From the NCBI GenBank assembly GCA_025355995.1, contig JANXYQ010000094.1, positions 1 to 47,357 of the forward strand: a DNA stretch of 47,357 nucleotides. The letters are read 5' to 3'. The notes under the pieces are model-generated. The model was not told the origin of the DNA and made no database searches. It saw nothing but the letters and a program-made list of their open reading frames with translations. Source of the DNA: Spirochaetaceae bacterium (lineage in GTDB: Bacteria > Spirochaetota > Spirochaetia > Treponematales > Rectinemataceae). The position numbers were made by a program, and so were the translations under genes. Positions 1 through 47,357 of this stretch are shown in pieces (position 1 is the stretch's first letter; each line of letters starts with the position of its first letter).

Positions 1-378
1 GCCTTGTCGATCATGAATCTCGAATAGGGCATGTTGATGTAGCCCTCGCACCTGTTCGCGAAGGCCTCCTCCACCATGCCCGGCTCGCTCAAGGCCGTCA
101 CCATGAGGACCTTGCAGGCCCCCTTGCCCGGGATCCCGCGCGAGGACTCGTAGGCCCGAATCTGCCTGAGCGCGGACTGCCCGTCCACCTCCGGGAGGAT
201 GGTGTCCATGAATAGGAGGGCGTAGGGGCTGCCCGACTCGTAGGCGAGGGTCACGGCATCGACCACCTCCCTGCCGTCCGTGGCGACGTCGCAGAGTCCG
301 TACTTGGCGTACGATCGAGAGGAGGAGCTGCCTATTGAGGAAATCGTCCTCGACTATGAGTATCCTCGTACGGCTCAT
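1..378 (-). pseudogene. Response regulator receiver domain, frameshifted and cut by the window edge
   Basis: The ATG at 378 overlaps the stop of the upstream kinase (ATGA). It opens a typical receiver N terminus (ILIVEDDFLNRQLLL), but the rest of the domain (YAKYGLCDVATDG, then LLFMDTILPEVDG and MVTAL) lies in another frame. The codon phase changes by one base around 315-330. The phosphoacceptor Asp (in FMD) and the Thr of MVTAL are present. The usual Lys of the final motif is replaced (GYINMPYS), so even a repaired protein would be an atypical receiver. The gene continues beyond base 1. It would be the partner of the kinase fragment at 375-1240. The frameshift could be a sequence error or real decay. 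Confidence 0.6.
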
Positions 379-1240
379 AGCCGCCTCGGATAGTACACGT
401 CCATGAAAGTCAGCTTGCAGGAGAAGCCTCGGAGGCCCGAGCCGAATTCAATGCGCCCATGCAGCTGCTCCTCGCCTATGCCCAAGATGGTCCGTAGTCC
501 GAGTCGGGAGCCCGCGCGGAGGTCGTAGCCCGCGGGCAACCCTACGCCGTCATCCCTGACGTCGATGGATATCTCCTCGTCCTCGAGCGCGACCGAGACT
601 TCGATGCGCCCCCGCTTCCGTCCGGGAAGGCGTGGACGATGGCGTTGGAGACCAGCTCCGAGACGATGAGGCCGCAGGGGATCGCCGCGTCGATCGATAC
701 GGGCACCGATACCGTCGAACTGCTGATCGACACGTTGGCTGGCACTATGGGGGTCCCGTCCCTGATCAGGTCGACCAGCTCGGAGACGTACTCGACGAGG
801 TCGAGGACGGAGAGGTCCCCTCACCTGTAGAGCTTCTCCTGAACCAGGGACATGGCGATGATCTTGCCCTGGACCGCCTCGATGGCCTGGTCGAAGGGAG
901 AGGACCCAAGCCCCTGCTTCTTGAGCTCCAGCATGACGTTGATTAGCTGCATCGTATTCTTGGTTCGGTGGAAGAGCTCCTGGAGAAGCACGTTCTTCTC
1001 GCCGACGGTAGCCTCGAGCCTCCCCTGGGCCGCCTTGATGCCGCTGATGTCTAGTATCAGGCCCGAGAGCCCGAGAGGCTCGCCGCGAGGGCCGCGCTCA
1101 ACTATCCGCGCCCTGTCGAGGACCCAGACCCAATGGCCATTCTTGTGCCTCATCCTGATCTCGGCTTCGTAGCTCCCGGATTCACCGCTCACGTATGTGC
1201 GCAGGCGTTCGGAGGAGGCGACGTAGTCCGCGGGAACGAT
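375..1240 (-). pseudogene. PAS / HisKA_2 histidine kinase, 5'-truncated, with an in-frame stop and a frameshift
   Basis: Read on the minus strand, the pieces form one kinase: a PAS half (SYEAEIRMRHKNGHWVW), then a HisKA_2 dimerisation box (LLQELFHRTKNTMQLINVML) ending at EKLYR. A TGA at 821-823 lies in frame; the frame continues as GDLSVLDLVEYVSELVDLI to the N box (IVSELVSNAIVHAFPDG). The ATPase end (VRDDGVGLPAGYDL, then LGLRTILG) is one frame over. One extra G in the five-G run near 615-620 would join them as DGSGGRIEV. The PAS domain has no N-terminal half and no credible start: at about 1240 the opposite strand becomes a chemoreceptor-like remnant. The stop cannot be explained by homopolymer error, so I read this as a decayed gene. 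Confidence 0.7.
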
Positions 1241-1498
1241 TCCGCCGCGGTGTCGGCCCTGGCCAACGGCGCGAGGGGGACCATGGCGCGGGTCCGCGCC
1301 GCGCTCACGGAGATGCGCAAGCACGACAGGGACTCCGCGAAGGGACTGGAGGCCCTCGGACAGGAGCTGAAGTCCGGGATCGAGCTAATGGCCGGCATCG
1401 AGGAGATTACCGAGCGCTCCAGGCTCATCGCCTTCAACATGGCGATCGAGGGGGCGTCGTTCTTCTTCGCCCTGCCCGGCAAGGGGAAGCCCGATTGA
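1236..1498 (+). pseudogene. Remnant of a methyl-accepting chemotaxis-type signalling domain
   Basis: On the plus strand from about 1236 to the TGA at 1496-1498 the translation contains MARVRAALTEMRKHDRDSAK, then IEEITERSRLIAFNMAIEGA. This resembles the coiled-coil hairpin of chemoreceptors (compare [20 protein letters not shown] in the intact receptor at 19425). The resemblance stops right after AIE, and upstream the same frame is antisense to the PAS domain of the kinase. Only about 85 codons of a receptor of 500 or more survive, without membrane segments or a start. It probably reflects a deletion/fusion, or an assembly join. The TGA overlaps the TTG start of the next gene. Confidence 0.5.
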
Positions 1499-1905
1499 GC
1501 GAGAGCGGAGAGCTGAGGATACTCTTCCTCGAGGATCTCCCGGAAGACGAGGCCTTATCGGCCTTCTACCTCATCATGAAGGTGAAGGACATGGGCTTCG
1601 CCGTCGACGCCTCGCTGGCCTCTGGCGAGGACGCCGTCGCGCGCGCCGAGAAATGCAGGCCGGACCTCGTGCTGATGGACATCAACCTCGCGGCCGAGAT
1701 GAGCGGGATCGAAGCTGTGAGGCGCATCAAGCTGCTGTTCGACGCGCCCGTGATCTTCATCACCGGCTACTCGGACGCGTCGATCAGGAAGCAGGCCGAC
1801 GAGCTGAATCCCATTGCCTTCTTCGTCAAGCCCTTGGACATCGCCGCGCTCGAGAGGACTATCCGTAGGAATGCGGAGGTCGAGCGACGTGAAAGAAAAG
1901 AGTAA
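1495..1905 (+). CDS. Single-domain response regulator (CheY-like receiver)
   Basis: A receiver-only protein of 136 residues with no output domain. The N-terminal acidic pair sits in LEDLPEDE, the phosphoacceptor Asp in VLMDINL, the conserved Thr in FITGYSD and the Lys in FFVKPLD, so the phosphorylation site looks intact. I chose the TTG at 1495 because it precedes the first beta strand (RILFLED) and overlaps the preceding stop. Such proteins relay phosphate from a kinase to another protein. The natural kinase partner upstream is broken, so its current partner is unknown. It ends just before a bidirectional terminator shared with the convergent tRNA gene. Confidence 0.8.
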   Translation: MSESGELRILFLEDLPEDEALSAFYLIMKVKDMGFAVDASLASGEDAVARAEKCRPDLVLMDINLAAEMSGIEAVRRIKLLFDAPVIFITGYSDASIRKQADELNPIAFFVKPLDIAALERTIRRNAEVERRERKE

Positions 1906-1920
1906 TTGCTTTCCGTGCAA

Positions 1921-1946
1921 TAAAAAAGCCTCCTAATGGAGGCTTT
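1921..1946 (-). terminator. Rho-independent terminator of tRNA-Met; also usable by the receiver gene
   Basis: A perfect 9-bp stem (AAAGCCTCC/GGAGGCTTT) closes a TAAT loop. On the minus strand it is followed by six T, a strong signal 10 bases past the tRNA 3' end. On the plus strand the T-run is short (TTTAAAG), so it is a weaker terminator for the response regulator. Confidence 0.85.
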
Positions 1947-1955
1947 AAAGAACGA

Positions 1956-2028
1956 TAGCGAGAGAGGGGGTCGAACCCACGACCGAGCGGATATGAGCCG
2001 CTTGCTCTGCCAGCTGAGCTATCTCGCC
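1956..2028 (-). tRNA. tRNA-Met (CAT anticodon)
   Basis: 73-base cloverleaf on the minus strand. The acceptor arm GGCGAGA pairs with TCTCGCT (one G-T at the end) and the discriminator is A. The D arm is AGCTCAGCTGGCAGAGC. The anticodon stem AGCGG/CCGCT holds loop CTCATAT with anticodon CAT. The T loop is TTCGAAC. CCA is not encoded. The CAT anticodon could also be tRNA-Ile2, but the body resembles spirochaete elongator Met. Confidence 0.93.
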
Positions 2029-2044
2029 GCGTTACAGCCCATGT

Positions 2045-2074
2045 TTTATATAGGGACGCCCCCCCCTTGGTCAA
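2045..2074 (-). promoter_or_regulatory. Sigma-70 promoter of tRNA-Met
   Basis: On the minus strand, TTGACC (plus 2069-2074) and TATAAA (plus 2045-2050) are separated by 18 bases. An overlapping TATATA would give 16. The -10 element ends about 16 bases before tRNA base 1. The intervening run of eight G is notable. A CCCCTTG/CAAGGGG hairpin overlapping the -35 may end transcription from the M48 gene. Confidence 0.7.
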
Positions 2075-2084
2075 GGGGAAAGGC

Positions 2085-3152
2085 CTAGGGTCGGGAACCG
2101 AAGATCTCGTCGATCACATCCTCGATTGAGCGAGGGGCGCCATGTCCAGGGCTCCCGCCCTCCTCCGTCCTTCCTCCGCCCGCCTGACCGAAGAGGCCGC
2201 CGAAGGCATCCATGACCTTGCCGGCGGCTTTCGCGAGGGGGTCCTCGGAATTCGCGAACTCCCCGGCGTAGGAGTCGCGAGCCCGCTCGAAGTCGCGCTT
2301 GGCGTCGCGCTCGCCCTCGGCGCCCCTGCGGGGGTACTCGCCGCGGAGTATCGCCTCGTAGGCCCCGCCCTTTTCCCATTCCTGCAGGGCGGTCATCCTC
2401 GTTATCGGGAAGGGATGGCTCTCGCCGAGCACGTCGACGAGCTTGAAAAGCGAGTCGAGGGCCCCTCCCCCGGTCTCGTAGTCCCGCGCCTGGCGAAAGA
2501 ACTCGTTGACGTCCATCGAGGCTATCCTCGGGCCTGCCGCGCTTTTCATGAGGGCACGGAAGACTACCGGCGTATCCTGGACGACGAGGAGCGAGGCGCG
2601 GTCGGCCGAGAGCTCGCTCCTGCGGTCCCATTCCTTGAGGGCTGTGGCGGCGGCCGCGATGGCCGCGCCGCCGAGCGGCAGGCTGCCCGCGATGATGGAC
2701 GAGGCCTTGATGAGGATCCCGAGCAGGGTCTTGTAGACGGCGTGCCCCGAGAGGATGTGGCCGACCTCGTGGCCGAGGACGCAGAGCAGCTCTTCCTCGT
2801 CCCAGAGCTCGAGGGCGCCGCTCGACAGCATGATGAAGGGCTCGTCCACGCCGAGGGCCCTCGCGTCGGGGCTGGGGTCGAGGCGGACGTAGAGCTCGGG
2901 CAGGGGCCTCAGGTCGAGCCGCTCGGCCGCCTCCATCAGGATCGCGCGGAGATAGGAGAACTGCGAATCGGTGACCCTCGCGGAATTCGCCAGGGCGGCG
3001 AGGCGAAGGGAGCGCTCCGTAGTCGAACCGACGGCCCTGCGCAGGAGATCGCCGGCCAGGGGTATGGAAGAGAAGGCAGCGAGGGCGGCGCCGTCGGCGG
3101 GGTGCTCCCAGGCCGAGGGGCTGATTCCGGGAAATCCGCGTTTAGTTTCCAT
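2085..3152 (-). CDS. M48 family zinc metallopeptidase
   Basis: 355 residues. The zinc site HEVGH (about H128-E129-H132) lies in VLGHEVGHILSGH, and the third ligand is in RSELSADRASL (E180 region), the standard M48 arrangement. There is a hydrophobic patch after the HExxH helix (about 142-172), but no signal peptide and no clear N-terminal membrane anchor, so it may be cytoplasmic or peripheral. The C terminus is charged and Gly-rich, probably disordered. I chose the ATG at 3152, which has a GGAGGGGG ribosome site; upstream in-frame codons look non-coding. M48 proteins such as HtpX and BepA/LoiP act in protein quality control, but the substrate here is unknown. It is divergent from the MFS gene. 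Confidence 0.88.
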   Translation of the reverse strand: METKRGFPGISPSAWEHPADGAALAAFSSIPLAGDLLRRAVGSTTERSLRLAALANSARVTDSQFSYLRAILMEAAERLDLRPLPELYVRLDPSPDARALGVDEPFIMLSSGALELWDEEELLCVLGHEVGHILSGHAVYKTLLGILIKASSIIAGSLPLGGAAIAAAATALKEWDRRSELSADRASLLVVQDTPVVFRALMKSAAGPRIASMDVNEFFRQARDYETGGGALDSLFKLVDVLGESHPFPITRMTALQEWEKGGAYEAILRGEYPRRGAEGERDAKRDFERARDSYAGEFANSEDPLAKAAGKVMDAFGGLFGQAGGGRTEEGGSPGHGAPRSIEDVIDEIFGSRP

Positions 3153-3213
3153 GGGGATATGATACCCCCTCCGCTTCAACAAGGCGAACGAAAACGGTAT
3201 CCTCCCAACTCCT

Positions 3214-4473
3214 ATGCCCCCGAAAAAAGCGTTCATCAAGTCCTACTTCGGGTCCTACGCCCTCTCCGACCGGGCTACTCTCTTCTACGACGGCCGCGCG
3301 GGATTCTGGGCCGGCGTCTTCAACGGGCTCGCGATGCCCCTCGTCGGCGTCGTGGGCCGCAAGCTCGGCATGAGCTCGGGGATGCTAGCCCTGCTCATGG
3401 GGAGCCAGTTCGTCGGGCTCTTCCTCAACCTCTGGTTCGGCCATCTCGCGAGGAACGGAGACCTGGTCGCCTACGTTTTCTGGCCCTCGTTCATCGCCCG
3501 GTCCTCGTTGGCCCTCGTCGCCCTATTCGCGTCGCCCTCGGCTTTCCTGGCGATCATGGCTTTTTACTATATCGTCTCTAGCTTCGGCGGCCCCGCCTAT
3601 TCGAGCCTCATGCGCTCCAATTACTCCGACGCCGACCGCGCGAGGGCCATGGGGCATATCAGGATCATGATGATGGCGATCTCGGCCCTCTGCGCGGCCT
3701 TCGCCGGGGCCTTCCTCCAAGCCTTCCCCGGGGCCTACAGGATACTCTTCCCCATCGCCGCCGGGGCCGGGGCGGCGAGCTCCCTCCTATTCAGGAAGGT
3801 GAGGCCGAGGCGGCGGGCGGAGGCGAGGGAGGAGCGCTCCGGGGAAGAGGGGAGCTTCCGGAATTCCCTCGCCATCCTGAGGGGGGACAGGCCCTTCCTG
3901 GCCTATATGGCGATCTTCTTCATCATCGGGTTTCCCGATAAGATCCTGATCCCGCTCGAGCCGATCCGCATCGTGGACGAGCTGGGCGCGGGCTACGGGG
4001 CGGCAGGCTTCGTGCTCGGGACCGTCCCCCTCGCGGCTGCGGTCCTCGGCTATTTCATCTGCGCGAGGCTCGCGAACAGGACGGACCCCTTCCTACTCCT
4101 TTTGGCTACCGTCCTGCTCTCCTCCACCCGCTTCCTCGGCTTCGCCCTAGCCTCGCTGCCAGCCCACCTCGTTCCCGGAAGCTTCCTGAACGGGATGGCG
4201 AACGCCGGCTGGGACCTCCTCCCGCTCTTCACGATACTCCTCTTCGCGGACCGTTCACGGGTCGGCCTTTATATGGGCCTGCACGCGACGCTCGTCGGGC
4301 TGCGCGGCCTCCTGGGGCCCGCCTTGGGCAGCTGGCTCTACGAGGCCGCCCGCATGAGGATCGTCGACATCTATTGGCTGGCCTTCGGCCTGGAGCTGGG
4401 GGGCGCGGCGCTCCTCGCCCTTTTCTGGGCATCGCTGCGGCGATCTGGATATTTGCGGAAAAATGCCGCATAG
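3214..4473 (+). CDS. Major facilitator superfamily transporter
   Basis: 419 residues with about ten to twelve hydrophobic segments and a charged central loop (around 195-215, RPRRRAEAREE) between two halves, the MFS plan. The substrate is not evident: there is no sugar, antibiotic or peptide signature that I can name. The ATG at 3214 has no good Shine-Dalgarno. A possible promoter (TTCAAC, 17 bases, TATCCT) ends about 10 bases before it, so the leader is very short. The stop overlaps the start of uppP by 11 bases, so the two genes are probably co-transcribed. Confidence 0.8.
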   Translation: MPPKKAFIKSYFGSYALSDRATLFYDGRAGFWAGVFNGLAMPLVGVVGRKLGMSSGMLALLMGSQFVGLFLNLWFGHLARNGDLVAYVFWPSFIARSSLALVALFASPSAFLAIMAFYYIVSSFGGPAYSSLMRSNYSDADRARAMGHIRIMMMAISALCAAFAGAFLQAFPGAYRILFPIAAGAGAASSLLFRKVRPRRRAEAREERSGEEGSFRNSLAILRGDRPFLAYMAIFFIIGFPDKILIPLEPIRIVDELGAGYGAAGFVLGTVPLAAAVLGYFICARLANRTDPFLLLLATVLLSSTRFLGFALASLPAHLVPGSFLNGMANAGWDLLPLFTILLFADRSRVGLYMGLHATLVGLRGLLGPALGSWLYEAARMRIVDIYWLAFGLELGGAALLALFWASLRRSGYLRKNAA

Positions 4474-5344
4474 TCTTGCGATGCAACTCATACAAACCAT
4501 CATTCTGGGCCTTGTCCAGGGACTCACCGAATTCATCCCCATTTCCAGCTCCGCCCACCTGGTCATCGTCCCCTGGCTCTTCGGCTGGGACGATCCCCTG
4601 TTCAGGAGCCTGGGCTTCGACGTAGCCCTCCACCTCGGGACGCTGACGGCCATAATCGTCTTTTTCTGGAAGGATTGGGTGAGGATCGTTGGCGCCTGGT
4701 TCTCGTCGGTAGGCCAGCTGAAGATAGGGAAGGACCCCGACCGAAGGATGGCCTGGTTCATCCTCGTCGCCTGCGTTCCCGGTGCGTTGGCGGGAGTCCT
4801 CTTCGAGGGCAGGATCGAGAAATTCTTCCACCCGGTCGGCGCGCCCATACTCGGGAGCTCGATGATCGCGATGGCCGCCATCATCGCTCTCCTGGGGGCC
4901 CTCCTCCTCCTCGCGGACCGCTTCAGCAAGCGGGCGCGCGGCATGGGAGCGATGGGCTGGAAGGACGCGATCCTCATCGGGCTTTCGCAGGCCCTCGCGA
5001 TTTTCCCGGGCGTCTCGCGATCCGGCGCGACCATCTCCGCGGGCCTGGCCCTCGGCCTGGAGCGGGAGGCGGCCGCCCACTTCTCCTTCCTCCTCTCCGC
5101 GCCTATCATCGCGGGAGCGGGGGCCAAGAGCCTCTACGAATTCGCGCGAGGGCTGGGCCAGGCGGGAACCGAGGCCGCGGGTCTTCCCCTCATCGCCGTC
5201 GGCTTCGCGGTCGCCGCCGCCAGCGGCTTCTTCTGCATCAAGCTCCTCCTTGGCTACCTTCAGAGGCATTCGGTCAAGGCCTTCGTGTTCTACCGCTGGG
5301 CCCTCGCGGCCCTCGTGGTCGCGGTCGCCCTCATCCGGGCCTAG
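4463..5344 (+). CDS. uppP: Undecaprenyl-diphosphatase UppP (BacA)
   Basis: Integral membrane phosphatase that recycles undecaprenyl diphosphate to the monophosphate carrier used for peptidoglycan and other cell-wall polymers. 293 residues, normal for the family. The first signature GLTEFIPISSSAHL is near residue 20, and the second, PGVSRSGATISAGL (PGxSRSxxT), is near 183; both hold catalytic residues. About eight membrane segments. The upstream ATG at 4463 is given; an internal ATG at 4481 (MQLIQTIILG) also matches the usual N terminus, and neither has a strong ribosome site. It overlaps the MFS gene and converges with the CoaX-like gene, overlapping it by 4 bases. Confidence 0.95.
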   Translation: MPHSLAMQLIQTIILGLVQGLTEFIPISSSAHLVIVPWLFGWDDPLFRSLGFDVALHLGTLTAIIVFFWKDWVRIVGAWFSSVGQLKIGKDPDRRMAWFILVACVPGALAGVLFEGRIEKFFHPVGAPILGSSMIAMAAIIALLGALLLLADRFSKRARGMGAMGWKDAILIGLSQALAIFPGVSRSGATISAGLALGLEREAAAHFSFLLSAPIIAGAGAKSLYEFARGLGQAGTEAAGLPLIAVGFAVAAASGFFCIKLLLGYLQRHSVKAFVFYRWALAALVVAVALIRA

Positions 5345-6204
5345 GCCAGGGGTCTCGGCGCGGGGGCGGCGCGCTCGGCGACGATAGCCAGGCCATGGAG
5401 CGCGAGGTCGGGGACGAAGCGGCCCAGCCCGAGCGCGGCGAAGAGCAGCCTCCCCTCCCCGTCGCCCGTGCCGATCACGGATACGGTCTCGGGCGAATCG
5501 GCCTCGCCCATCTGCGCGATCTCCTCGCGCTGGCGCCGCACGATCCGCTCGACGAGGCCGGCGAAGCCTATCGCCAAGCCGGCCTTGACCGCCTGGGAGG
5601 TGCTCTTGCCTATGGCCGGCCAGGGGTCGTCGGGGCGGCCCGCGTGCGGCCCGTCTATCGTCACTTCCGGAAGCAGGGCGGCGGCGGAGCGGAGGGCCTC
5701 CGTGGAGGTGCCTATGCCGGGGGCGATGGCCGCGCCGAGAAAATCGCCCGCGCGGCCTATGGCCGAGAAGGCGATGGCGGCGTCGAAGTCGACGATCACG
5801 CAGGCTCCCCCGACGAGCTCCCGCGCGGCGGCGGCCGCGCAGATTAGGTCGGAGCCGACCTCGGAGGGCTGATCGCTGCGTATCCTCACGCCCGTCCGCA
5901 CCCCGGGCCCTACGATCTGGCAGCTCAGGCCGAAGGCCGTGGACACCGCCCAGGCCAGCTCGCGGGAGAGCGAGGGCGCTACGCTCGACATCCAGGCGGA
6001 GTCGACTCCGCCGGCCTCTGCGGCGCCGCCGGCCTCGGACGCGAAGGCGCGCAGGAGCATGGCGTACTCGTCAGCGCTCCTCCCCAGCACGGCGCCGAGA
6101 CGACGGCGGGAGAGCCAGACGCCCTTGCCCGGCATCCCGGAGGGGCTTCGCTCGTAGAAGCCTACGGTTATAGCCCTATTACGGGCGTCGATCGCGAGGA
6201 GCAT
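5341..6204 (-). CDS. Type III pantothenate kinase (CoaX)-like protein with altered active-site motifs
   Basis: 287 residues with the overall CoaX/ASKHA fold pattern: the N-terminal LLAID strand, the PSEVGSD segment (D119), a central VIVDF strand, the AAIAPGI turn and an IGKSTSQAVKAG segment. Several catalytic signatures differ from the family. The phosphate loop DxGNT is DARNR (residues 6-10), GADR is GSDL (117-120), and the DxGTATT motif is DFDAAIA (139-145). Genuine CoaX phosphorylates pantothenate, the first step to CoA; with these changes activity is doubtful. It is the last gene of the ECF operon, overlaps the S-component gene by 26 bases and has a GGAGG ribosome site. It might be a diverged kinase, a non-catalytic ligand sensor or a decaying paralogue. 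Confidence 0.8.
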   Translation of the reverse strand: MLLAIDARNRAITVGFYERSPSGMPGKGVWLSRRRLGAVLGRSADEYAMLLRAFASEAGGAAEAGGVDSAWMSSVAPSLSRELAWAVSTAFGLSCQIVGPGVRTGVRIRSDQPSEVGSDLICAAAAARELVGGACVIVDFDAAIAFSAIGRAGDFLGAAIAPGIGTSTEALRSAAALLPEVTIDGPHAGRPDDPWPAIGKSTSQAVKAGLAIGFAGLVERIVRRQREEIAQMGEADSPETVSVIGTGDGEGRLLFAALGLGRFVPDLALHGLAIVAERAAPAPRPLA

Positions 6205-6781
6205 GATCGCCCTCCTCCTCGGCCAACCTGGCCTTGCCCGTCCTGCTCTCGATGCCCTTCCAAGCCGCGACTACGCCCAGGGTGAGGACGGCGGCGACGG
6301 CGGCCTCGAGGAGGCTGTTGGCGACGAAGACCGCGGCGGCGGCGGCGAGGGGGAAGGGACTGAAGACGACGAGGGCGCCGAGGACGAGGACGCTGTTGGT
6401 CAGGGAGCCGACAACGCCGGCCGTCGCCGCGGCGAGGGCGGCCAGCTTCCCGCGGAAGAGCCTGTAGGCGCCCCAGGCCGCGAGGCCGATGAGGATTCGC
6501 GGCAGGACGGAGATGAGGGGATTCACGAAATAGGGGTCGTAAATACCCAGGGGCGCCGTAGCGGCCTTCACCAGGGCCGTAATCCCGAAGATCCCTCCGA
6601 CGATCATCCCCACGACCGGCCCCTCGAGCACGGCGCCGAGGATCGCCGGCACGTGCATGACCGTGAGCGAGGCACCGGCGAACCAGGGGATGTACCCGAT
6701 CGGCGTGAGGAAAAGGGCGATCGACAGCGCGCCCAGCGCGCCGGCGATGACGATCTTCCGTACCGTGAATTTGCTTGCCAT
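6179..6781 (-). CDS. ECF transporter S component, probably pantothenate-specific (PanT-like)
   Basis: 200 residues with five or six membrane segments and a basic N terminus (MASKFTVRKIVIAGALGAL), the usual layout of ECF substrate-binding subunits. The segments YIPWFAGASLTVMHVPAILG and VVGMIVGGIFG are typical of the PanT-like branch. The S component binds the vitamin and docks on EcfT with the two ATPases. The pantothenate assignment is inferred from the sequence type and the downstream CoaX-like gene. Start at 6781 behind AAGGAG; it follows ecfT by 13 bases. The C terminus (EEEGDHAPRDRRP) is hydrophilic and overlaps the next gene. Confidence 0.8.
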   Translation of the reverse strand: MASKFTVRKIVIAGALGALSIALFLTPIGYIPWFAGASLTVMHVPAILGAVLEGPVVGMIVGGIFGITALVKAATAPLGIYDPYFVNPLISVLPRILIGLAAWGAYRLFRGKLAALAAATAGVVGSLTNSVLVLGALVVFSPFPLAAAAAVFVANSLLEAAVAAVLTLGVVAAWKGIESRTGKARLAEEEGDHAPRDRRP

Positions 6782-6794
6782 CTTCGTCTCCTTA

Positions 6795-7631
6795 TTAGCG
6801 GCTAAAGAAATGATCCATCGCGAACGAAGCGAGGCAGGCCGCGACCGCGGCGAGCCTCGCGAGGGCTTCGCCCCCCTGCTCGGGGTAGGACGCCAGCCTC
6901 GTGCGCCCCTTCTCGGCGTAGCCCCTGGATTCCATCGCCTCGGCGAGCAGCTCCGCGCGCTCGAGCGCCCGTACGGTCACGGGCACGAAGAGCGGGAGGT
7001 AGGCGCGGGCCTTGGCGATCGGCCCGCCCCTGCCCGAGCCGAAGTCAGCGCCGCGCGAGGCCTGGGCCTTGGCTATGGACTCGAGCTCTCCGGCTATCAT
7101 CGGCACGAAGCGCAGCGCGATGCCGACGGCGAGGGCGAGTCGGGCGGGATGCAGGCCCAGCCTCTCGAGCGGGGCCAGGAGATCCTCGATGCCGTGGACG
7201 GTCTCGCCCTCGCTCGTCACGGAGGTGAAGAGCCCGATCGCGGTCATGAGGGAAAGCGTGCGAGCGACCGTCATTAGCACGAGGCGGGCCTCCCTGGCCG
7301 AGAGGCTTATCGGCCCCAGGGCCAAGAGGACGCGCGAGCCGTCCCCGGGCCAGGAAAAGAGCACCTGGAGAAGCCCGGTGAATACGATGAAGGGAACTAT
7401 GGGCTTGACGCCCCTGAGGAGGAAGCCCGGGCCGATGCCCGCCGCGGCGCCCAGGGCGAGGGCGAGCGCGAGGGGCAGGAGGGCGCCCGCGTAGGATGCG
7501 GACGCGATGCCCGAAACCATCAGGGCCAGGAGCCACAGGTACTTGGTCGCCGGCGTCAGCCTATGGACGTAGGAAGATCCGGCCCTGTATTGGCCTATCG
7601 AGACGTTGCGGAAGAACTCGATGCCCCTCAC
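6795..7631 (-). CDS. ecfT: ECF transporter transmembrane subunit EcfT
   Basis: 278 residues starting at GTG 7631, whose codon overlaps the TGA of the ATPase gene (GTGA coupling). The N terminus HRLTPATKYLWLL is the classic EcfT opening, followed by about five membrane helices. Two coupling motifs, AxRG-like, are present: QASRGADFG and MESRGYAEKG; these helices sit in the grooves of the ATPases. It links ATP hydrolysis to toppling of the S component. Upstream in-frame codons are antisense-like, so the GTG is preferred. Confidence 0.9.
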   Translation of the reverse strand: MRGIEFFRNVSIGQYRAGSSYVHRLTPATKYLWLLALMVSGIASASYAGALLPLALALALGAAAGIGPGFLLRGVKPIVPFIVFTGLLQVLFSWPGDGSRVLLALGPISLSAREARLVLMTVARTLSLMTAIGLFTSVTSEGETVHGIEDLLAPLERLGLHPARLALAVGIALRFVPMIAGELESIAKAQASRGADFGSGRGGPIAKARAYLPLFVPVTVRALERAELLAEAMESRGYAEKGRTRLASYPEQGGEALARLAAVAACLASFAMDHFFSR

Positions 7632-9343
7632 GCGGCGGCTCCCTCGAGGGCGGCGGCGAGCTCCCCTATCGAGAGGGGGTGCGAAGCCAGGCTCAGGCCG
7701 AGGACCTCCAGCTCGATCGCGACCTCGCAGGCGAAGGGCCTGCGTATTCCCCAAGCCGCGTCGAAGCGGTCGTAGAAGACCGACCTCGGGGCGCCGACCG
7801 CGGCTACCCTCCCCCCGTCGAAGACGGCGACGAGGTCGGCCCTGGCGGCTTCCTCCATGGAGTGGGTGGCCATGACGACGGTCGCCCCCGACCTGCGGGA
7901 GCCGAGGATCAGGTCGAGCACGGCGCGCTTGGTAGCCGGGTCGAGGGCGCTCGTGGGTTCGTCCAGGAGCAGGGCGTCGCCGTCCATCGCGAGGACGCCG
8001 GCCAAGGCCAGCCGCCGCTTCTCCCCGCCGGAGAGAGACCTCGTCTTCCTATCCCGGTACTCCGCGTAGCCGAGTCCGGTCTCCTCCATCGATCGCCTAA
8101 CGCGTTCGACCAGGGCCTTCCCCGAAAGCCCCATGTTGCGCGGGCCGAAGGCGACGTCGTCGGCCGCATAGAGCTCGAAGAGGGCTGACTCGGGCCTCTG
8201 GACGGCAAGAGGGGCGCGCATACGCACGGAACGCAGGTCCGCGCGGGGATCGGAAAGCTCCGTCCCGAAGGCTCGCACCGAGCCGGAGCTCGCCGCGACG
8301 AGGCCGTCGAGGAGCTGCAGCGCCGTCGACTTGCCCGAGCCCGTCCTGCCCACCAAGGCTAGGGTCGCGCCCCGCGGCACGGCCAGATCGACGCCGCGCA
8401 GGGCCTCCGTCTCGTTTTCCGTGCCTCGGAGGTAGGAATGTCGCGCGCGGGAAAGCACGAAAGCGGCGTCGGCGACGGGGGCCTCGGGGAAGGGCTCTCC
8501 CCCCCTTCCCTCCCCCGGGGTCCGTGAAGCGAGGGCGGCGTAGATCCGCGAAGCGAGGGCGCGCGCGGATTCCGCGACGACGGGCTCCAGGGCGAGGGCG
8601 AGGGAGAGCGCTGCGCAATCGGGGAGCCCGAGGGCTTGGACGGAAGGAAGGCCGCGCCCGCCCGCGAACAGCTCGCTCGGGGACCCGTCGAAGACCAGCG
8701 AGCCCGCGTCTAGGACCAGGACGCGCGCCGCCCTCGAAGCCTCGGACATATCGTGGGTGACATGCACGACGGTCTTCCCGGAGGAGACGAGCCGGTCCAT
8801 GAGGCCCAGGATCGCCGCTCGGGCCTCGGGATCGAGCATGGCCGTCGCCTCGTCGAAGGCGACGCAGCCGACGTCGAGGGCGAGGACGCCCGCGACGGCC
8901 AGCCGCTGCTGCTGCCCGACGGATAGGAAATGAGAGGCCCTGGACCTCAGATCGGCTAGGCCGACGGCCATAAGGGCCTCATCGACCCGGCGCGCTATTT
9001 CTTCGCGCGGCAGCCCGAGGTTCTCGGGGCCGAAGGCGACGTCCTCCTCTACGGAAGAGGATACTATCTGGTCGGCCGGGGATTGGAAGACGAGCCCGAC
9101 GGAGGCGAGGGCCACGGCGCGGCCTTCCTCGCCTCGAGTCCGCACCCCGCCTATCCGCAGCTCGCCCGAGTCGGGTTCGCGAAGGCCGTTCAGGAGCCGG
9201 AGGAGGCTGCTCTTGCCCGATCCGTTCGCCCCTACGACGGCTACGTATTCGCCCTCGCGGATCGAGAGATTTATATCGATGAGGGCTGGGCGCGCGGAAC
9301 CTGGGTAAGAGTAGTAGACGTTCTCGAGTTCTATGAGAGACAT
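7628..9343 (-). CDS. ECF transporter ATPase, two ABC domains fused (EcfA-EcfA')
   Basis: 571 residues holding two complete nucleotide-binding domains. Domain 1 has Walker A GANGSGKSS (about 38-46), signature LSVGQQQR and Walker B VAFDEA. Domain 2 has Walker A GRTGSGKST (about 350), signature LSGGEKRR and Walker B ALLLDEPTSALDP. A linker of roughly 60-70 residues joins them. ECF systems often use two separate ATPases (EcfA1/EcfA2); here one polypeptide supplies both. Start ATG 9343 has GAGGTG upstream. It is the first gene of the operon (ATPase, EcfT, PanT-like, CoaX-like), reading from the promoter at 9421-9449. Confidence 0.93.
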   Translation of the reverse strand: MSLIELENVYYSYPGSARPALIDINLSIREGEYVAVVGANGSGKSSLLRLLNGLREPDSGELRIGGVRTRGEEGRAVALASVGLVFQSPADQIVSSSVEEDVAFGPENLGLPREEIARRVDEALMAVGLADLRSRASHFLSVGQQQRLAVAGVLALDVGCVAFDEATAMLDPEARAAILGLMDRLVSSGKTVVHVTHDMSEASRAARVLVLDAGSLVFDGSPSELFAGGRGLPSVQALGLPDCAALSLALALEPVVAESARALASRIYAALASRTPGEGRGGEPFPEAPVADAAFVLSRARHSYLRGTENETEALRGVDLAVPRGATLALVGRTGSGKSTALQLLDGLVAASSGSVRAFGTELSDPRADLRSVRMRAPLAVQRPESALFELYAADDVAFGPRNMGLSGKALVERVRRSMEETGLGYAEYRDRKTRSLSGGEKRRLALAGVLAMDGDALLLDEPTSALDPATKRAVLDLILGSRRSGATVVMATHSMEEAARADLVAVFDGGRVAAVGAPRSVFYDRFDAAWGIRRPFACEVAIELEVLGLSLASHPLSIGELAAALEGAAA

Positions 9344-9369
9344 GAGCACCTCGCGTCTCGGCCTCGTGC

Positions 9370-9400
9370 AACGACTACCGTCGTAACGACTACCGTCGTT
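9370..9400. repeat. Tandem 15-bp palindromic repeat in the ECF operon leader
   Basis: AACGACTACCGTCGT occurs twice head to tail (9370-9384 and 9385-9399), followed by a T. Each unit is itself palindromic (ACGAC-TACC-GTCGT). It lies about 15-45 bases downstream of the predicted transcription start and 27 bases upstream of the ATPase start codon. This is a good position for a repressor operator, or for two small RNA hairpins that control translation. Confidence 0.75.
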
Positions 9401-9420
9401 AAGGTCCAAGCGTTGATGAG

Positions 9421-9449
9421 AAAATAGACATCTTCGCTGATGGTGTCAA
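9421..9449 (-). promoter_or_regulatory. Sigma-70 promoter of the ECF operon
   Basis: On the minus strand a perfect -35 TTGACA (plus 9444-9449) and -10 TATTTT (plus 9421-9426) are 17 bases apart. The predicted start is near 9414, giving a leader of about 70 bases that contains the tandem palindrome. The -35 overlaps an 18-bp perfect palindrome (9448-9465) at the end of the LysR gene. Confidence 0.75.
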
Positions 9450-9463
9450 GGGCGAGCTCGCCC

Positions 9464-10363
9464 TTATGACAGATTCCGGCGCGCGCGGTCGGCGAAATAT
9501 TCCTTGGCTAGGGCGATGAACCTCTCCTCGCGGTCGGAGAGGAAGGCCTTGCCGTGGCAGAGCCCAAGAACCATCGTTTGGGGGAGCATCACGATGCTGA
9601 CCCCGGCCACGGCGGCGTCGCGATAGGCCAGGTCGGGAACGATCGACCAGCCGAGCCCCGTGCTCACGAGCTTGATGATCGAATACGCGTCGCTGCAGAC
9701 GTACCCGACATTGGGGACGCAGCCGTACTCGGCGCAGATCGATCGGACTTTCTCGGCCAGTCCCGGCGCGGTTGCGGGGGAGATCGCCACGAAGGCGCTG
9801 TCCCGCAGCATCGCCATGCAGGCGCCGGGATCGTCCTGGACTTGCGCAGTGGAGGGGAAAATGACCGCCAGTCGTTCCTCGGAAAGGGGCTCGAAGGCCA
9901 GTCCATCCTCGTGCAACCAGGCCCGCACGAAGCCCAGATCGATGGCGCCGGAGCGTATCGCGCGTTCCTGGGCCTCGGTGGACATGACCGAGAGCTCGAA
10001 CCTCATGCCCGGCTCGCGTTCGTGAACGAGCTCGAAGAAGGGCGGGAGGGTCGAATACATCAGGAAATTCACGCAACCGATCCGCAGGCTGTTGGCCTCC
10101 GACTCCCCGAGCACCTTGACCGTCCGCGCCACCATTTCGGCGCTGTCGAGCAGGCGCTGAGCCTCGATCTTGAGGTACTCGCCCGCCTTGGTGAGCAGGA
10201 TCGACTTCCCCGCGCGGTCGAACAGCTCCGCGCCCAGCTCCTTCTCGAGCTCATGTATCTGGCGGCTCAAGGGCGGCTGCGAGATATGCAGCTCCTCCGC
10301 GGCCCTCGAGAAGCTCAGGGCCTTCGCCACCGCGGAGAAATACTTGAGGTGCCGAAGTTCCAT
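9464..10363 (-). CDS. LysR-family transcriptional regulator
   Basis: 299 residues. The N-terminal winged helix-turn-helix is unmistakable (RHLKYFSAVAKALSFSRAAE, then SQPPLSRQIHELEKELGAEL), followed by the linker helix and a two-lobe effector domain. Start at ATG 10363, the canonical LysR N terminus (MELRHLKYF). There is no Shine-Dalgarno, and a predicted -10 ends 6 bases before the ATG, so the mRNA may be leaderless. It lies between the ATP-grasp gene and the ECF operon on the same strand; either could be its target, but nothing in the sequence decides this. The effector is unknown. Confidence 0.93.
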   Translation of the reverse strand: MELRHLKYFSAVAKALSFSRAAEELHISQPPLSRQIHELEKELGAELFDRAGKSILLTKAGEYLKIEAQRLLDSAEMVARTVKVLGESEANSLRIGCVNFLMYSTLPPFFELVHEREPGMRFELSVMSTEAQERAIRSGAIDLGFVRAWLHEDGLAFEPLSEERLAVIFPSTAQVQDDPGACMAMLRDSAFVAISPATAPGLAEKVRSICAEYGCVPNVGYVCSDAYSIIKLVSTGLGWSIVPDLAYRDAAVAGVSIVMLPQTMVLGLCHGKAFLSDREERFIALAKEYFADRARRNLS

Positions 10364-10369
10364 GCCAAT

Positions 10370-10398
10370 AAAATAGGTGGAATCGGCCGCGAGCGCAA
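10370..10398 (-). promoter_or_regulatory. Probable promoter of the LysR gene (leaderless)
   Basis: Minus strand TTGCGC (plus 10393-10398), 17-base spacer, TATTTT (plus 10370-10375). The -10 ends six bases before the ATG at 10363, so transcription would begin at or next to the start codon. Confidence 0.55.
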
Positions 10399-10405
10399 GC
10401 GACCT

Positions 10406-11497
10406 TTAGGACGTCAGCCGCTCGAACACGGCGACGGGAAGCGACTTTCGGAGACCGGAGGGCAGCTCACGGCGATACAGACCGGCCGAGCGATAGCGAT
10501 GGAGCGCGGCGACGACGATCGCGGCGAGATAGTGCTCCCGCTCGAGGCCGTAGGCGCTCGAGCAGGCATCGAACCAGGGATCGGGTATCTTGGGCTGGCC
10601 GTTGACCTCGAGGGCGAAAAGACGCCCTCCCTCGTCGATGAGGTCGCAGCGCGCGTAATCCCGTGCGCCCGACGCGGCCAAGGCCCTCCGGGCGAAGGCT
10701 CCGAGACGGGCTTTTTCCGCGGCGTCGTCGACGGGAGAGGCGATCGTCAGGTTGTGCAGCCTGTCCTCCCTCGTTACGACGCGGATGGGCCTCTCCTCCT
10801 TGAGGCTGATTTCTGCGGGCATCATCAGCGCCGCGTCGCCGTTCCCGATCATCGCGACCGTGTACTCGCGGCTATCTTCGCCCCCGACGAAGTGCTCGAC
10901 CAGCAAGTCGTCGTATTCGGCCAGGGCGGCCTCCACGCTCGACAGCAGCGCGCCGGGATCGAAGGCTACGGACCGAGCGTGGATGCCGCGGTTCTCGTTC
11001 TCGCCGTTCGGCTTCACGATGTAGGGATAGTCCTTCGCATTGGCGATGAGCCTGAATCCGGCCATGGATCCGGTCCTGGTCCTGCGTATCCTGAACGAGC
11101 TAGGCGTATCGATGCCCCGGCTTTCCCATTCTCCCTTGAGCCTGGACTTGGAGAGGCAGAGCTCGAGGGCGGGCGAGGAGGCCCCGATGAAGGGCACGCC
11201 CTCGCGCTCGAGGCATTCGCGGACCTCGCGCCTGTCGCCTTTCGGTCCGTAGCCCGGGAAAGGACAGAAGACGAGGCTAGGCCGTCGGCTGCGCAAGGTC
11301 GCTAGCAGATCTTCGCGGCTTTCCACGGCCTCGCAAGCGAAGGAGAAACCCGATCGCAGCAGTACGGACTCTAAAAGCGCTAACTCGTGGAACGCCGGCT
11401 CGAGTACCGCGTTTCGCGACATCCCCGGGACGAGAGCGAGTAGCAGGTTTTCGCGTTCCGCGATATCGCGCAAGGTCCTGTCGATTCTTAGGTGCAT
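10406..11497 (-). CDS. ATP-grasp protein, D-alanine-D-alanine ligase-like
   Basis: 363 residues. The central domain has the ATP-grasp pattern: YPYIVKPNGENENRGI (nucleotide-binding Lys and loop), LLVEHFVGGEDSREYTVAMI, DYARCDLIDEGGRLFALEVN and NGQPKIPD, as in Ddl-type carboxylate-amine ligases. The N-terminal half (PSLVFCPFPGYGPKG, then EREGVPFIGAS) also follows the Ddl plan. Ddl makes the D-Ala-D-Ala dipeptide of peptidoglycan, but NGQPKIPDPW replaces the usual NxxPG, and there is no mur neighbour, so another amino-acid or peptide ligation is possible. ATG 11497 is chosen for its GAGGG site and promoter spacing. It precedes lysR by 42 bases. Confidence 0.75.
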   Translation of the reverse strand: MHLRIDRTLRDIAERENLLLALVPGMSRNAVLEPAFHELALLESVLLRSGFSFACEAVESREDLLATLRSRRPSLVFCPFPGYGPKGDRREVRECLEREGVPFIGASSPALELCLSKSRLKGEWESRGIDTPSSFRIRRTRTGSMAGFRLIANAKDYPYIVKPNGENENRGIHARSVAFDPGALLSSVEAALAEYDDLLVEHFVGGEDSREYTVAMIGNGDAALMMPAEISLKEERPIRVVTREDRLHNLTIASPVDDAAEKARLGAFARRALAASGARDYARCDLIDEGGRLFALEVNGQPKIPDPWFDACSSAYGLEREHYLAAIVVAALHRYRSAGLYRRELPSGLRKSLPVAVFERLTS

Positions 11498-11512
11498 CGT
11501 GCCCTCGACAGG

Positions 11513-11541
11513 AACATATGCGCGAAGACGCGTCCTGTCAA
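11513..11541 (-). promoter_or_regulatory. Sigma-70 promoter of the ATP-grasp gene
   Basis: Minus strand TTGACA (plus 11536-11541), 17-base spacer, TATGTT (plus 11513-11518). The leader to ATG 11497 would be short, with GAGGG inside it; this supports that start over the upstream TTG. Confidence 0.65.
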
Positions 11542-11650
11542 ATACTTCAAAGGTATGGATGCCAAGCAAAATAGTATTGGACCAAGCCCTCGTCGCTCCC
11601 CTAGATTAGTCTCAAGTCAGGCGCGTTCGCGCCTCGAAGGAGCTTATTCA

Positions 11651-12706
11651 ATGACGAGACATCCGATAGCCCAGATAGTCGGCGCGATCGCCGCGCTAGC
11701 CATAGCCGCATCATGCGCGACTACGCCCAAGGCCGCCAAAGCGCCGTCTCCCGCCGCGCCTCCGCCGGCAGCCGCCGCCGAGCCGGCCTCAGCGGAGCCG
11801 GCGGCGGTCCCCGCTCCCGACGCGCAGCGCGCGAAAGCCGCCGCGCTCAGGAAAAGGGCCTTCGACCTCGGGCTCAAGGAGCTCCTGCCCGCTGACTACG
11901 CCGCGGCCGACGCGGCCTTCGCGGAGGGAATCGGCGGCTACGGGAAGGACAACGCGGCTTCGACGGCCTCTTTCGCCGACTCCTCCGTGCGCTTCGGGAG
12001 CCTGATCTCGGAAAGCTTGCCCATGCTGGCGGCGAAGGAGAGGGGCCGCGCGGAAGCCCTACGCGATACGGCCCTAGGCAAGCGAGCCGACGGGCTCTTC
12101 CCGGAGCTGTTCTCCTTCGCCGAGGCGGAGTTCGCCGTCCCCACGGCAGCAGAGGCATCGGGCGACTACGAAGCCGCCGCCGCCGGCTACCGCGCATCCT
12201 CGAAGGCATTCGAGGTGCTTTACAAGTTATGCGACGCCGAATCGGCCAGGAAGGCGATCGTCGCCCGCGATTTCGAGAAATGGGATCCGTCCAATTGGAC
12301 TCTGGCGGAAACGAAGTTCGCCGCCTCGCGGGACCTGCTGCCTCGGGACGCTCCGGCAGCGGGGGCATCGGTCGACGAGGCGATACTCCGCTACGGCCTG
12401 GCGAGCAGGACCGCCCTCGAGTACTACGCTTCCGATAGGAAGCTGAGCTCGGAAGCGGAGAAGGACAGGGCCTCCGGCATAAAGGCCGAGGTGGCGGTCA
12501 AGGACGAGTTCGCCTCCGCCCTCGCCATTCATTCGCGGGCCGAGGCCGCCTATTCCTCCCGGGATTTCGAAGGCTCCTCCTCGCTGTACGATCGGGCCGC
12601 CGCCGCTTTCGCCGCGGCCTACGGGCACGCGAAAACGAAAATGGATGCCACCAAAGCCGAGCTGGACTCGCTCGACGCGGCGCTCTCGGAAAGGGGGATA
12701 GACTGA
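11651..12706 (+). CDS. Putative lipoprotein, alanine-rich helical-repeat protein
   Basis: 351 residues. The signal peptide ends in a lipobox (IAASC, Cys near residue 24), followed by a Pro/Ala-rich linker of about 35 residues. The rest is helical with TPR-like spacing of Ala-Tyr-Phe units (ADYAAADAAFAEGI, FSFAEAEFAVP, FEGSSSLYDRAAAAF), suggesting a repeat solenoid. No enzyme motif is seen. ATG 11651 has AAGGAG upstream. Its TGA overlaps the ATG of the LysM gene by one base, so the pair is translationally coupled. A periplasmic scaffold working with the peptidoglycan-binding partner is a reasonable guess. Specific function unknown. Confidence 0.75.
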   Translation: MTRHPIAQIVGAIAALAIAASCATTPKAAKAPSPAAPPPAAAAEPASAEPAAVPAPDAQRAKAAALRKRAFDLGLKELLPADYAAADAAFAEGIGGYGKDNAASTASFADSSVRFGSLISESLPMLAAKERGRAEALRDTALGKRADGLFPELFSFAEAEFAVPTAAEASGDYEAAAAGYRASSKAFEVLYKLCDAESARKAIVARDFEKWDPSNWTLAETKFAASRDLLPRDAPAAGASVDEAILRYGLASRTALEYYASDRKLSSEAEKDRASGIKAEVAVKDEFASALAIHSRAEAAYSSRDFEGSSSLYDRAAAAFAAAYGHAKTKMDATKAELDSLDAALSERGID

Positions 12707-13218
12707 TGGGTAGGAAACCGGCATTCGTCCTTTCGGCCGCGCTTTTCTTGATAGCGCCGCTTTTCGCCCCCGCCGCGGCGGCGCAAGGCTCGGCTAGGGA
12801 TTCGCACGCGATCGCCGCGATGGAGCTTCGCGGCGAGGCGCTCGCGGCCTATGACTCCGGAGATTACGATGGCGCAGCCGAGCTCGCGAGGCGTGCGAAG
12901 GCGGAGCTCGCCTTTATCCAAGCCGCCTCCCCCGCGGCGAAGGCCGAGGCGGCCTTGCCGGCTTCCTATAGGGTCAGGCTCGTCCCCGAGGATAGGGACT
13001 CCCTTTCCAAGATCGCCGGCTACCCCTTCGTCTACGGAGACCGCGAGAAGTGGATAGTGCTCTACCGCGCGAACAAGGATGTCTTGAAGCATCCCGAGGA
13101 CGAGGACTTGATCCTGCCCGACGAGATACTCGCGATCCCGAGCATCGCAGGAGAAGTCCGCGAGGGGGAATGGTCGGACACTTCGCTATATCCCGTTTTC
13201 GCGTCCTCGGTCCGATAG
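12706..13218 (+). CDS. Secreted LysM-like peptidoglycan-binding protein
   Basis: 170 residues with a signal peptide (about 1-26, cleavage near AAAAQG). An N-terminal helical segment (SHAIAAMELRGEALAAYDSG) is followed by a LysM-like domain from about 86: YRVRL, DSLSKIAGYPFVYGDREKW, LYRANKDVL, then LILPDEILAIP. LysM binds N-acetylglucosamine-containing glycans, so the protein should sit on the peptidoglycan. It is coupled to the upstream lipoprotein gene and followed by a strong terminator, making a two-gene operon. Confidence 0.8.
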   Translation: MGRKPAFVLSAALFLIAPLFAPAAAAQGSARDSHAIAAMELRGEALAAYDSGDYDGAAELARRAKAELAFIQAASPAAKAEAALPASYRVRLVPEDRDSLSKIAGYPFVYGDREKWIVLYRANKDVLKHPEDEDLILPDEILAIPSIAGEVREGEWSDTSLYPVFASSVR

Positions 13219-13251
13219 GTCGTTGACTTAAGCGATCCCTGCGCCAATCAT

Positions 13252-13280
13252 GCGCCTTCCCCGCGGAAGGCGCTTTTTTT
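13252..13280 (+). terminator. Rho-independent terminator of the lipoprotein-LysM operon
   Basis: Perfect 9-bp stem GCGCCTTCC/GGAAGGCGC with a 4-base loop (13252-13273), followed by seven T. Confidence 0.92.
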
Positions 13281-13330
13281 ATCGTATTCGAGGACGCGGG
13301 AAAAGAATGCGCGGCTTCTCGCCTTTCGTA

Positions 13331-13359
13331 TTGCCGGCGCGGAGCTAGGGCAATAAACT
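13331..13359 (+). promoter_or_regulatory. Probable promoter of the secreted protein gene at 13378
   Basis: TTGCCG (13331-13336), 17-base spacer, TAAACT (13354-13359). It is followed by AAGGAG and the ATG at 13378. Confidence 0.5.
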
Positions 13360-13377
13360 AGTGGCAAGGAGCACACG

Positions 13378-13866
13378 ATGAACCGTAAACTACTTTGCCT
13401 CTCCGCCGCGATCGCCTTCACCGCAGCGGCGGCCTTCGCCGCGGATGGAACCGTCGACGCCCGACTCGGGAAACAACTCGACAAGCTGGGCCTGCACTAC
13501 ACGACGACCAAGTCGGGCAACTATTCGCTGCAGCAGGACCTCGACGGGAACCGCACGCAGACAGTCTATATCATGTCCAAAACCGAGACCTACGGCGGCC
13601 TCGAAATCCGCGAGATCTGGTCCAACGCGGGCAACTTCGACGCCGTGCCCAGCTCGGACCAGATGTCCCAGCTGCTCGAGGACAACAACACCGAGAAGAT
13701 CGGCGCCTGGAACCTCGAGGCGTCCGACGACGGTTCCTACCTGGTCTATTTCTCGATCAAGATTCCGGTGTACCTCAAGGACAAGGACCTCTCGGACATG
13801 ATCGATTTCGCGGCGACCGTCGGCGACGGGATGGAGGCGAAGCTCTTCAATACCGACGACAATTGA
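13378..13866 (+). CDS. Secreted protein, YbjN/chaperone-like fold suspected
   Basis: 162 residues with a clear signal peptide (MNRKLLCLSAAIAFTAAAAF, cut after AFA). The mature part begins LGKQLDKLGLHYTTTKSGNY and continues with alternating strands (RTQTVYIMSKTETYGGLEIR, EIWSNAGNF) and a C-terminal helix ending in acidic residues. The opening 'one helix, then strand with simple polar residues' is like YbjN or type III chaperone-like sensory domains, but this is weak. It has a strong AAGGAG site and its own promoter, and converges on the FecR gene 13 bases away. Function unknown; probably periplasmic. Confidence 0.7.
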   Translation: MNRKLLCLSAAIAFTAAAAFAADGTVDARLGKQLDKLGLHYTTTKSGNYSLQQDLDGNRTQTVYIMSKTETYGGLEIREIWSNAGNFDAVPSSDQMSQLLEDNNTEKIGAWNLEASDDGSYLVYFSIKIPVYLKDKDLSDMIDFAATVGDGMEAKLFNTDDN

Positions 13867-13879
13867 GCGGCAGGGCCGG

Positions 13880-14953
13880 TCAGTTCCCCCGCTTTCCTGC
13901 CTCTCGCTCCATCCTCGCGCGCTTCACTTGCCTCTCGGCCCGGCGAAGGACGGCGATGCGCTTGAGGTCGGCGTCCTTCGCCGCCTCGAAGCGCTTGAAG
14001 AAATCCGCCACCGTCACGCCGGGCCGCACTCTCTGGCCCTGCACCGCGGAGTCTCCTCCGACGAGCTCCCCAAGGGCGTCGACGCGCGCGGCTATCCTCT
14101 CCATCGCGCCAAGAACGCGTCGGGACTCCGCGAGGAGAGGGCCTACCTCCGTCAGGCGGCGTTCGAGCTCGGCATCGGAGATCCTCGCGCCGGCCCCCGA
14201 CTTTTCCTCCTGGGCCCAGGCCTTGAGCGCGCCATCGGCGGCTATCCGGGCGTGGTTCGCCCGGAGCCTGTCGGAAAGCTCGAGGTAGCGCGCCGCTATG
14301 AGCCTCGCAGCCTTTGGCGCGTCGCGCGCGAAGTCCGCCGTCTCGTCCGCCAGCCATTTTTCCTTGAACCCCGCGAAATCGGCCGAGGCGACGGCCCTGC
14401 GAGCTATCTTGGCTCCGACGCGTTTTTCCACCGCCTGCCCGGGCAGGGCCGAGGTCGATACGCCCTCGGATACGCAGGATACCTCGCCCTCGGAACAGCC
14501 TACGAGGATGGAGCCGCCCGGCGAGGCGATCACGTCGAATTCCGTGCCGCGGACCGCGCAGGTCGCGCTCTCCGTGGCGACGGTAAAGCCGGGGGAGCCG
14601 CCGAGCTTCTTGATCTTAACGCCGATCTGGCCTGCGATGAGCTCGACCTCGCTCTGGCGTTCGCCCTTGATGGCATCGAGGTTAAAATATAAGGAGGTCC
14701 TCGGCGCCAATTTGATGCTCCCGCTCATCCCCGTAGCCTTGGCCAACTTCAGGGTCGCCTGGCTTCCCGGCCCCGTGGAAATAAGGTCGCCGTCGTAGAC
14801 CTCGTCCCCGATGCCCGGCGCGGCGAGCGTCGCCCCGTCCCGCGCGAGGCTCAGCTGACCTTCGCAGAAATCGATCGTGGCTAGCGGATCCTCGGCCCTC
14901 GCCGCGGCCAAGACGGCGAAGGCGAGACAGGCGGCGAGAAAACAGGCTCTCAT
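13880..14953 (-). CDS. FecR-domain secreted protein
   Basis: 357 residues: signal peptide (MRACFLAACLAFAVLAAARA), then a FecR-type beta domain to about residue 185 with the usual pieces (GDLISTGPGSQATLKL, SLYFNLDAI, VELIAGQIGVKIKK, FTVATESATCAVRGTEFDV, GCSEGEVSC). The C-terminal 150 residues are helical and highly charged (long runs of Glu/Arg/Lys) and may form a coiled coil. FecR domains in such secreted proteins bind other envelope components; no sigma-factor pair is nearby, so iron regulation is not implied. The upstream 200 bases contain a large inverted repeat. Confidence 0.82.
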   Translation of the reverse strand: MRACFLAACLAFAVLAAARAEDPLATIDFCEGQLSLARDGATLAAPGIGDEVYDGDLISTGPGSQATLKLAKATGMSGSIKLAPRTSLYFNLDAIKGERQSEVELIAGQIGVKIKKLGGSPGFTVATESATCAVRGTEFDVIASPGGSILVGCSEGEVSCVSEGVSTSALPGQAVEKRVGAKIARRAVASADFAGFKEKWLADETADFARDAPKAARLIAARYLELSDRLRANHARIAADGALKAWAQEEKSGAGARISDAELERRLTEVGPLLAESRRVLGAMERIAARVDALGELVGGDSAVQGQRVRPGVTVADFFKRFEAAKDADLKRIAVLRRAERQVKRARMEREAGKRGN

Positions 14954-15056
14954 CGTTGCGGCTCCTTTTATTCGAGACCGATCGCTATTAGTCGTCGAAA
15001 GGGGCGAGGGGGTTCACGGAATTCGCGAGCCCGTGCGGGCCCGCGCTTCCGGGCCG

Positions 15057-15111
15057 GGGAATGCGCTCTCGCGCCCCTCAAATGATCGGCGCGCGGGCGG
15101 AGCGCATTCCC
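15057..15111. repeat. 12-bp perfect inverted repeat with GC-rich flanks
   Basis: GGGAATGCGCTC (15057-15068) and its complement (15100-15111) enclose a 31-base loop. The flanks (TGCGGGC on the left, GCCCGCG on the right) can extend the pairing. It lies between the tRNA-Asn terminator and the FecR gene, so on the minus strand it would be in the FecR leader, or it may be a separate structured RNA. It has no terminal T-run and is not a simple terminator. Confidence 0.6.
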
Positions 15112-15130
15112 TTCGAGCCCGCGCGGGGTA

Positions 15131-15170
15131 AAAAAGAAGCCGCGATCGCGAAAGCGATCACGGCTTCTTT
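15131..15170 (-). terminator. Rho-independent terminator of tRNA-Asn
   Basis: Stem AAAGAAGCCGCGATCGC with GCGATCACGGCTTCTTT (one mismatch) around a GAAA loop. On the minus strand it ends in five or more T immediately after the tRNA. Confidence 0.88.
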
Positions 15171-15171
15171 A

Positions 15172-15244
15172 CTCCCCCGCGCGGGCTCGAACCACGGACA
15201 TTCTGGTTAACAGCCAGACGCTCTGCCAACTGAGCTACAGGGGA
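15172..15244 (-). tRNA. tRNA-Asn (GTT anticodon)
   Basis: 73-base cloverleaf on the minus strand. The acceptor TCCCCTG pairs with CGGGGGA (one T-G) and the discriminator is G. D arm AGCTCAGTTGGCAGAGC. The anticodon stem holds loop CTGTTAA with anticodon GTT. T arm CGTGG-TTCGAGC-CCGCG. CCA is not encoded. Confidence 0.95.
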
Positions 15245-15268
15245 AAGAACGTTTCCAAGAACCAGGGA

Positions 15269-15297
15269 AAATTACCCTGATCGGCTTCGATTGTCAA
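15269..15297 (-). promoter_or_regulatory. Sigma-70 promoter of tRNA-Asn
   Basis: Minus strand TTGACA (plus 15292-15297), 17-base spacer, TAATTT (plus 15269-15274). Start expected near 15262, about 18 bases before the tRNA. Confidence 0.78.
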
Positions 15298-15319
15298 TAC
15301 CTCGCAGTGCAGCGGCCTC

Positions 15320-17473
15320 TCACTTTTTCCTCGGCGCCTTCTTGCCGGTGGATCTCGCGGCCTTGGATGCCGCGGCGGGCTTCTTGGGGGCCTTCGCTTT
15401 GTCCTTGGTGGCTATGGCCTCGGCCCTGGCCCGCAGTCCCTTTTTGAGAGCGCCCTTCGCGGCGCCCTTCCTGCCCTTGGCCGCGCCGGAAGCGCGAGGC
15501 GCGGGGAAGAGCTCTTCCGCGCGGGCCGCGGCGGCGGCGGCCGACGCCGCCCGCTTGGCTACCTTGCTCACGCCGACTTGGGCCGCGGCGGCTTCCTTGG
15601 CCGAGAGCCGGACGCCCTGGGCCTTGAGTCCCTTCTCCTCGAAATCGGAGGCGAGGAAGGCCTCCTCCTTCACTTTCATGCGGGGCTTCGGCTCGTAGAC
15701 GATCGTGAACTCGAATCGCTCGTCGGCGGAAAAGAGGAGGAGCTGCGCCCCGTCCGGGATGAGCTGGTAGTCCTTGTTGTTGATGTACTGTTCGATGCGG
15801 CAGCGCTTGATGTGGGCGTAGCCGCTCTCGCCGTCCTTGTAGACGGCGGTGAAAAGGTTCTTGCCGAGCTCTTCCTTCTCGGCGCTCCCGCAGAAGAGCA
15901 GGCCCTTGTCGACGAAGAGCTTTTCCGGCACGGTCATCGCGGTGTACACCCCGTTGCGGCGGATGGCTATGATCTTGTCGTAGGGAGAGACGAGGAAGAG
16001 GGTCTCGCCGCCCGATACCGAGGTTCCGAGATAGCCGGTGGCCTCGTCGTAGCGCAGGGGCAGGTCCCGGCGCGAGGCCACCTTGACATCCACCTGGCGG
16101 AAGGACGAGAGCTCGGTTCGGCGGGGCCAGGACTTCTCGAGCCGTTTCGCTATGCCTTCCAGGAAGGCCACCGCGTACTCCACCAAAGCTGCGAGGTGCT
16201 TGCGCACCTGGGCGAGCTTGGCCTTGAGGAGGTCCAGCTCGTCCTTCGCCTTGTTGATGTCGTAGAGCGATATGCGGCGGATGGGGATCTTGAGCAGGCG
16301 CTCGACGTCCTCGTCGGTCACCTGCCGCTTGATCTCCTTCTTAAAGGGCTCCAGCCCGCCCAGCACGGCCTTGCGTACGCCTTCCTGGGTCTTCATCTTC
16401 TCTATGGCCTTGTACACCCTCTCCTCTATGAATATCCGCTCGAGGGTGCGCGCGTGGATCTCGTCCAGGAGCTCCGCCGCCTCGAGGTTGAGCTCGCGCT
16501 TGAGGATGTCGAGGAGCCGGTCGGCGTGGTGCTTGACGACGTCGGTCGCCCTCATGATCACGGGCAGGTCGTCCTTGATCACGAGGAGGTTGCAGGAGAT
16601 CGACTGCTCGCACTCCGTGAAGGCGTAGAGGGCGTCCACGACGTCGGCGGCGTAGACGCCGCGCTGGAGCTTGATCTCTATCTCGACCTTGTCCGTAGTG
16701 AAGTCCGAGATCGAGGCGATCCTGATGCGCCCGGACTTGGCGGCCGACTCGACGCTGGCGATGAGGCTCTCGGTCGTGGAGCCGAAGGGCAGCTCGCGGA
16801 TGAGGATGCGCTTCTCGTCGGACAGGTCGAGCCTGGCGCGGACGCGCACCTTGCCCAGGCCGTCGGCGTACTCGGAGGCGTCGCAGAAGCCGCCCGTGGA
16901 GAAGTCAGGCTCGAGCTTGAAGCGCCTGCCCTTGAGGGCGGCTATCTCCGCCTTGATGACCTCGACCGGGTTGTGCGGGAGTATCTTGGTGCTCATGCCG
17001 ACGGCTATGCCCTCGGCGCCCATCATCAGTATGACCGGGACCTTGGCCGGGAAGGTGACTGGCTCGACGTTGCGCCCGTCGTAGGAATCGACGTACTCGG
17101 TGATCTTGGGCTTGTAGAGGAGGTCCTTGGCGAGGGGCGTCGCGCGGCACTCGATGTAGCGCGCCGCGGAGGCCTCGTCGCCCGTCGCGATGTTGCCGAA
17201 GTTGCCCTGCTTGTCTATGAACAGTTCCTTGTTCGCGAGCACGACGAGGGCGGAGTAGATCGACTGGTCGCCGTGGGGGTGGTACTTCATGCACTGCCCC
17301 ACCACGTTGGCCACCTTGTGGAACTTCCCGTCGTCCAGCTCGAAGAGGCAGTGGAGGATGCGCCTCTGCACGGGCTTGAGCCCGTCCTCGAGGTCGGGTA
17401 TCGCCCTGTCCTTGATGACGTAGGAGGCGTAGTACATGTAGTTGTCGTTGAAGATCTTCTTTATGTAGGCCAT
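15320..17473 (-). CDS. parC: DNA topoisomerase IV subunit A (ParC, spirochaete type)
   Basis: 717 residues. The breakage-reunion domain begins at once (IPDLEDGLKPVQRRIL) and carries the catalytic Tyr in AARYIECRATP (Y106). The segment corresponding to the quinolone-contact helix reads HPHGDQSIYS: Gln70 and Ser74 stand at the positions of GyrA Ser83 and Asp87. After about residue 470 there is a reduced beta-rich C domain, then an Ala/Lys-rich tail from about 630 (for example KKAPRKK at the end), which probably binds DNA non-specifically. ParC cuts and passes DNA to decatenate daughter chromosomes. It starts 9 bases after the parE stop, so the pair forms an operon. Confidence 0.92.
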   Translation of the reverse strand: MAYIKKIFNDNYMYYASYVIKDRAIPDLEDGLKPVQRRILHCLFELDDGKFHKVANVVGQCMKYHPHGDQSIYSALVVLANKELFIDKQGNFGNIATGDEASAARYIECRATPLAKDLLYKPKITEYVDSYDGRNVEPVTFPAKVPVILMMGAEGIAVGMSTKILPHNPVEVIKAEIAALKGRRFKLEPDFSTGGFCDASEYADGLGKVRVRARLDLSDEKRILIRELPFGSTTESLIASVESAAKSGRIRIASISDFTTDKVEIEIKLQRGVYAADVVDALYAFTECEQSISCNLLVIKDDLPVIMRATDVVKHHADRLLDILKRELNLEAAELLDEIHARTLERIFIEERVYKAIEKMKTQEGVRKAVLGGLEPFKKEIKRQVTDEDVERLLKIPIRRISLYDINKAKDELDLLKAKLAQVRKHLAALVEYAVAFLEGIAKRLEKSWPRRTELSSFRQVDVKVASRRDLPLRYDEATGYLGTSVSGGETLFLVSPYDKIIAIRRNGVYTAMTVPEKLFVDKGLLFCGSAEKEELGKNLFTAVYKDGESGYAHIKRCRIEQYINNKDYQLIPDGAQLLLFSADERFEFTIVYEPKPRMKVKEEAFLASDFEEKGLKAQGVRLSAKEAAAAQVGVSKVAKRAASAAAAAARAEELFPAPRASGAAKGRKGAAKGALKKGLRARAEAIATKDKAKAPKKPAAASKAARSTGKKAPRKK

Positions 17474-17482
17474 ATCCGTCCC

Positions 17483-19309
17483 TTACAGATCGCTTATCAG
17501 GTTCTGCATGATGTACTCGCGGCGCTCGGGCGTGTTCTTGCCCATGTAGAACTGGAGGATCTCCGGCACCGCCTTGAGTGTCTGCACGTCGACGCGGACC
17601 AGGCGGATGTCCTCGCCGATGAACTGGCCGAACTCCGCGGGACTGATCTCGCCGAGCCCCTTGAACCGCGTCATCTCGGAGGAGGCGCCGAGGGCCTTGG
17701 CCGCCTCGTCGCGCTCCTTGGCGCTGTAGCAGTAGCGCGTCTCCTTCTTGGTGCGGACGCGGAAGAGCGGCGTCTCGAGGATGAACACGCGCTCCTGCGT
17801 GACGAGCTCCTCGAAGAAGGTCAGGTAGAAGGTCAGGAGGAGGTTGCGGATGTGGAAGCCGTCGTAGTCGGCGTCGGTCGCGATCACGATGCGCCCATAG
17901 CGCAGGCCCTCGATGTCGGCCTCGATGCCGAGGGCCATCATCATGTTGTACAGCTCCTCGTTCTTGTAGATCGCGGTGCGCGACCGGCCGTACATGTTCT
18001 CGGGCTTGCCCCTCAGGCTGAAGATGGCCTGGGTGTAGACGTCGCGGGAGCTCACCATCGAGCCGGCGGCGGAGAGGCCCTCGGTGAGGAAGATAGTGGA
18101 GAGCTCGCCCTTGGGGTCGCCCAGGTGGTACTTGCAGTCCTTGAGGTTGGGGATGCGGAGCTCGATCTTGCGCGCCGCCTCCTTGGCCTCCTTCTTGACC
18201 ACGTTCAGCTCGGTGCGGAGCTTCTCGTTGGCGGCGATCTTCTCCTGCAGGCGCTTGGCCGCCTGGGGATTCTTGCGGAGGAACTCGTCGACGCCGGACT
18301 TCACTTCCTGGAGTATCCAGGGCTTGATGTCGGTGTTGCCGAGCTTGTTCTTGGTCTGGCTCTCGAAGACCGGGTTCTTGAGCTTCACCGAGACGGCCGC
18401 GGCGATGCCCTCGCGGATGTCCTCGCCCTTGTATTGCGCCTGGAAGAACTCGTTGATGGCCTTGAGGAATCCCTCCCGGAAGGCCGAGAGGTGGGACCCG
18501 CCGTCGGATGTGAACTGGCCGTTGACGAAGGAGAAGTACTCCTCGCCGTAATTGCCCGTGTGCGTGAAGGCGAACTCGATCTTGTCGCCCCGGCTGTAGC
18601 CTATGTCGTACAACGTGGCGTCGCCGACCTCGTCGTACAGGAGGTCGTGGAGGCCGTTCTTCGAGGCGAAGTCCGTCCCGTTGAACGTGAGCGTCAGCCC
18701 CGAGTTGAGGTAGGCGTAGTGCCGGAGCCGCTTCTCGATGAACTCGACGTTGTAGGCGTACTCGCCGAATATCTCGAGGTCGGGCGTGAACTCGACGAGC
18801 GTGCCGTTGGGCTCCTTCCTCGACTCGGTCTCGCGCTTGTACTTGAGGACGCCCTGCTCGAAGCGGGCCTCGAACTGCCGTCCCTCGCGATAGGCGACGA
18901 CGCGGAAGGCGGAGGAGAGGGCGTTCACGGCCTTGGTGCCGACCCCGTTGAGGCCGACCGAGAATTGGAACACGTCGTCGTTGTACTTGGCGCCGGTGTT
19001 GATGACCGAGACGGCCTCCACGACCTTCCCGAGGGGGATGCCGCGGCCGTAGTCGCGGACCGACACCCGGGAGAGGCCGGTGCCCTCGTCACGCTCGAGT
19101 CGCACGACTATCCGGTCGCCCGCGCCCATGATGAACTCGTCGACCGAGTTGTCGATCACTTCCTTAAGGAGGACGTATATCCCGTCGTCGGGGTTGCCCC
19201 CGTCCCCGAGCCTGCCTATGTACATGCCGGTGCGCAGGCGTATGTGCTCGAGGGAGCTGAGGGTCTTGATCTTGGATTCGTCGTAGCCGGAGGAGCTTTT
19301 CGTTGCCAT
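17483..19309 (-). CDS. parE: DNA topoisomerase IV subunit B (ParE, spirochaete type)
   Basis: 608 residues. GHKL ATPase domain: RTGMYIG, ELIKEV-like KEVIDNSVDE, DYGRGIPLG, NGVGTKAVNAL. The Toprim domain is atypical: EGLSAAGSM replaces the usual EGDSAGGSA, while LRGKPENMYG, TDADYDGFHI and RFKGLGEI are kept. The D of TDADYDG and the first Glu supply metal ligands. The protein supplies ATP-driven strand passage with ParC. ATG 19309 is chosen because the ORF upstream runs through non-conserved sequence. It has no strong ribosome site and is divergent from the chemoreceptor gene across 115 bases. Confidence 0.92.
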   Translation of the reverse strand: MATKSSSGYDESKIKTLSSLEHIRLRTGMYIGRLGDGGNPDDGIYVLLKEVIDNSVDEFIMGAGDRIVVRLERDEGTGLSRVSVRDYGRGIPLGKVVEAVSVINTGAKYNDDVFQFSVGLNGVGTKAVNALSSAFRVVAYREGRQFEARFEQGVLKYKRETESRKEPNGTLVEFTPDLEIFGEYAYNVEFIEKRLRHYAYLNSGLTLTFNGTDFASKNGLHDLLYDEVGDATLYDIGYSRGDKIEFAFTHTGNYGEEYFSFVNGQFTSDGGSHLSAFREGFLKAINEFFQAQYKGEDIREGIAAAVSVKLKNPVFESQTKNKLGNTDIKPWILQEVKSGVDEFLRKNPQAAKRLQEKIAANEKLRTELNVVKKEAKEAARKIELRIPNLKDCKYHLGDPKGELSTIFLTEGLSAAGSMVSSRDVYTQAIFSLRGKPENMYGRSRTAIYKNEELYNMMMALGIEADIEGLRYGRIVIATDADYDGFHIRNLLLTFYLTFFEELVTQERVFILETPLFRVRTKKETRYCYSAKERDEAAKALGASSEMTRFKGLGEISPAEFGQFIGEDIRLVRVDVQTLKAVPEILQFYMGKNTPERREYIMQNLISDL

Positions 19310-19424
19310 ATCGGTTGGAATGTAGCACGCCGGAGGAGAGAGGGGAAAGTGGGGCCTTTGCGCGATAATCCCCGATTCCCTTGCTAAATGGGTTCCCCAA
19401 ACTATAGTTATCCGGGGGGTTCCC

Positions 19425-21149
19425 ATGAAACTCAGGACCAGGATACTGCTTTCCTTCGGCCTCGTGATCGCCCTGCTCGCCTTCCTCGGCTTCGCCAGCG
19501 TGAACGGCATGCGCGCGTTCAACGCTCAGACGGTCTCGATCGCGACCGATAGCCTCCCGAGCCTCGACCTAGCCCATTCGATCGACACCGAGACCTCGAA
19601 TTACCGGATCGCCCAGCTCGAGCACATCATCTCGAACTCCGATGCGGAGATGACCGCCTGGGGAACCGAAATCGGCCGCCTCTCCAAGCTGATCGCCGGC
19701 TATATCGATACATACAAGAAAGGCTACGTATCGAACGAGGCCGACGGTGCCCAGATAAGGCTCCTCGAGGAGCTTTGGCTCGCCTACGAGAAGGCTTGGG
19801 CGCCGGTCGAGGCGCTGAGCAAGACGAACAAGACGGCCGAGGCCATGGCCGAGATGCACGGCTCCCTCAAGAAAGCCTATGTCGACGCCAACGCGCCCAT
19901 CCTCGCCCTCGTCGCACTCAATAAGGCCGCAGCCGCGGACGCGTACGCGAAGAGCAGGACCACCTACTCGAGCGTGACCTTCTTCGTAATCGTGGCGATC
20001 GTCGTCGCCTTCGCCGCCGCCCTGGTCATGGCGCTCGCGCTCGCCGCCAATGTCATGAAGTCGGTCGGAGGCGAGCCCGAGGCGATAGCGGCCCGATCCC
20101 TGACCATGGCGGGGGGAGACCTGTCGGCCGAGATCGGCGACCTCGCCGAGGCGCGGGGCATCGCGAAAGGCGCGGGCACCCTGGCCCTCAAGCTCAGGGA
20201 AGTCATCGGAGATATCCAGGAGTCCTCCCTGAACGTTTCGGAGGGCTCCCGCCAGGTCTCGCAATCCTCTCAGTCCCTGAGCCAGGGCGCCACCGAGCAG
20301 GCGGCGTCCATGGAGGAGGTCTCGAGCTCCATGGAGGAGATGGCCTCCAACATCAAGCAAAACTCGGAGAACGCGATGCAAACCGAGTCGATCGCCCGAA
20401 AGGCCGCGGAGAGCGCCGAGCGCGGCGGCGCGATAGTCGCCGAGGCGGTGGCCGCGGTCAAGGAGATAGCCTCCAAGATCGGCATCATCGAGGAGATAGC
20501 CCGCCAGACCAACCTGCTCGCGCTCAACGCCGCGATCGAGGCCGCGCGCGCGGGCGACGCGGGGAAGGGCTTCGCGGTGGTGGCGAGCGAGGTGCGCAAG
20601 CTGGCGGAGCGCAGCCAAGGCGCGGCGGGCGAAATAACGCAGCTCTCCGCCCGGACGGTATCGGCGGCCGAGGGAACGAAGGCGATCATCGCGGAGATAG
20701 TGCCGGACATCAAGCGGACCGCCGCCCTCGTGCAGGAAATCGTCGCCTCCAGCAAGGAGCAGGACGCCGGCGCCGCCCAGATCGGCTCGGCCCTGGCCCA
20801 GCTCGACAAGGTCGTGCAGCAGAACGCCGCCGCGGCCGAGGAGCTCGCCTCGACGGCGGAGGAGTTGACTGGCCAAGCCTCGCAGGCCCTCGATACCATA
20901 GGCTACTTCAGGCTATCCGCGACGGCGAGGAGCGAGGCGCCCGCGGAGAGAAAACCCGAGGCCAGGACGCCGCGGCAAAGGCCGGCGAAGGCGCAGGCTC
21001 CGTCGGGCAGGTCGCCTGCGACCCCGGCGCGTCCACGGATCGCCGCAAAGCCTAAGCCCGGGACGGCGAAGGGCGTCGCGCTCAAGGTGAACGCGACGGC
21101 CATCGCGCCGATCGCCGCCGTCAAGGACTCGGATTTCGAGGAGTTCTGA
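19425..21149 (+). CDS. Methyl-accepting chemotaxis protein
   Basis: 574 residues. TM1 at about 5-27, a periplasmic four-helix-bundle-type sensor domain, TM2 at about 183-210, a short HAMP-like region, then the signalling hairpin with the tip [20 protein letters not shown] and [20 protein letters not shown]. The receptor couples CheA/CheW to ligand sensing and drives flagellar switching. The C-terminal 85 residues are a flexible Pro/Ala/Lys-rich tail ending in DSDFEEF; an acidic-aromatic end like this could act as a CheR/CheB docking peptide, though it is not the enteric NWETF. Ribosome site GGGGGG. Ligand unknown. Confidence 0.93.
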
Positions 21150-21164
21150 TGATATGATGGGGCT

Positions 21165-22073
21165 ATGACGAACCTCAGGATCGCCTTAGCCGCGATCGCG
21201 GCGATAGCATTGCTCCCCCCCGGCGCCGCCTGCAAGGATTTCCCAGAGCCGGTCCTCTCGGTCGACCCGCTGGCCGCGGCGACGAGGCCCGGCCTGCCTG
21301 CGGGAATGGGAGGCGCCTTCGAGTACTGCAATTACGCGTTCGCCCACGACGAGGTCGACAGTTTCTACTTCAGGGTGAGCGCCAGCCCGGCCTTCGTCGA
21401 TCTCGGCGACGCCTTCGCCCTCGGCTCGATATTCGAAAGCACGCTGATGTGCGGCCCCCTCCGAACGGGCACCACTGCCGCGAACGTCGCGGCATTCTGG
21501 ATGAACGCGGTGCAGTTCGAGTACGGGCTATACGCCTCGCTCGCGGTCACGGAGCCCGGCAAGGACGGTTTCCATCTACTCGCGGAGTATTCCCGGACGA
21601 GCCAGCATCCTCTCGGCAGCCCCGGCCTGACATACTCGCAGGTATCCTCGGACATCCTCGCCGTAGGCCTCGCCCCGCCCGAGCTCGCCCTAGGTCCCGC
21701 GACGGTCCTATCATACCTTCGCATCGGCTACTGCTCGCTCCTGGCGTTTTGGGGCAGCAGCCTGGCCCAGCCGCGCGCGTCCTGGTTCCTCAAACCCGCC
21801 GTCGAGGTGGAGCTGCCTCTCGAAGGCCTGGCGCTCGTCGCCCGCGCCTACCCGTATATCTTCATCGATCGATACGCCAAACGCCTGGACGCCGATTGGT
21901 TCGCCGAGGCGGGAGCCATCCTCGCGAGGGGCCGGGAGAGCGCGGAGCTGCTCGTGACGCTTTACGACACGAGGAACTCGGAGATGCTCGACGAGGCGGT
22001 ACACCCGACCTTCGAGGCCGGCGTCTCGGTCAGGTTTTCCTACGACCGAGCGAGGCTGCCCGGCCCAGGCTAG
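21165..22073 (+). CDS. Secreted protein, possible outer-membrane beta-barrel
   Basis: 302 residues with a signal peptide (LRIALAAIAAIALLPPGAAC; a Cys near residue 23 makes a lipoprotein conceivable). The mature part has repeated amphipathic strands with aromatic ends (FEYCNYAFAHDEVDSFYFRV, FEYGLYASLAV, FHLLAEYSRTS, LVARAYPYIFI) and ends in a strand FEAGVSVRFSYDRA, suggesting a small barrel, perhaps 10-14 strands. No family recognised. It starts 15 bases after the chemoreceptor stop, so it is probably co-transcribed with it, and converges with psuG, overlapping by 4 bases. Confidence 0.65.
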   Translation: MTNLRIALAAIAAIALLPPGAACKDFPEPVLSVDPLAAATRPGLPAGMGGAFEYCNYAFAHDEVDSFYFRVSASPAFVDLGDAFALGSIFESTLMCGPLRTGTTAANVAAFWMNAVQFEYGLYASLAVTEPGKDGFHLLAEYSRTSQHPLGSPGLTYSQVSSDILAVGLAPPELALGPATVLSYLRIGYCSLLAFWGSSLAQPRASWFLKPAVEVELPLEGLALVARAYPYIFIDRYAKRLDADWFAEAGAILARGRESAELLVTLYDTRNSEMLDEAVHPTFEAGVSVRFSYDRARLPGPG

Positions 22074-23002
22074 AGCTTCGAGTACTCGACGGCTATCCTC
22101 GCCGCCAGGACCGCGTTGTTGAGCACGAGCGCGATGTTGGATTCGAGGCTCTCCCCTTCCGTGAGCTCCTTGACCTTGGCGAGCAGGAAGGGCGTCACGT
22201 CCTTGCCCTTGATGCCGGCTTTCCCGGCGGCGGCGAGGGCGGTCTCGATGGCCGCGCCGATCGCTGCGGCGTCCATGGAATGGGCGTCCGGCACGGGGTT
22301 GGCAATGACGACCCCCCCACCGAGGCCGAGACCCCATTTAGCCGCGAGGAGGAGGGCGACCTGGGCGGGGCTGTCGGCCCTCTCCTCGAGGCGCAGGCCC
22401 GAACGGCTCGTATAGAAGGCGGGGAACTCGTCCGTCCCGTAGCCTATTACCGGCACGCCCTTGGTCTCGAGGTACTCGAGGGTCTTGGGCAGGTCGAGGA
22501 TGGATTTCGCCCCGGCGCAGACCACGGCCACCCCGGTCCTCGCGAGCTCCTCCAGGTCGGCGGAGACGTCCCAGCTGCGCTCGGCGCCGCGATGCACGCC
22601 ACCGATGCCCCCCGTGGCGAAGATCCTCGCGCCCGCCATGGCGGCCACGATCATCGTGGCCGCGACGGTAGTCGCCCCGTCCCCCCCCGAGGCGACTACG
22701 CGGGGAAGGTCGCGGCGGCTCACCTTCGCGACTCCCGAGCCGCCCTCGGCGCCCGCGCGGGGACGCCCCAAGGCCTCTATCTGGCCCGAGTCGAGGCCCG
22801 CCTTCAGTCGGCCGCCGAGCACGGCGATCGTGGCGGGGACGGCTCCCGCGCCTCGCACGGCCGCCTCGACGCGGAGGGCTGTCTCCACGTTGCGCGGATA
22901 CGGCATGCCGTGAGAGATGATCGTCGATTCCAGGGCCACTACGGGCCGGCCGCCTCGGAGCGCCTCGGTCACTTCGTCGGAGAGGTCAAGATACTCGTTC
23001 AC
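22070..23002 (-). CDS. psuG: Pseudouridine-5'-phosphate glycosidase (PsuG)
   Basis: 310 residues. It splits pseudouridine 5'-phosphate into uracil and ribose 5-phosphate in the cytoplasm. Family sequence is conserved throughout: VALESTIISHGMPYPRN, PATIAVLGGRLKAGL, VSRRDLP, GATTVAATMIVAA, FATGGIGGVHRG, TGVAVVCAGAKSILDLPKT, GYGTDEFPAFY and VIANPVP. The catalytic Lys and Mn-binding acids of the family fall in these blocks. It overlaps the end of psuK by 17 bases; the two genes form a complete pseudouridine catabolic pair. Confidence 0.95.
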   Translation of the reverse strand: MNEYLDLSDEVTEALRGGRPVVALESTIISHGMPYPRNVETALRVEAAVRGAGAVPATIAVLGGRLKAGLDSGQIEALGRPRAGAEGGSGVAKVSRRDLPRVVASGGDGATTVAATMIVAAMAGARIFATGGIGGVHRGAERSWDVSADLEELARTGVAVVCAGAKSILDLPKTLEYLETKGVPVIGYGTDEFPAFYTSRSGLRLEERADSPAQVALLLAAKWGLGLGGGVVIANPVPDAHSMDAAAIGAAIETALAAAGKAGIKGKDVTPFLLAKVKELTEGESLESNIALVLNNAVLAARIAVEYSKL

Positions 23003-23957
23003 GAGGGATTCCTTTCGCGGTCTCCATCAGGAGATCCGCGTCCATATCGGGATTGACGGGCGATTGCGAGGCGGCGGCGAGCATCGCGGCGGCGAGGGCG
23101 AGGGCGCAGCGCTCTCCGAGGGGGATGCCGCGGAGGAGGCCCCAGGCGATGGCCGCGCAGGCCGCGTCCCCGGCGCCCGAGGCGTTGACCGCCTCGAGGC
23201 CGCGCGGAGGGGAGGGAGGAAGCCGCGCTATCCAGGTTTCCGAGGCCATGGCGAAGAGTCCGTCGCTGCCGAGAGAGATGAAGGCCTCGCCCAAGCCCTT
23301 CCCGAGGAGGAGCCGGGCCAAGGCCTCCGGAACGAGCCCGGGCTCTCGGGGACCGAGGCCGGCGAGGAGGGAGGCCTCGACGCGGTTGGGCTTGGCGAAG
23401 GCGAAGGAGCCGAGCGAGGCGGCACCCCTCGGCGCCTTGGCGGCGGATACGGGATCGAAGCCCAGGAGGGGGCCTCCGTCGCCTTTCGGATAGCGGGCCG
23501 CCAGCCAGCGAATGGAGGCCTCGGGGATATTCGCGTCGACGAGGATCAAATCAGCTGAATCGAGGAATCCGGCCCTCTCTGCGAGGCGCTCGGGGGTCAG
23601 CAGGTCGATGGAGTCCATGGCGGCGACGGCTCCGGCAAGGCTGCCGTCCGAATCGAGGAGGCAGAGATACCTCGAGGCCGAGCAATTTTCGAGCCTCAGC
23701 GAACCCTCCAGCCCGATCCCGACGGAGGCGCAGGAAGCGGCCAGAGAGGCGGAGTCGCCGTCGTCGCCCAGGACCGAGACGAGCTCCACCCTCGCGCCGA
23801 GCCTGGCGAGGTTTTCGGCTATATTTCGCCCGACTCCGCCGGGCCTCTGGCAATACGTGCCGGGATTGGAATCCATTGCCCTGAATGAATTAGTTGATTT
23901 ACCTTGTATATCGAGGTTTATCCCGCCGATGACGGCGAAAAGCGGCCTTTCGCTCAA
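22986..23957 (-). CDS. psuK: PfkB-family kinase, pseudouridine kinase (PsuK)
   Basis: 323 residues, ribokinase fold: GGINLDIQG at the N terminus, PGGVGRNIAENLARLGA (substrate-site GG), AFAKPNRVEASLL, and the C-terminal anion-hole motif NASGAGDAACA containing the catalytic Asp. PfkB kinases have several sugar or nucleoside substrates; pseudouridine is assigned from the fused context with psuG, which uses its product. The start is TTG 23957 with GGAG upstream. It is divergent from the J-domain gene. Confidence 0.88.
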   Translation of the reverse strand: MSERPLFAVIGGINLDIQGKSTNSFRAMDSNPGTYCQRPGGVGRNIAENLARLGARVELVSVLGDDGDSASLAASCASVGIGLEGSLRLENCSASRYLCLLDSDGSLAGAVAAMDSIDLLTPERLAERAGFLDSADLILVDANIPEASIRWLAARYPKGDGGPLLGFDPVSAAKAPRGAASLGSFAFAKPNRVEASLLAGLGPREPGLVPEALARLLLGKGLGEAFISLGSDGLFAMASETWIARLPPSPPRGLEAVNASGAGDAACAAIAWGLLRGIPLGERCALALAAAMLAAASQSPVNPDMDADLLMETAKGIPRERVS

Positions 23958-24020
23958 AGCAACTCCATCCAGGTTGATTCTCGGTTCGGCTTCCTATAGA
24001 TTACTAGACCGAGGATAAAT

Positions 24021-24527
24021 GTGGACCAGATTTTCGATAGATTCGAGCGAATGTTCAAGTCCTGGGTATCCAGCACGGTCGACGACGCCGAGGAACTGTT
24101 CGGAAAGTCCGGTGCCCGGGCTTCCAGCGGCGATTCCGACCTCGACGCGGCCATGGACGAGCTCGACGACTTCCTCAACGTCGGCAGGACCGAGACCGAG
24201 GCGCGCGAGCGCGACAGGGCCCGCCGCGAACGCGAGGCGGAGGCGCGCCGCGCCGCCGGGAGCGCCTCGGGTTCCTCCGCCTACTCCCGCTCCTCCGGCC
24301 CTCCCGCTGCCCTCCTGCGCGCCTACCGAAGCCTCGGCCTCGCGTACGGCGCGCCTTTCCCAGAGGTCAAGGCCGCCTACAAAAGGCTCCTAATGCAAAA
24401 CCACCCGGACCGCAATGCCGCCACCCCCGATCAGCTCAGGCGCTCGACCGAAATATCCGCGACGCTAAATGCGGCATATCAGACCATCGAGACCTGGCAG
24501 ACCACGGGTAAGTTGGACGATAGTTAG
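24021..24527 (+). CDS. J-domain (DnaJ-like) protein
   Basis: 168 residues starting at GTG 24021 behind GAGGA; an overlapping ATG at 24019 is in the wrong frame. The N-terminal half (FERMFKSWVSSTVDDAEELF, then an Arg/Glu-rich helix and a Ser/Gly linker) is followed by a J domain from about 95: AYRSLGL, VKAAYKRLLMQNHPDRN with the HPD tripeptide, then LNAAYQTIE. It should stimulate an Hsp70 (DnaK) ATPase. The J domain is C-terminal, as in DjlA-type proteins, but there is no membrane anchor. It lies just upstream of flagellar chaperone genes. Confidence 0.88.
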   Translation: MDQIFDRFERMFKSWVSSTVDDAEELFGKSGARASSGDSDLDAAMDELDDFLNVGRTETEARERDRARREREAEARRAAGSASGSSAYSRSSGPPAALLRAYRSLGLAYGAPFPEVKAAYKRLLMQNHPDRNAATPDQLRRSTEISATLNAAYQTIETWQTTGKLDDS

Positions 24528-24640
24528 CTTAAGGACGAGCGAAGCGCAATGGCGACGGACGGATATGCTCCCTTTTCGATCAAGGGAAGAACCGCGGCTT
24601 CCGAAAATCGAACAAGACCTTACTGGAGGGGAAGACCGGA

Positions 24641-25072
24641 ATGAACGCCAACCCGCTCGCCGCTTACCGAGAGACCCGCGTCAAGACCGCGAGCCCGGGA
24701 CAACTCGTCGTCATGCTCTACGACGAGGCGATCAAGCAATCCGACACGGCGATAGCCCTGCTCGGGAAAGACTCGAAGCCCAAGCCCAAGGATATCGAGC
24801 GCATCAACATGGCCCTGGGGAAGGTGCAGGACGTCATCACCGAGCTCATGGCCTCCCTCGACTTCGACGCTGGCGGGGAGATAGCCCAGGACCTCTTCGC
24901 CCTCTATGTCTGGTTCGGCAGGGAGCTGCTCGAGGCCAACATACACAAGGAATCCGCCCGCGTTTCGGCCGTCAGGACGATGCTCGCGGACCTCAGGGAA
25001 GCCTGGGCCGACGCCGCGTCCAAGGCGCAGGGCGGCTCGTCCACGCCCGTCGGCGTCAACATCGCCGGCTAA
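24641..25072 (+). CDS. fliS: Flagellar export chaperone FliS
   Basis: 143 residues; usual FliS size. The N terminus NPLAAYRETRVKTASPGQLV and VMLYDEAIK are the family hallmark, followed by four helices. FliS keeps flagellin monomers unfolded in the cytoplasm before export through the flagellar type III apparatus. Strong GGAGGGG ribosome site 8 bases upstream. It is followed after 12 bases by the FlgN-like gene, so the two chaperones are an operon. Confidence 0.95.
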   Translation: MNANPLAAYRETRVKTASPGQLVVMLYDEAIKQSDTAIALLGKDSKPKPKDIERINMALGKVQDVITELMASLDFDAGGEIAQDLFALYVWFGRELLEANIHKESARVSAVRTMLADLREAWADAASKAQGGSSTPVGVNIAG

Positions 25073-25084
25073 GGGGAGGGCGAT

Positions 25085-25555
25085 ATGGCCGCGAAGACCA
25101 CCGAGGAGCTGGGGCAGAGGGTGGCGGCGCTCAGGCGCTTCCGGGAGCTGCTCGTCCAGCAGCGGGCCAAGTTCGAGAACTACCTCATGGTGCTCGACCA
25201 CGAGCGCGCCGACATCGAGTCGGGCGACGTCGACAAGCTCGTCGCCCACGTCGAGATCGAGGAGGCTATCGTCTCCGAGATCTTCACCTTCCAGAGAGTC
25301 ATCGATCCCCTCGAGCAGATATACCGCGCCGCATACCCCGCGGCGGCTGAGGATCCCGAGGTGCCGGCGCTCCGCGGCACCCTGGAGGAGCTCAAGGACG
25401 AGGTGCTCAGGCGGAACGCCGAGAACCGCTCGCTGCTCAAGCGCAAGATGGAATTGGTCAGGGCCGAGATAGCGGGCTTCCGCAATCCCCTCAACTCCCG
25501 CTCATCGGTCTACACCCGTCAAGGCGAGGGCGCCCTGGTGGATATCTCCGGCTAG
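25085..25555 (+). CDS. FlgN-like flagellar chaperone (probable)
   Basis: 156 residues, almost entirely helical: a first long helix (TEELGQRVAALRRFRELLVQ), a segment resembling FlgN (LDHERADIESGDVDKLVAHV), then a C-terminal helix (NRSLLKRKMELVRAEIAGFR) and the end SVYTRQGEG that recalls the tail of FlgN. FlgN escorts the hook-filament junction proteins FlgK and FlgL to the export gate. The call rests on helix pattern, size and the fliS neighbour, not on a unique motif. A Rho-independent terminator follows directly. Confidence 0.65.
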   Translation: MAAKTTEELGQRVAALRRFRELLVQQRAKFENYLMVLDHERADIESGDVDKLVAHVEIEEAIVSEIFTFQRVIDPLEQIYRAAYPAAAEDPEVPALRGTLEELKDEVLRRNAENRSLLKRKMELVRAEIAGFRNPLNSRSSVYTRQGEGALVDISG

Positions 25556-25580
25556 ATGACTGAAATATACTCGAACGAGG

Positions 25581-25608
25581 AAAACCGGGGCGACGCCTCG
25601 GTTTTTTT
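25581..25608 (+). terminator. Rho-independent terminator of the fliS operon
   Basis: Stem ACCGGGGC/GCCTCGGT with one G-T pair and a 3-base loop (25584-25602), followed by seven T. Confidence 0.88.
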
Positions 25609-26333
25609 ATCGCACCTTCCTTCTGCCGGGACAACGCTTTTTGGCCCTCATTTCTGGGGGGAATAGCCCCAAGATTCCGGCCCTGGTTTTGATGAACGCC
25701 TCTTTTATCCTCTTTTCCGTTTCGGTACCGTCATATTTCGGAGGCAGGACATGGTAGAGCGGAATCAAGTCGATGGTCGCGTCGAGGCTCACAGCCTCGG
25801 GCTTCTGCTGATTCACCTGCCTCTCTACCACTCCGTACGAGATTACTATGATGTCGAAGCGGTGGCTGGCGAGCATGCCTACGATGAAACCCATTAGGGC
25901 ATCAATTATTTCCTTGGATCCCGACATGTTCGCGTACCGGAGCGTATCGGCTCCCGCTACATTGCCCACGCGTAAACTAGACCACGTTCTTTTATCGCTA
26001 TACTTTACCTTGTCCTCAGGTCGTACGTATGCGAGGATCTTGGTGTAGCCTAAGGGAGAATCGCCTAGCCCCACTCGGATAATCTTGCTCGTGAAGACGG
26101 ATAGTATATTATCCTCACTCAGGACGCAGGCCGCCGCCAGCCCATTGTCTACCATATCGATCATTTTTTTTTTGGGAAACGATGGTCACCTGTATGTTCA
26201 GACCGGCATCCCTATGGATTTTTTAGAAGAGCGGAATCACGGGAGAGCCTGCGCTGTAATGGACGAGTTGCAAATCCTGGGCAAAAAGGCAGAAAAGGGG
26301 CATCAACAAAATCGTGAGGATCGTTCTCTTCAT
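25607..26333 (-). pseudogene. Family-3-type extracellular solute-binding protein, broken by a stop and a frameshift
   Basis: From ATG 26333 (GGAGG 5 bases upstream) the frame gives a signal peptide (MKRTILTILLMPLFCLFAQD) and QLVHYSAGSPVIPLF. It then hits TAA at about 26220-26222 and continues in frame as KIHRDAGLNIQVTIVSQKK to a run of ten A (26164-26173). One A fewer would connect it to the long remaining frame MIDMVDNGLAAACVLSEDN, then KILAYVRPEDK, LRVGNVAGADTLRYA and a typical SBP ending (LIPLYHVLPPKYDG, AFIKTRAGILGLFP). The repaired protein would be about 240 residues, a periplasmic amino-acid-type binding protein or sensor. Base composition is clearly more AT-rich than the surroundings. 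The last 558 bases (25607-26164) could still be translated from the internal ATG. Confidence 0.7.
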
Positions 26334-26665
26334 AAGTCCTCCACTTTAAGTAAGTTTATTTTCACCACCGAACAATAACAAGGCAGAAGACTAGGATATC
26401 GGCGATAATGAACAACGGAGGCGAGTCCTCGCCTGAAGCGCCGCGAGAACCGAGCCAACGCAGCTCCGGAGCCGACACCGCCTCGAACGAGGACGAATTG
26501 GTCTCGTGCCATATCCCGCTCCCGCATCGACAACACGCACTCGATTTTTCCCGATGCGCGGTCGACCAAGGGCGAGAAGCATCGTGAGGATTTCACGACG
26601 GTCGCCGAGATATCACCGCCTTCAGCGCCATCGCCTATGAGTCGATTTCCTAGGGTATTAAACAC
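26330..26665 (-). CDS. Hypothetical small ORF, doubtful
   Basis: An open frame of 111 codons from GTG 26665 that overlaps the start of the broken binding-protein gene by 4 bases (ATGA). The translation (GDGAEGGDISATVVKSSRCF, then IECVLSMRERDMARDQF) matches no family I know, and no good ribosome site is visible. It could be the tail of another decayed gene. The rest of this interval (26666-26862) holds no gene, only an imperfect inverted repeat around 26805-26842 and the polA promoter. Confidence 0.25.
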   Translation of the reverse strand: MFNTLGNRLIGDGAEGGDISATVVKSSRCFSPLVDRASGKIECVLSMRERDMARDQFVLVRGGVGSGAALARFSRRFRRGLASVVHYRRYPSLLPCYCSVVKINLLKVEDL

Positions 26666-26827
26666 GCCTTCCCGGGGCGGAAGCGATGTGTTACCACGGT
26701 ATCCATGAACTCATGAGGCAATCGATAGAGGATCGCGGCATTAGGAACCAGGTCCCTCGATTTGTGGCCACCAACGAGCGTCGGCCCGAATATCGAAAAA
26801 AGAGGGCCTTCGCACTCGCCACTCGTG

Positions 26828-26856
26828 TTGCGTGAAGGGCCTATTCGTAATATCCT
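26828..26856 (+). promoter_or_regulatory. Probable promoter of polA (leaderless)
   Basis: TTGCGT (26828-26833), 17-base spacer, TATCCT (26851-26856). The -10 ends 6 bases before ATG 26863 and there is no Shine-Dalgarno, so the transcript may start at the initiation codon. Confidence 0.5.
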
Positions 26857-26862
26857 CTACCC

Positions 26863-29700
26863 ATGGATAAGCGCCCCCTCTACATCCTCGATTCCTATGC
26901 CTTCATCTACCGCTCCTATTTCGCCTTCATGAGCAGGCCCCTGCGCAACTCGGCGGGCGCCAACGTAGCGGCGGCTTTCGGCTTCTTCCGCTTCCTCTTC
27001 GCCCTCTTCGACCAGCGAAACCCGAGCGCCTTCGCCGCCGTGTTCGATCCGGCGGGAAAGACCTTCCGCCACGACATGTATCCCGAATACAAGGCGACGC
27101 GGCAGAAGACGCCGGAGGACCTCCACGCCCAGGTGCCCCTCGTCGAGGAGATCCTGCGCGCCCTCGGCGTGAGCGTGCTCAGGGCCGACGGCTTCGAGGC
27201 CGACGACCTCATCGCGGCGCTCGCGACGAGATGCAAGGCGGAGGGCAGGGAATGCTGGATAGTCTCGGGCGACAAGGACCTCCTCCAACTCGTGGGCGAC
27301 GGGGTGAAGGCCCTGCGTCCCGATTCGAGCTTCTCCTACAAGCCCTACGGCACCGAGGACGTCCAGGCCGAGTGGGGTGTCTCGCCAGACCGCATCCTCG
27401 ACTACCTCGCCCTCACGGGCGACGCCTCGGACAATGTGCCGGGCGTGCCGGGCGTCGGGGACAAGACCGCGATCAAGCTCCTGGGCGAATTCCACAACCT
27501 CGAGGAAATCTACGCCCGTCTCGGCGAGGTCAAGCCCGAGTCGCTCAGGAAGAAGCTCGAGGCGGGGCGAGACAGCGCCTTCCTGTCATACAAGCTCATC
27601 ACGCTCGATACCGATGCGCCCACCGGCGTCGCCGACCTCGACGAGCTCGCCCTGGACAGGCTCGATCGCGCCGCCGCCAACGCCCTCTTCGTCCGAGAGG
27701 GCATGAAAAGCCTCGTTACGGCCGCGGGGGGAGCGGAAGCCGCCGGCGGTCAGTCCGATCTCTTCACCGGCCGGAAACCGGCCCAGGAAGGCCCCGCGGT
27801 ACCTACATCGATGCCCGCCGCGCCCGACACGCCCGCGGAGCTCCTTGGCCCGGGCTCCTACGAGACAGTGACGGACGAGGCGGTCCTGTCCTCGTGGGTG
27901 GACCGCTGCATCGCCGCGGGCACCTACGCCTTCGACTGCGAGACGGACAGCCTCGACGAGCTCGCCGCCAGGCCGGTGGGGTTCTCCCTCTCCTGCGAGC
28001 CGAAGAAGGCCTGCTACGTCCCCCTCCTCTGCCCCGAGGAGGAGCGCGTGAGCGAGGCCGCCGCGCGAAAGCAGCTGACGCGCCTCTTCTCCGCCCCCGG
28101 CGCGGTCCTGGTCGGGCACAACGTGAAATACGACTGGCAGGTGATGCGCCGCTTCGGCGCCCCGATGGCCTGCACGTTGCGCGACACCATGGTCGCCGCC
28201 TGGCTCCTCGACGCCGAGGCCCCTTCCTTCGCGCTGGGCGCCCTCGCCGAGCGGCGCATCGGGAGCGCCGGGATCGCCTTCGAGGACGTAGTTCCCAAGG
28301 GCGCGACCTTCGCCATGGTGCCGGCGGGCAAGGCCACCGCGTACGCGGCGGAGGACGCGGATTTCACGCTCCGCCTCCACCTCCTCATGGAGGGGGAGCT
28401 CAAGGTCGCTCGCCTCACCAAGCTGTACCGCGAGATCGAGATGCCGACCCTGCCCATACTCGGCGATATGGAGGCCGAGGGCATCCTCGTAGATTCCGGG
28501 GAGCTTCGCGCGTTCGGCGTCGAGCTCGACGCGGAGCTCGCGACGATCCAGAAGAGCATCTGGAAGGAGGTCGGCCACGAGTTCAACATCGCCAGCCCCA
28601 AGCAGCTCCAGGAAGTCCTCTTCGTCGAGCGCAAGCTCGCGACGGGAAGGAAGACCAAGACCGGCTTCTCGACCGACAGCGCCGTCCTGGAGGAGCTAGC
28701 GGCGCTGGACGAAGTGCCCAGGCAGATCCTTCGCCACCGCAGCCTCGCCAAGCTCAAGAGCACCTACGTCGAATCGCTCGCCAGTCTCGCCGAGGCCTCG
28801 GCAAGCGCGGAGGCCTCGTCCGCCGCGGGACCAGACCTCTTCTCGCGGGCAGGCAGGATTCACACCCACTATTCCCAGATAGGCGCGGCGACGGGCCGCC
28901 TCTCGAGCAGGGACCCCAACCTCCAGAACATCCCCGTCCGCGACAAGGAGGGCAGGCGCATTCGAATGGCCTTTACGGCCCGCCCCGGCAACATGCTGAT
29001 ATCCGCCGACTACTCGCAGATCGAGCTCGTCGTCCTCGCCCACCTCTCGCAGGATCCCGGCCTGCTCGCGGCCTTCCGTGAGGGAGTGGACATCCACCGC
29101 CGCACCGCAAGCCTCCTCTTCGGGATGGAGGAGGCGGAGGTTACGCCCGACAAGCGCCGCATCGCGAAGACCATCAACTTCGGCGTCATCTACGGGATGT
29201 CCGCCTTCCGCCTCTCCAACGAATTGGGGATCCCCCGGGGCGAGGCGCAGAAATTCATCGACGCCTACTTCGCCACCTACGCGGGCGTCCGCGACTTCAT
29301 CGACAAGGCTGTCGGGGAGGCCGAGGCCTCGGGCTACTCCACGACAATACTCGGGAGGCGACGCCCGATCACGGCCATTAACTCCCGCAACAAGACGGAG
29401 AAGCAGGCGGCCGAGCGGGTCGCCGTGAACACGCCCATCCAGGGCTCGGCGGCGGACATAGTCAAGCTCGCGATGCTTCGCGTCGATGCCGCGTTCCGCG
29501 CCTACGCGGCGGGGAGTCCGGGGAGCGCGCGCCCCAGGCTCCTCCTCCAAGTCCACGACGAGCTCATCGCCGAGGCGCCCGAAGCCGAGGCCCCAGCCGT
29601 GGCCGCGGCGATGAAGCGCGAGATGGAGGCCGCGATCCAGCTCTCCCTTCCCCTGCGAGCCGACGTCGAGATCGCCCGGCGCTGGGGAGACATGCACTAG
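26863..29700 (+). CDS. polA: DNA polymerase I (PolA)
   Basis: 945 residues, full three-domain enzyme. 5'-3' nuclease: LYILDSYAFIYRSYFA, FEADDLIAALA, VSGDKDLLQLV, TGDASDNVPGVPGVGDKTA. The 3'-5' proofreading domain appears intact: FDCETDSLD (about D358/E360), GHNVKYDWQ and YAAEDADFTLRLH. Polymerase: motif A DYSQIELVVLAHLS (about 716), motif B RRIAKTINFGVIYG, motif C QVHDELIAEA (about 900). It fills gaps and removes RNA primers in replication and repair. Many bacteria have lost the proofreading residues in this protein; here they are present. Start ATG 26863 gives the normal N terminus. Confidence 0.97.
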   Translation: MDKRPLYILDSYAFIYRSYFAFMSRPLRNSAGANVAAAFGFFRFLFALFDQRNPSAFAAVFDPAGKTFRHDMYPEYKATRQKTPEDLHAQVPLVEEILRALGVSVLRADGFEADDLIAALATRCKAEGRECWIVSGDKDLLQLVGDGVKALRPDSSFSYKPYGTEDVQAEWGVSPDRILDYLALTGDASDNVPGVPGVGDKTAIKLLGEFHNLEEIYARLGEVKPESLRKKLEAGRDSAFLSYKLITLDTDAPTGVADLDELALDRLDRAAANALFVREGMKSLVTAAGGAEAAGGQSDLFTGRKPAQEGPAVPTSMPAAPDTPAELLGPGSYETVTDEAVLSSWVDRCIAAGTYAFDCETDSLDELAARPVGFSLSCEPKKACYVPLLCPEEERVSEAAARKQLTRLFSAPGAVLVGHNVKYDWQVMRRFGAPMACTLRDTMVAAWLLDAEAPSFALGALAERRIGSAGIAFEDVVPKGATFAMVPAGKATAYAAEDADFTLRLHLLMEGELKVARLTKLYREIEMPTLPILGDMEAEGILVDSGELRAFGVELDAELATIQKSIWKEVGHEFNIASPKQLQEVLFVERKLATGRKTKTGFSTDSAVLEELAALDEVPRQILRHRSLAKLKSTYVESLASLAEASASAEASSAAGPDLFSRAGRIHTHYSQIGAATGRLSSRDPNLQNIPVRDKEGRRIRMAFTARPGNMLISADYSQIELVVLAHLSQDPGLLAAFREGVDIHRRTASLLFGMEEAEVTPDKRRIAKTINFGVIYGMSAFRLSNELGIPRGEAQKFIDAYFATYAGVRDFIDKAVGEAEASGYSTTILGRRRPITAINSRNKTEKQAAERVAVNTPIQGSAADIVKLAMLRVDAAFRAYAAGSPGSARPRLLLQVHDELIAEAPEAEAPAVAAAMKREMEAAIQLSLPLRADVEIARRWGDMH

Positions 29701-29751
29701 GAGGTCCATCCATGCCCACGTCACGATCATTCGCGCGGGTCCCAGCTTCGA

Positions 29752-29820
29752 GAAAACCGGGGCCTCGCTCGGTCCTCGGCGCGGGATACGCGCCTGCGGA
29801 AACGCTCGGCCCCGGTTTTC
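29752..29820. repeat. 12-bp inverted repeat enclosing a structured GC-rich loop
   Basis: GAAAACCGGGGC (29752-29763) and GCCCCGGTTTTC (29809-29820) are perfect complements separated by 45 bases. The loop itself contains GGCGCG/CGCGCC around GGATA. On either strand the hairpin ends in a short T-run (TTTTC), so it may be an elaborate terminator between polA and coaE, acting in both directions. Confidence 0.6.
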
Positions 29821-29899
29821 TTGATCGGCGCTCATCGAATCGCGCCGGTGTCCCGCGCCATGACCCTTGCCGGGCATGGATGGAAATCACATACCACCG

Positions 29900-30598
29900 A
29901 TGCTATTAGGCCTGACCGGCGGCTATTGCGCGGGAAAGAACTCCGTCGCGGCGATACTCGAGAGGCGGGGCTGGACCTGCATCGACGTAGACGCCCTGGG
30001 GCACGAGGCGGTGGAGCTCGCCCGGGACGCCATCCTCGGGCGCTTCGGCGCCGCCGTCCTCGGGCCGGACGGTCGACTGGACAGAAAAGCCATAGCGCGC
30101 ATCGTGTTCGCCGACCCCTCGGCCCTCGCCGACCAGGAGGCGATCATCCACCCGATAGCGATCCGCCTCACCGACGAGCGCATCTCGGCGGCGGAAGGCC
30201 AGGCCAGGAAGGTGGGGCTCGAACCCCTCGTCTGCGTGAACGCCGCCCTCCTGCACAGGACAGAGCGCATCGCCTCCCTCGACGCCATAGTCGAAGTAAG
30301 GGCGCCGCTGCTGGTACGGCTCGCGCGAGGAGCGCGGCGCGACAAGGCGGGATGGATCGGCGCTTTCCGTCGCATAACGCGGCAACGGAGCTTCCGCGCT
30401 GATTTGGGCGAAGCCGCCCGCGAGGCGAGAAGTGCCGTATATACCCTGGGGAATTGCCGGGGACATGCCGCTCTGGAAGCCGCCGTCGAAATGATGCTGA
30501 TCGATCTGGGAATCCGGACAGAGGCGGACTCTACGCCCCGCCCTTCGCCTTTACGAGCTCGACCGAGATGGTCAGGCTCGTCTTCCTCTCGTCGATGA
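29900..30598 (+). CDS. coaE: Dephospho-CoA kinase (CoaE)
   Basis: 232 residues. It phosphorylates the ribose 3'-hydroxyl of dephospho-CoA, the last step of CoA synthesis. It opens with the family N terminus LLGLTGGYCAGKN; the P-loop Ser/Thr is replaced by Asn (AGKN rather than SGKS). It continues with CIDVDALGHEA (DxD), DRKAIARIVFADPSALADQE, IHPIA and a PLLVCVNAALLHR segment. I chose ATG 29900 because it fits the family start; a weak promoter (TTGCCG, 17 bases, CATACC) ends 4 bases before it, suggesting leaderless expression. ATG 29876 is an alternative. The last 25 or so residues (PRPSPLRARPRWSG) are low-complexity and antisense to the next gene, so the original stop may have been lost. Confidence 0.88.
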   Translation: MLLGLTGGYCAGKNSVAAILERRGWTCIDVDALGHEAVELARDAILGRFGAAVLGPDGRLDRKAIARIVFADPSALADQEAIIHPIAIRLTDERISAAEGQARKVGLEPLVCVNAALLHRTERIASLDAIVEVRAPLLVRLARGARRDKAGWIGAFRRITRQRSFRADLGEAAREARSAVYTLGNCRGHAALEAAVEMMLIDLGIRTEADSTPRPSPLRARPRWSGSSSSRR

Positions 30599-30920
30599 TG
30601 ATGGGATTGCCAAAGACGTCGGAGACGAGGTCCGCTTCCTCGACGACGAAATGGGAAAAGGCCAAGCCCGATGCGGCGTCGGGCAGGTACTCGAGGACAT
30701 GCCGCTCGAGCCCGTCCGAAAAAACGGAAAGCTCGTAATTATCAGAGGCATTTGAAAAAACGAGCGGCGCGCCGTCGAGGACCAGGCTTCCGCGGTAGGG
30801 AGCCCTGATGCTCAGCTCCGTCGGCACCTTCGCCGGATCGTCGGGCAAGGAGCATGAGGCGGAGAACATGAGGGCGGAGGCGAACAGCGCGAGCGCGCGG
30901 ACACCGGCTCCGGCCCTCAT
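30531..30920 (-). CDS. Putative lipoprotein
   Basis: 129 residues starting at ATG 30920, which overlaps the stop of the upstream gene (ATGA). Signal peptide and lipobox are clear (VRALALFASALMFSASC). The mature protein (LSIRAPYRGSLVLDGAPLVF, NYELSVFSDGLERHVLEYLP, EEADLVSDVF) is beta-rich and ends in a Lys-containing tail. No family recognised. The phrase YELSV near its middle recalls YELTV in the lipoprotein two genes upstream, so the proteins may be distantly related. Its 3' end is antisense to the tail of coaE for 68 bases. Confidence 0.7.
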   Translation of the reverse strand: MRAGAGVRALALFASALMFSASCSLPDDPAKVPTELSIRAPYRGSLVLDGAPLVFSNASDNYELSVFSDGLERHVLEYLPDAASGLAFSHFVVEEADLVSDVFGNPIIIDERKTSLTISVELVKAKGGA

Positions 30921-31204
30921 GTCCGCTCGTCCTGCAAGGAAACATTCGTGCCGGAGCCGGACGGCGATCCCACGGCCGTTACGAAAACGTCGATGGGGCC
31001 GCCGGTATCGACTTTCTCTAGACGCCAATGCCCGTCAGGAGAAATATTCGCATCCGTCGTGGGAAGGGGCGTCACGCTCCGCTCGCTCCCCGGAATATCG
31101 ATCGCCGACTCTTTACTGATGCCGGCTACGACACAGGAACCGTCGGAAGACCAGGAGACGTAACCGAAGCTAGTGCCATCGGCGTAGAAATCCGTTTTAA
31201 ACAC
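30917..31204 (-). CDS. Downstream half of a beta-propeller-like lipoprotein (after an in-frame TAG)
   Basis: 95 codons from GTG 31204 in exactly the same frame as the preceding lipoprotein, only 9 bases past its TAG. The junction reads naturally as one protein (FVALDA, stop, GATVFKTDFYADG), and this part repeats the motif style of the first (VSWSSDGSCVV resembles VGFSPDAAQLALFVW). There is no ribosome site of its own. I read it as the separated C-terminal part of the gene at 31214-32389. It could be made only by readthrough or reinitiation. It ends overlapping the start of the next lipoprotein. Confidence 0.5.
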   Translation of the reverse strand: MFKTDFYADGTSFGYVSWSSDGSCVVAGISKESAIDIPGSERSVTPLPTTDANISPDGHWRLEKVDTGGPIDVFVTAVGSPSGSGTNVSLQDERT

Positions 31205-31213
31205 CGTGGCGCC

Positions 31214-32389
31214 CTAGGCGTCGAGGGCGACAAAACGGGCCTTGCCTGTAAATTTCGCCGAATCGCTCCATACGAATAGAGCGAGCTGCGCGGCGTCAGG
31301 GCTGAATCCGACGAACCAGGAGGCGATGCCGACGGGGATTCCGCCGGCATCGCGCGCGATGAGGTCGGCGTTGCCGAGATAGCCGCCTCCCGCGTCATAC
31401 CGCACGAGGCTCACGATCCCGCCGCTCGGATCGTCGATGCTCGGCGTCCTCGCAATATAGGCATCGTAGGCGCCATAAGAACTGGAGGGATGGGTAAAAG
31501 TAAATCCCTCGACCACTAGACTCGCTTGGCCGCTCGACCACGAGGCTTCTACTATCGCGGCGTCGAAGGCGGGATCGGGCCTAAGAGAAGCATACCCGGA
31601 ACCCGTATTCCCCTGGTCGCCGAACTGCCGGTAAGCTTTCTGGCTTAAGTCGGCGCCGAAAATCGCCATGGCGCCGCTGCCGCTTCGGCTGCTCAACGCT
31701 ATAGCGCCCATTTCACCGAGGCTGACTTGAATATAGTTGGTCGCATCGCTCCCGAGGAGAGAGCCGAGATCGACTTTGGACCCGATGTTGGCGCAGGATT
31801 TGAGGTAGTATCCTCCGCTTCCCTGCGACGAGTTGGGGACAAGCACGAAAGGCCCGCCGTTCTCGACGCCGTTTTTCGAAGTCCCGGCGTAAAGAATGGT
31901 CGATGTCATCGGCTTTCCGAAATCCTGACGGGCTTTCAGCCGCAGCGTTTCGGTCCTGAAACGCTCGTCCCAATAAAGCACCTGGTCGTTCGAGGCGAAG
32001 GCCAGGGGCTCGTAGGTATTCCAATCGAAGCGCGCTAGGACGTAGCGTTCCTCGTCACTCGGCGTGATACTGAACGAAGGCTCATGGACTGTCTTGAAAA
32101 TTTCTTGTTCGAGCGGTCCTTCGCCATTGGGTTTTTGATACATCAAATCAAAACCGCCGAAATTACCTCGAATCCCCTGCCTCAGCTCAGCCTCTATGCT
32201 GACGCTCCTCGGCGCGAACATCGAAACGGAATAGACATCCTCGACCGCGGTTCCATCCACGAAGACAATACCGATCCGCTTATTCGAATCGACGACCGTG
32301 AGCTCGTAATTATTGTTGCTAGGGGTACACGAAGCGGCGAAGAAACAAAGAAGAACTGCGGCAAAGGATCGAAGGGCAGCTTTTGCCAT
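31214..32389 (-). CDS. Putative lipoprotein, beta-propeller-like, apparently truncated by TAG
   Basis: 391 residues with a signal peptide and lipobox (LLCFFAASC, Cys near residue 21). The mature part is beta-rich, Gly/Ser/Tyr-rich and has WD40-like or TolB-like pieces (VGFSPDAAQLALFVW, ARFVALDA), pointing to an extracytoplasmic propeller. The TAG at 31214-31216 interrupts a frame that continues for 95 codons with similar sequence, so the protein lacks its last blade or two. GC content is lower than in neighbouring operons. No enzymatic motif. It is divergent from the BMP operon. Confidence 0.65.
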   Translation of the reverse strand: MAKAALRSFAAVLLCFFAASCTPSNNNYELTVVDSNKRIGIVFVDGTAVEDVYSVSMFAPRSVSIEAELRQGIRGNFGGFDLMYQKPNGEGPLEQEIFKTVHEPSFSITPSDEERYVLARFDWNTYEPLAFASNDQVLYWDERFRTETLRLKARQDFGKPMTSTILYAGTSKNGVENGGPFVLVPNSSQGSGGYYLKSCANIGSKVDLGSLLGSDATNYIQVSLGEMGAIALSSRSGSGAMAIFGADLSQKAYRQFGDQGNTGSGYASLRPDPAFDAAIVEASWSSGQASLVVEGFTFTHPSSSYGAYDAYIARTPSIDDPSGGIVSLVRYDAGGGYLGNADLIARDAGGIPVGIASWFVGFSPDAAQLALFVWSDSAKFTGKARFVALDA

Positions 32390-32618
32390 AGGGATAATAT
32401 ATCGTGGAATCGGGTTTTCTCATTTCTCTTTACGAGCTATGAGTCCAGCTTGGAAGTCTTTTACTCACGCATCGCGCGAAGGCAGCGGGTGCATTCGTTC
32501 GGAGATCGGTACGGTTTCACACGCTTATACTTACGTGCGAGGGCCGAGTTTCTATAGAAAGCTGGCGGCACGACGAGTCGCGCCTTCGATCTCGCTGTTT
32601 CTATCCTTAGTAACAACA

Positions 32619-32796
32619 ATGCGTCTACGCATGTCGTGTGGCTATATAAAACAAGGCAGCTCCGCAAATCCTCTTGTAGGCGGGCGAAAACCAACTGTAT
32701 ACTTCCGCCCATCCGGGAAGTTTTTAATGCCGGGAGGGACTGTCTCTCGTCCGCGCTGTACGAGCGCCGGGCAGTCCACGGCGAAGGAGAAGGACC
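32619..32796 (+). promoter_or_regulatory. Promoter/operator and leader of the BMP nucleoside operon
   Basis: The 407-base gap 32390-32796 contains no credible gene. It has a perfect 14-bp palindrome ATGCGTCTACGCAT (32619-32632), then TATATAAAA (32643-32651) as a likely -10 region with no good -35, so an activator may bind the palindrome. The following leader of about 140 bases has a GGCGG/CCGCC hairpin and a GGACTG/CAGTCC hairpin before GAAGGAGAAGG and the ATG. I could not match it to the purine riboswitch or another known class. Confidence 0.4.
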
Positions 32797-33999
32797 ATGC
32801 GGAAAATCACTAAGCTAATCCTAGCGCTGCTGCTCGTGGCGGTACTGGGCACGACCGCATTCGCTCAGAGCGCGCCGCCCGCGGCGGGCGCCAACCTCAC
32901 CATCGGACTCGTGATGGTAGGGCCCTACAACGACCACGGTTGGAGCCAGGCTAACTACGACGGGGCCCAGTACGTCGTCGCGAAGGTACCCGGCACCAAG
33001 CTCGTCTATATCGACAAGGCCAACTCCGCGGACCGCCCCGGCACCACGGTTTCCCAGCTCGGCGAGAGCCTGGTCGCCCAGGGCGCCAAGCTCGTGATCT
33101 TCAGCTCCGACGACATGAGCGACGAGGCGGTCAAGTTCGCCCAGGCGCACAAGGACGTCTTCGTGATCATGACTTCCGGGGACCAGACCTGGAAGGACGG
33201 CAAGGCCTATAAGGACCTGCCCAACATGATCTGCATCATGGGCCGCATGGAATACATGAAGATGGTCGCCGGCGTCGCCGCCGCGATGACCACCCAGACC
33301 GGCAAGATCGGCTTCCTTGGTCCCCTCATCAACGACGAGACCCGCCGCCTCGCCTCCTCCGCCTACCTCGGCGCCAAGTACGCCTGGGTCAACTACCTCA
33401 AGAAGGATCCCGCCAAGCTCTCCTTCAAGGTGACCTGGATCGGTTTCTGGTTCAACATCCCCGGCGTCACCTCCGATCCCACCCAGGTGGCCGACGACTT
33501 CTTCAACTCCGGCTACGACGTGGTCATCTCCGGCATCGACACGACCGAGGCCGTCACCGAGGCCGCCAAGTACGCCGCCCAGGGCAAGAAGGTCTTCGCC
33601 ATTCCCTACGATTACGCCAAGGCCATCGACGAGGGCAAGGGCGTCTCCCTCGGCGTCCCCTACTTCAACTGGGGCCCCGCCTACGTGACCACCGTCAAGG
33701 CCGCGATGGCCGGTACCTGGAAGTCCCACTGGGAGTGGAACGCCCCCGACTGGAAGAACATCAACAACCCCGACACCGGCGCGGTCGGCTTCAACAAGGG
33801 CACGCTGACCAAGGACGCCAGCGCATCGGTCGACAAGTTCATCGCCGAGCTCGCCAAGGGCCTCAACCTCTGGAAGGGCCCCCTCGCCCTCCAGGACGGC
33901 AGCGCCTACCTGAAGGCCGGCGAGGCCGCCACCGACAAGCAGGTCTGGTACCTGCCCCAGCTCCTCCAGGGCATGGAAGGGCAGAGCGTCTCCAAATAA
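32797..33999 (+). CDS. BMP-family ABC transporter substrate-binding protein (purine nucleoside type)
   Basis: 400 residues. Signal peptide MRKITKLILALLLVAVLGTT with cleavage after AFA; no lipobox, so it is a soluble periplasmic protein, unlike the lipoprotein BmpA/TmpC homologues. The BMP fold is seen in LTIGLVMVGPYNDHGWSQAN, KLVIFSSDDMSDEAVKFA, GKIGFLGPLIND, DDFFNSGYDVVISGIDTTEA and VFAIPYDYAKAIDEG. Members bind purine nucleosides in Treponema, Bacillus (YufN) and Borrelia; substrate here is inferred. It is the first gene of the operon; codon choice is highly biased to C-ending codons, consistent with strong expression. Confidence 0.92.
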   Translation: MRKITKLILALLLVAVLGTTAFAQSAPPAAGANLTIGLVMVGPYNDHGWSQANYDGAQYVVAKVPGTKLVYIDKANSADRPGTTVSQLGESLVAQGAKLVIFSSDDMSDEAVKFAQAHKDVFVIMTSGDQTWKDGKAYKDLPNMICIMGRMEYMKMVAGVAAAMTTQTGKIGFLGPLINDETRRLASSAYLGAKYAWVNYLKKDPAKLSFKVTWIGFWFNIPGVTSDPTQVADDFFNSGYDVVISGIDTTEAVTEAAKYAAQGKKVFAIPYDYAKAIDEGKGVSLGVPYFNWGPAYVTTVKAAMAGTWKSHWEWNAPDWKNINNPDTGAVGFNKGTLTKDASASVDKFIAELAKGLNLWKGPLALQDGSAYLKAGEAATDKQVWYLPQLLQGMEGQSVSK

Positions 34000-34023
34000 G
34001 CTCCCGCTTCTTCGCGTAGAATG

Positions 34024-34063
34024 CCGCCGCGCGGCCTCGCCCACGGGCGTCGCCGCGCGGCGG
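34024..34063 (+). promoter_or_regulatory. Intercistronic hairpin between the binding protein and ATPase genes
   Basis: CCGCCGCGCGG (34024-34034) and CCGCGCGGCGG (34053-34063) form an 11-bp perfect stem with an 18-base loop, then TCCTTTCGGTTCTT. The stem is strong but the T-run is broken. It is suited to partial termination or mRNA stabilisation, so that the binding protein is made in excess of the ATPase. Confidence 0.65.
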
Positions 34064-34131
34064 TCCTTTCGGTTCTTCCTTTGACATCTTCCGGTTTCTG
34101 CCGCATCCTATCGTGCTGGAGAGACAAGAGC

Positions 34132-35646
34132 ATGCTTATCGAGCTTCGCGATATCTGCAAGACCTTCGGGCCGGTCCGCGCCAACGCGGGCATATCCCTC
34201 GCAGTGCCACCCGCCTCCGTCCTCGGGATATTGGGCGAGAACGGGGCCGGCAAGAGCACACTCATGAAGATCCTCTCGGGCTTCCAGCCCCCCGACTCCG
34301 GGTCGATCATCATAGACGGCGAGGCGGCGACGATCCGCTCGCCGGCGGACGCCCTGGCACGCGGCATCGGGATGCTCCACCAGGACCCCCTCGACTTCCC
34401 GCCCCTCAGGCTGATCGACGACCTAATCCTGGGAAGCCGAGGCCCACTGCGCCCCGACCGCAAGAAGGCGGCGAGGGAATTCCGCGAGCTCGCTGTCCGC
34501 TTCGATTTCGACCTCGACCACGAGGCCTACGTCGACTCCCTCACGGTCGGGGAGCGACAGCAGCTCGAGATATTGCGCCTCCTCTGGCTCGGGGCCCGGG
34601 CCCTCATCCTCGACGAACCGACGACGGGCATCAGCCTGCCGCAGAAGCAGAAGCTCTTCGCCACGATAAGGCTCCTCGCGGACGAGGGCATGACCGTCCT
34701 CTTCGTCTCGCACAAGCTCGAGGACGTCGAGTCCCTCTGCGACCGGGCGGTCGTCCTCAGGCAGGGTGCCCTCGTCGGCAGCTCGGAGCCCCCCTTCGAT
34801 ACGAAGCGCCTCGTCGAGCTTATGTTCGGCAAGGAAGTGCCTCAGACGCCGCGCTACAAGATACCCTGCGGGGAGACCGTCCTCGCGGCGCGGGGACTCT
34901 GCCTGGAGTCCCTCCGGCTCCAGATCAAGGACCTGGATCTCGAGGTGTACGCGGGCGAGGTCGTCGGCCTCGCCGGGATGGAGGGCTCCGGGCAGGCGAT
35001 ATTCCTGGCCTCCTGCGCGGGCCTCGAGCGGGCCGTGGCGGGCTCGGTCTGCCTCGACGAGACGGACATGACCAGCCGCTCCCACCACGACTTCAAGCGC
35101 GAGGGCGTCGCCTACCTGCCGGCCGCCCGCCTCGAGGAGGGATTGGTGCCTGGCTTGAGCCTCGAAGACCACTTCATCCTGGCGGAGGGCAAGCGCGGCC
35201 TCTTCATCGACCGGCGAGAGGCCGAGCGCGAGGCGGTTTCGCGCATCGCGTCCTATAATATCAAGGGCAGGCCCGACAGCCCGGTGGAGTCCCTCTCCGG
35301 CGGCAACCAGCAGCGGGCCCTCCTCGCCCTGCTCCGCGACAAGCTCTCCCTGATCCTCGTCGAGCACCCGACCCGCGGTCTGGACATAGAATCGACGATC
35401 TACATCTGGTCCAAGCTCAAGGAGCGCTGCTCCCAGGGCACGGCCATCGTGTTCATCTCCTCCGACCTCGACGAGATACTCCAGTACAGCGACCGCGTCC
35501 TCGTCTTCTTCGCGGGGCGGGTCTCCCCTCCCCTGAGCGCGGAGGATCTAGGAGTGGAGGAGCTCGGCCGCCTGATCGGCGGCAAGGGCTGGGAGAGGTT
35601 CGAGGCCTCGGCTACAGCCGAGACGGCGGAGGCTTCCCATGTCTGA
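34132..35646 (+). CDS. ABC transporter ATPase, two-domain sugar/nucleoside type
   Basis: 504 residues with two ABC domains (RbsA/YufO class). Domain 1: Walker A GENGAGKST, signature region LTVGERQQLEI in place of LSGGQ, Walker B LILDEPTTGIS. Domain 2: degenerate Walker A (GMEGSGQAI, no GKS/T), intact signature LSGGNQQR and Walker B-like LILVEHPTRGLD. This asymmetric pattern is normal for the class. It powers the two permeases that follow. ATG 34132 has GGAGAG upstream; it overlaps the first permease gene by 8 bases. Confidence 0.93.
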   Translation: MLIELRDICKTFGPVRANAGISLAVPPASVLGILGENGAGKSTLMKILSGFQPPDSGSIIIDGEAATIRSPADALARGIGMLHQDPLDFPPLRLIDDLILGSRGPLRPDRKKAAREFRELAVRFDFDLDHEAYVDSLTVGERQQLEILRLLWLGARALILDEPTTGISLPQKQKLFATIRLLADEGMTVLFVSHKLEDVESLCDRAVVLRQGALVGSSEPPFDTKRLVELMFGKEVPQTPRYKIPCGETVLAARGLCLESLRLQIKDLDLEVYAGEVVGLAGMEGSGQAIFLASCAGLERAVAGSVCLDETDMTSRSHHDFKREGVAYLPAARLEEGLVPGLSLEDHFILAEGKRGLFIDRREAEREAVSRIASYNIKGRPDSPVESLSGGNQQRALLALLRDKLSLILVEHPTRGLDIESTIYIWSKLKERCSQGTAIVFISSDLDEILQYSDRVLVFFAGRVSPPLSAEDLGVEELGRLIGGKGWERFEASATAETAEASHV

Positions 35647-36703
35647 TTCACGAGCGCTCAAGCCGCTCTTCCAGGGAGCCGCGGTGGTCCTCGCCCTCGG
35701 CCTGACCACCCTCGTCCTCCTGGCGACCAAGGCACCTCCCCTCGCCGCCTACGTGAACATCGCGCGAGGCGCGGTCGGCACCGTGTCGGTGGCCCTGGAC
35801 GTCCTCGTCGCCTGGGTGCCCCTCCTCCTCGTCACCTCGGGCCTCCTCGTCACCTTCACCGTGGGGCTGTGGAACATCGGGATAGAGGGGCAGATCACCT
35901 TCGGCGCCATCTTCGCGACCTGGGCGCTGCGATCCTTCCAGGGAGGCGCCGCCTCCGGGGCGATAGACCCCGCCCTCGCCATCGCGCTTTCCGTCCTCGC
36001 GGGCATGGCCGGCGGCGCCCTTTGGGCGATGCTCGTAGGAGCCCTGAAGACCTTCGGCGGCGTCAACGAGATCTTCGGGGGGCTCGGCCTCAACTACGTC
36101 GCGACCGCCCTCAACCTCTGGCTCATCTTCGGCCCCTGGAAGCGGCCGGGCGTCGCCTCGATGTCGGGCACCGTCCCCTTCGACAAGGCCCTCTGGCTGC
36201 CGACCATCAACGAGCAATCCCGCTTCGCCCCGATAGCCGTCGTCCTCGCCCTCGTCGCGATCGCGGTGGTATTCGCCCTCATCCAAGGGACCTACTTCGG
36301 GCTCCGCTTGAAGGCGGTGGGCAAGAACCCCAAGGCCGCCTACCTCCTCGGCATCCCGACCTGGCAGTACACGATGGCGTCCTTCGCGATCTGCGGTATC
36401 CTCGCCGGCCTCGCGGGGGCCGTCCAAGTCACCTCCGTGTACCACAGGCTCATCCCGTCGATATCGTCGGGCTACGGATACATGGGCCTCATGGTGTCGA
36501 TGCTCGTGAATTTCAGCGCGGCCGTCGCGGCCCCCGTCGCCCTCTTCTTCGCGGCGCTCAATGTGGGCTCCATCCAGTTGCCCATCACGCTCAAGCTGGA
36601 CTCCTCTCTGGCCGGAGTCCTCCAGGGCACGCTGGTCCTCTTCGTTATATTGGCCGAGGGGGCCAGGATGCGCTTCATGAAGAAGGGCGGGAGGAAGGCA
36701 TGA
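35639..36703 (+). CDS. ABC transporter permease, BMP/nucleoside system (YufP-like)
   Basis: 354 residues with about ten membrane segments, branched-chain/ribose-type permease family. Typical blocks: LLLVTSGLLVTFTVGLWNIG (the 'NIGIEGQ' motif NIGIEGQITFGAI), FGGVNEIFGGLGLNYVA, GLRLKAVGKNPKAAYLLG and the C-terminal AEGARMR. It forms the channel with the next permease. The start overlaps the ATPase stop and its stop overlaps the next start (ATGA), so all are translationally coupled. Confidence 0.92.
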   Translation: MSDSRALKPLFQGAAVVLALGLTTLVLLATKAPPLAAYVNIARGAVGTVSVALDVLVAWVPLLLVTSGLLVTFTVGLWNIGIEGQITFGAIFATWALRSFQGGAASGAIDPALAIALSVLAGMAGGALWAMLVGALKTFGGVNEIFGGLGLNYVATALNLWLIFGPWKRPGVASMSGTVPFDKALWLPTINEQSRFAPIAVVLALVAIAVVFALIQGTYFGLRLKAVGKNPKAAYLLGIPTWQYTMASFAICGILAGLAGAVQVTSVYHRLIPSISSGYGYMGLMVSMLVNFSAAVAAPVALFFAALNVGSIQLPITLKLDSSLAGVLQGTLVLFVILAEGARMRFMKKGGRKA

Positions 36704-37698
36704 GCGTCGACATCCTCCTCCTCGGCCTCGCCGGCGTCCTAGCCTCCGCAGGGCCCGTGATCTTCGCGGCGATCGGCGAGGCGATCTCCGAGCGCGCCGG
36801 CGTGATAAACCTCTCGATGAACGGCATGATCCTCCTCTCCGCGATGGGGGGCTTCGCGGCCGCCCTCGCCACGGGGAGCGTCGTCGCCGGCTTCGCCGCG
36901 GGAGCCGCGATAGGCGGCGCCGTAGCCGCCGTCGTGGCCTTCTCCAGCATCACGCTCAAGCAGTCCCAGGTGGCCGTGGGCTTCGTGCTCACGCTGCTCT
37001 GCCGCGACCTCTCCTACTTCCTCGGCAATCCCATCATGGGCCAGCCAGGACCGCGCATTTCGATGGCGCCGATACCCCTCCTCGAGGGCATACCGGTGCT
37101 CGGGCCCCTCTTCTTCCGGCAGGACGCCATGACCTATTTGAGCTTCGTCCTCATCGCCGCGGCCTGGCTCTTCATTTACCGGACGAGGCCGGGCCTCGTG
37201 CTGAGGGGCGTGGGAGAGAAGCCCGCGGCGGCCTACGCGCGCGGCGCCAACGTGGGGGGCCTGCGCTACCTCTACACGATCCTCGGCGGCGCGATAGCCG
37301 GCCTCGCGGGGCCGATGTACTCGCTCTCGATAAAGGCGGGCTGGAAGGGCACGATCTCCGGCCTCGACGGCATAGGGTGGATCGCCCTCGCGATCACGAT
37401 CTTCGGGGGCTGGAGCCCGATCAAGGTGGCCCTCGGGGCCTACCTCTTCGCCTTCCTCCAGTGGCTGGGCCTGGTGCTCCAGAGCGCCTTGCCCGGAGTG
37501 CCCTCGCAGGTCCTCCAGGTCGCGCCCTTCCCCCTGATGATCCTCACCCTGCTCTTCGTCAACCTCGGCAACGCGGAGTGGGTGTCCAACGCCTTGGCGA
37601 GGCTCCCGGAAAAACCGAGGCGCGCCCTCGCGAGGCTGCTTCGCGCCATGAACGCCAAGCCGCCCGCGGCCCTCGGGACGCCCTTCGAAAAGGACTAA
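36700..37698 (+). CDS. ABC transporter permease, BMP/nucleoside system (YufQ-like)
   Basis: 332 residues with about nine membrane segments; second permease of the operon. Blocks: GPVIFAAIGEAISERAGVIN, NLSMNGMILLSAMGGF, LRGVGEKPAAAYARGANVGG, GLDGIGWIALAITIFGGWSP. Start ATG 36700 overlaps the previous stop by 4 bases. The last codons (37667-37697) are part of a 31-bp exact duplication whose second copy lies 60 bases beyond the gene. Confidence 0.92.
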   Translation: MSVDILLLGLAGVLASAGPVIFAAIGEAISERAGVINLSMNGMILLSAMGGFAAALATGSVVAGFAAGAAIGGAVAAVVAFSSITLKQSQVAVGFVLTLLCRDLSYFLGNPIMGQPGPRISMAPIPLLEGIPVLGPLFFRQDAMTYLSFVLIAAAWLFIYRTRPGLVLRGVGEKPAAAYARGANVGGLRYLYTILGGAIAGLAGPMYSLSIKAGWKGTISGLDGIGWIALAITIFGGWSPIKVALGAYLFAFLQWLGLVLQSALPGVPSQVLQVAPFPLMILTLLFVNLGNAEWVSNALARLPEKPRRALARLLRAMNAKPPAALGTPFEKD

Positions 37699-37788
37699 GG
37701 CTGCGGGCGGCTCTCGCACGCGGCGCAAGGAATCCGGGCCGCGGGCGGCCATACCCTCGGCCCTCGGGACGCCCTTCGAAAAGGACTA
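37667..37788. repeat. 31-bp direct repeat at the 3' end of the permease gene
   Basis: The 31 bases 37667-37697 (end of the permease gene, up to the first two bases of its stop) recur exactly at 37758-37788, 91 bases later, with 60 bases between copies. The interval contains GCGGGCGGC twice. The second copy ends five bases before the FliG-like gene's stop. No coding role; it looks like a small recent duplication. Confidence 0.85.
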
Positions 37789-37793
37789 GCCGC

Positions 37794-38438
37794 CTATTCC
37801 ACTGTCTCGTTCGGATGGGCCAGGATGATCTCGCCGTCCTCCTCCATCTCGCGAATCAGGGCTACTACCTTCTGTTGGGCCGCCTCCACCTCGCTCAGGC
37901 ATATCCTGCCGATTCCCTCGAAGCGGGCCTTGAGCCTATCGGCCTCCGGCTCGGGCAAGCAGGACCAGATGAAGGCCTTCACCACCTCGGGCGCGGCCTT
38001 CATCGCGCGGAGGAGGAGCTCCTCGTCCGTCCGCTTCGCGAGCTTCTCGACTGCCTTCCGATCGAGGAGGACGATGTCCTCGAATCCGAACATCCGCTTC
38101 TTTATCTCCTCGGCCAGCTCCGGATTGTCCCTTTCGAGCGATTCGACGACCAGCCGCTCGGTTGAGCGATCCGCCATATTCAGGATATCGACGACACTCT
38201 CCACGCCGCCGGACGCGGCGTTGCCCTCGTCGCCGAGAGTCGAGAGCTTTTTATCCAGGACGCGCTCCACCTCCCTGACGACGTCGGGCATCACCCGGCC
38301 CATGCGGGCCATCCTCCGGGCCACCTCGGGCTGCAGCTTCGAGACGATCTGGTCCTTGGAGAATTTATCCGGGCGCTTGAAGTAGTAGGTCTTGATCATG
38401 GGCCCATCGCCCCGAGAGAGGATTTCGGCCATATTCAC
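37794..38438 (-). CDS. FliG-like motor switch protein lacking the N-terminal domain
   Basis: 214 residues; ordinary FliG has about 335-345. It covers the middle and C-terminal domains only: LQPEVARRMARMGRVMPDVV, a GGVESVVDILNMADRSTERL segment, ELAEEIKKRMFGFEDIVLLD (FliG hallmark MFxFEDI), then VEKLAKRTDEELLLRAMKAA and ICLSEVEAAQQKVVALIREM. The torque helix is altered: the usual SxRA(A/x)E stretch reads LPEPEADRLKARF. FliG_N, which anchors to the FliF ring, is missing. GTG 38438 overlaps the stop of the FliN-like gene; ATG 38432 is an alternative. It is third in a three-gene operon with two SpoA proteins. Confidence 0.85.
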   Translation of the reverse strand: MNMAEILSRGDGPMIKTYYFKRPDKFSKDQIVSKLQPEVARRMARMGRVMPDVVREVERVLDKKLSTLGDEGNAASGGVESVVDILNMADRSTERLVVESLERDNPELAEEIKKRMFGFEDIVLLDRKAVEKLAKRTDEELLLRAMKAAPEVVKAFIWSCLPEPEADRLKARFEGIGRICLSEVEAAQQKVVALIREMEEDGEIILAHPNETVE

Positions 38439-38674
38439 CCTACCTTTTTCAGGACCTCGGTGACGCGGATGCCGAAGCTCTCGTCTATTACGACGACCTC
38501 GGCCTTGGCTATCAGCTCGCCCGAGGCGAAGAGGTCCACGGGTTCGCCGGCGAGCCTGTTCAGCTCGATTATTGTGCCTTCGCCGATGCCCGCGACCTCG
38601 CTGAGGGTCTTCATGGCCCTTCCCAGCTCGACGCTGAGCTCGACCTTGACGTCCTTCACGTACCCGAGCTTCAT
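38435..38674 (-). CDS. FliN-like SpoA-domain protein
   Basis: 79 residues: essentially one SpoA domain, complete. VKVELSVELGRAMKTLSEVA, IGEGTIIELNRLAGEPVDLF and GELIAKAEVVVIDESFGIRV match FliN almost motif by motif. FliN forms the lower C-ring of the flagellar motor and binds export cargo; a related protein is SctQ/Spa33 in type III secretion. ATG 38674 overlaps the upstream stop (ATGA), and its own stop overlaps the FliG-like start. No N-terminal extension is present. Confidence 0.9.
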   Translation of the reverse strand: MKLGYVKDVKVELSVELGRAMKTLSEVAGIGEGTIIELNRLAGEPVDLFASGELIAKAEVVVIDESFGIRVTEVLKKVG

Positions 38675-38931
38675 CGGTGCCCTCCTTCCTCTATCTCCGT
38701 GACCTTGAGGTAGCTCCTGCCCTTCCCGCGCACGATCCTGTCCCTGGCCACGCACTGGCCGCCGACCTCCAGCTCGCAGGTCCCTCCGTCGGAAGGCGAG
38801 AAAACCCCGCCGTCCGCGATCCCTTCCAACGCCTCGGGCGTCAAGGTCAGCCGGCGCTCGACGACGCTCGTCGGCAGGGCTATCCGCGACGCGATGGGAG
38901 ACTTTTCCAGGAATTCCCTCAACTCGCCCAT
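38671..38931 (-). CDS. Small SpoA-domain protein (C-ring-like)
   Basis: 86 residues forming one divergent SpoA domain: LPTSVVERRLTLTPEALEGI, GGVFSPSDGGTCELEVGGQC, then GRSYLKVTEIEEGGH. In motor and injectisome C-rings a SpoA1-SpoA2 pair dimerises; this protein would supply the FliM-like half and the next gene the FliN-like half, split into two small proteins. ATG 38931 has GGAGG upstream. It is the first gene of the operon. No promoter is obvious in the 77 bases to the AraC remnant, so it may be read from upstream. Confidence 0.78.
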   Translation of the reverse strand: MGELREFLEKSPIASRIALPTSVVERRLTLTPEALEGIADGGVFSPSDGGTCELEVGGQCVARDRIVRGKGRSYLKVTEIEEGGHR

Positions 38932-39008
38932 AAGGCCTCCATGCTTCCACTGTGCCTCTTTCGGGGAGGGGAATCTTGTCCTTTCCCCGGCTAAAACCGG
39001 CATTATTT

Positions 39009-39561
39009 TTACTCGGCGCCGCGGTTGCGGAATTCGCGCGGGCTCGTGCCCATGATCCTGCGGAAATAATTGTTGAAGTGGGAGAGACTGTTGTACCCGA
39101 CCGCGAGGGCGATATCCAGCACGCTGGAGCGGGAGCGCTTCAGGAGGGCGTAGCTCTTTCGGATGCGCACCTTGTTGACGTACTCGACTACGGTTGAGCC
39201 CGTCTCCTTGCTGAAGGCGCGCGAGAGGTAGGCCGGATCGAGGGAGAATCGCCGCGCCAGGTCGGCTAGGGAGAATCGATCCGAATAGCGCTCGTCGATA
39301 TAGTCCATCAGGTCTCGGGCCCGGAAGCGCGGGGGAGGCGCGGGACTTATAGACCGCGCCGGCGCCTTCGCGTATCCGCAGCCTCGACCCCGGCGGGGCG
39401 AGGAAGAGGCTGCCCGCGATCAGCGTCGCGCTCATCGAATCGCATTCGACGCCGATCGCGCCGGCCGCGACGAGGAGTATCTGGAAGCAGCCGGGCGCTG
39501 CCTCGCTTCCGATGCGGAAGGGGAATGAAGGCTCCAGGAGCTCGATGAGGCGCCTCCGCCA
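39009..39561 (-). pseudogene. AraC-family regulator, truncated and frameshifted
   Basis: The C-terminal 99 codons (39009-39308) encode an intact AraC double helix-turn-helix: FSLADLARRFSLDPAYLSRA, FSKETGSTVVEYVNKVRI, VLDIALAVGYNSLSHFNNYF, RIMGTSPREFR. Upstream, a cupin-like sensor part (QILLVAAGAIGVECDSMSAT, FLAPPGSRLRI) is in a different frame; the shift is near 39340-39350. That frame is closed by TAA at 39562-39564, leaving only about 80 residues of the usual 160-180-residue sensor domain. The DNA-binding part could still be made from ATG 39308. It lies at the end of the carbohydrate ABC operon and was probably its regulator once. Confidence 0.65.
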
Positions 39562-39658
39562 TTATGAGATAGCCCAATATATCCAGCTATCCAGCGGCGG
39601 CAACGCCCATCGACCCGGAGGCGGCCTAGCCTCGACGGCGTCGGTGAACTGCGGGCGC

Positions 39659-40498
39659 TTAGCCTTTCACGGCGCCCGAAGTGAGCCCCTCGATGAACTG
39701 CTTGGCCATCGTGAGGTACAGGATTATCACGGGCACGCAGCTCAGGGAGAGCACGGCCAGGATCTTCGACCAATCGGTCTGATACTCCCCGAAGAGCCTC
39801 GTCACTCCGAGTATCAGGGTCCGCTGCGAATCCTGCCGGATGAAGATCAGGGGGAACCAGAGGTCGTTCCAGATCGGCACGAGGTTGAAAATGGCCACGG
39901 TAGCGAGGGCGGGACGGATCAGGCTCACTATTATCGAGCTGTAGATCTTGAGGGGCCCAGCGCCGTCGATGAGGGCCGCCTCAGTTAGCTCGCCCGGTAT
40001 TCCCTTGATGAATTCGTAGAGCGTGAAGACCGCGATCGGGAGCCCCATGGCCACGTAGACGGGGATGACGCTGATGGTCCTGTCGAGGAGGCCGAGCTTG
40101 ATCATGATCTGGAGGAGGTTGACCGACCCGATCTTGATGGGCACGGTCAGGCCGGCGACGAAGAACAGGTAGATCCACTTCGAGTAGCGGGACTTCCAGC
40201 GGACGCAGCCGTAGGCGGCCAGGGAGCCGAAGAGGAGGATCAGGGCGAGGGAGGCGACGGTCACCAGGAGGCTGTTGAGGAAGTAGCGCGGGAAGGGGGA
40301 GTTCTCGAAGACGGTCTTGTAGCCCAGGAGGTTGATGGCCTTGGGCAGGCCGAAGGGATCGAGGTAGATGTCGTTCTTGAACTTGAAGGAGTTGACCACC
40401 ATCGTCCAGAGCGGGAAGAAGACGAGGAGGCTCCAGAGGGACAGGAGGAGGTACTTGAAGGGCTTCATCGGGTCGCGGATCATGCTCGGCGGTCTCAT
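39659..40498 (-). CDS. Carbohydrate ABC transporter permease (MalG/LacG type)
   Basis: 279 residues with six membrane segments. MKPFKYLLLSLWSLLVFFPL at the start, SLLVTVASLALILLFGSLAA, and the EAA loop GELTEAALIDGAGPLKIYSS that contacts the ATPase. The ATPase is not in the window; such systems often share MsmK-like ATPases encoded elsewhere. The start codon overlaps the stop of the upstream permease gene. Substrate undefined; family 1 binding proteins take oligosaccharides or sugar phosphates. Confidence 0.93.
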   Translation of the reverse strand: MRPPSMIRDPMKPFKYLLLSLWSLLVFFPLWTMVVNSFKFKNDIYLDPFGLPKAINLLGYKTVFENSPFPRYFLNSLLVTVASLALILLFGSLAAYGCVRWKSRYSKWIYLFFVAGLTVPIKIGSVNLLQIMIKLGLLDRTISVIPVYVAMGLPIAVFTLYEFIKGIPGELTEAALIDGAGPLKIYSSIIVSLIRPALATVAIFNLVPIWNDLWFPLIFIRQDSQRTLILGVTRLFGEYQTDWSKILAVLSLSCVPVIILYLTMAKQFIEGLTSGAVKG

Positions 40499-41472
40499 GC
40501 CCTTAACCTCCCCTCGGCCGCAGGGCGGGCCATCGGCTCGGCGCCCTGCGCCTCGCGGCCGTTCATCAGCCGGTTGGCGAGGAGGACCCCGGCGAACAGC
40601 ACGGCGAAGGTCACGGTCGCCACCGCGGCTCCCAGTCCCATGTCGGGTATGCCGACGGGATGCTGGCCCGCGATGCCGGTCCTATAGAAGAAGGTGCCCA
40701 TCAGGTCGGTCGCGTAGGACGGCGGGCCGTTGGCCCCCTCCATCGCGAACACGACGTCGAAGGCGTTGAAGTTGCCGACGAAGGTCAGGACCGAGACGAT
40801 GCCGACGACCGGCAGGAGGAGGGGCAGCTTGACCCGCGCGAAGGTGAGCCAGCCCCCCGCGCCGTCGATCTGCGCCGCCTCGAAGAGCTCCTCGGGTATC
40901 CTCTCGAGGCCCGCGAGGAACATCATCGTAGGCAGGCCCACCCACTGCCACGACGAGACGAGGGTTATCGCCGTCAGCGCGAAGCGCGGGTCGCCGAGCC
41001 AGGGCATGGCCCAGGCGCCCAGGCCGACCTTGGTCAGGATGATGTTCAGCGCGCCCCACTGGGGGTTCAGGATCAGCTTCCAGATATAGCCCGTCACGAG
41101 CACCGAGAGGGTCACGGGTATGAAGATGATGGTCCTGAAGGCACCCTTGCCCTTGAAACCCTTGCCCGAGAGGATGAGGGCGAAGAGCAGGCCGATGGTG
41201 TTCTGGACGAGCATGTTGATGCCGAAGAAGACCCAGGTGTTCCCGAAGGCCTTGAAGAAGCGCGCGGATATCTCGGGATCCGCGAAGAGCCGCAGGTAAT
41301 TGTTGAAGCCGACGAAATTGTCGAGCGTGTAGCCCGAGCCCGAGAAGAAGCTAAGCCGCATCGAGTTGATCACGGGGACGGCCATGAAGGCCGCGTAGAC
41401 GAGTAGGGCCGGAAGGGCGAAAAGGAGCCAGAGCGCCCCGCTTTCCCTGCGAACCTTGCTGCTGGAATTCAT
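40495..41472 (-). CDS. Carbohydrate ABC transporter permease (MalF/UgpA type)
   Basis: 325 residues, six or more membrane segments. FALPALLVYAAFMAVPVINS begins the first helix; the EAA loop reads EELFEAAQIDGAGGWLTFAR. It pairs with the following permease to form the pore. GAGGAAT lies upstream of ATG 41472, 90 bases after the binding protein gene. The C-terminal tail (REAQGAEPMARPAAEGRLRA) is hydrophilic and overlaps the next gene by 4 bases. Confidence 0.93.
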   Translation of the reverse strand: MNSSSKVRRESGALWLLFALPALLVYAAFMAVPVINSMRLSFFSGSGYTLDNFVGFNNYLRLFADPEISARFFKAFGNTWVFFGINMLVQNTIGLLFALILSGKGFKGKGAFRTIIFIPVTLSVLVTGYIWKLILNPQWGALNIILTKVGLGAWAMPWLGDPRFALTAITLVSSWQWVGLPTMMFLAGLERIPEELFEAAQIDGAGGWLTFARVKLPLLLPVVGIVSVLTFVGNFNAFDVVFAMEGANGPPSYATDLMGTFFYRTGIAGQHPVGIPDMGLGAAVATVTFAVLFAGVLLANRLMNGREAQGAEPMARPAAEGRLRA

Positions 41473-41562
41473 AGGCTCGATTCCTCGCGATATGAGGGGC
41501 GCGGGCGGAGGAAGGAGGCCGATGCCACCGCCCCGCCCGCGCGGCCTTTCATGGGATGAGTG

Positions 41563-42822
41563 CTATTTGGCGGGGGCGTACCATTGGGCCAGGCCGTTCT
41601 GCAGGTCGTCGGCGGCGGCTTGCGGCGTCTGCTTGCCCGTCATGACGGCTATGACGCCGTCGTTGAGGAGATTGTAGCCCGAGGGCTTGCCGCTCATGAG
41701 CTTGGGCCAGACGAAGCGGACGTCCGTCGGGTGCGACTTGGACATCTGGAGGAAGGCGTCGGCGTGGGCGTCGGTGATCTTGGCGGCGTTGGACGCGATC
41801 GGGAAGAAGCCGGTGGGGATAGAGTTGGATACGATCGCGGCCGCCTCGTCGGAGTAGAGCCACTGGAGGAAGGTCTTGCACTCGTTCGGGTACTTGGTCT
41901 TCGCGTTCATCGCGATGCCGGAGTCCGGGTGGAAGGTGACGAAGCCCTTCTTGCCCTTGGGGGGAGGCGGCGCGAAGACCGACCAGGCGAACTTCATGTC
42001 CGTGAAGGAGGCCATGGTCCAGGAGCCGTCGAAGTACATCGCGGCCTTCTGGTTGACGAAGAGGGCGTTGGAGTCGTTGTAGGTGAGGGCCTCGAAGCCC
42101 TTCGGGCAGAAGGGGGCGAGCTGCTTCATCGCCTGGAAGGCGGCGACAATCTTCGCGTCGTTGAACTTGGCCTTCCCGGCCTCGTAGGCGAGCCGCCCCT
42201 CGGCCCCGCCGATGAAGTTGGGCAGGATGTTCATCATCACGACCTCGTTGATGTCCCACTGGTCCGCGAGGCCGTTGGCCACGGGCGTGACGCCCGCGTC
42301 CTGGATCTTCTTGCAGGCGGCGAGGAAGTCCTCCCAGGTCTGGGGGACGGCGATGCCGAGCTTCTTGAAGAGGTCGACGTTGTAATAGACGCCGTGCGAG
42401 ACGGCGCAGAAGGGCACGGCGAAGGAATTGCCCTTGTCGTCGGCCCAGGGAGCGCGTGCGAGATCGGAGTAGACCTTCTTGAGTCCCGGCAGGCTTGTCA
42501 CGTCGGCGAAGAAGCCGTCCTTGAATAACTGGACGCCCGTGTCGTAGGAGCGCGCGTACATGAGGTCGGGGCCGATGCCGCTCTGGAGCTGGAGGCGCAG
42601 GGCCGCGTTGTAGTCCGGCGGGTTCGTCGGGTCGAACTTGACCTCTATGTTCGGGTACTTTTGGTTGAAGGCGCCGAGGAGCTTGGTCATCTGCGTCACG
42701 TCGTCCGCCCGCCAGGATCCCATGGTCAGCTGGACCTTGGCCTGGGCCGAGGCGGCGAGCGCGCAGAAGGCCGCGAGCGCGAGGACGAGAGCGGTGGCCT
42801 TCAGGAACTTTCCGTTCTTCAT
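41563..42822 (-). CDS. Carbohydrate ABC transporter substrate-binding protein (family 1)
   Basis: 419 residues. Signal peptide MKNGKFLKATALVLALAAFC with cleavage near SAQA; no lipobox. Family 1 pattern: LLGAFNQKYPNIEVKFDPTN, GIGPDLMYARSYDTGVQL, FAVPFCAVSHGVYYNVDLFK, KAAMYFDGSWTMASF, TFLQWLYSDEAAAIVSNSIP. ATG 42822 has an AGGAGGG site. It is separated by 80 bases from the response regulator gene, with a promoter and three GTAC half-sites in that gap. Confidence 0.94.
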   Translation of the reverse strand: MKNGKFLKATALVLALAAFCALAASAQAKVQLTMGSWRADDVTQMTKLLGAFNQKYPNIEVKFDPTNPPDYNAALRLQLQSGIGPDLMYARSYDTGVQLFKDGFFADVTSLPGLKKVYSDLARAPWADDKGNSFAVPFCAVSHGVYYNVDLFKKLGIAVPQTWEDFLAACKKIQDAGVTPVANGLADQWDINEVVMMNILPNFIGGAEGRLAYEAGKAKFNDAKIVAAFQAMKQLAPFCPKGFEALTYNDSNALFVNQKAAMYFDGSWTMASFTDMKFAWSVFAPPPPKGKKGFVTFHPDSGIAMNAKTKYPNECKTFLQWLYSDEAAAIVSNSIPTGFFPIASNAAKITDAHADAFLQMSKSHPTDVRFVWPKLMSGKPSGYNLLNDGVIAVMTGKQTPQAAADDLQNGLAQWYAPAK

Positions 42823-42851
42823 GCTTATTCCCTCCTTGTCTGGGTGAAGGG

Positions 42852-42916
42852 AGTGTGGACCCCAACCTGGGATTGCGCAACGTACAGGGGGCCGTACAAA
42901 TGTCACGTTCTTGTAC
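42852..42916 (-). promoter_or_regulatory. Promoter of the carbohydrate ABC operon with three GTAC half-sites
   Basis: Minus strand TTGCGC (plus 42875-42880), 17-base spacer, CACACT (plus 42852-42857). Directly upstream of the -35 are three GTAC elements (plus 42882-42885, 42894-42897, 42913-42916), two of them within TGTACG on the minus strand. This is a plausible binding zone for the adjacent NarL-type regulator; only the promoter spacing is strong evidence. Confidence 0.45.
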
Positions 42917-43562
42917 TAGCGGCGGCTTCCTTGGCCATCCGGACCGCCTGGGAGCGGTCCGCGGCGCCCATCTTGTCGTAGATCGCGCTGATGTGGTTCC
43001 GGACCGTCTGCTCCGCGATGGAGGTGCGCGACGCTATCTCCTTGTTCGAGAGGCCGTCGACTATCAGAGCGAGGATCTCGCGCTCGCGCTTCGACATCTC
43101 GCGCAGCCACCCGGGCTCCTCAACGGGCTCGCTCTTAAGATAGGCTCGCCGGATGAGGCTCTTCGCGACGCTCGGGGCGATGAGGAAGGCGCCTCCCGCC
43201 GCGGCCCTGACCGCCGAGATGAGCTCCGCGGGGGGTATGTCCTTGAGCAGGTACCCGACGGCGCCGCGCTCGAGGGCCTCTTTCACGTACTCGTCGTCCT
43301 CGAAGGTCGTCAGCATCATGATCCTCGTCTCCGGGAAGGAGGCGAGGATCCGCTTCGTCGCCTCTACCCCGTCCATCACCGGCATCCTGACGTCCATGAC
43401 CACGAGGTCGGGGTTGGTCTCGCCCACGAGCCTCACGGCCTCCTCGCCGTTGCGCGCCACGGCGACGACCTCGATGTCCTCCGTGGAGCGCTCGATGACG
43501 GTCCGCAGGCTCTCGACGAACAAGGCTTGATCGTCCGCGAGCAGTACCCTGATCTTGCTCAT
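42903..43562 (-). CDS. NarL/LuxR-family response regulator
   Basis: 219 residues. Receiver: VLLADDQALF (acidic pair), LVVMDVRMPVMDG (phosphoacceptor Asp), MLTTFEDDEY, GYLLKDIPP (Lys). C-terminal LuxR helix-turn-helix: MSKREREILALIVDGLSNKE and AEQTVRNHISAIYDKMGAAD. It is encoded directly after its kinase (ATGA overlap) and before the carbohydrate ABC genes, which it probably regulates. Confidence 0.95.
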   Translation of the reverse strand: MSKIRVLLADDQALFVESLRTVIERSTEDIEVVAVARNGEEAVRLVGETNPDLVVMDVRMPVMDGVEATKRILASFPETRIMMLTTFEDDEYVKEALERGAVGYLLKDIPPAELISAVRAAAGGAFLIAPSVAKSLIRRAYLKSEPVEEPGWLREMSKREREILALIVDGLSNKEIASRTSIAEQTVRNHISAIYDKMGAADRSQAVRMAKEAAASTRT

Positions 43563-44797
43563 GCTTCCCCTCTTCCCCGACCTTCGAGCGGGAGGCCGGC
43601 CGCCAAGGGCAGGCTCGCCGATACCGCGAATCCGTCCGCCGCGTTCCCTACCGAGAGCTCGCCGCCGAGCGCTGCCATCCGCTCGCGCATGCCCTTGATG
43701 CCGATGCCCTCGATCAGCTCGCGCGCGCCCTTGCCGTCGTCCCTGACGAGGACGTAGATCCGCGATCCGTCCTCCCTGAACGTGACCGAGATGCTCTTCG
43801 CCTGCCCGTGCCTGAAGGAGTTGATCATGCTCTCCTGCACGAGCCTGTAGATCGAGAGCCAGGCGGCGTGGCCCAGGTCGCCGAGGGCGTTAGTGAAGTC
43901 GACCGAGACTCGGATGCCGGTGACCGCCTCGAAGTTCCGCGCGGCCTTCAGCAGGGCCCCGAAGCCCAGCTCGAGGGGCTCCTCCATCTTGCGAAGCTCG
44001 TACAGCGTCTTCCTGGTCTCGCGCAGGCCCTCGGCCACGCCTTCCTTGGCCATGGATAGGAGCTCCCCTAGCCTTCCCCCCGCGCCGTCGACGAGCATCA
44101 GCGCCGCCTCGAGCATCATCTGCTGGTTGGTGAGGGCGTAGCCCACGATATCGTGGATCTCGCGCGTTATGCGATTTCGCTCGTTGCGGACGGAGCTGGC
44201 TTCCGCCCGGGCGAGGGCGCTCTGGAAGCCGGCGTTTACGGCGGCGATCCTGTCGATGGCTGAGTCCAGGACCTCCGCCTCGCGGAGGGATTTCCTCCGG
44301 CTCTCCGCGAGCTGCTTGAGCGAGACGCCAAGAGCGAAGACGAAAGCGAGGGCGAAGGAGAGCGCGACGAGGGGGGCCGGGTCGGAAGCGGCCCTCGCCC
44401 TGCCCCAGGCGACCGAGGGCTGCTGGAGGAGGAGGGCGCCGCCCACGGAGAAGGCCCCGATAAAATAGTAGTCGGGCCGAGGGAAGGCGGCGACGATCGC
44501 GAGCATGAGGGGCGCGCCGAGCGCTGCCTGGATTCCCGTGGACGCGGGAAGGGGATAGCAGGCGAGTAGGTAGCAGAGGATGGCGACGACGACGGCGGCC
44601 CTGGCCTTCGTCGACGAGCCCCAGGCGGAGGCGAGGGCCTGAAGGCCGAGCGAGGCCGCGAGGAGGGCGTAGTATTGGGCATCCCACTCGAAGGGCAGGT
44701 CCAGTCCGGGGCGAAGCAGGAAATAAAGGAGGGCGGAGGCGGAGTGGCCGGCGATGGCCATTCCGACGAAAAGGATTTCCGATGGGAGGCGCCGCAC
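43559..44797 (-). CDS. NarL-type sensor histidine kinase (HisKA_3), membrane-bound
   Basis: 412 residues from GTG 44797. Five or six N-terminal membrane segments (residues 5-175) form the sensor, with little periplasmic sequence, then a short coiled coil. HisKA_3 phospho-His site: ERNRITREIHDIVGYAL. ATPase domain: VQESMINSFRHGQAK (N box), YVLVRDDGKGA and IGIKGMRERMAALGGELSV. It is the cognate partner of the overlapping response regulator. The start has no good ribosome site; ATG 44758 is an alternative inside the first helix. Confidence 0.9.
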   Translation of the reverse strand: MRRLPSEILFVGMAIAGHSASALLYFLLRPGLDLPFEWDAQYYALLAASLGLQALASAWGSSTKARAAVVVAILCYLLACYPLPASTGIQAALGAPLMLAIVAAFPRPDYYFIGAFSVGGALLLQQPSVAWGRARAASDPAPLVALSFALAFVFALGVSLKQLAESRRKSLREAEVLDSAIDRIAAVNAGFQSALARAEASSVRNERNRITREIHDIVGYALTNQQMMLEAALMLVDGAGGRLGELLSMAKEGVAEGLRETRKTLYELRKMEEPLELGFGALLKAARNFEAVTGIRVSVDFTNALGDLGHAAWLSIYRLVQESMINSFRHGQAKSISVTFREDGSRIYVLVRDDGKGARELIEGIGIKGMRERMAALGGELSVGNAADGFAVSASLPLAAGLPLEGRGRGEA

Positions 44798-44874
44798 GGG
44801 GGCAGTATCGGACGGCCTTCGACGGGCTGTCAACCGCGGGCGCGGTCCGTCCGCGCCATGCCCCCGCCCCGATA

Positions 44875-45102
44875 TCAGTCCTTGCCCGGCTTGCTGCCGA
44901 TGAGCGTGATGTTCAGGCCTGCCTGGTAGCGCTCGTGGCTTTCGGGGTTCTCGACCTTGCCGTTGCAATAGAAGCCCACGGAGCCGGAGGCGAATTGCTT
45001 CTCCTGGGCGATGACCTTGCCCCACACCTTCCCGTCGGAGTCGGAGATGGTGAGCTCGAGGAATTTCGGGGCCTTGGGGTCTGTCTTCTTGGGATCGGGC
45101 AT
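44875..45102 (-). CDS. Small conserved protein, function unknown
   Basis: 75 residues starting at ATG 45102 with AGGAG 7 bases upstream. Charged, soluble, beta-rich: FLELTISDSDGKVWGKVIAQ, then FASGSVGFYCNGKVENPESH and YQAGLNITLIGSK. No signal peptide. The pattern of alternating strands suggests a single compact beta sheet. The ribosome site, sharp codon bias and clear boundaries support a real gene, but I do not recognise the family. It stands alone between the histidine kinase and the deacetylase. Confidence 0.6.
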   Translation of the reverse strand: MPDPKKTDPKAPKFLELTISDSDGKVWGKVIAQEKQFASGSVGFYCNGKVENPESHERYQAGLNITLIGSKPGKD

Positions 45103-45184
45103 GGAGGTTCTCCTGGATTCGTAGGGATAAGCCAGTATAACCCCGATGGCAGTCCTTGTTATACCCTCGATCGGCGAGGCGCGC

Positions 45185-46072
45185 TCAAGGCCGCTCTTCG
45201 TACTTGAGGCGCATGAGCTCGTCCAGGGTCGAGAAGACGAGGGCGCCCCTTTTATTGCTCGCCACGGACAGGGCGCCGAGCAGCTGATCCAGGATCTCGG
45301 CGGAGGTCTCGAAGCCGTGCAGGAGGACGACGCCTCCGGAATCCTCGCGGGCCTGCTTGACCGTCCTCGCGATCACCTTGTCCGCGGTGAGGCGCTCGGG
45401 ATTGCCCGGCTTGTAGCGCATGTTCCAGTCGAAGGAGGTGATCGTCCAGTTGGCGAGGTACTGGCCCCGCTCGAGGAGGGCCCTGTCCAGCATATAGAGC
45501 GGCGTGCTGTGCGCCCCGTTGGGCGGGCGGAAGTAGCGGATGGGGTAGTGATAGCCGAGCAGCTTGTCGATGACCGCCTCGTTGCGGTCGAGCTCGGCCC
45601 CTATCGCGGCTCTATTGTCGCGGTAACCGTCCTCGTCCATGCGCCTGTGCCAATAGCTGTGGCTGCCGATCTCATGGCCCTCGCCGACGAGCCTGGCGAG
45701 CAGCTCCTTCGCCCGTGGCATGGGCTTCCCGGAGCTCGTGACGAAGTAGCTGCCGATGATGAAGAAGACCGCCTTAATCTTGTATTTCTTCAGGACGTCC
45801 AGCTCCATCTCCATGTATTTATTGGGGGAGCAGTCGTCGATCGTTATCGCCAGCTCGTTCGCGAAGTCGTGGCGCTTGTAATCGCGCTCGTAGATGCCGG
45901 CGACTATCTCAGGCGGAGGCTTCGCGCCTGGGGGCCTCTCCCAGGGCTTCAGGATCTCGAGACGCTCGGGCTCGGCGGCGTAGGTCGCGGGCGCCGCCGA
46001 AGGCGCCGCCGCCGAGGAGGCGGCCGCGAAGAGGGCCAGCAAGGCGGAGAGCCGCGCTTTTCCCGCTTTCAT
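45185..46072 (-). CDS. Polysaccharide deacetylase (NodB homology domain), secreted
   Basis: 295 residues with a signal peptide (ARLSALLALFAAASSAAAPS). NodB motifs: ITIDDCSP (D79/D80, variant of TFDDGP), EIGSHSYWHRRM with metal ligands H138 and H142, YFRPPNGAHS (variant of RxPxG) and GGVVLLHGFE. Metal-binding residues are all present, so it is probably an active carbohydrate-ester or N-deacetylase, acting on peptidoglycan or another envelope glycan in the periplasm. It is divergent from the SPOR protein gene, itself a peptidoglycan-binding protein. Confidence 0.92.
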   Translation of the reverse strand: MKAGKARLSALLALFAAASSAAAPSAAPATYAAEPERLEILKPWERPPGAKPPPEIVAGIYERDYKRHDFANELAITIDDCSPNKYMEMELDVLKKYKIKAVFFIIGSYFVTSSGKPMPRAKELLARLVGEGHEIGSHSYWHRRMDEDGYRDNRAAIGAELDRNEAVIDKLLGYHYPIRYFRPPNGAHSTPLYMLDRALLERGQYLANWTITSFDWNMRYKPGNPERLTADKVIARTVKQAREDSGGVVLLHGFETSAEILDQLLGALSVASNKRGALVFSTLDELMRLKYEERP

Positions 46073-46197
46073 CTGCTATAACTTATCGGCGCGCGCGCGG
46101 GAATATTGACCTTGACCCATCCTTCCCTGATGCCGATACGTGAAAGGAAGGAAGCCTCGCCCGCTCGATCGGCGACGCTTCCCATGGAGGGCCCGCA

Positions 46198-46932
46198 ATG
46201 TCAGCGGAACGCAAGAAGCTTCTTTGGATATCCATCTCCGCCTGCGTCTTCGTGCTCATCATATTGGCAGCCGGATTTTTCCTATTGGCGCCCAAGAAGG
46301 GTTCCTCCCAGGCTCCCGCGACCATAGGCAACGACGCCCCGCCCAAGGCGCAGGATCCGCAGGACTTCCTCTCGGCGCCGCCGCCCGCTCCCGCGCTCGA
46401 GCAGCCTCGCACCCAGGACGGCGGAGTCATCATCGTCTACGGGGACAAGCCAGCGAGCGGCGCGGCCTCTCCCTCAGCCGCGACGGCCACGACTCCCGCG
46501 ACCGCGGCGCCCGCGGGGAATGCGACGACGAGCGCGGCGCCAGCCTCGCCGGAGCCGCCCAAACCCGCCGCCGCTCCCTCCGTCCCGCCCAAGGCGGCTC
46601 CTTCGGCGACGCCCGGGTCGGCCGTCGCCAAGCCAACGGCCAAAAAAACCGCCGCGAAGCCTGCGAAGGCCGACGAGTTCTGGATCCAGGCCGCAAGCTT
46701 CACGAGCCGGGGCAGGGCCGACGAGCTCAAGCAGCTCCTCTCGGAGAAAGGCGTCGCCGCCCTCATCAGCGTCAAGGACATAGCGGGCAAGAGCTGGTAC
46801 CGCGTCCGCATCGGCCCCTACTCGGTCAAGGCCGACGCCGACGGATGGCTGGGCAGGCTCAAGGGCATCGCCGGCTGCGCCGAGGCCTACGTCTCGAAAA
46901 TGACAGCGGTAGCCCAGAAGGCGAAAAACTAG
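46198..46932 (+). CDS. SPOR-domain membrane protein
   Basis: 244 residues: a short cytoplasmic N terminus (MSAERKK), one membrane helix (about 8-31), a long Ala/Pro/Ser/Thr-rich linker (about 35-158), and a C-terminal SPOR domain (FWIQAASFTSRGRADELKQL, then WYRVRIGPYSVKADADGW). SPOR domains bind glycan strands that lack stem peptides and often target proteins to the division septum. The bitopic plan resembles FtsN/DedD-like proteins. GGAGGG ribosome site at 46183-46188. Confidence 0.9.
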   Translation: MSAERKKLLWISISACVFVLIILAAGFFLLAPKKGSSQAPATIGNDAPPKAQDPQDFLSAPPPAPALEQPRTQDGGVIIVYGDKPASGAASPSAATATTPATAAPAGNATTSAAPASPEPPKPAAAPSVPPKAAPSATPGSAVAKPTAKKTAAKPAKADEFWIQAASFTSRGRADELKQLLSEKGVAALISVKDIAGKSWYRVRIGPYSVKADADGWLGRLKGIAGCAEAYVSKMTAVAQKAKN

Positions 46933-46960
46933 GGAATCGAGCGAGGCCCGGATCCCGTCA

Positions 46961-46989
46961 TTGCGCCTCCGATCCCTTCGGCATAGAAT
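46961..46989 (+). promoter_or_regulatory. Promoter of the adenine deaminase gene
   Basis: TTGCGC (46961-46966), 17-base spacer, TAGAAT (46984-46989). Start near 46996, with a leader of about 18 bases to ATG 47014. Confidence 0.6.
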
Positions 46990-47013
46990 CCGAGGGGAAA
47001 GGCGGAAAGCCCC

Positions 47014-47357
47014 ATGACCATAAGCAAGGACCTTATCGATGCCGCGCGCGGCGCGGTGCCCTGCGACCTCAATCTCGCCAACTGCTCCCTCGTGGACCTC
47101 CTGCGAGGGGAAATACGGAAGAACGCGACGGTCTCCATCCGTAAGGGCGTGGTCGCCGGCGTCGACGACGGCCTGCGGGCGGAGCGGGTCATCGACCTCA
47201 AGGGCCGCTATCTCGCCCCCGGCCTAGTCGACTCCCACGTCCATATCGAGTCCTCCCTCCTCTCGCCCTCTGAGTACGCCCGCGTCGTCGCACCCCTGGG
47301 CACTACGGCCGTCGTAGCCGACCCCCACGAGATCGCCAACGTCCTCGGCTACGAGGG
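47014..47357 (+). CDS. ade: Adenine deaminase, N-terminal part (cut by the window end)
   Basis: 115 codons are visible. The amidohydrolase metal motif LAPGLVDSHVHIESSLLSP (H75, H77) and VVADPHEIANVLGYEG are characteristic of Ade-type adenine deaminase, which converts adenine to hypoxanthine in purine salvage. The upstream part (DLNLANCSLVDLLRGEI) follows the family's N-terminal beta domain. The gene has its own promoter and runs off the window. With the BMP nucleoside transporter and PsuK-PsuG it adds to the salvage capacity seen here. Confidence 0.92.
   Translation, partial: MTISKDLIDAARGAVPCDLNLANCSLVDLLRGEIRKNATVSIRKGVVAGVDDGLRAERVIDLKGRYLAPGLVDSHVHIESSLLSPSEYARVVAPLGTTAVVADPHEIANVLGYE

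Follow-up and report, generated by a model that had tools for sequence, protein, structure and literature searches.

A CoaX paralog encoded together with a PanT-type ECF transporter in the window (the whole stretch of 47,357 nucleotides analysed here) is predicted with good confidence to be without pantothenate kinase activity. Our preferred reading, which as a whole we give a little better than an even chance, is that the protein is a non-catalytic sensor of pantothenate, or of the CoA state, that acts on uptake. The co-encoded transporter would be its likeliest target, with the hairpin RNA of the operon leader or the working kinase of the genome as lesser candidates.

The paralog gene (5341-6204, minus strand) encodes a protein of 287 amino acids that scores 152.6 bits against the Pfam family PF03309 (Pan_kinase; cut-off 24.7). 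Sequence profile and fold over residues 1-281 together place it in the CoaX homology family, and the original prediction was right that the CoaX frame is kept. The motifs read DARNR, GSDL and DFDAAIA, and GTGD replaces ATGG; the motifs of working enzymes (DxGN[TS], DxGT and ATGG) are absent, with the same pattern across the clade described below. The losses comprise the glycine and threonine around the motif aspartates and the second glycine of ATGG. The aspartates D6, D119 and D139 are intact, and we take these to have the catalytic and metal-binding roles assigned in structural work on the T. maritima and P. aeruginosa CoaX proteins; with all three kept, some phosphotransfer is possible by sequence. 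The motifs read as given in the original prediction, which overlooked, however, that the three aspartates are intact and that GSDL is a mild change. GSDL is also weakly diagnostic, in that the canonical CoaX of the same genome reads GADL and leucine at this position is the commonest state among the rows outside the clade.

Among 149 genomes of the order, 39 encode a protein nearer to the window paralog than to the canonical copy. The approximately 40 spirochaete members form a monophyletic clade (SH-aLRT 100, the one support measure of these quick trees) that is distinct from the canonical CoaX proteins of their own genomes. An alignment with CoaX proteins, proposed as a check on the original prediction, shows that the DxGN glycine is replaced by arginine in 37 of the 38 readable clade members whereas it is glycine in 91 of 91 other CoaX rows. 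The second ATGG residue is not glycine in nearly all clade members but is glycine in 89 of 90 other rows, and the DxGT threonine is found in 9 of 40 clade members as against 91 of 91 other rows. These changes are far beyond chance. The motif aspartates are retained throughout the clade (38/38, 40/40 and 39/40), and a 12-sequence alignment has D6, R8, N9, G117, D119 and D139 invariant. Plasmid records gave only distant CoaX matches.

The AlphaFold2 model of the paralog has a mean pLDDT of 92.8, and its best Foldseek match in the PDB is M. tuberculosis CoaX (9b78), with a TM score of 0.91 by target length. VIA-align Z scores were 30.0 for 9b78, 31.4 for 3djc and 29.6 for 2h3g, placing 9b78 among the top CoaX chains. 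The motifs of 9b78 read DVRNT and ATGH, and hence the glycine losses in DxGN and ATGG are common to this protein and the paralog (DxRN and TGD). According to a review, M. tuberculosis CoaX does not work as a dimeric kinase but is a trimer of dimers; it interacts with Dop and enhances the depupylation of PanB, and this enhancement is inhibited by pantothenate (PMC12288473). An earlier review calls the protein inactive (PMC7770189). In our trees M. tuberculosis CoaX groups with Pseudonocardia CoaX (SH-aLRT 99), and a single clade of M. tuberculosis CoaX and the spirochaete paralogs was rejected (p = 0.00035). Given this separate placement, the glycine losses appear to be convergent. The Pup ligase/Dop family (PF03136) was absent from the 10 clade genomes searched and was found in the C. 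glutamicum control, so the target of the paralog must differ from that of M. tuberculosis CoaX.

The end of the neighbouring S component gene (6179-6781, minus strand) overlaps the start of the paralog gene by 26 bp, in agreement with the overlap described originally. Its product is PanT-like, scoring 67.8 bits against PF12822 and matching in phmmer searches PDB 4rfs chain S (E = 1.1e-15), which we take to be the L. brevis pantothenate transporter, and 6zg3 chain C (E = 6.4e-9). The operon further encodes an EcfT transmembrane component (6795-7633, minus strand; PF02361, 92.5 bits), whose presumed start within the open frame 6795-7754 overlaps the ecfA stop codon, and a fused EcfA1-EcfA2 ATPase (7628-9343, minus strand; TIGR04520 with 461 bits and TIGR04521 with 429 bits, one for each half), for which we infer the ATG at 9343 as the start. 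A PanT-family S component, EcfT and two EcfA domains, which together define a PanT-type ECF transporter, are therefore all present. A consensus scan places a promoter-like TTGACA-17-TATTTT at 9421-9449 (minus strand), and promoter-like boxes occur upstream of the hairpin in relatives too. Directly upstream of the operon and on the same strand are genes for a LysR-type regulator (9464-10363) and a D-Ala-D-Ala-ligase-like ATP-grasp protein (10406-11569), both in the same position in the sole same-genus relative (L033). At five other loci (L058, L059, L064, L066 and L070) the ecfA frame extends to 880-1000 codons and we found no EcfT frame apart from it, which suggests a putative EcfA-EcfA-EcfT fusion.

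Nearly all clade paralogs lie within an EcfA-EcfT-PanT-CoaX operon and the adjacency is conserved over many genera, so that the link with a PanT-type ECF transporter, claimed from the window, holds well beyond it. In two family-level groups (f1 and f4) the paralog is present in every PanT-bearing genome. None of the PanT-bearing clade genomes has panC, and these organisms consequently seem dependent on imported pantothenate. Within the clade panC was found only in G022 and G034, which keep the paralog and lack PanT, implying that its role there is not purely transporter-bound. That pantothenate is the transported compound is a prediction, with indirect support from the linkage to CoaX, the pan-like leader and the absence of panC.

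In a scan of named genomes, EcfA-EcfA-EcfT-PanT-CoaX operons whose CoaX is canonical turned up in Chloroflexota as well as in other spirochaetes, for example Marispirochaeta. In a count confined to type III kinases, the outgroup operon CoaX is nearly always the only one of its genome, whereas the genome of the clade locus L134 has two. As the outgroup operon CoaX is canonical and nearly always sole, the clade arose most simply from an operon-linked active CoaX, which would, again most simply, have been freed from its catalytic role after a further kinase had become available. The shift to the clade is a single event, and its association with a second kinase rests on one transition. A separate coaX-panT pairing branch is seen in L006, L007, L009 and L010, where a different canonical CoaX lies beside a PanT-like S gene. 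Another departure from the canonical motifs occurs in L128, L131, L132, L135, L138, L143, L156, L157 and L160, whose CoaX proteins keep DxGN and have the DxGT aspartate changed to alanine, serine or glycine (AFGT, SFGT or GFGT); where searched, these are the only CoaX of their genome.

A search for a second, canonical coaA or coaX, also proposed with the original prediction, found a canonical CoaX elsewhere in the window's own genome (L001 1498-2274; DVGNT, GADL, DFGTALTF and ATGG), an outcome that favours that prediction. Across the 39 clade genomes, 30 have another type III kinase, six have a type II kinase instead and three have none that we could see. These three are 64, 82 and 89% complete, and another pantothenate kinase is present in 28 of 28 clade genomes that are at least 90% complete. 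The six genomes with a type II kinase and no canonical CoaX fall within the family of the window and retain the paralog. G022 and G034 have a distant CoaX as their other kinase, which in G022 adjoins coaBC. Type I CoaA was discarded as the other kinase, with none of the 149 genomes reaching the cut-off and the weak matches probably representing related nucleotide kinases. A number of near-complete genomes of the order (G002, G006, G014, G018, G033, G037, G049 and others) have neither a type III nor a type II kinase, nor CoaA above the cut-off, and several of these are also without PanT; they may either salvage later CoA precursors of the pathway or use an unknown kinase.

These data bear on the alternative that the paralog retains kinase activity, whether slow and directed at pantothenate or shifted to another substrate or phosphate donor, and traps the imported compound. 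Such an activity would fit the presence of D6, D119 and D139 in nearly all members, the purifying selection on the gene and an ancestral operon that pairs an active-looking CoaX with PanT. However, the clade as a whole has lost the glycine of DxGN, the threonine of DxGT and the second glycine of ATGG, near-complete genomes always have another pantothenate kinase, and both reviews report M. tuberculosis CoaX, in which the two glycines are likewise missing, as inactive (PMC7770189, PMC12288473). We consider a surviving kinase activity unlikely, although it is the alternative that fares best.

An inert paralog might also serve as a non-catalytic partner subunit in a heteromer with the working pantothenate kinase of the genome, and the heteromeric pantothenate kinases of apicomplexans, with their one odd subunit (PMC8366970), provide a precedent. 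We regard this arrangement as improbable in the spirochaetes, where the gene lies beside a transporter and not beside a kinase. Moreover, the paralog persists in the six genomes in which a type II kinase replaces canonical CoaX, which argues against an obligate partnership with canonical CoaX.

The leader of the operon carries an RNA hairpin with two bulged adenines (9348-9414, minus strand) that resembles the pan motif. Most operons of the clade have this stem, CGCUUGGA...CCGAGACG, ahead of ecfA, as do canonical operons of Chloroflexota. The likely ribosome-binding site of ecfA is GAGGU, the 3' flank of the hairpin. Both partners vary in six of the 11 pairs, a covariation signal that is lost on sliding the partners. 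Our own covariance model R1, built from 27 relatives with the window excluded, matches the window at these positions with 35.4 bits (E = 4e-7), its sole match in the genome, and the MFE fold of the window leader agrees with the hairpin. The published pan RNAs (RF01749) are stems with two bulged adenines that precede pantothenate synthesis genes and usually occur in tandem, and their original description proposes a dimeric motif for protein binding (PMC2864571). In relatives the match covers half of the family model (L143 with 28.9 and L052 with 23.5 bits, against a gathering score of 36.2), no pan match is listed for the window stretch, and an Rfam search of 11 loci at gathering level returned tRNAs only. 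The element therefore has the stem with two conserved bulged adenines and has neither the gathering score nor the tandem arrangement of RF01749. A comparison of pan RNA with CoaX in another class gave no RNA match in 296 genomes, leaving no basis for comparison. Conservation of the hairpin before the ECF-PanT operon extends over many Spirochaetota and Chloroflexota; transport operons are not described in the original account of the motif (PMC2864571).

The original prediction gave the operon its own operator-like repeat. The repeat itself is real, with two near-perfect copies of AACGACGGTAGTCGTT at 9370-9400 (minus strand) where 0.03 would be expected by chance, but the palindromes (AACGACggtaGTCGTT) lie in the loop of the conserved pan-like element, where they fold into a pair of small hairpins, and are absent from the relatives compared. 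The exact 16-bp palindrome occurs in its own genome only in this leader, other matches carrying a mismatch, and it was not found in the related loci compared. We accordingly dropped the transcription operator and prefer the conserved hairpin.

The paralog could bind this hairpin and so control the translation of its own operon in response to pantothenate. The element precedes the operon in most clade genomes, occurs once in its own genome and abuts the ecfA ribosome-binding site, and the dimeric protein-binding motif suggested for pan RNAs (PMC2864571) would suit such a role. Nevertheless we hold out little prospect for it, as CoaX has no known RNA-binding feature, the hairpin also precedes operons with canonical CoaX, and G022 and G034 keep the paralog with a weak hairpin match.

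The paralog is under purifying selection that is somewhat relaxed, with dN/dS values of 0.12-0.46 for ten pairs (the G022/G034 pair being saturated) and of 0.035-0.11 for eight pairs of canonical copies. Decay of what was once the operon's ancestral kinase is a very improbable explanation, for although dN/dS is higher than in the canonical copies, by a factor of two to four in several pairs, it is well below 1 in all ten, the frames are open in nearly all members across three family-level groups, and the invariant residues persist.

We thus return to the sensor of pantothenate, or of the CoA state, that acts on uptake. In the model that we propose, the ancestor would have been a type III pantothenate kinase, most simply encoded with its own ECF-PanT transporter. 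Where another pantothenate kinase was present the paralog would have given up catalysis and lost the ATP-side glycines and threonines but neither the fold nor the three acidic residues. It may then have been retained as a cytosolic sensor regulating pantothenate uptake, most likely through the co-encoded ECF-PanT transporter. The parallel would be with M. tuberculosis CoaX as a pantothenate-responsive non-kinase, here directed at uptake instead of synthesis. A more specific version, namely a dedicated pantothenate-sensing regulator of the ECF transporter that exerts feedback on uptake, with the pan-like hairpin as a second layer and an origin independent of M. tuberculosis CoaX despite the two same substitutions, is put forward only tentatively, as possible rather than probable.

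How bacteria limit their pantothenate supply is poorly known. If our reading is true, the conversion of CoaX into a sensor would be a repeated evolutionary route, with a second independent lineage in organisms that seem to depend on import. A further implication would be a cytosolic sensor serving an ECF transporter, a combination of which we know no example. Profile libraries score such proteins plainly as type III pantothenate kinase, and DxRN together with loss of the second ATGG glycine would then be a sequence signature for finding more of them.

Among known systems, the canonical type III kinases (B. anthracis 2h3g, T. maritima 3bf3 and Legionella 3djc) share with the paralog the full-length fold, the family score and the three aspartates, but they keep DxGN[TS], DxGTATT and ATGG. 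The S component is homologous to that of the ECF-PanT/PanU transporters (L. brevis 4rfs; B. subtilis PanU, PMC11487621) and is likewise accompanied by EcfT and EcfA, whereas here a single operon unites a CoaX paralog with its own EcfA and EcfT. The leader has the stem and two conserved bulged adenines of the pan motif RF01749, although as a single hairpin, below the cut-off and before a spirochaete transport operon. Human PANK4, a pseudo-pantothenate kinase (Yao et al. 2019, as cited in PMC9352595), is similarly a pantothenate kinase homologue without activity, a lack that in the paralog is predicted from sequence; PANK4 differs in belonging to the type II family and in having no transporter link. 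M. tuberculosis CoaX (PDB 9b78 and 9cku) has in common with the paralog the CoaX fold, the arginine in DxGN and the absence of the second ATGG glycine. It differs in its own branch of the tree and in its Dop/PanB target, and the review accounts give it no link to an ECF transporter. It acts on the stability of PanB, whereas the PanT-bearing genomes of the spirochaete clade are without panC.
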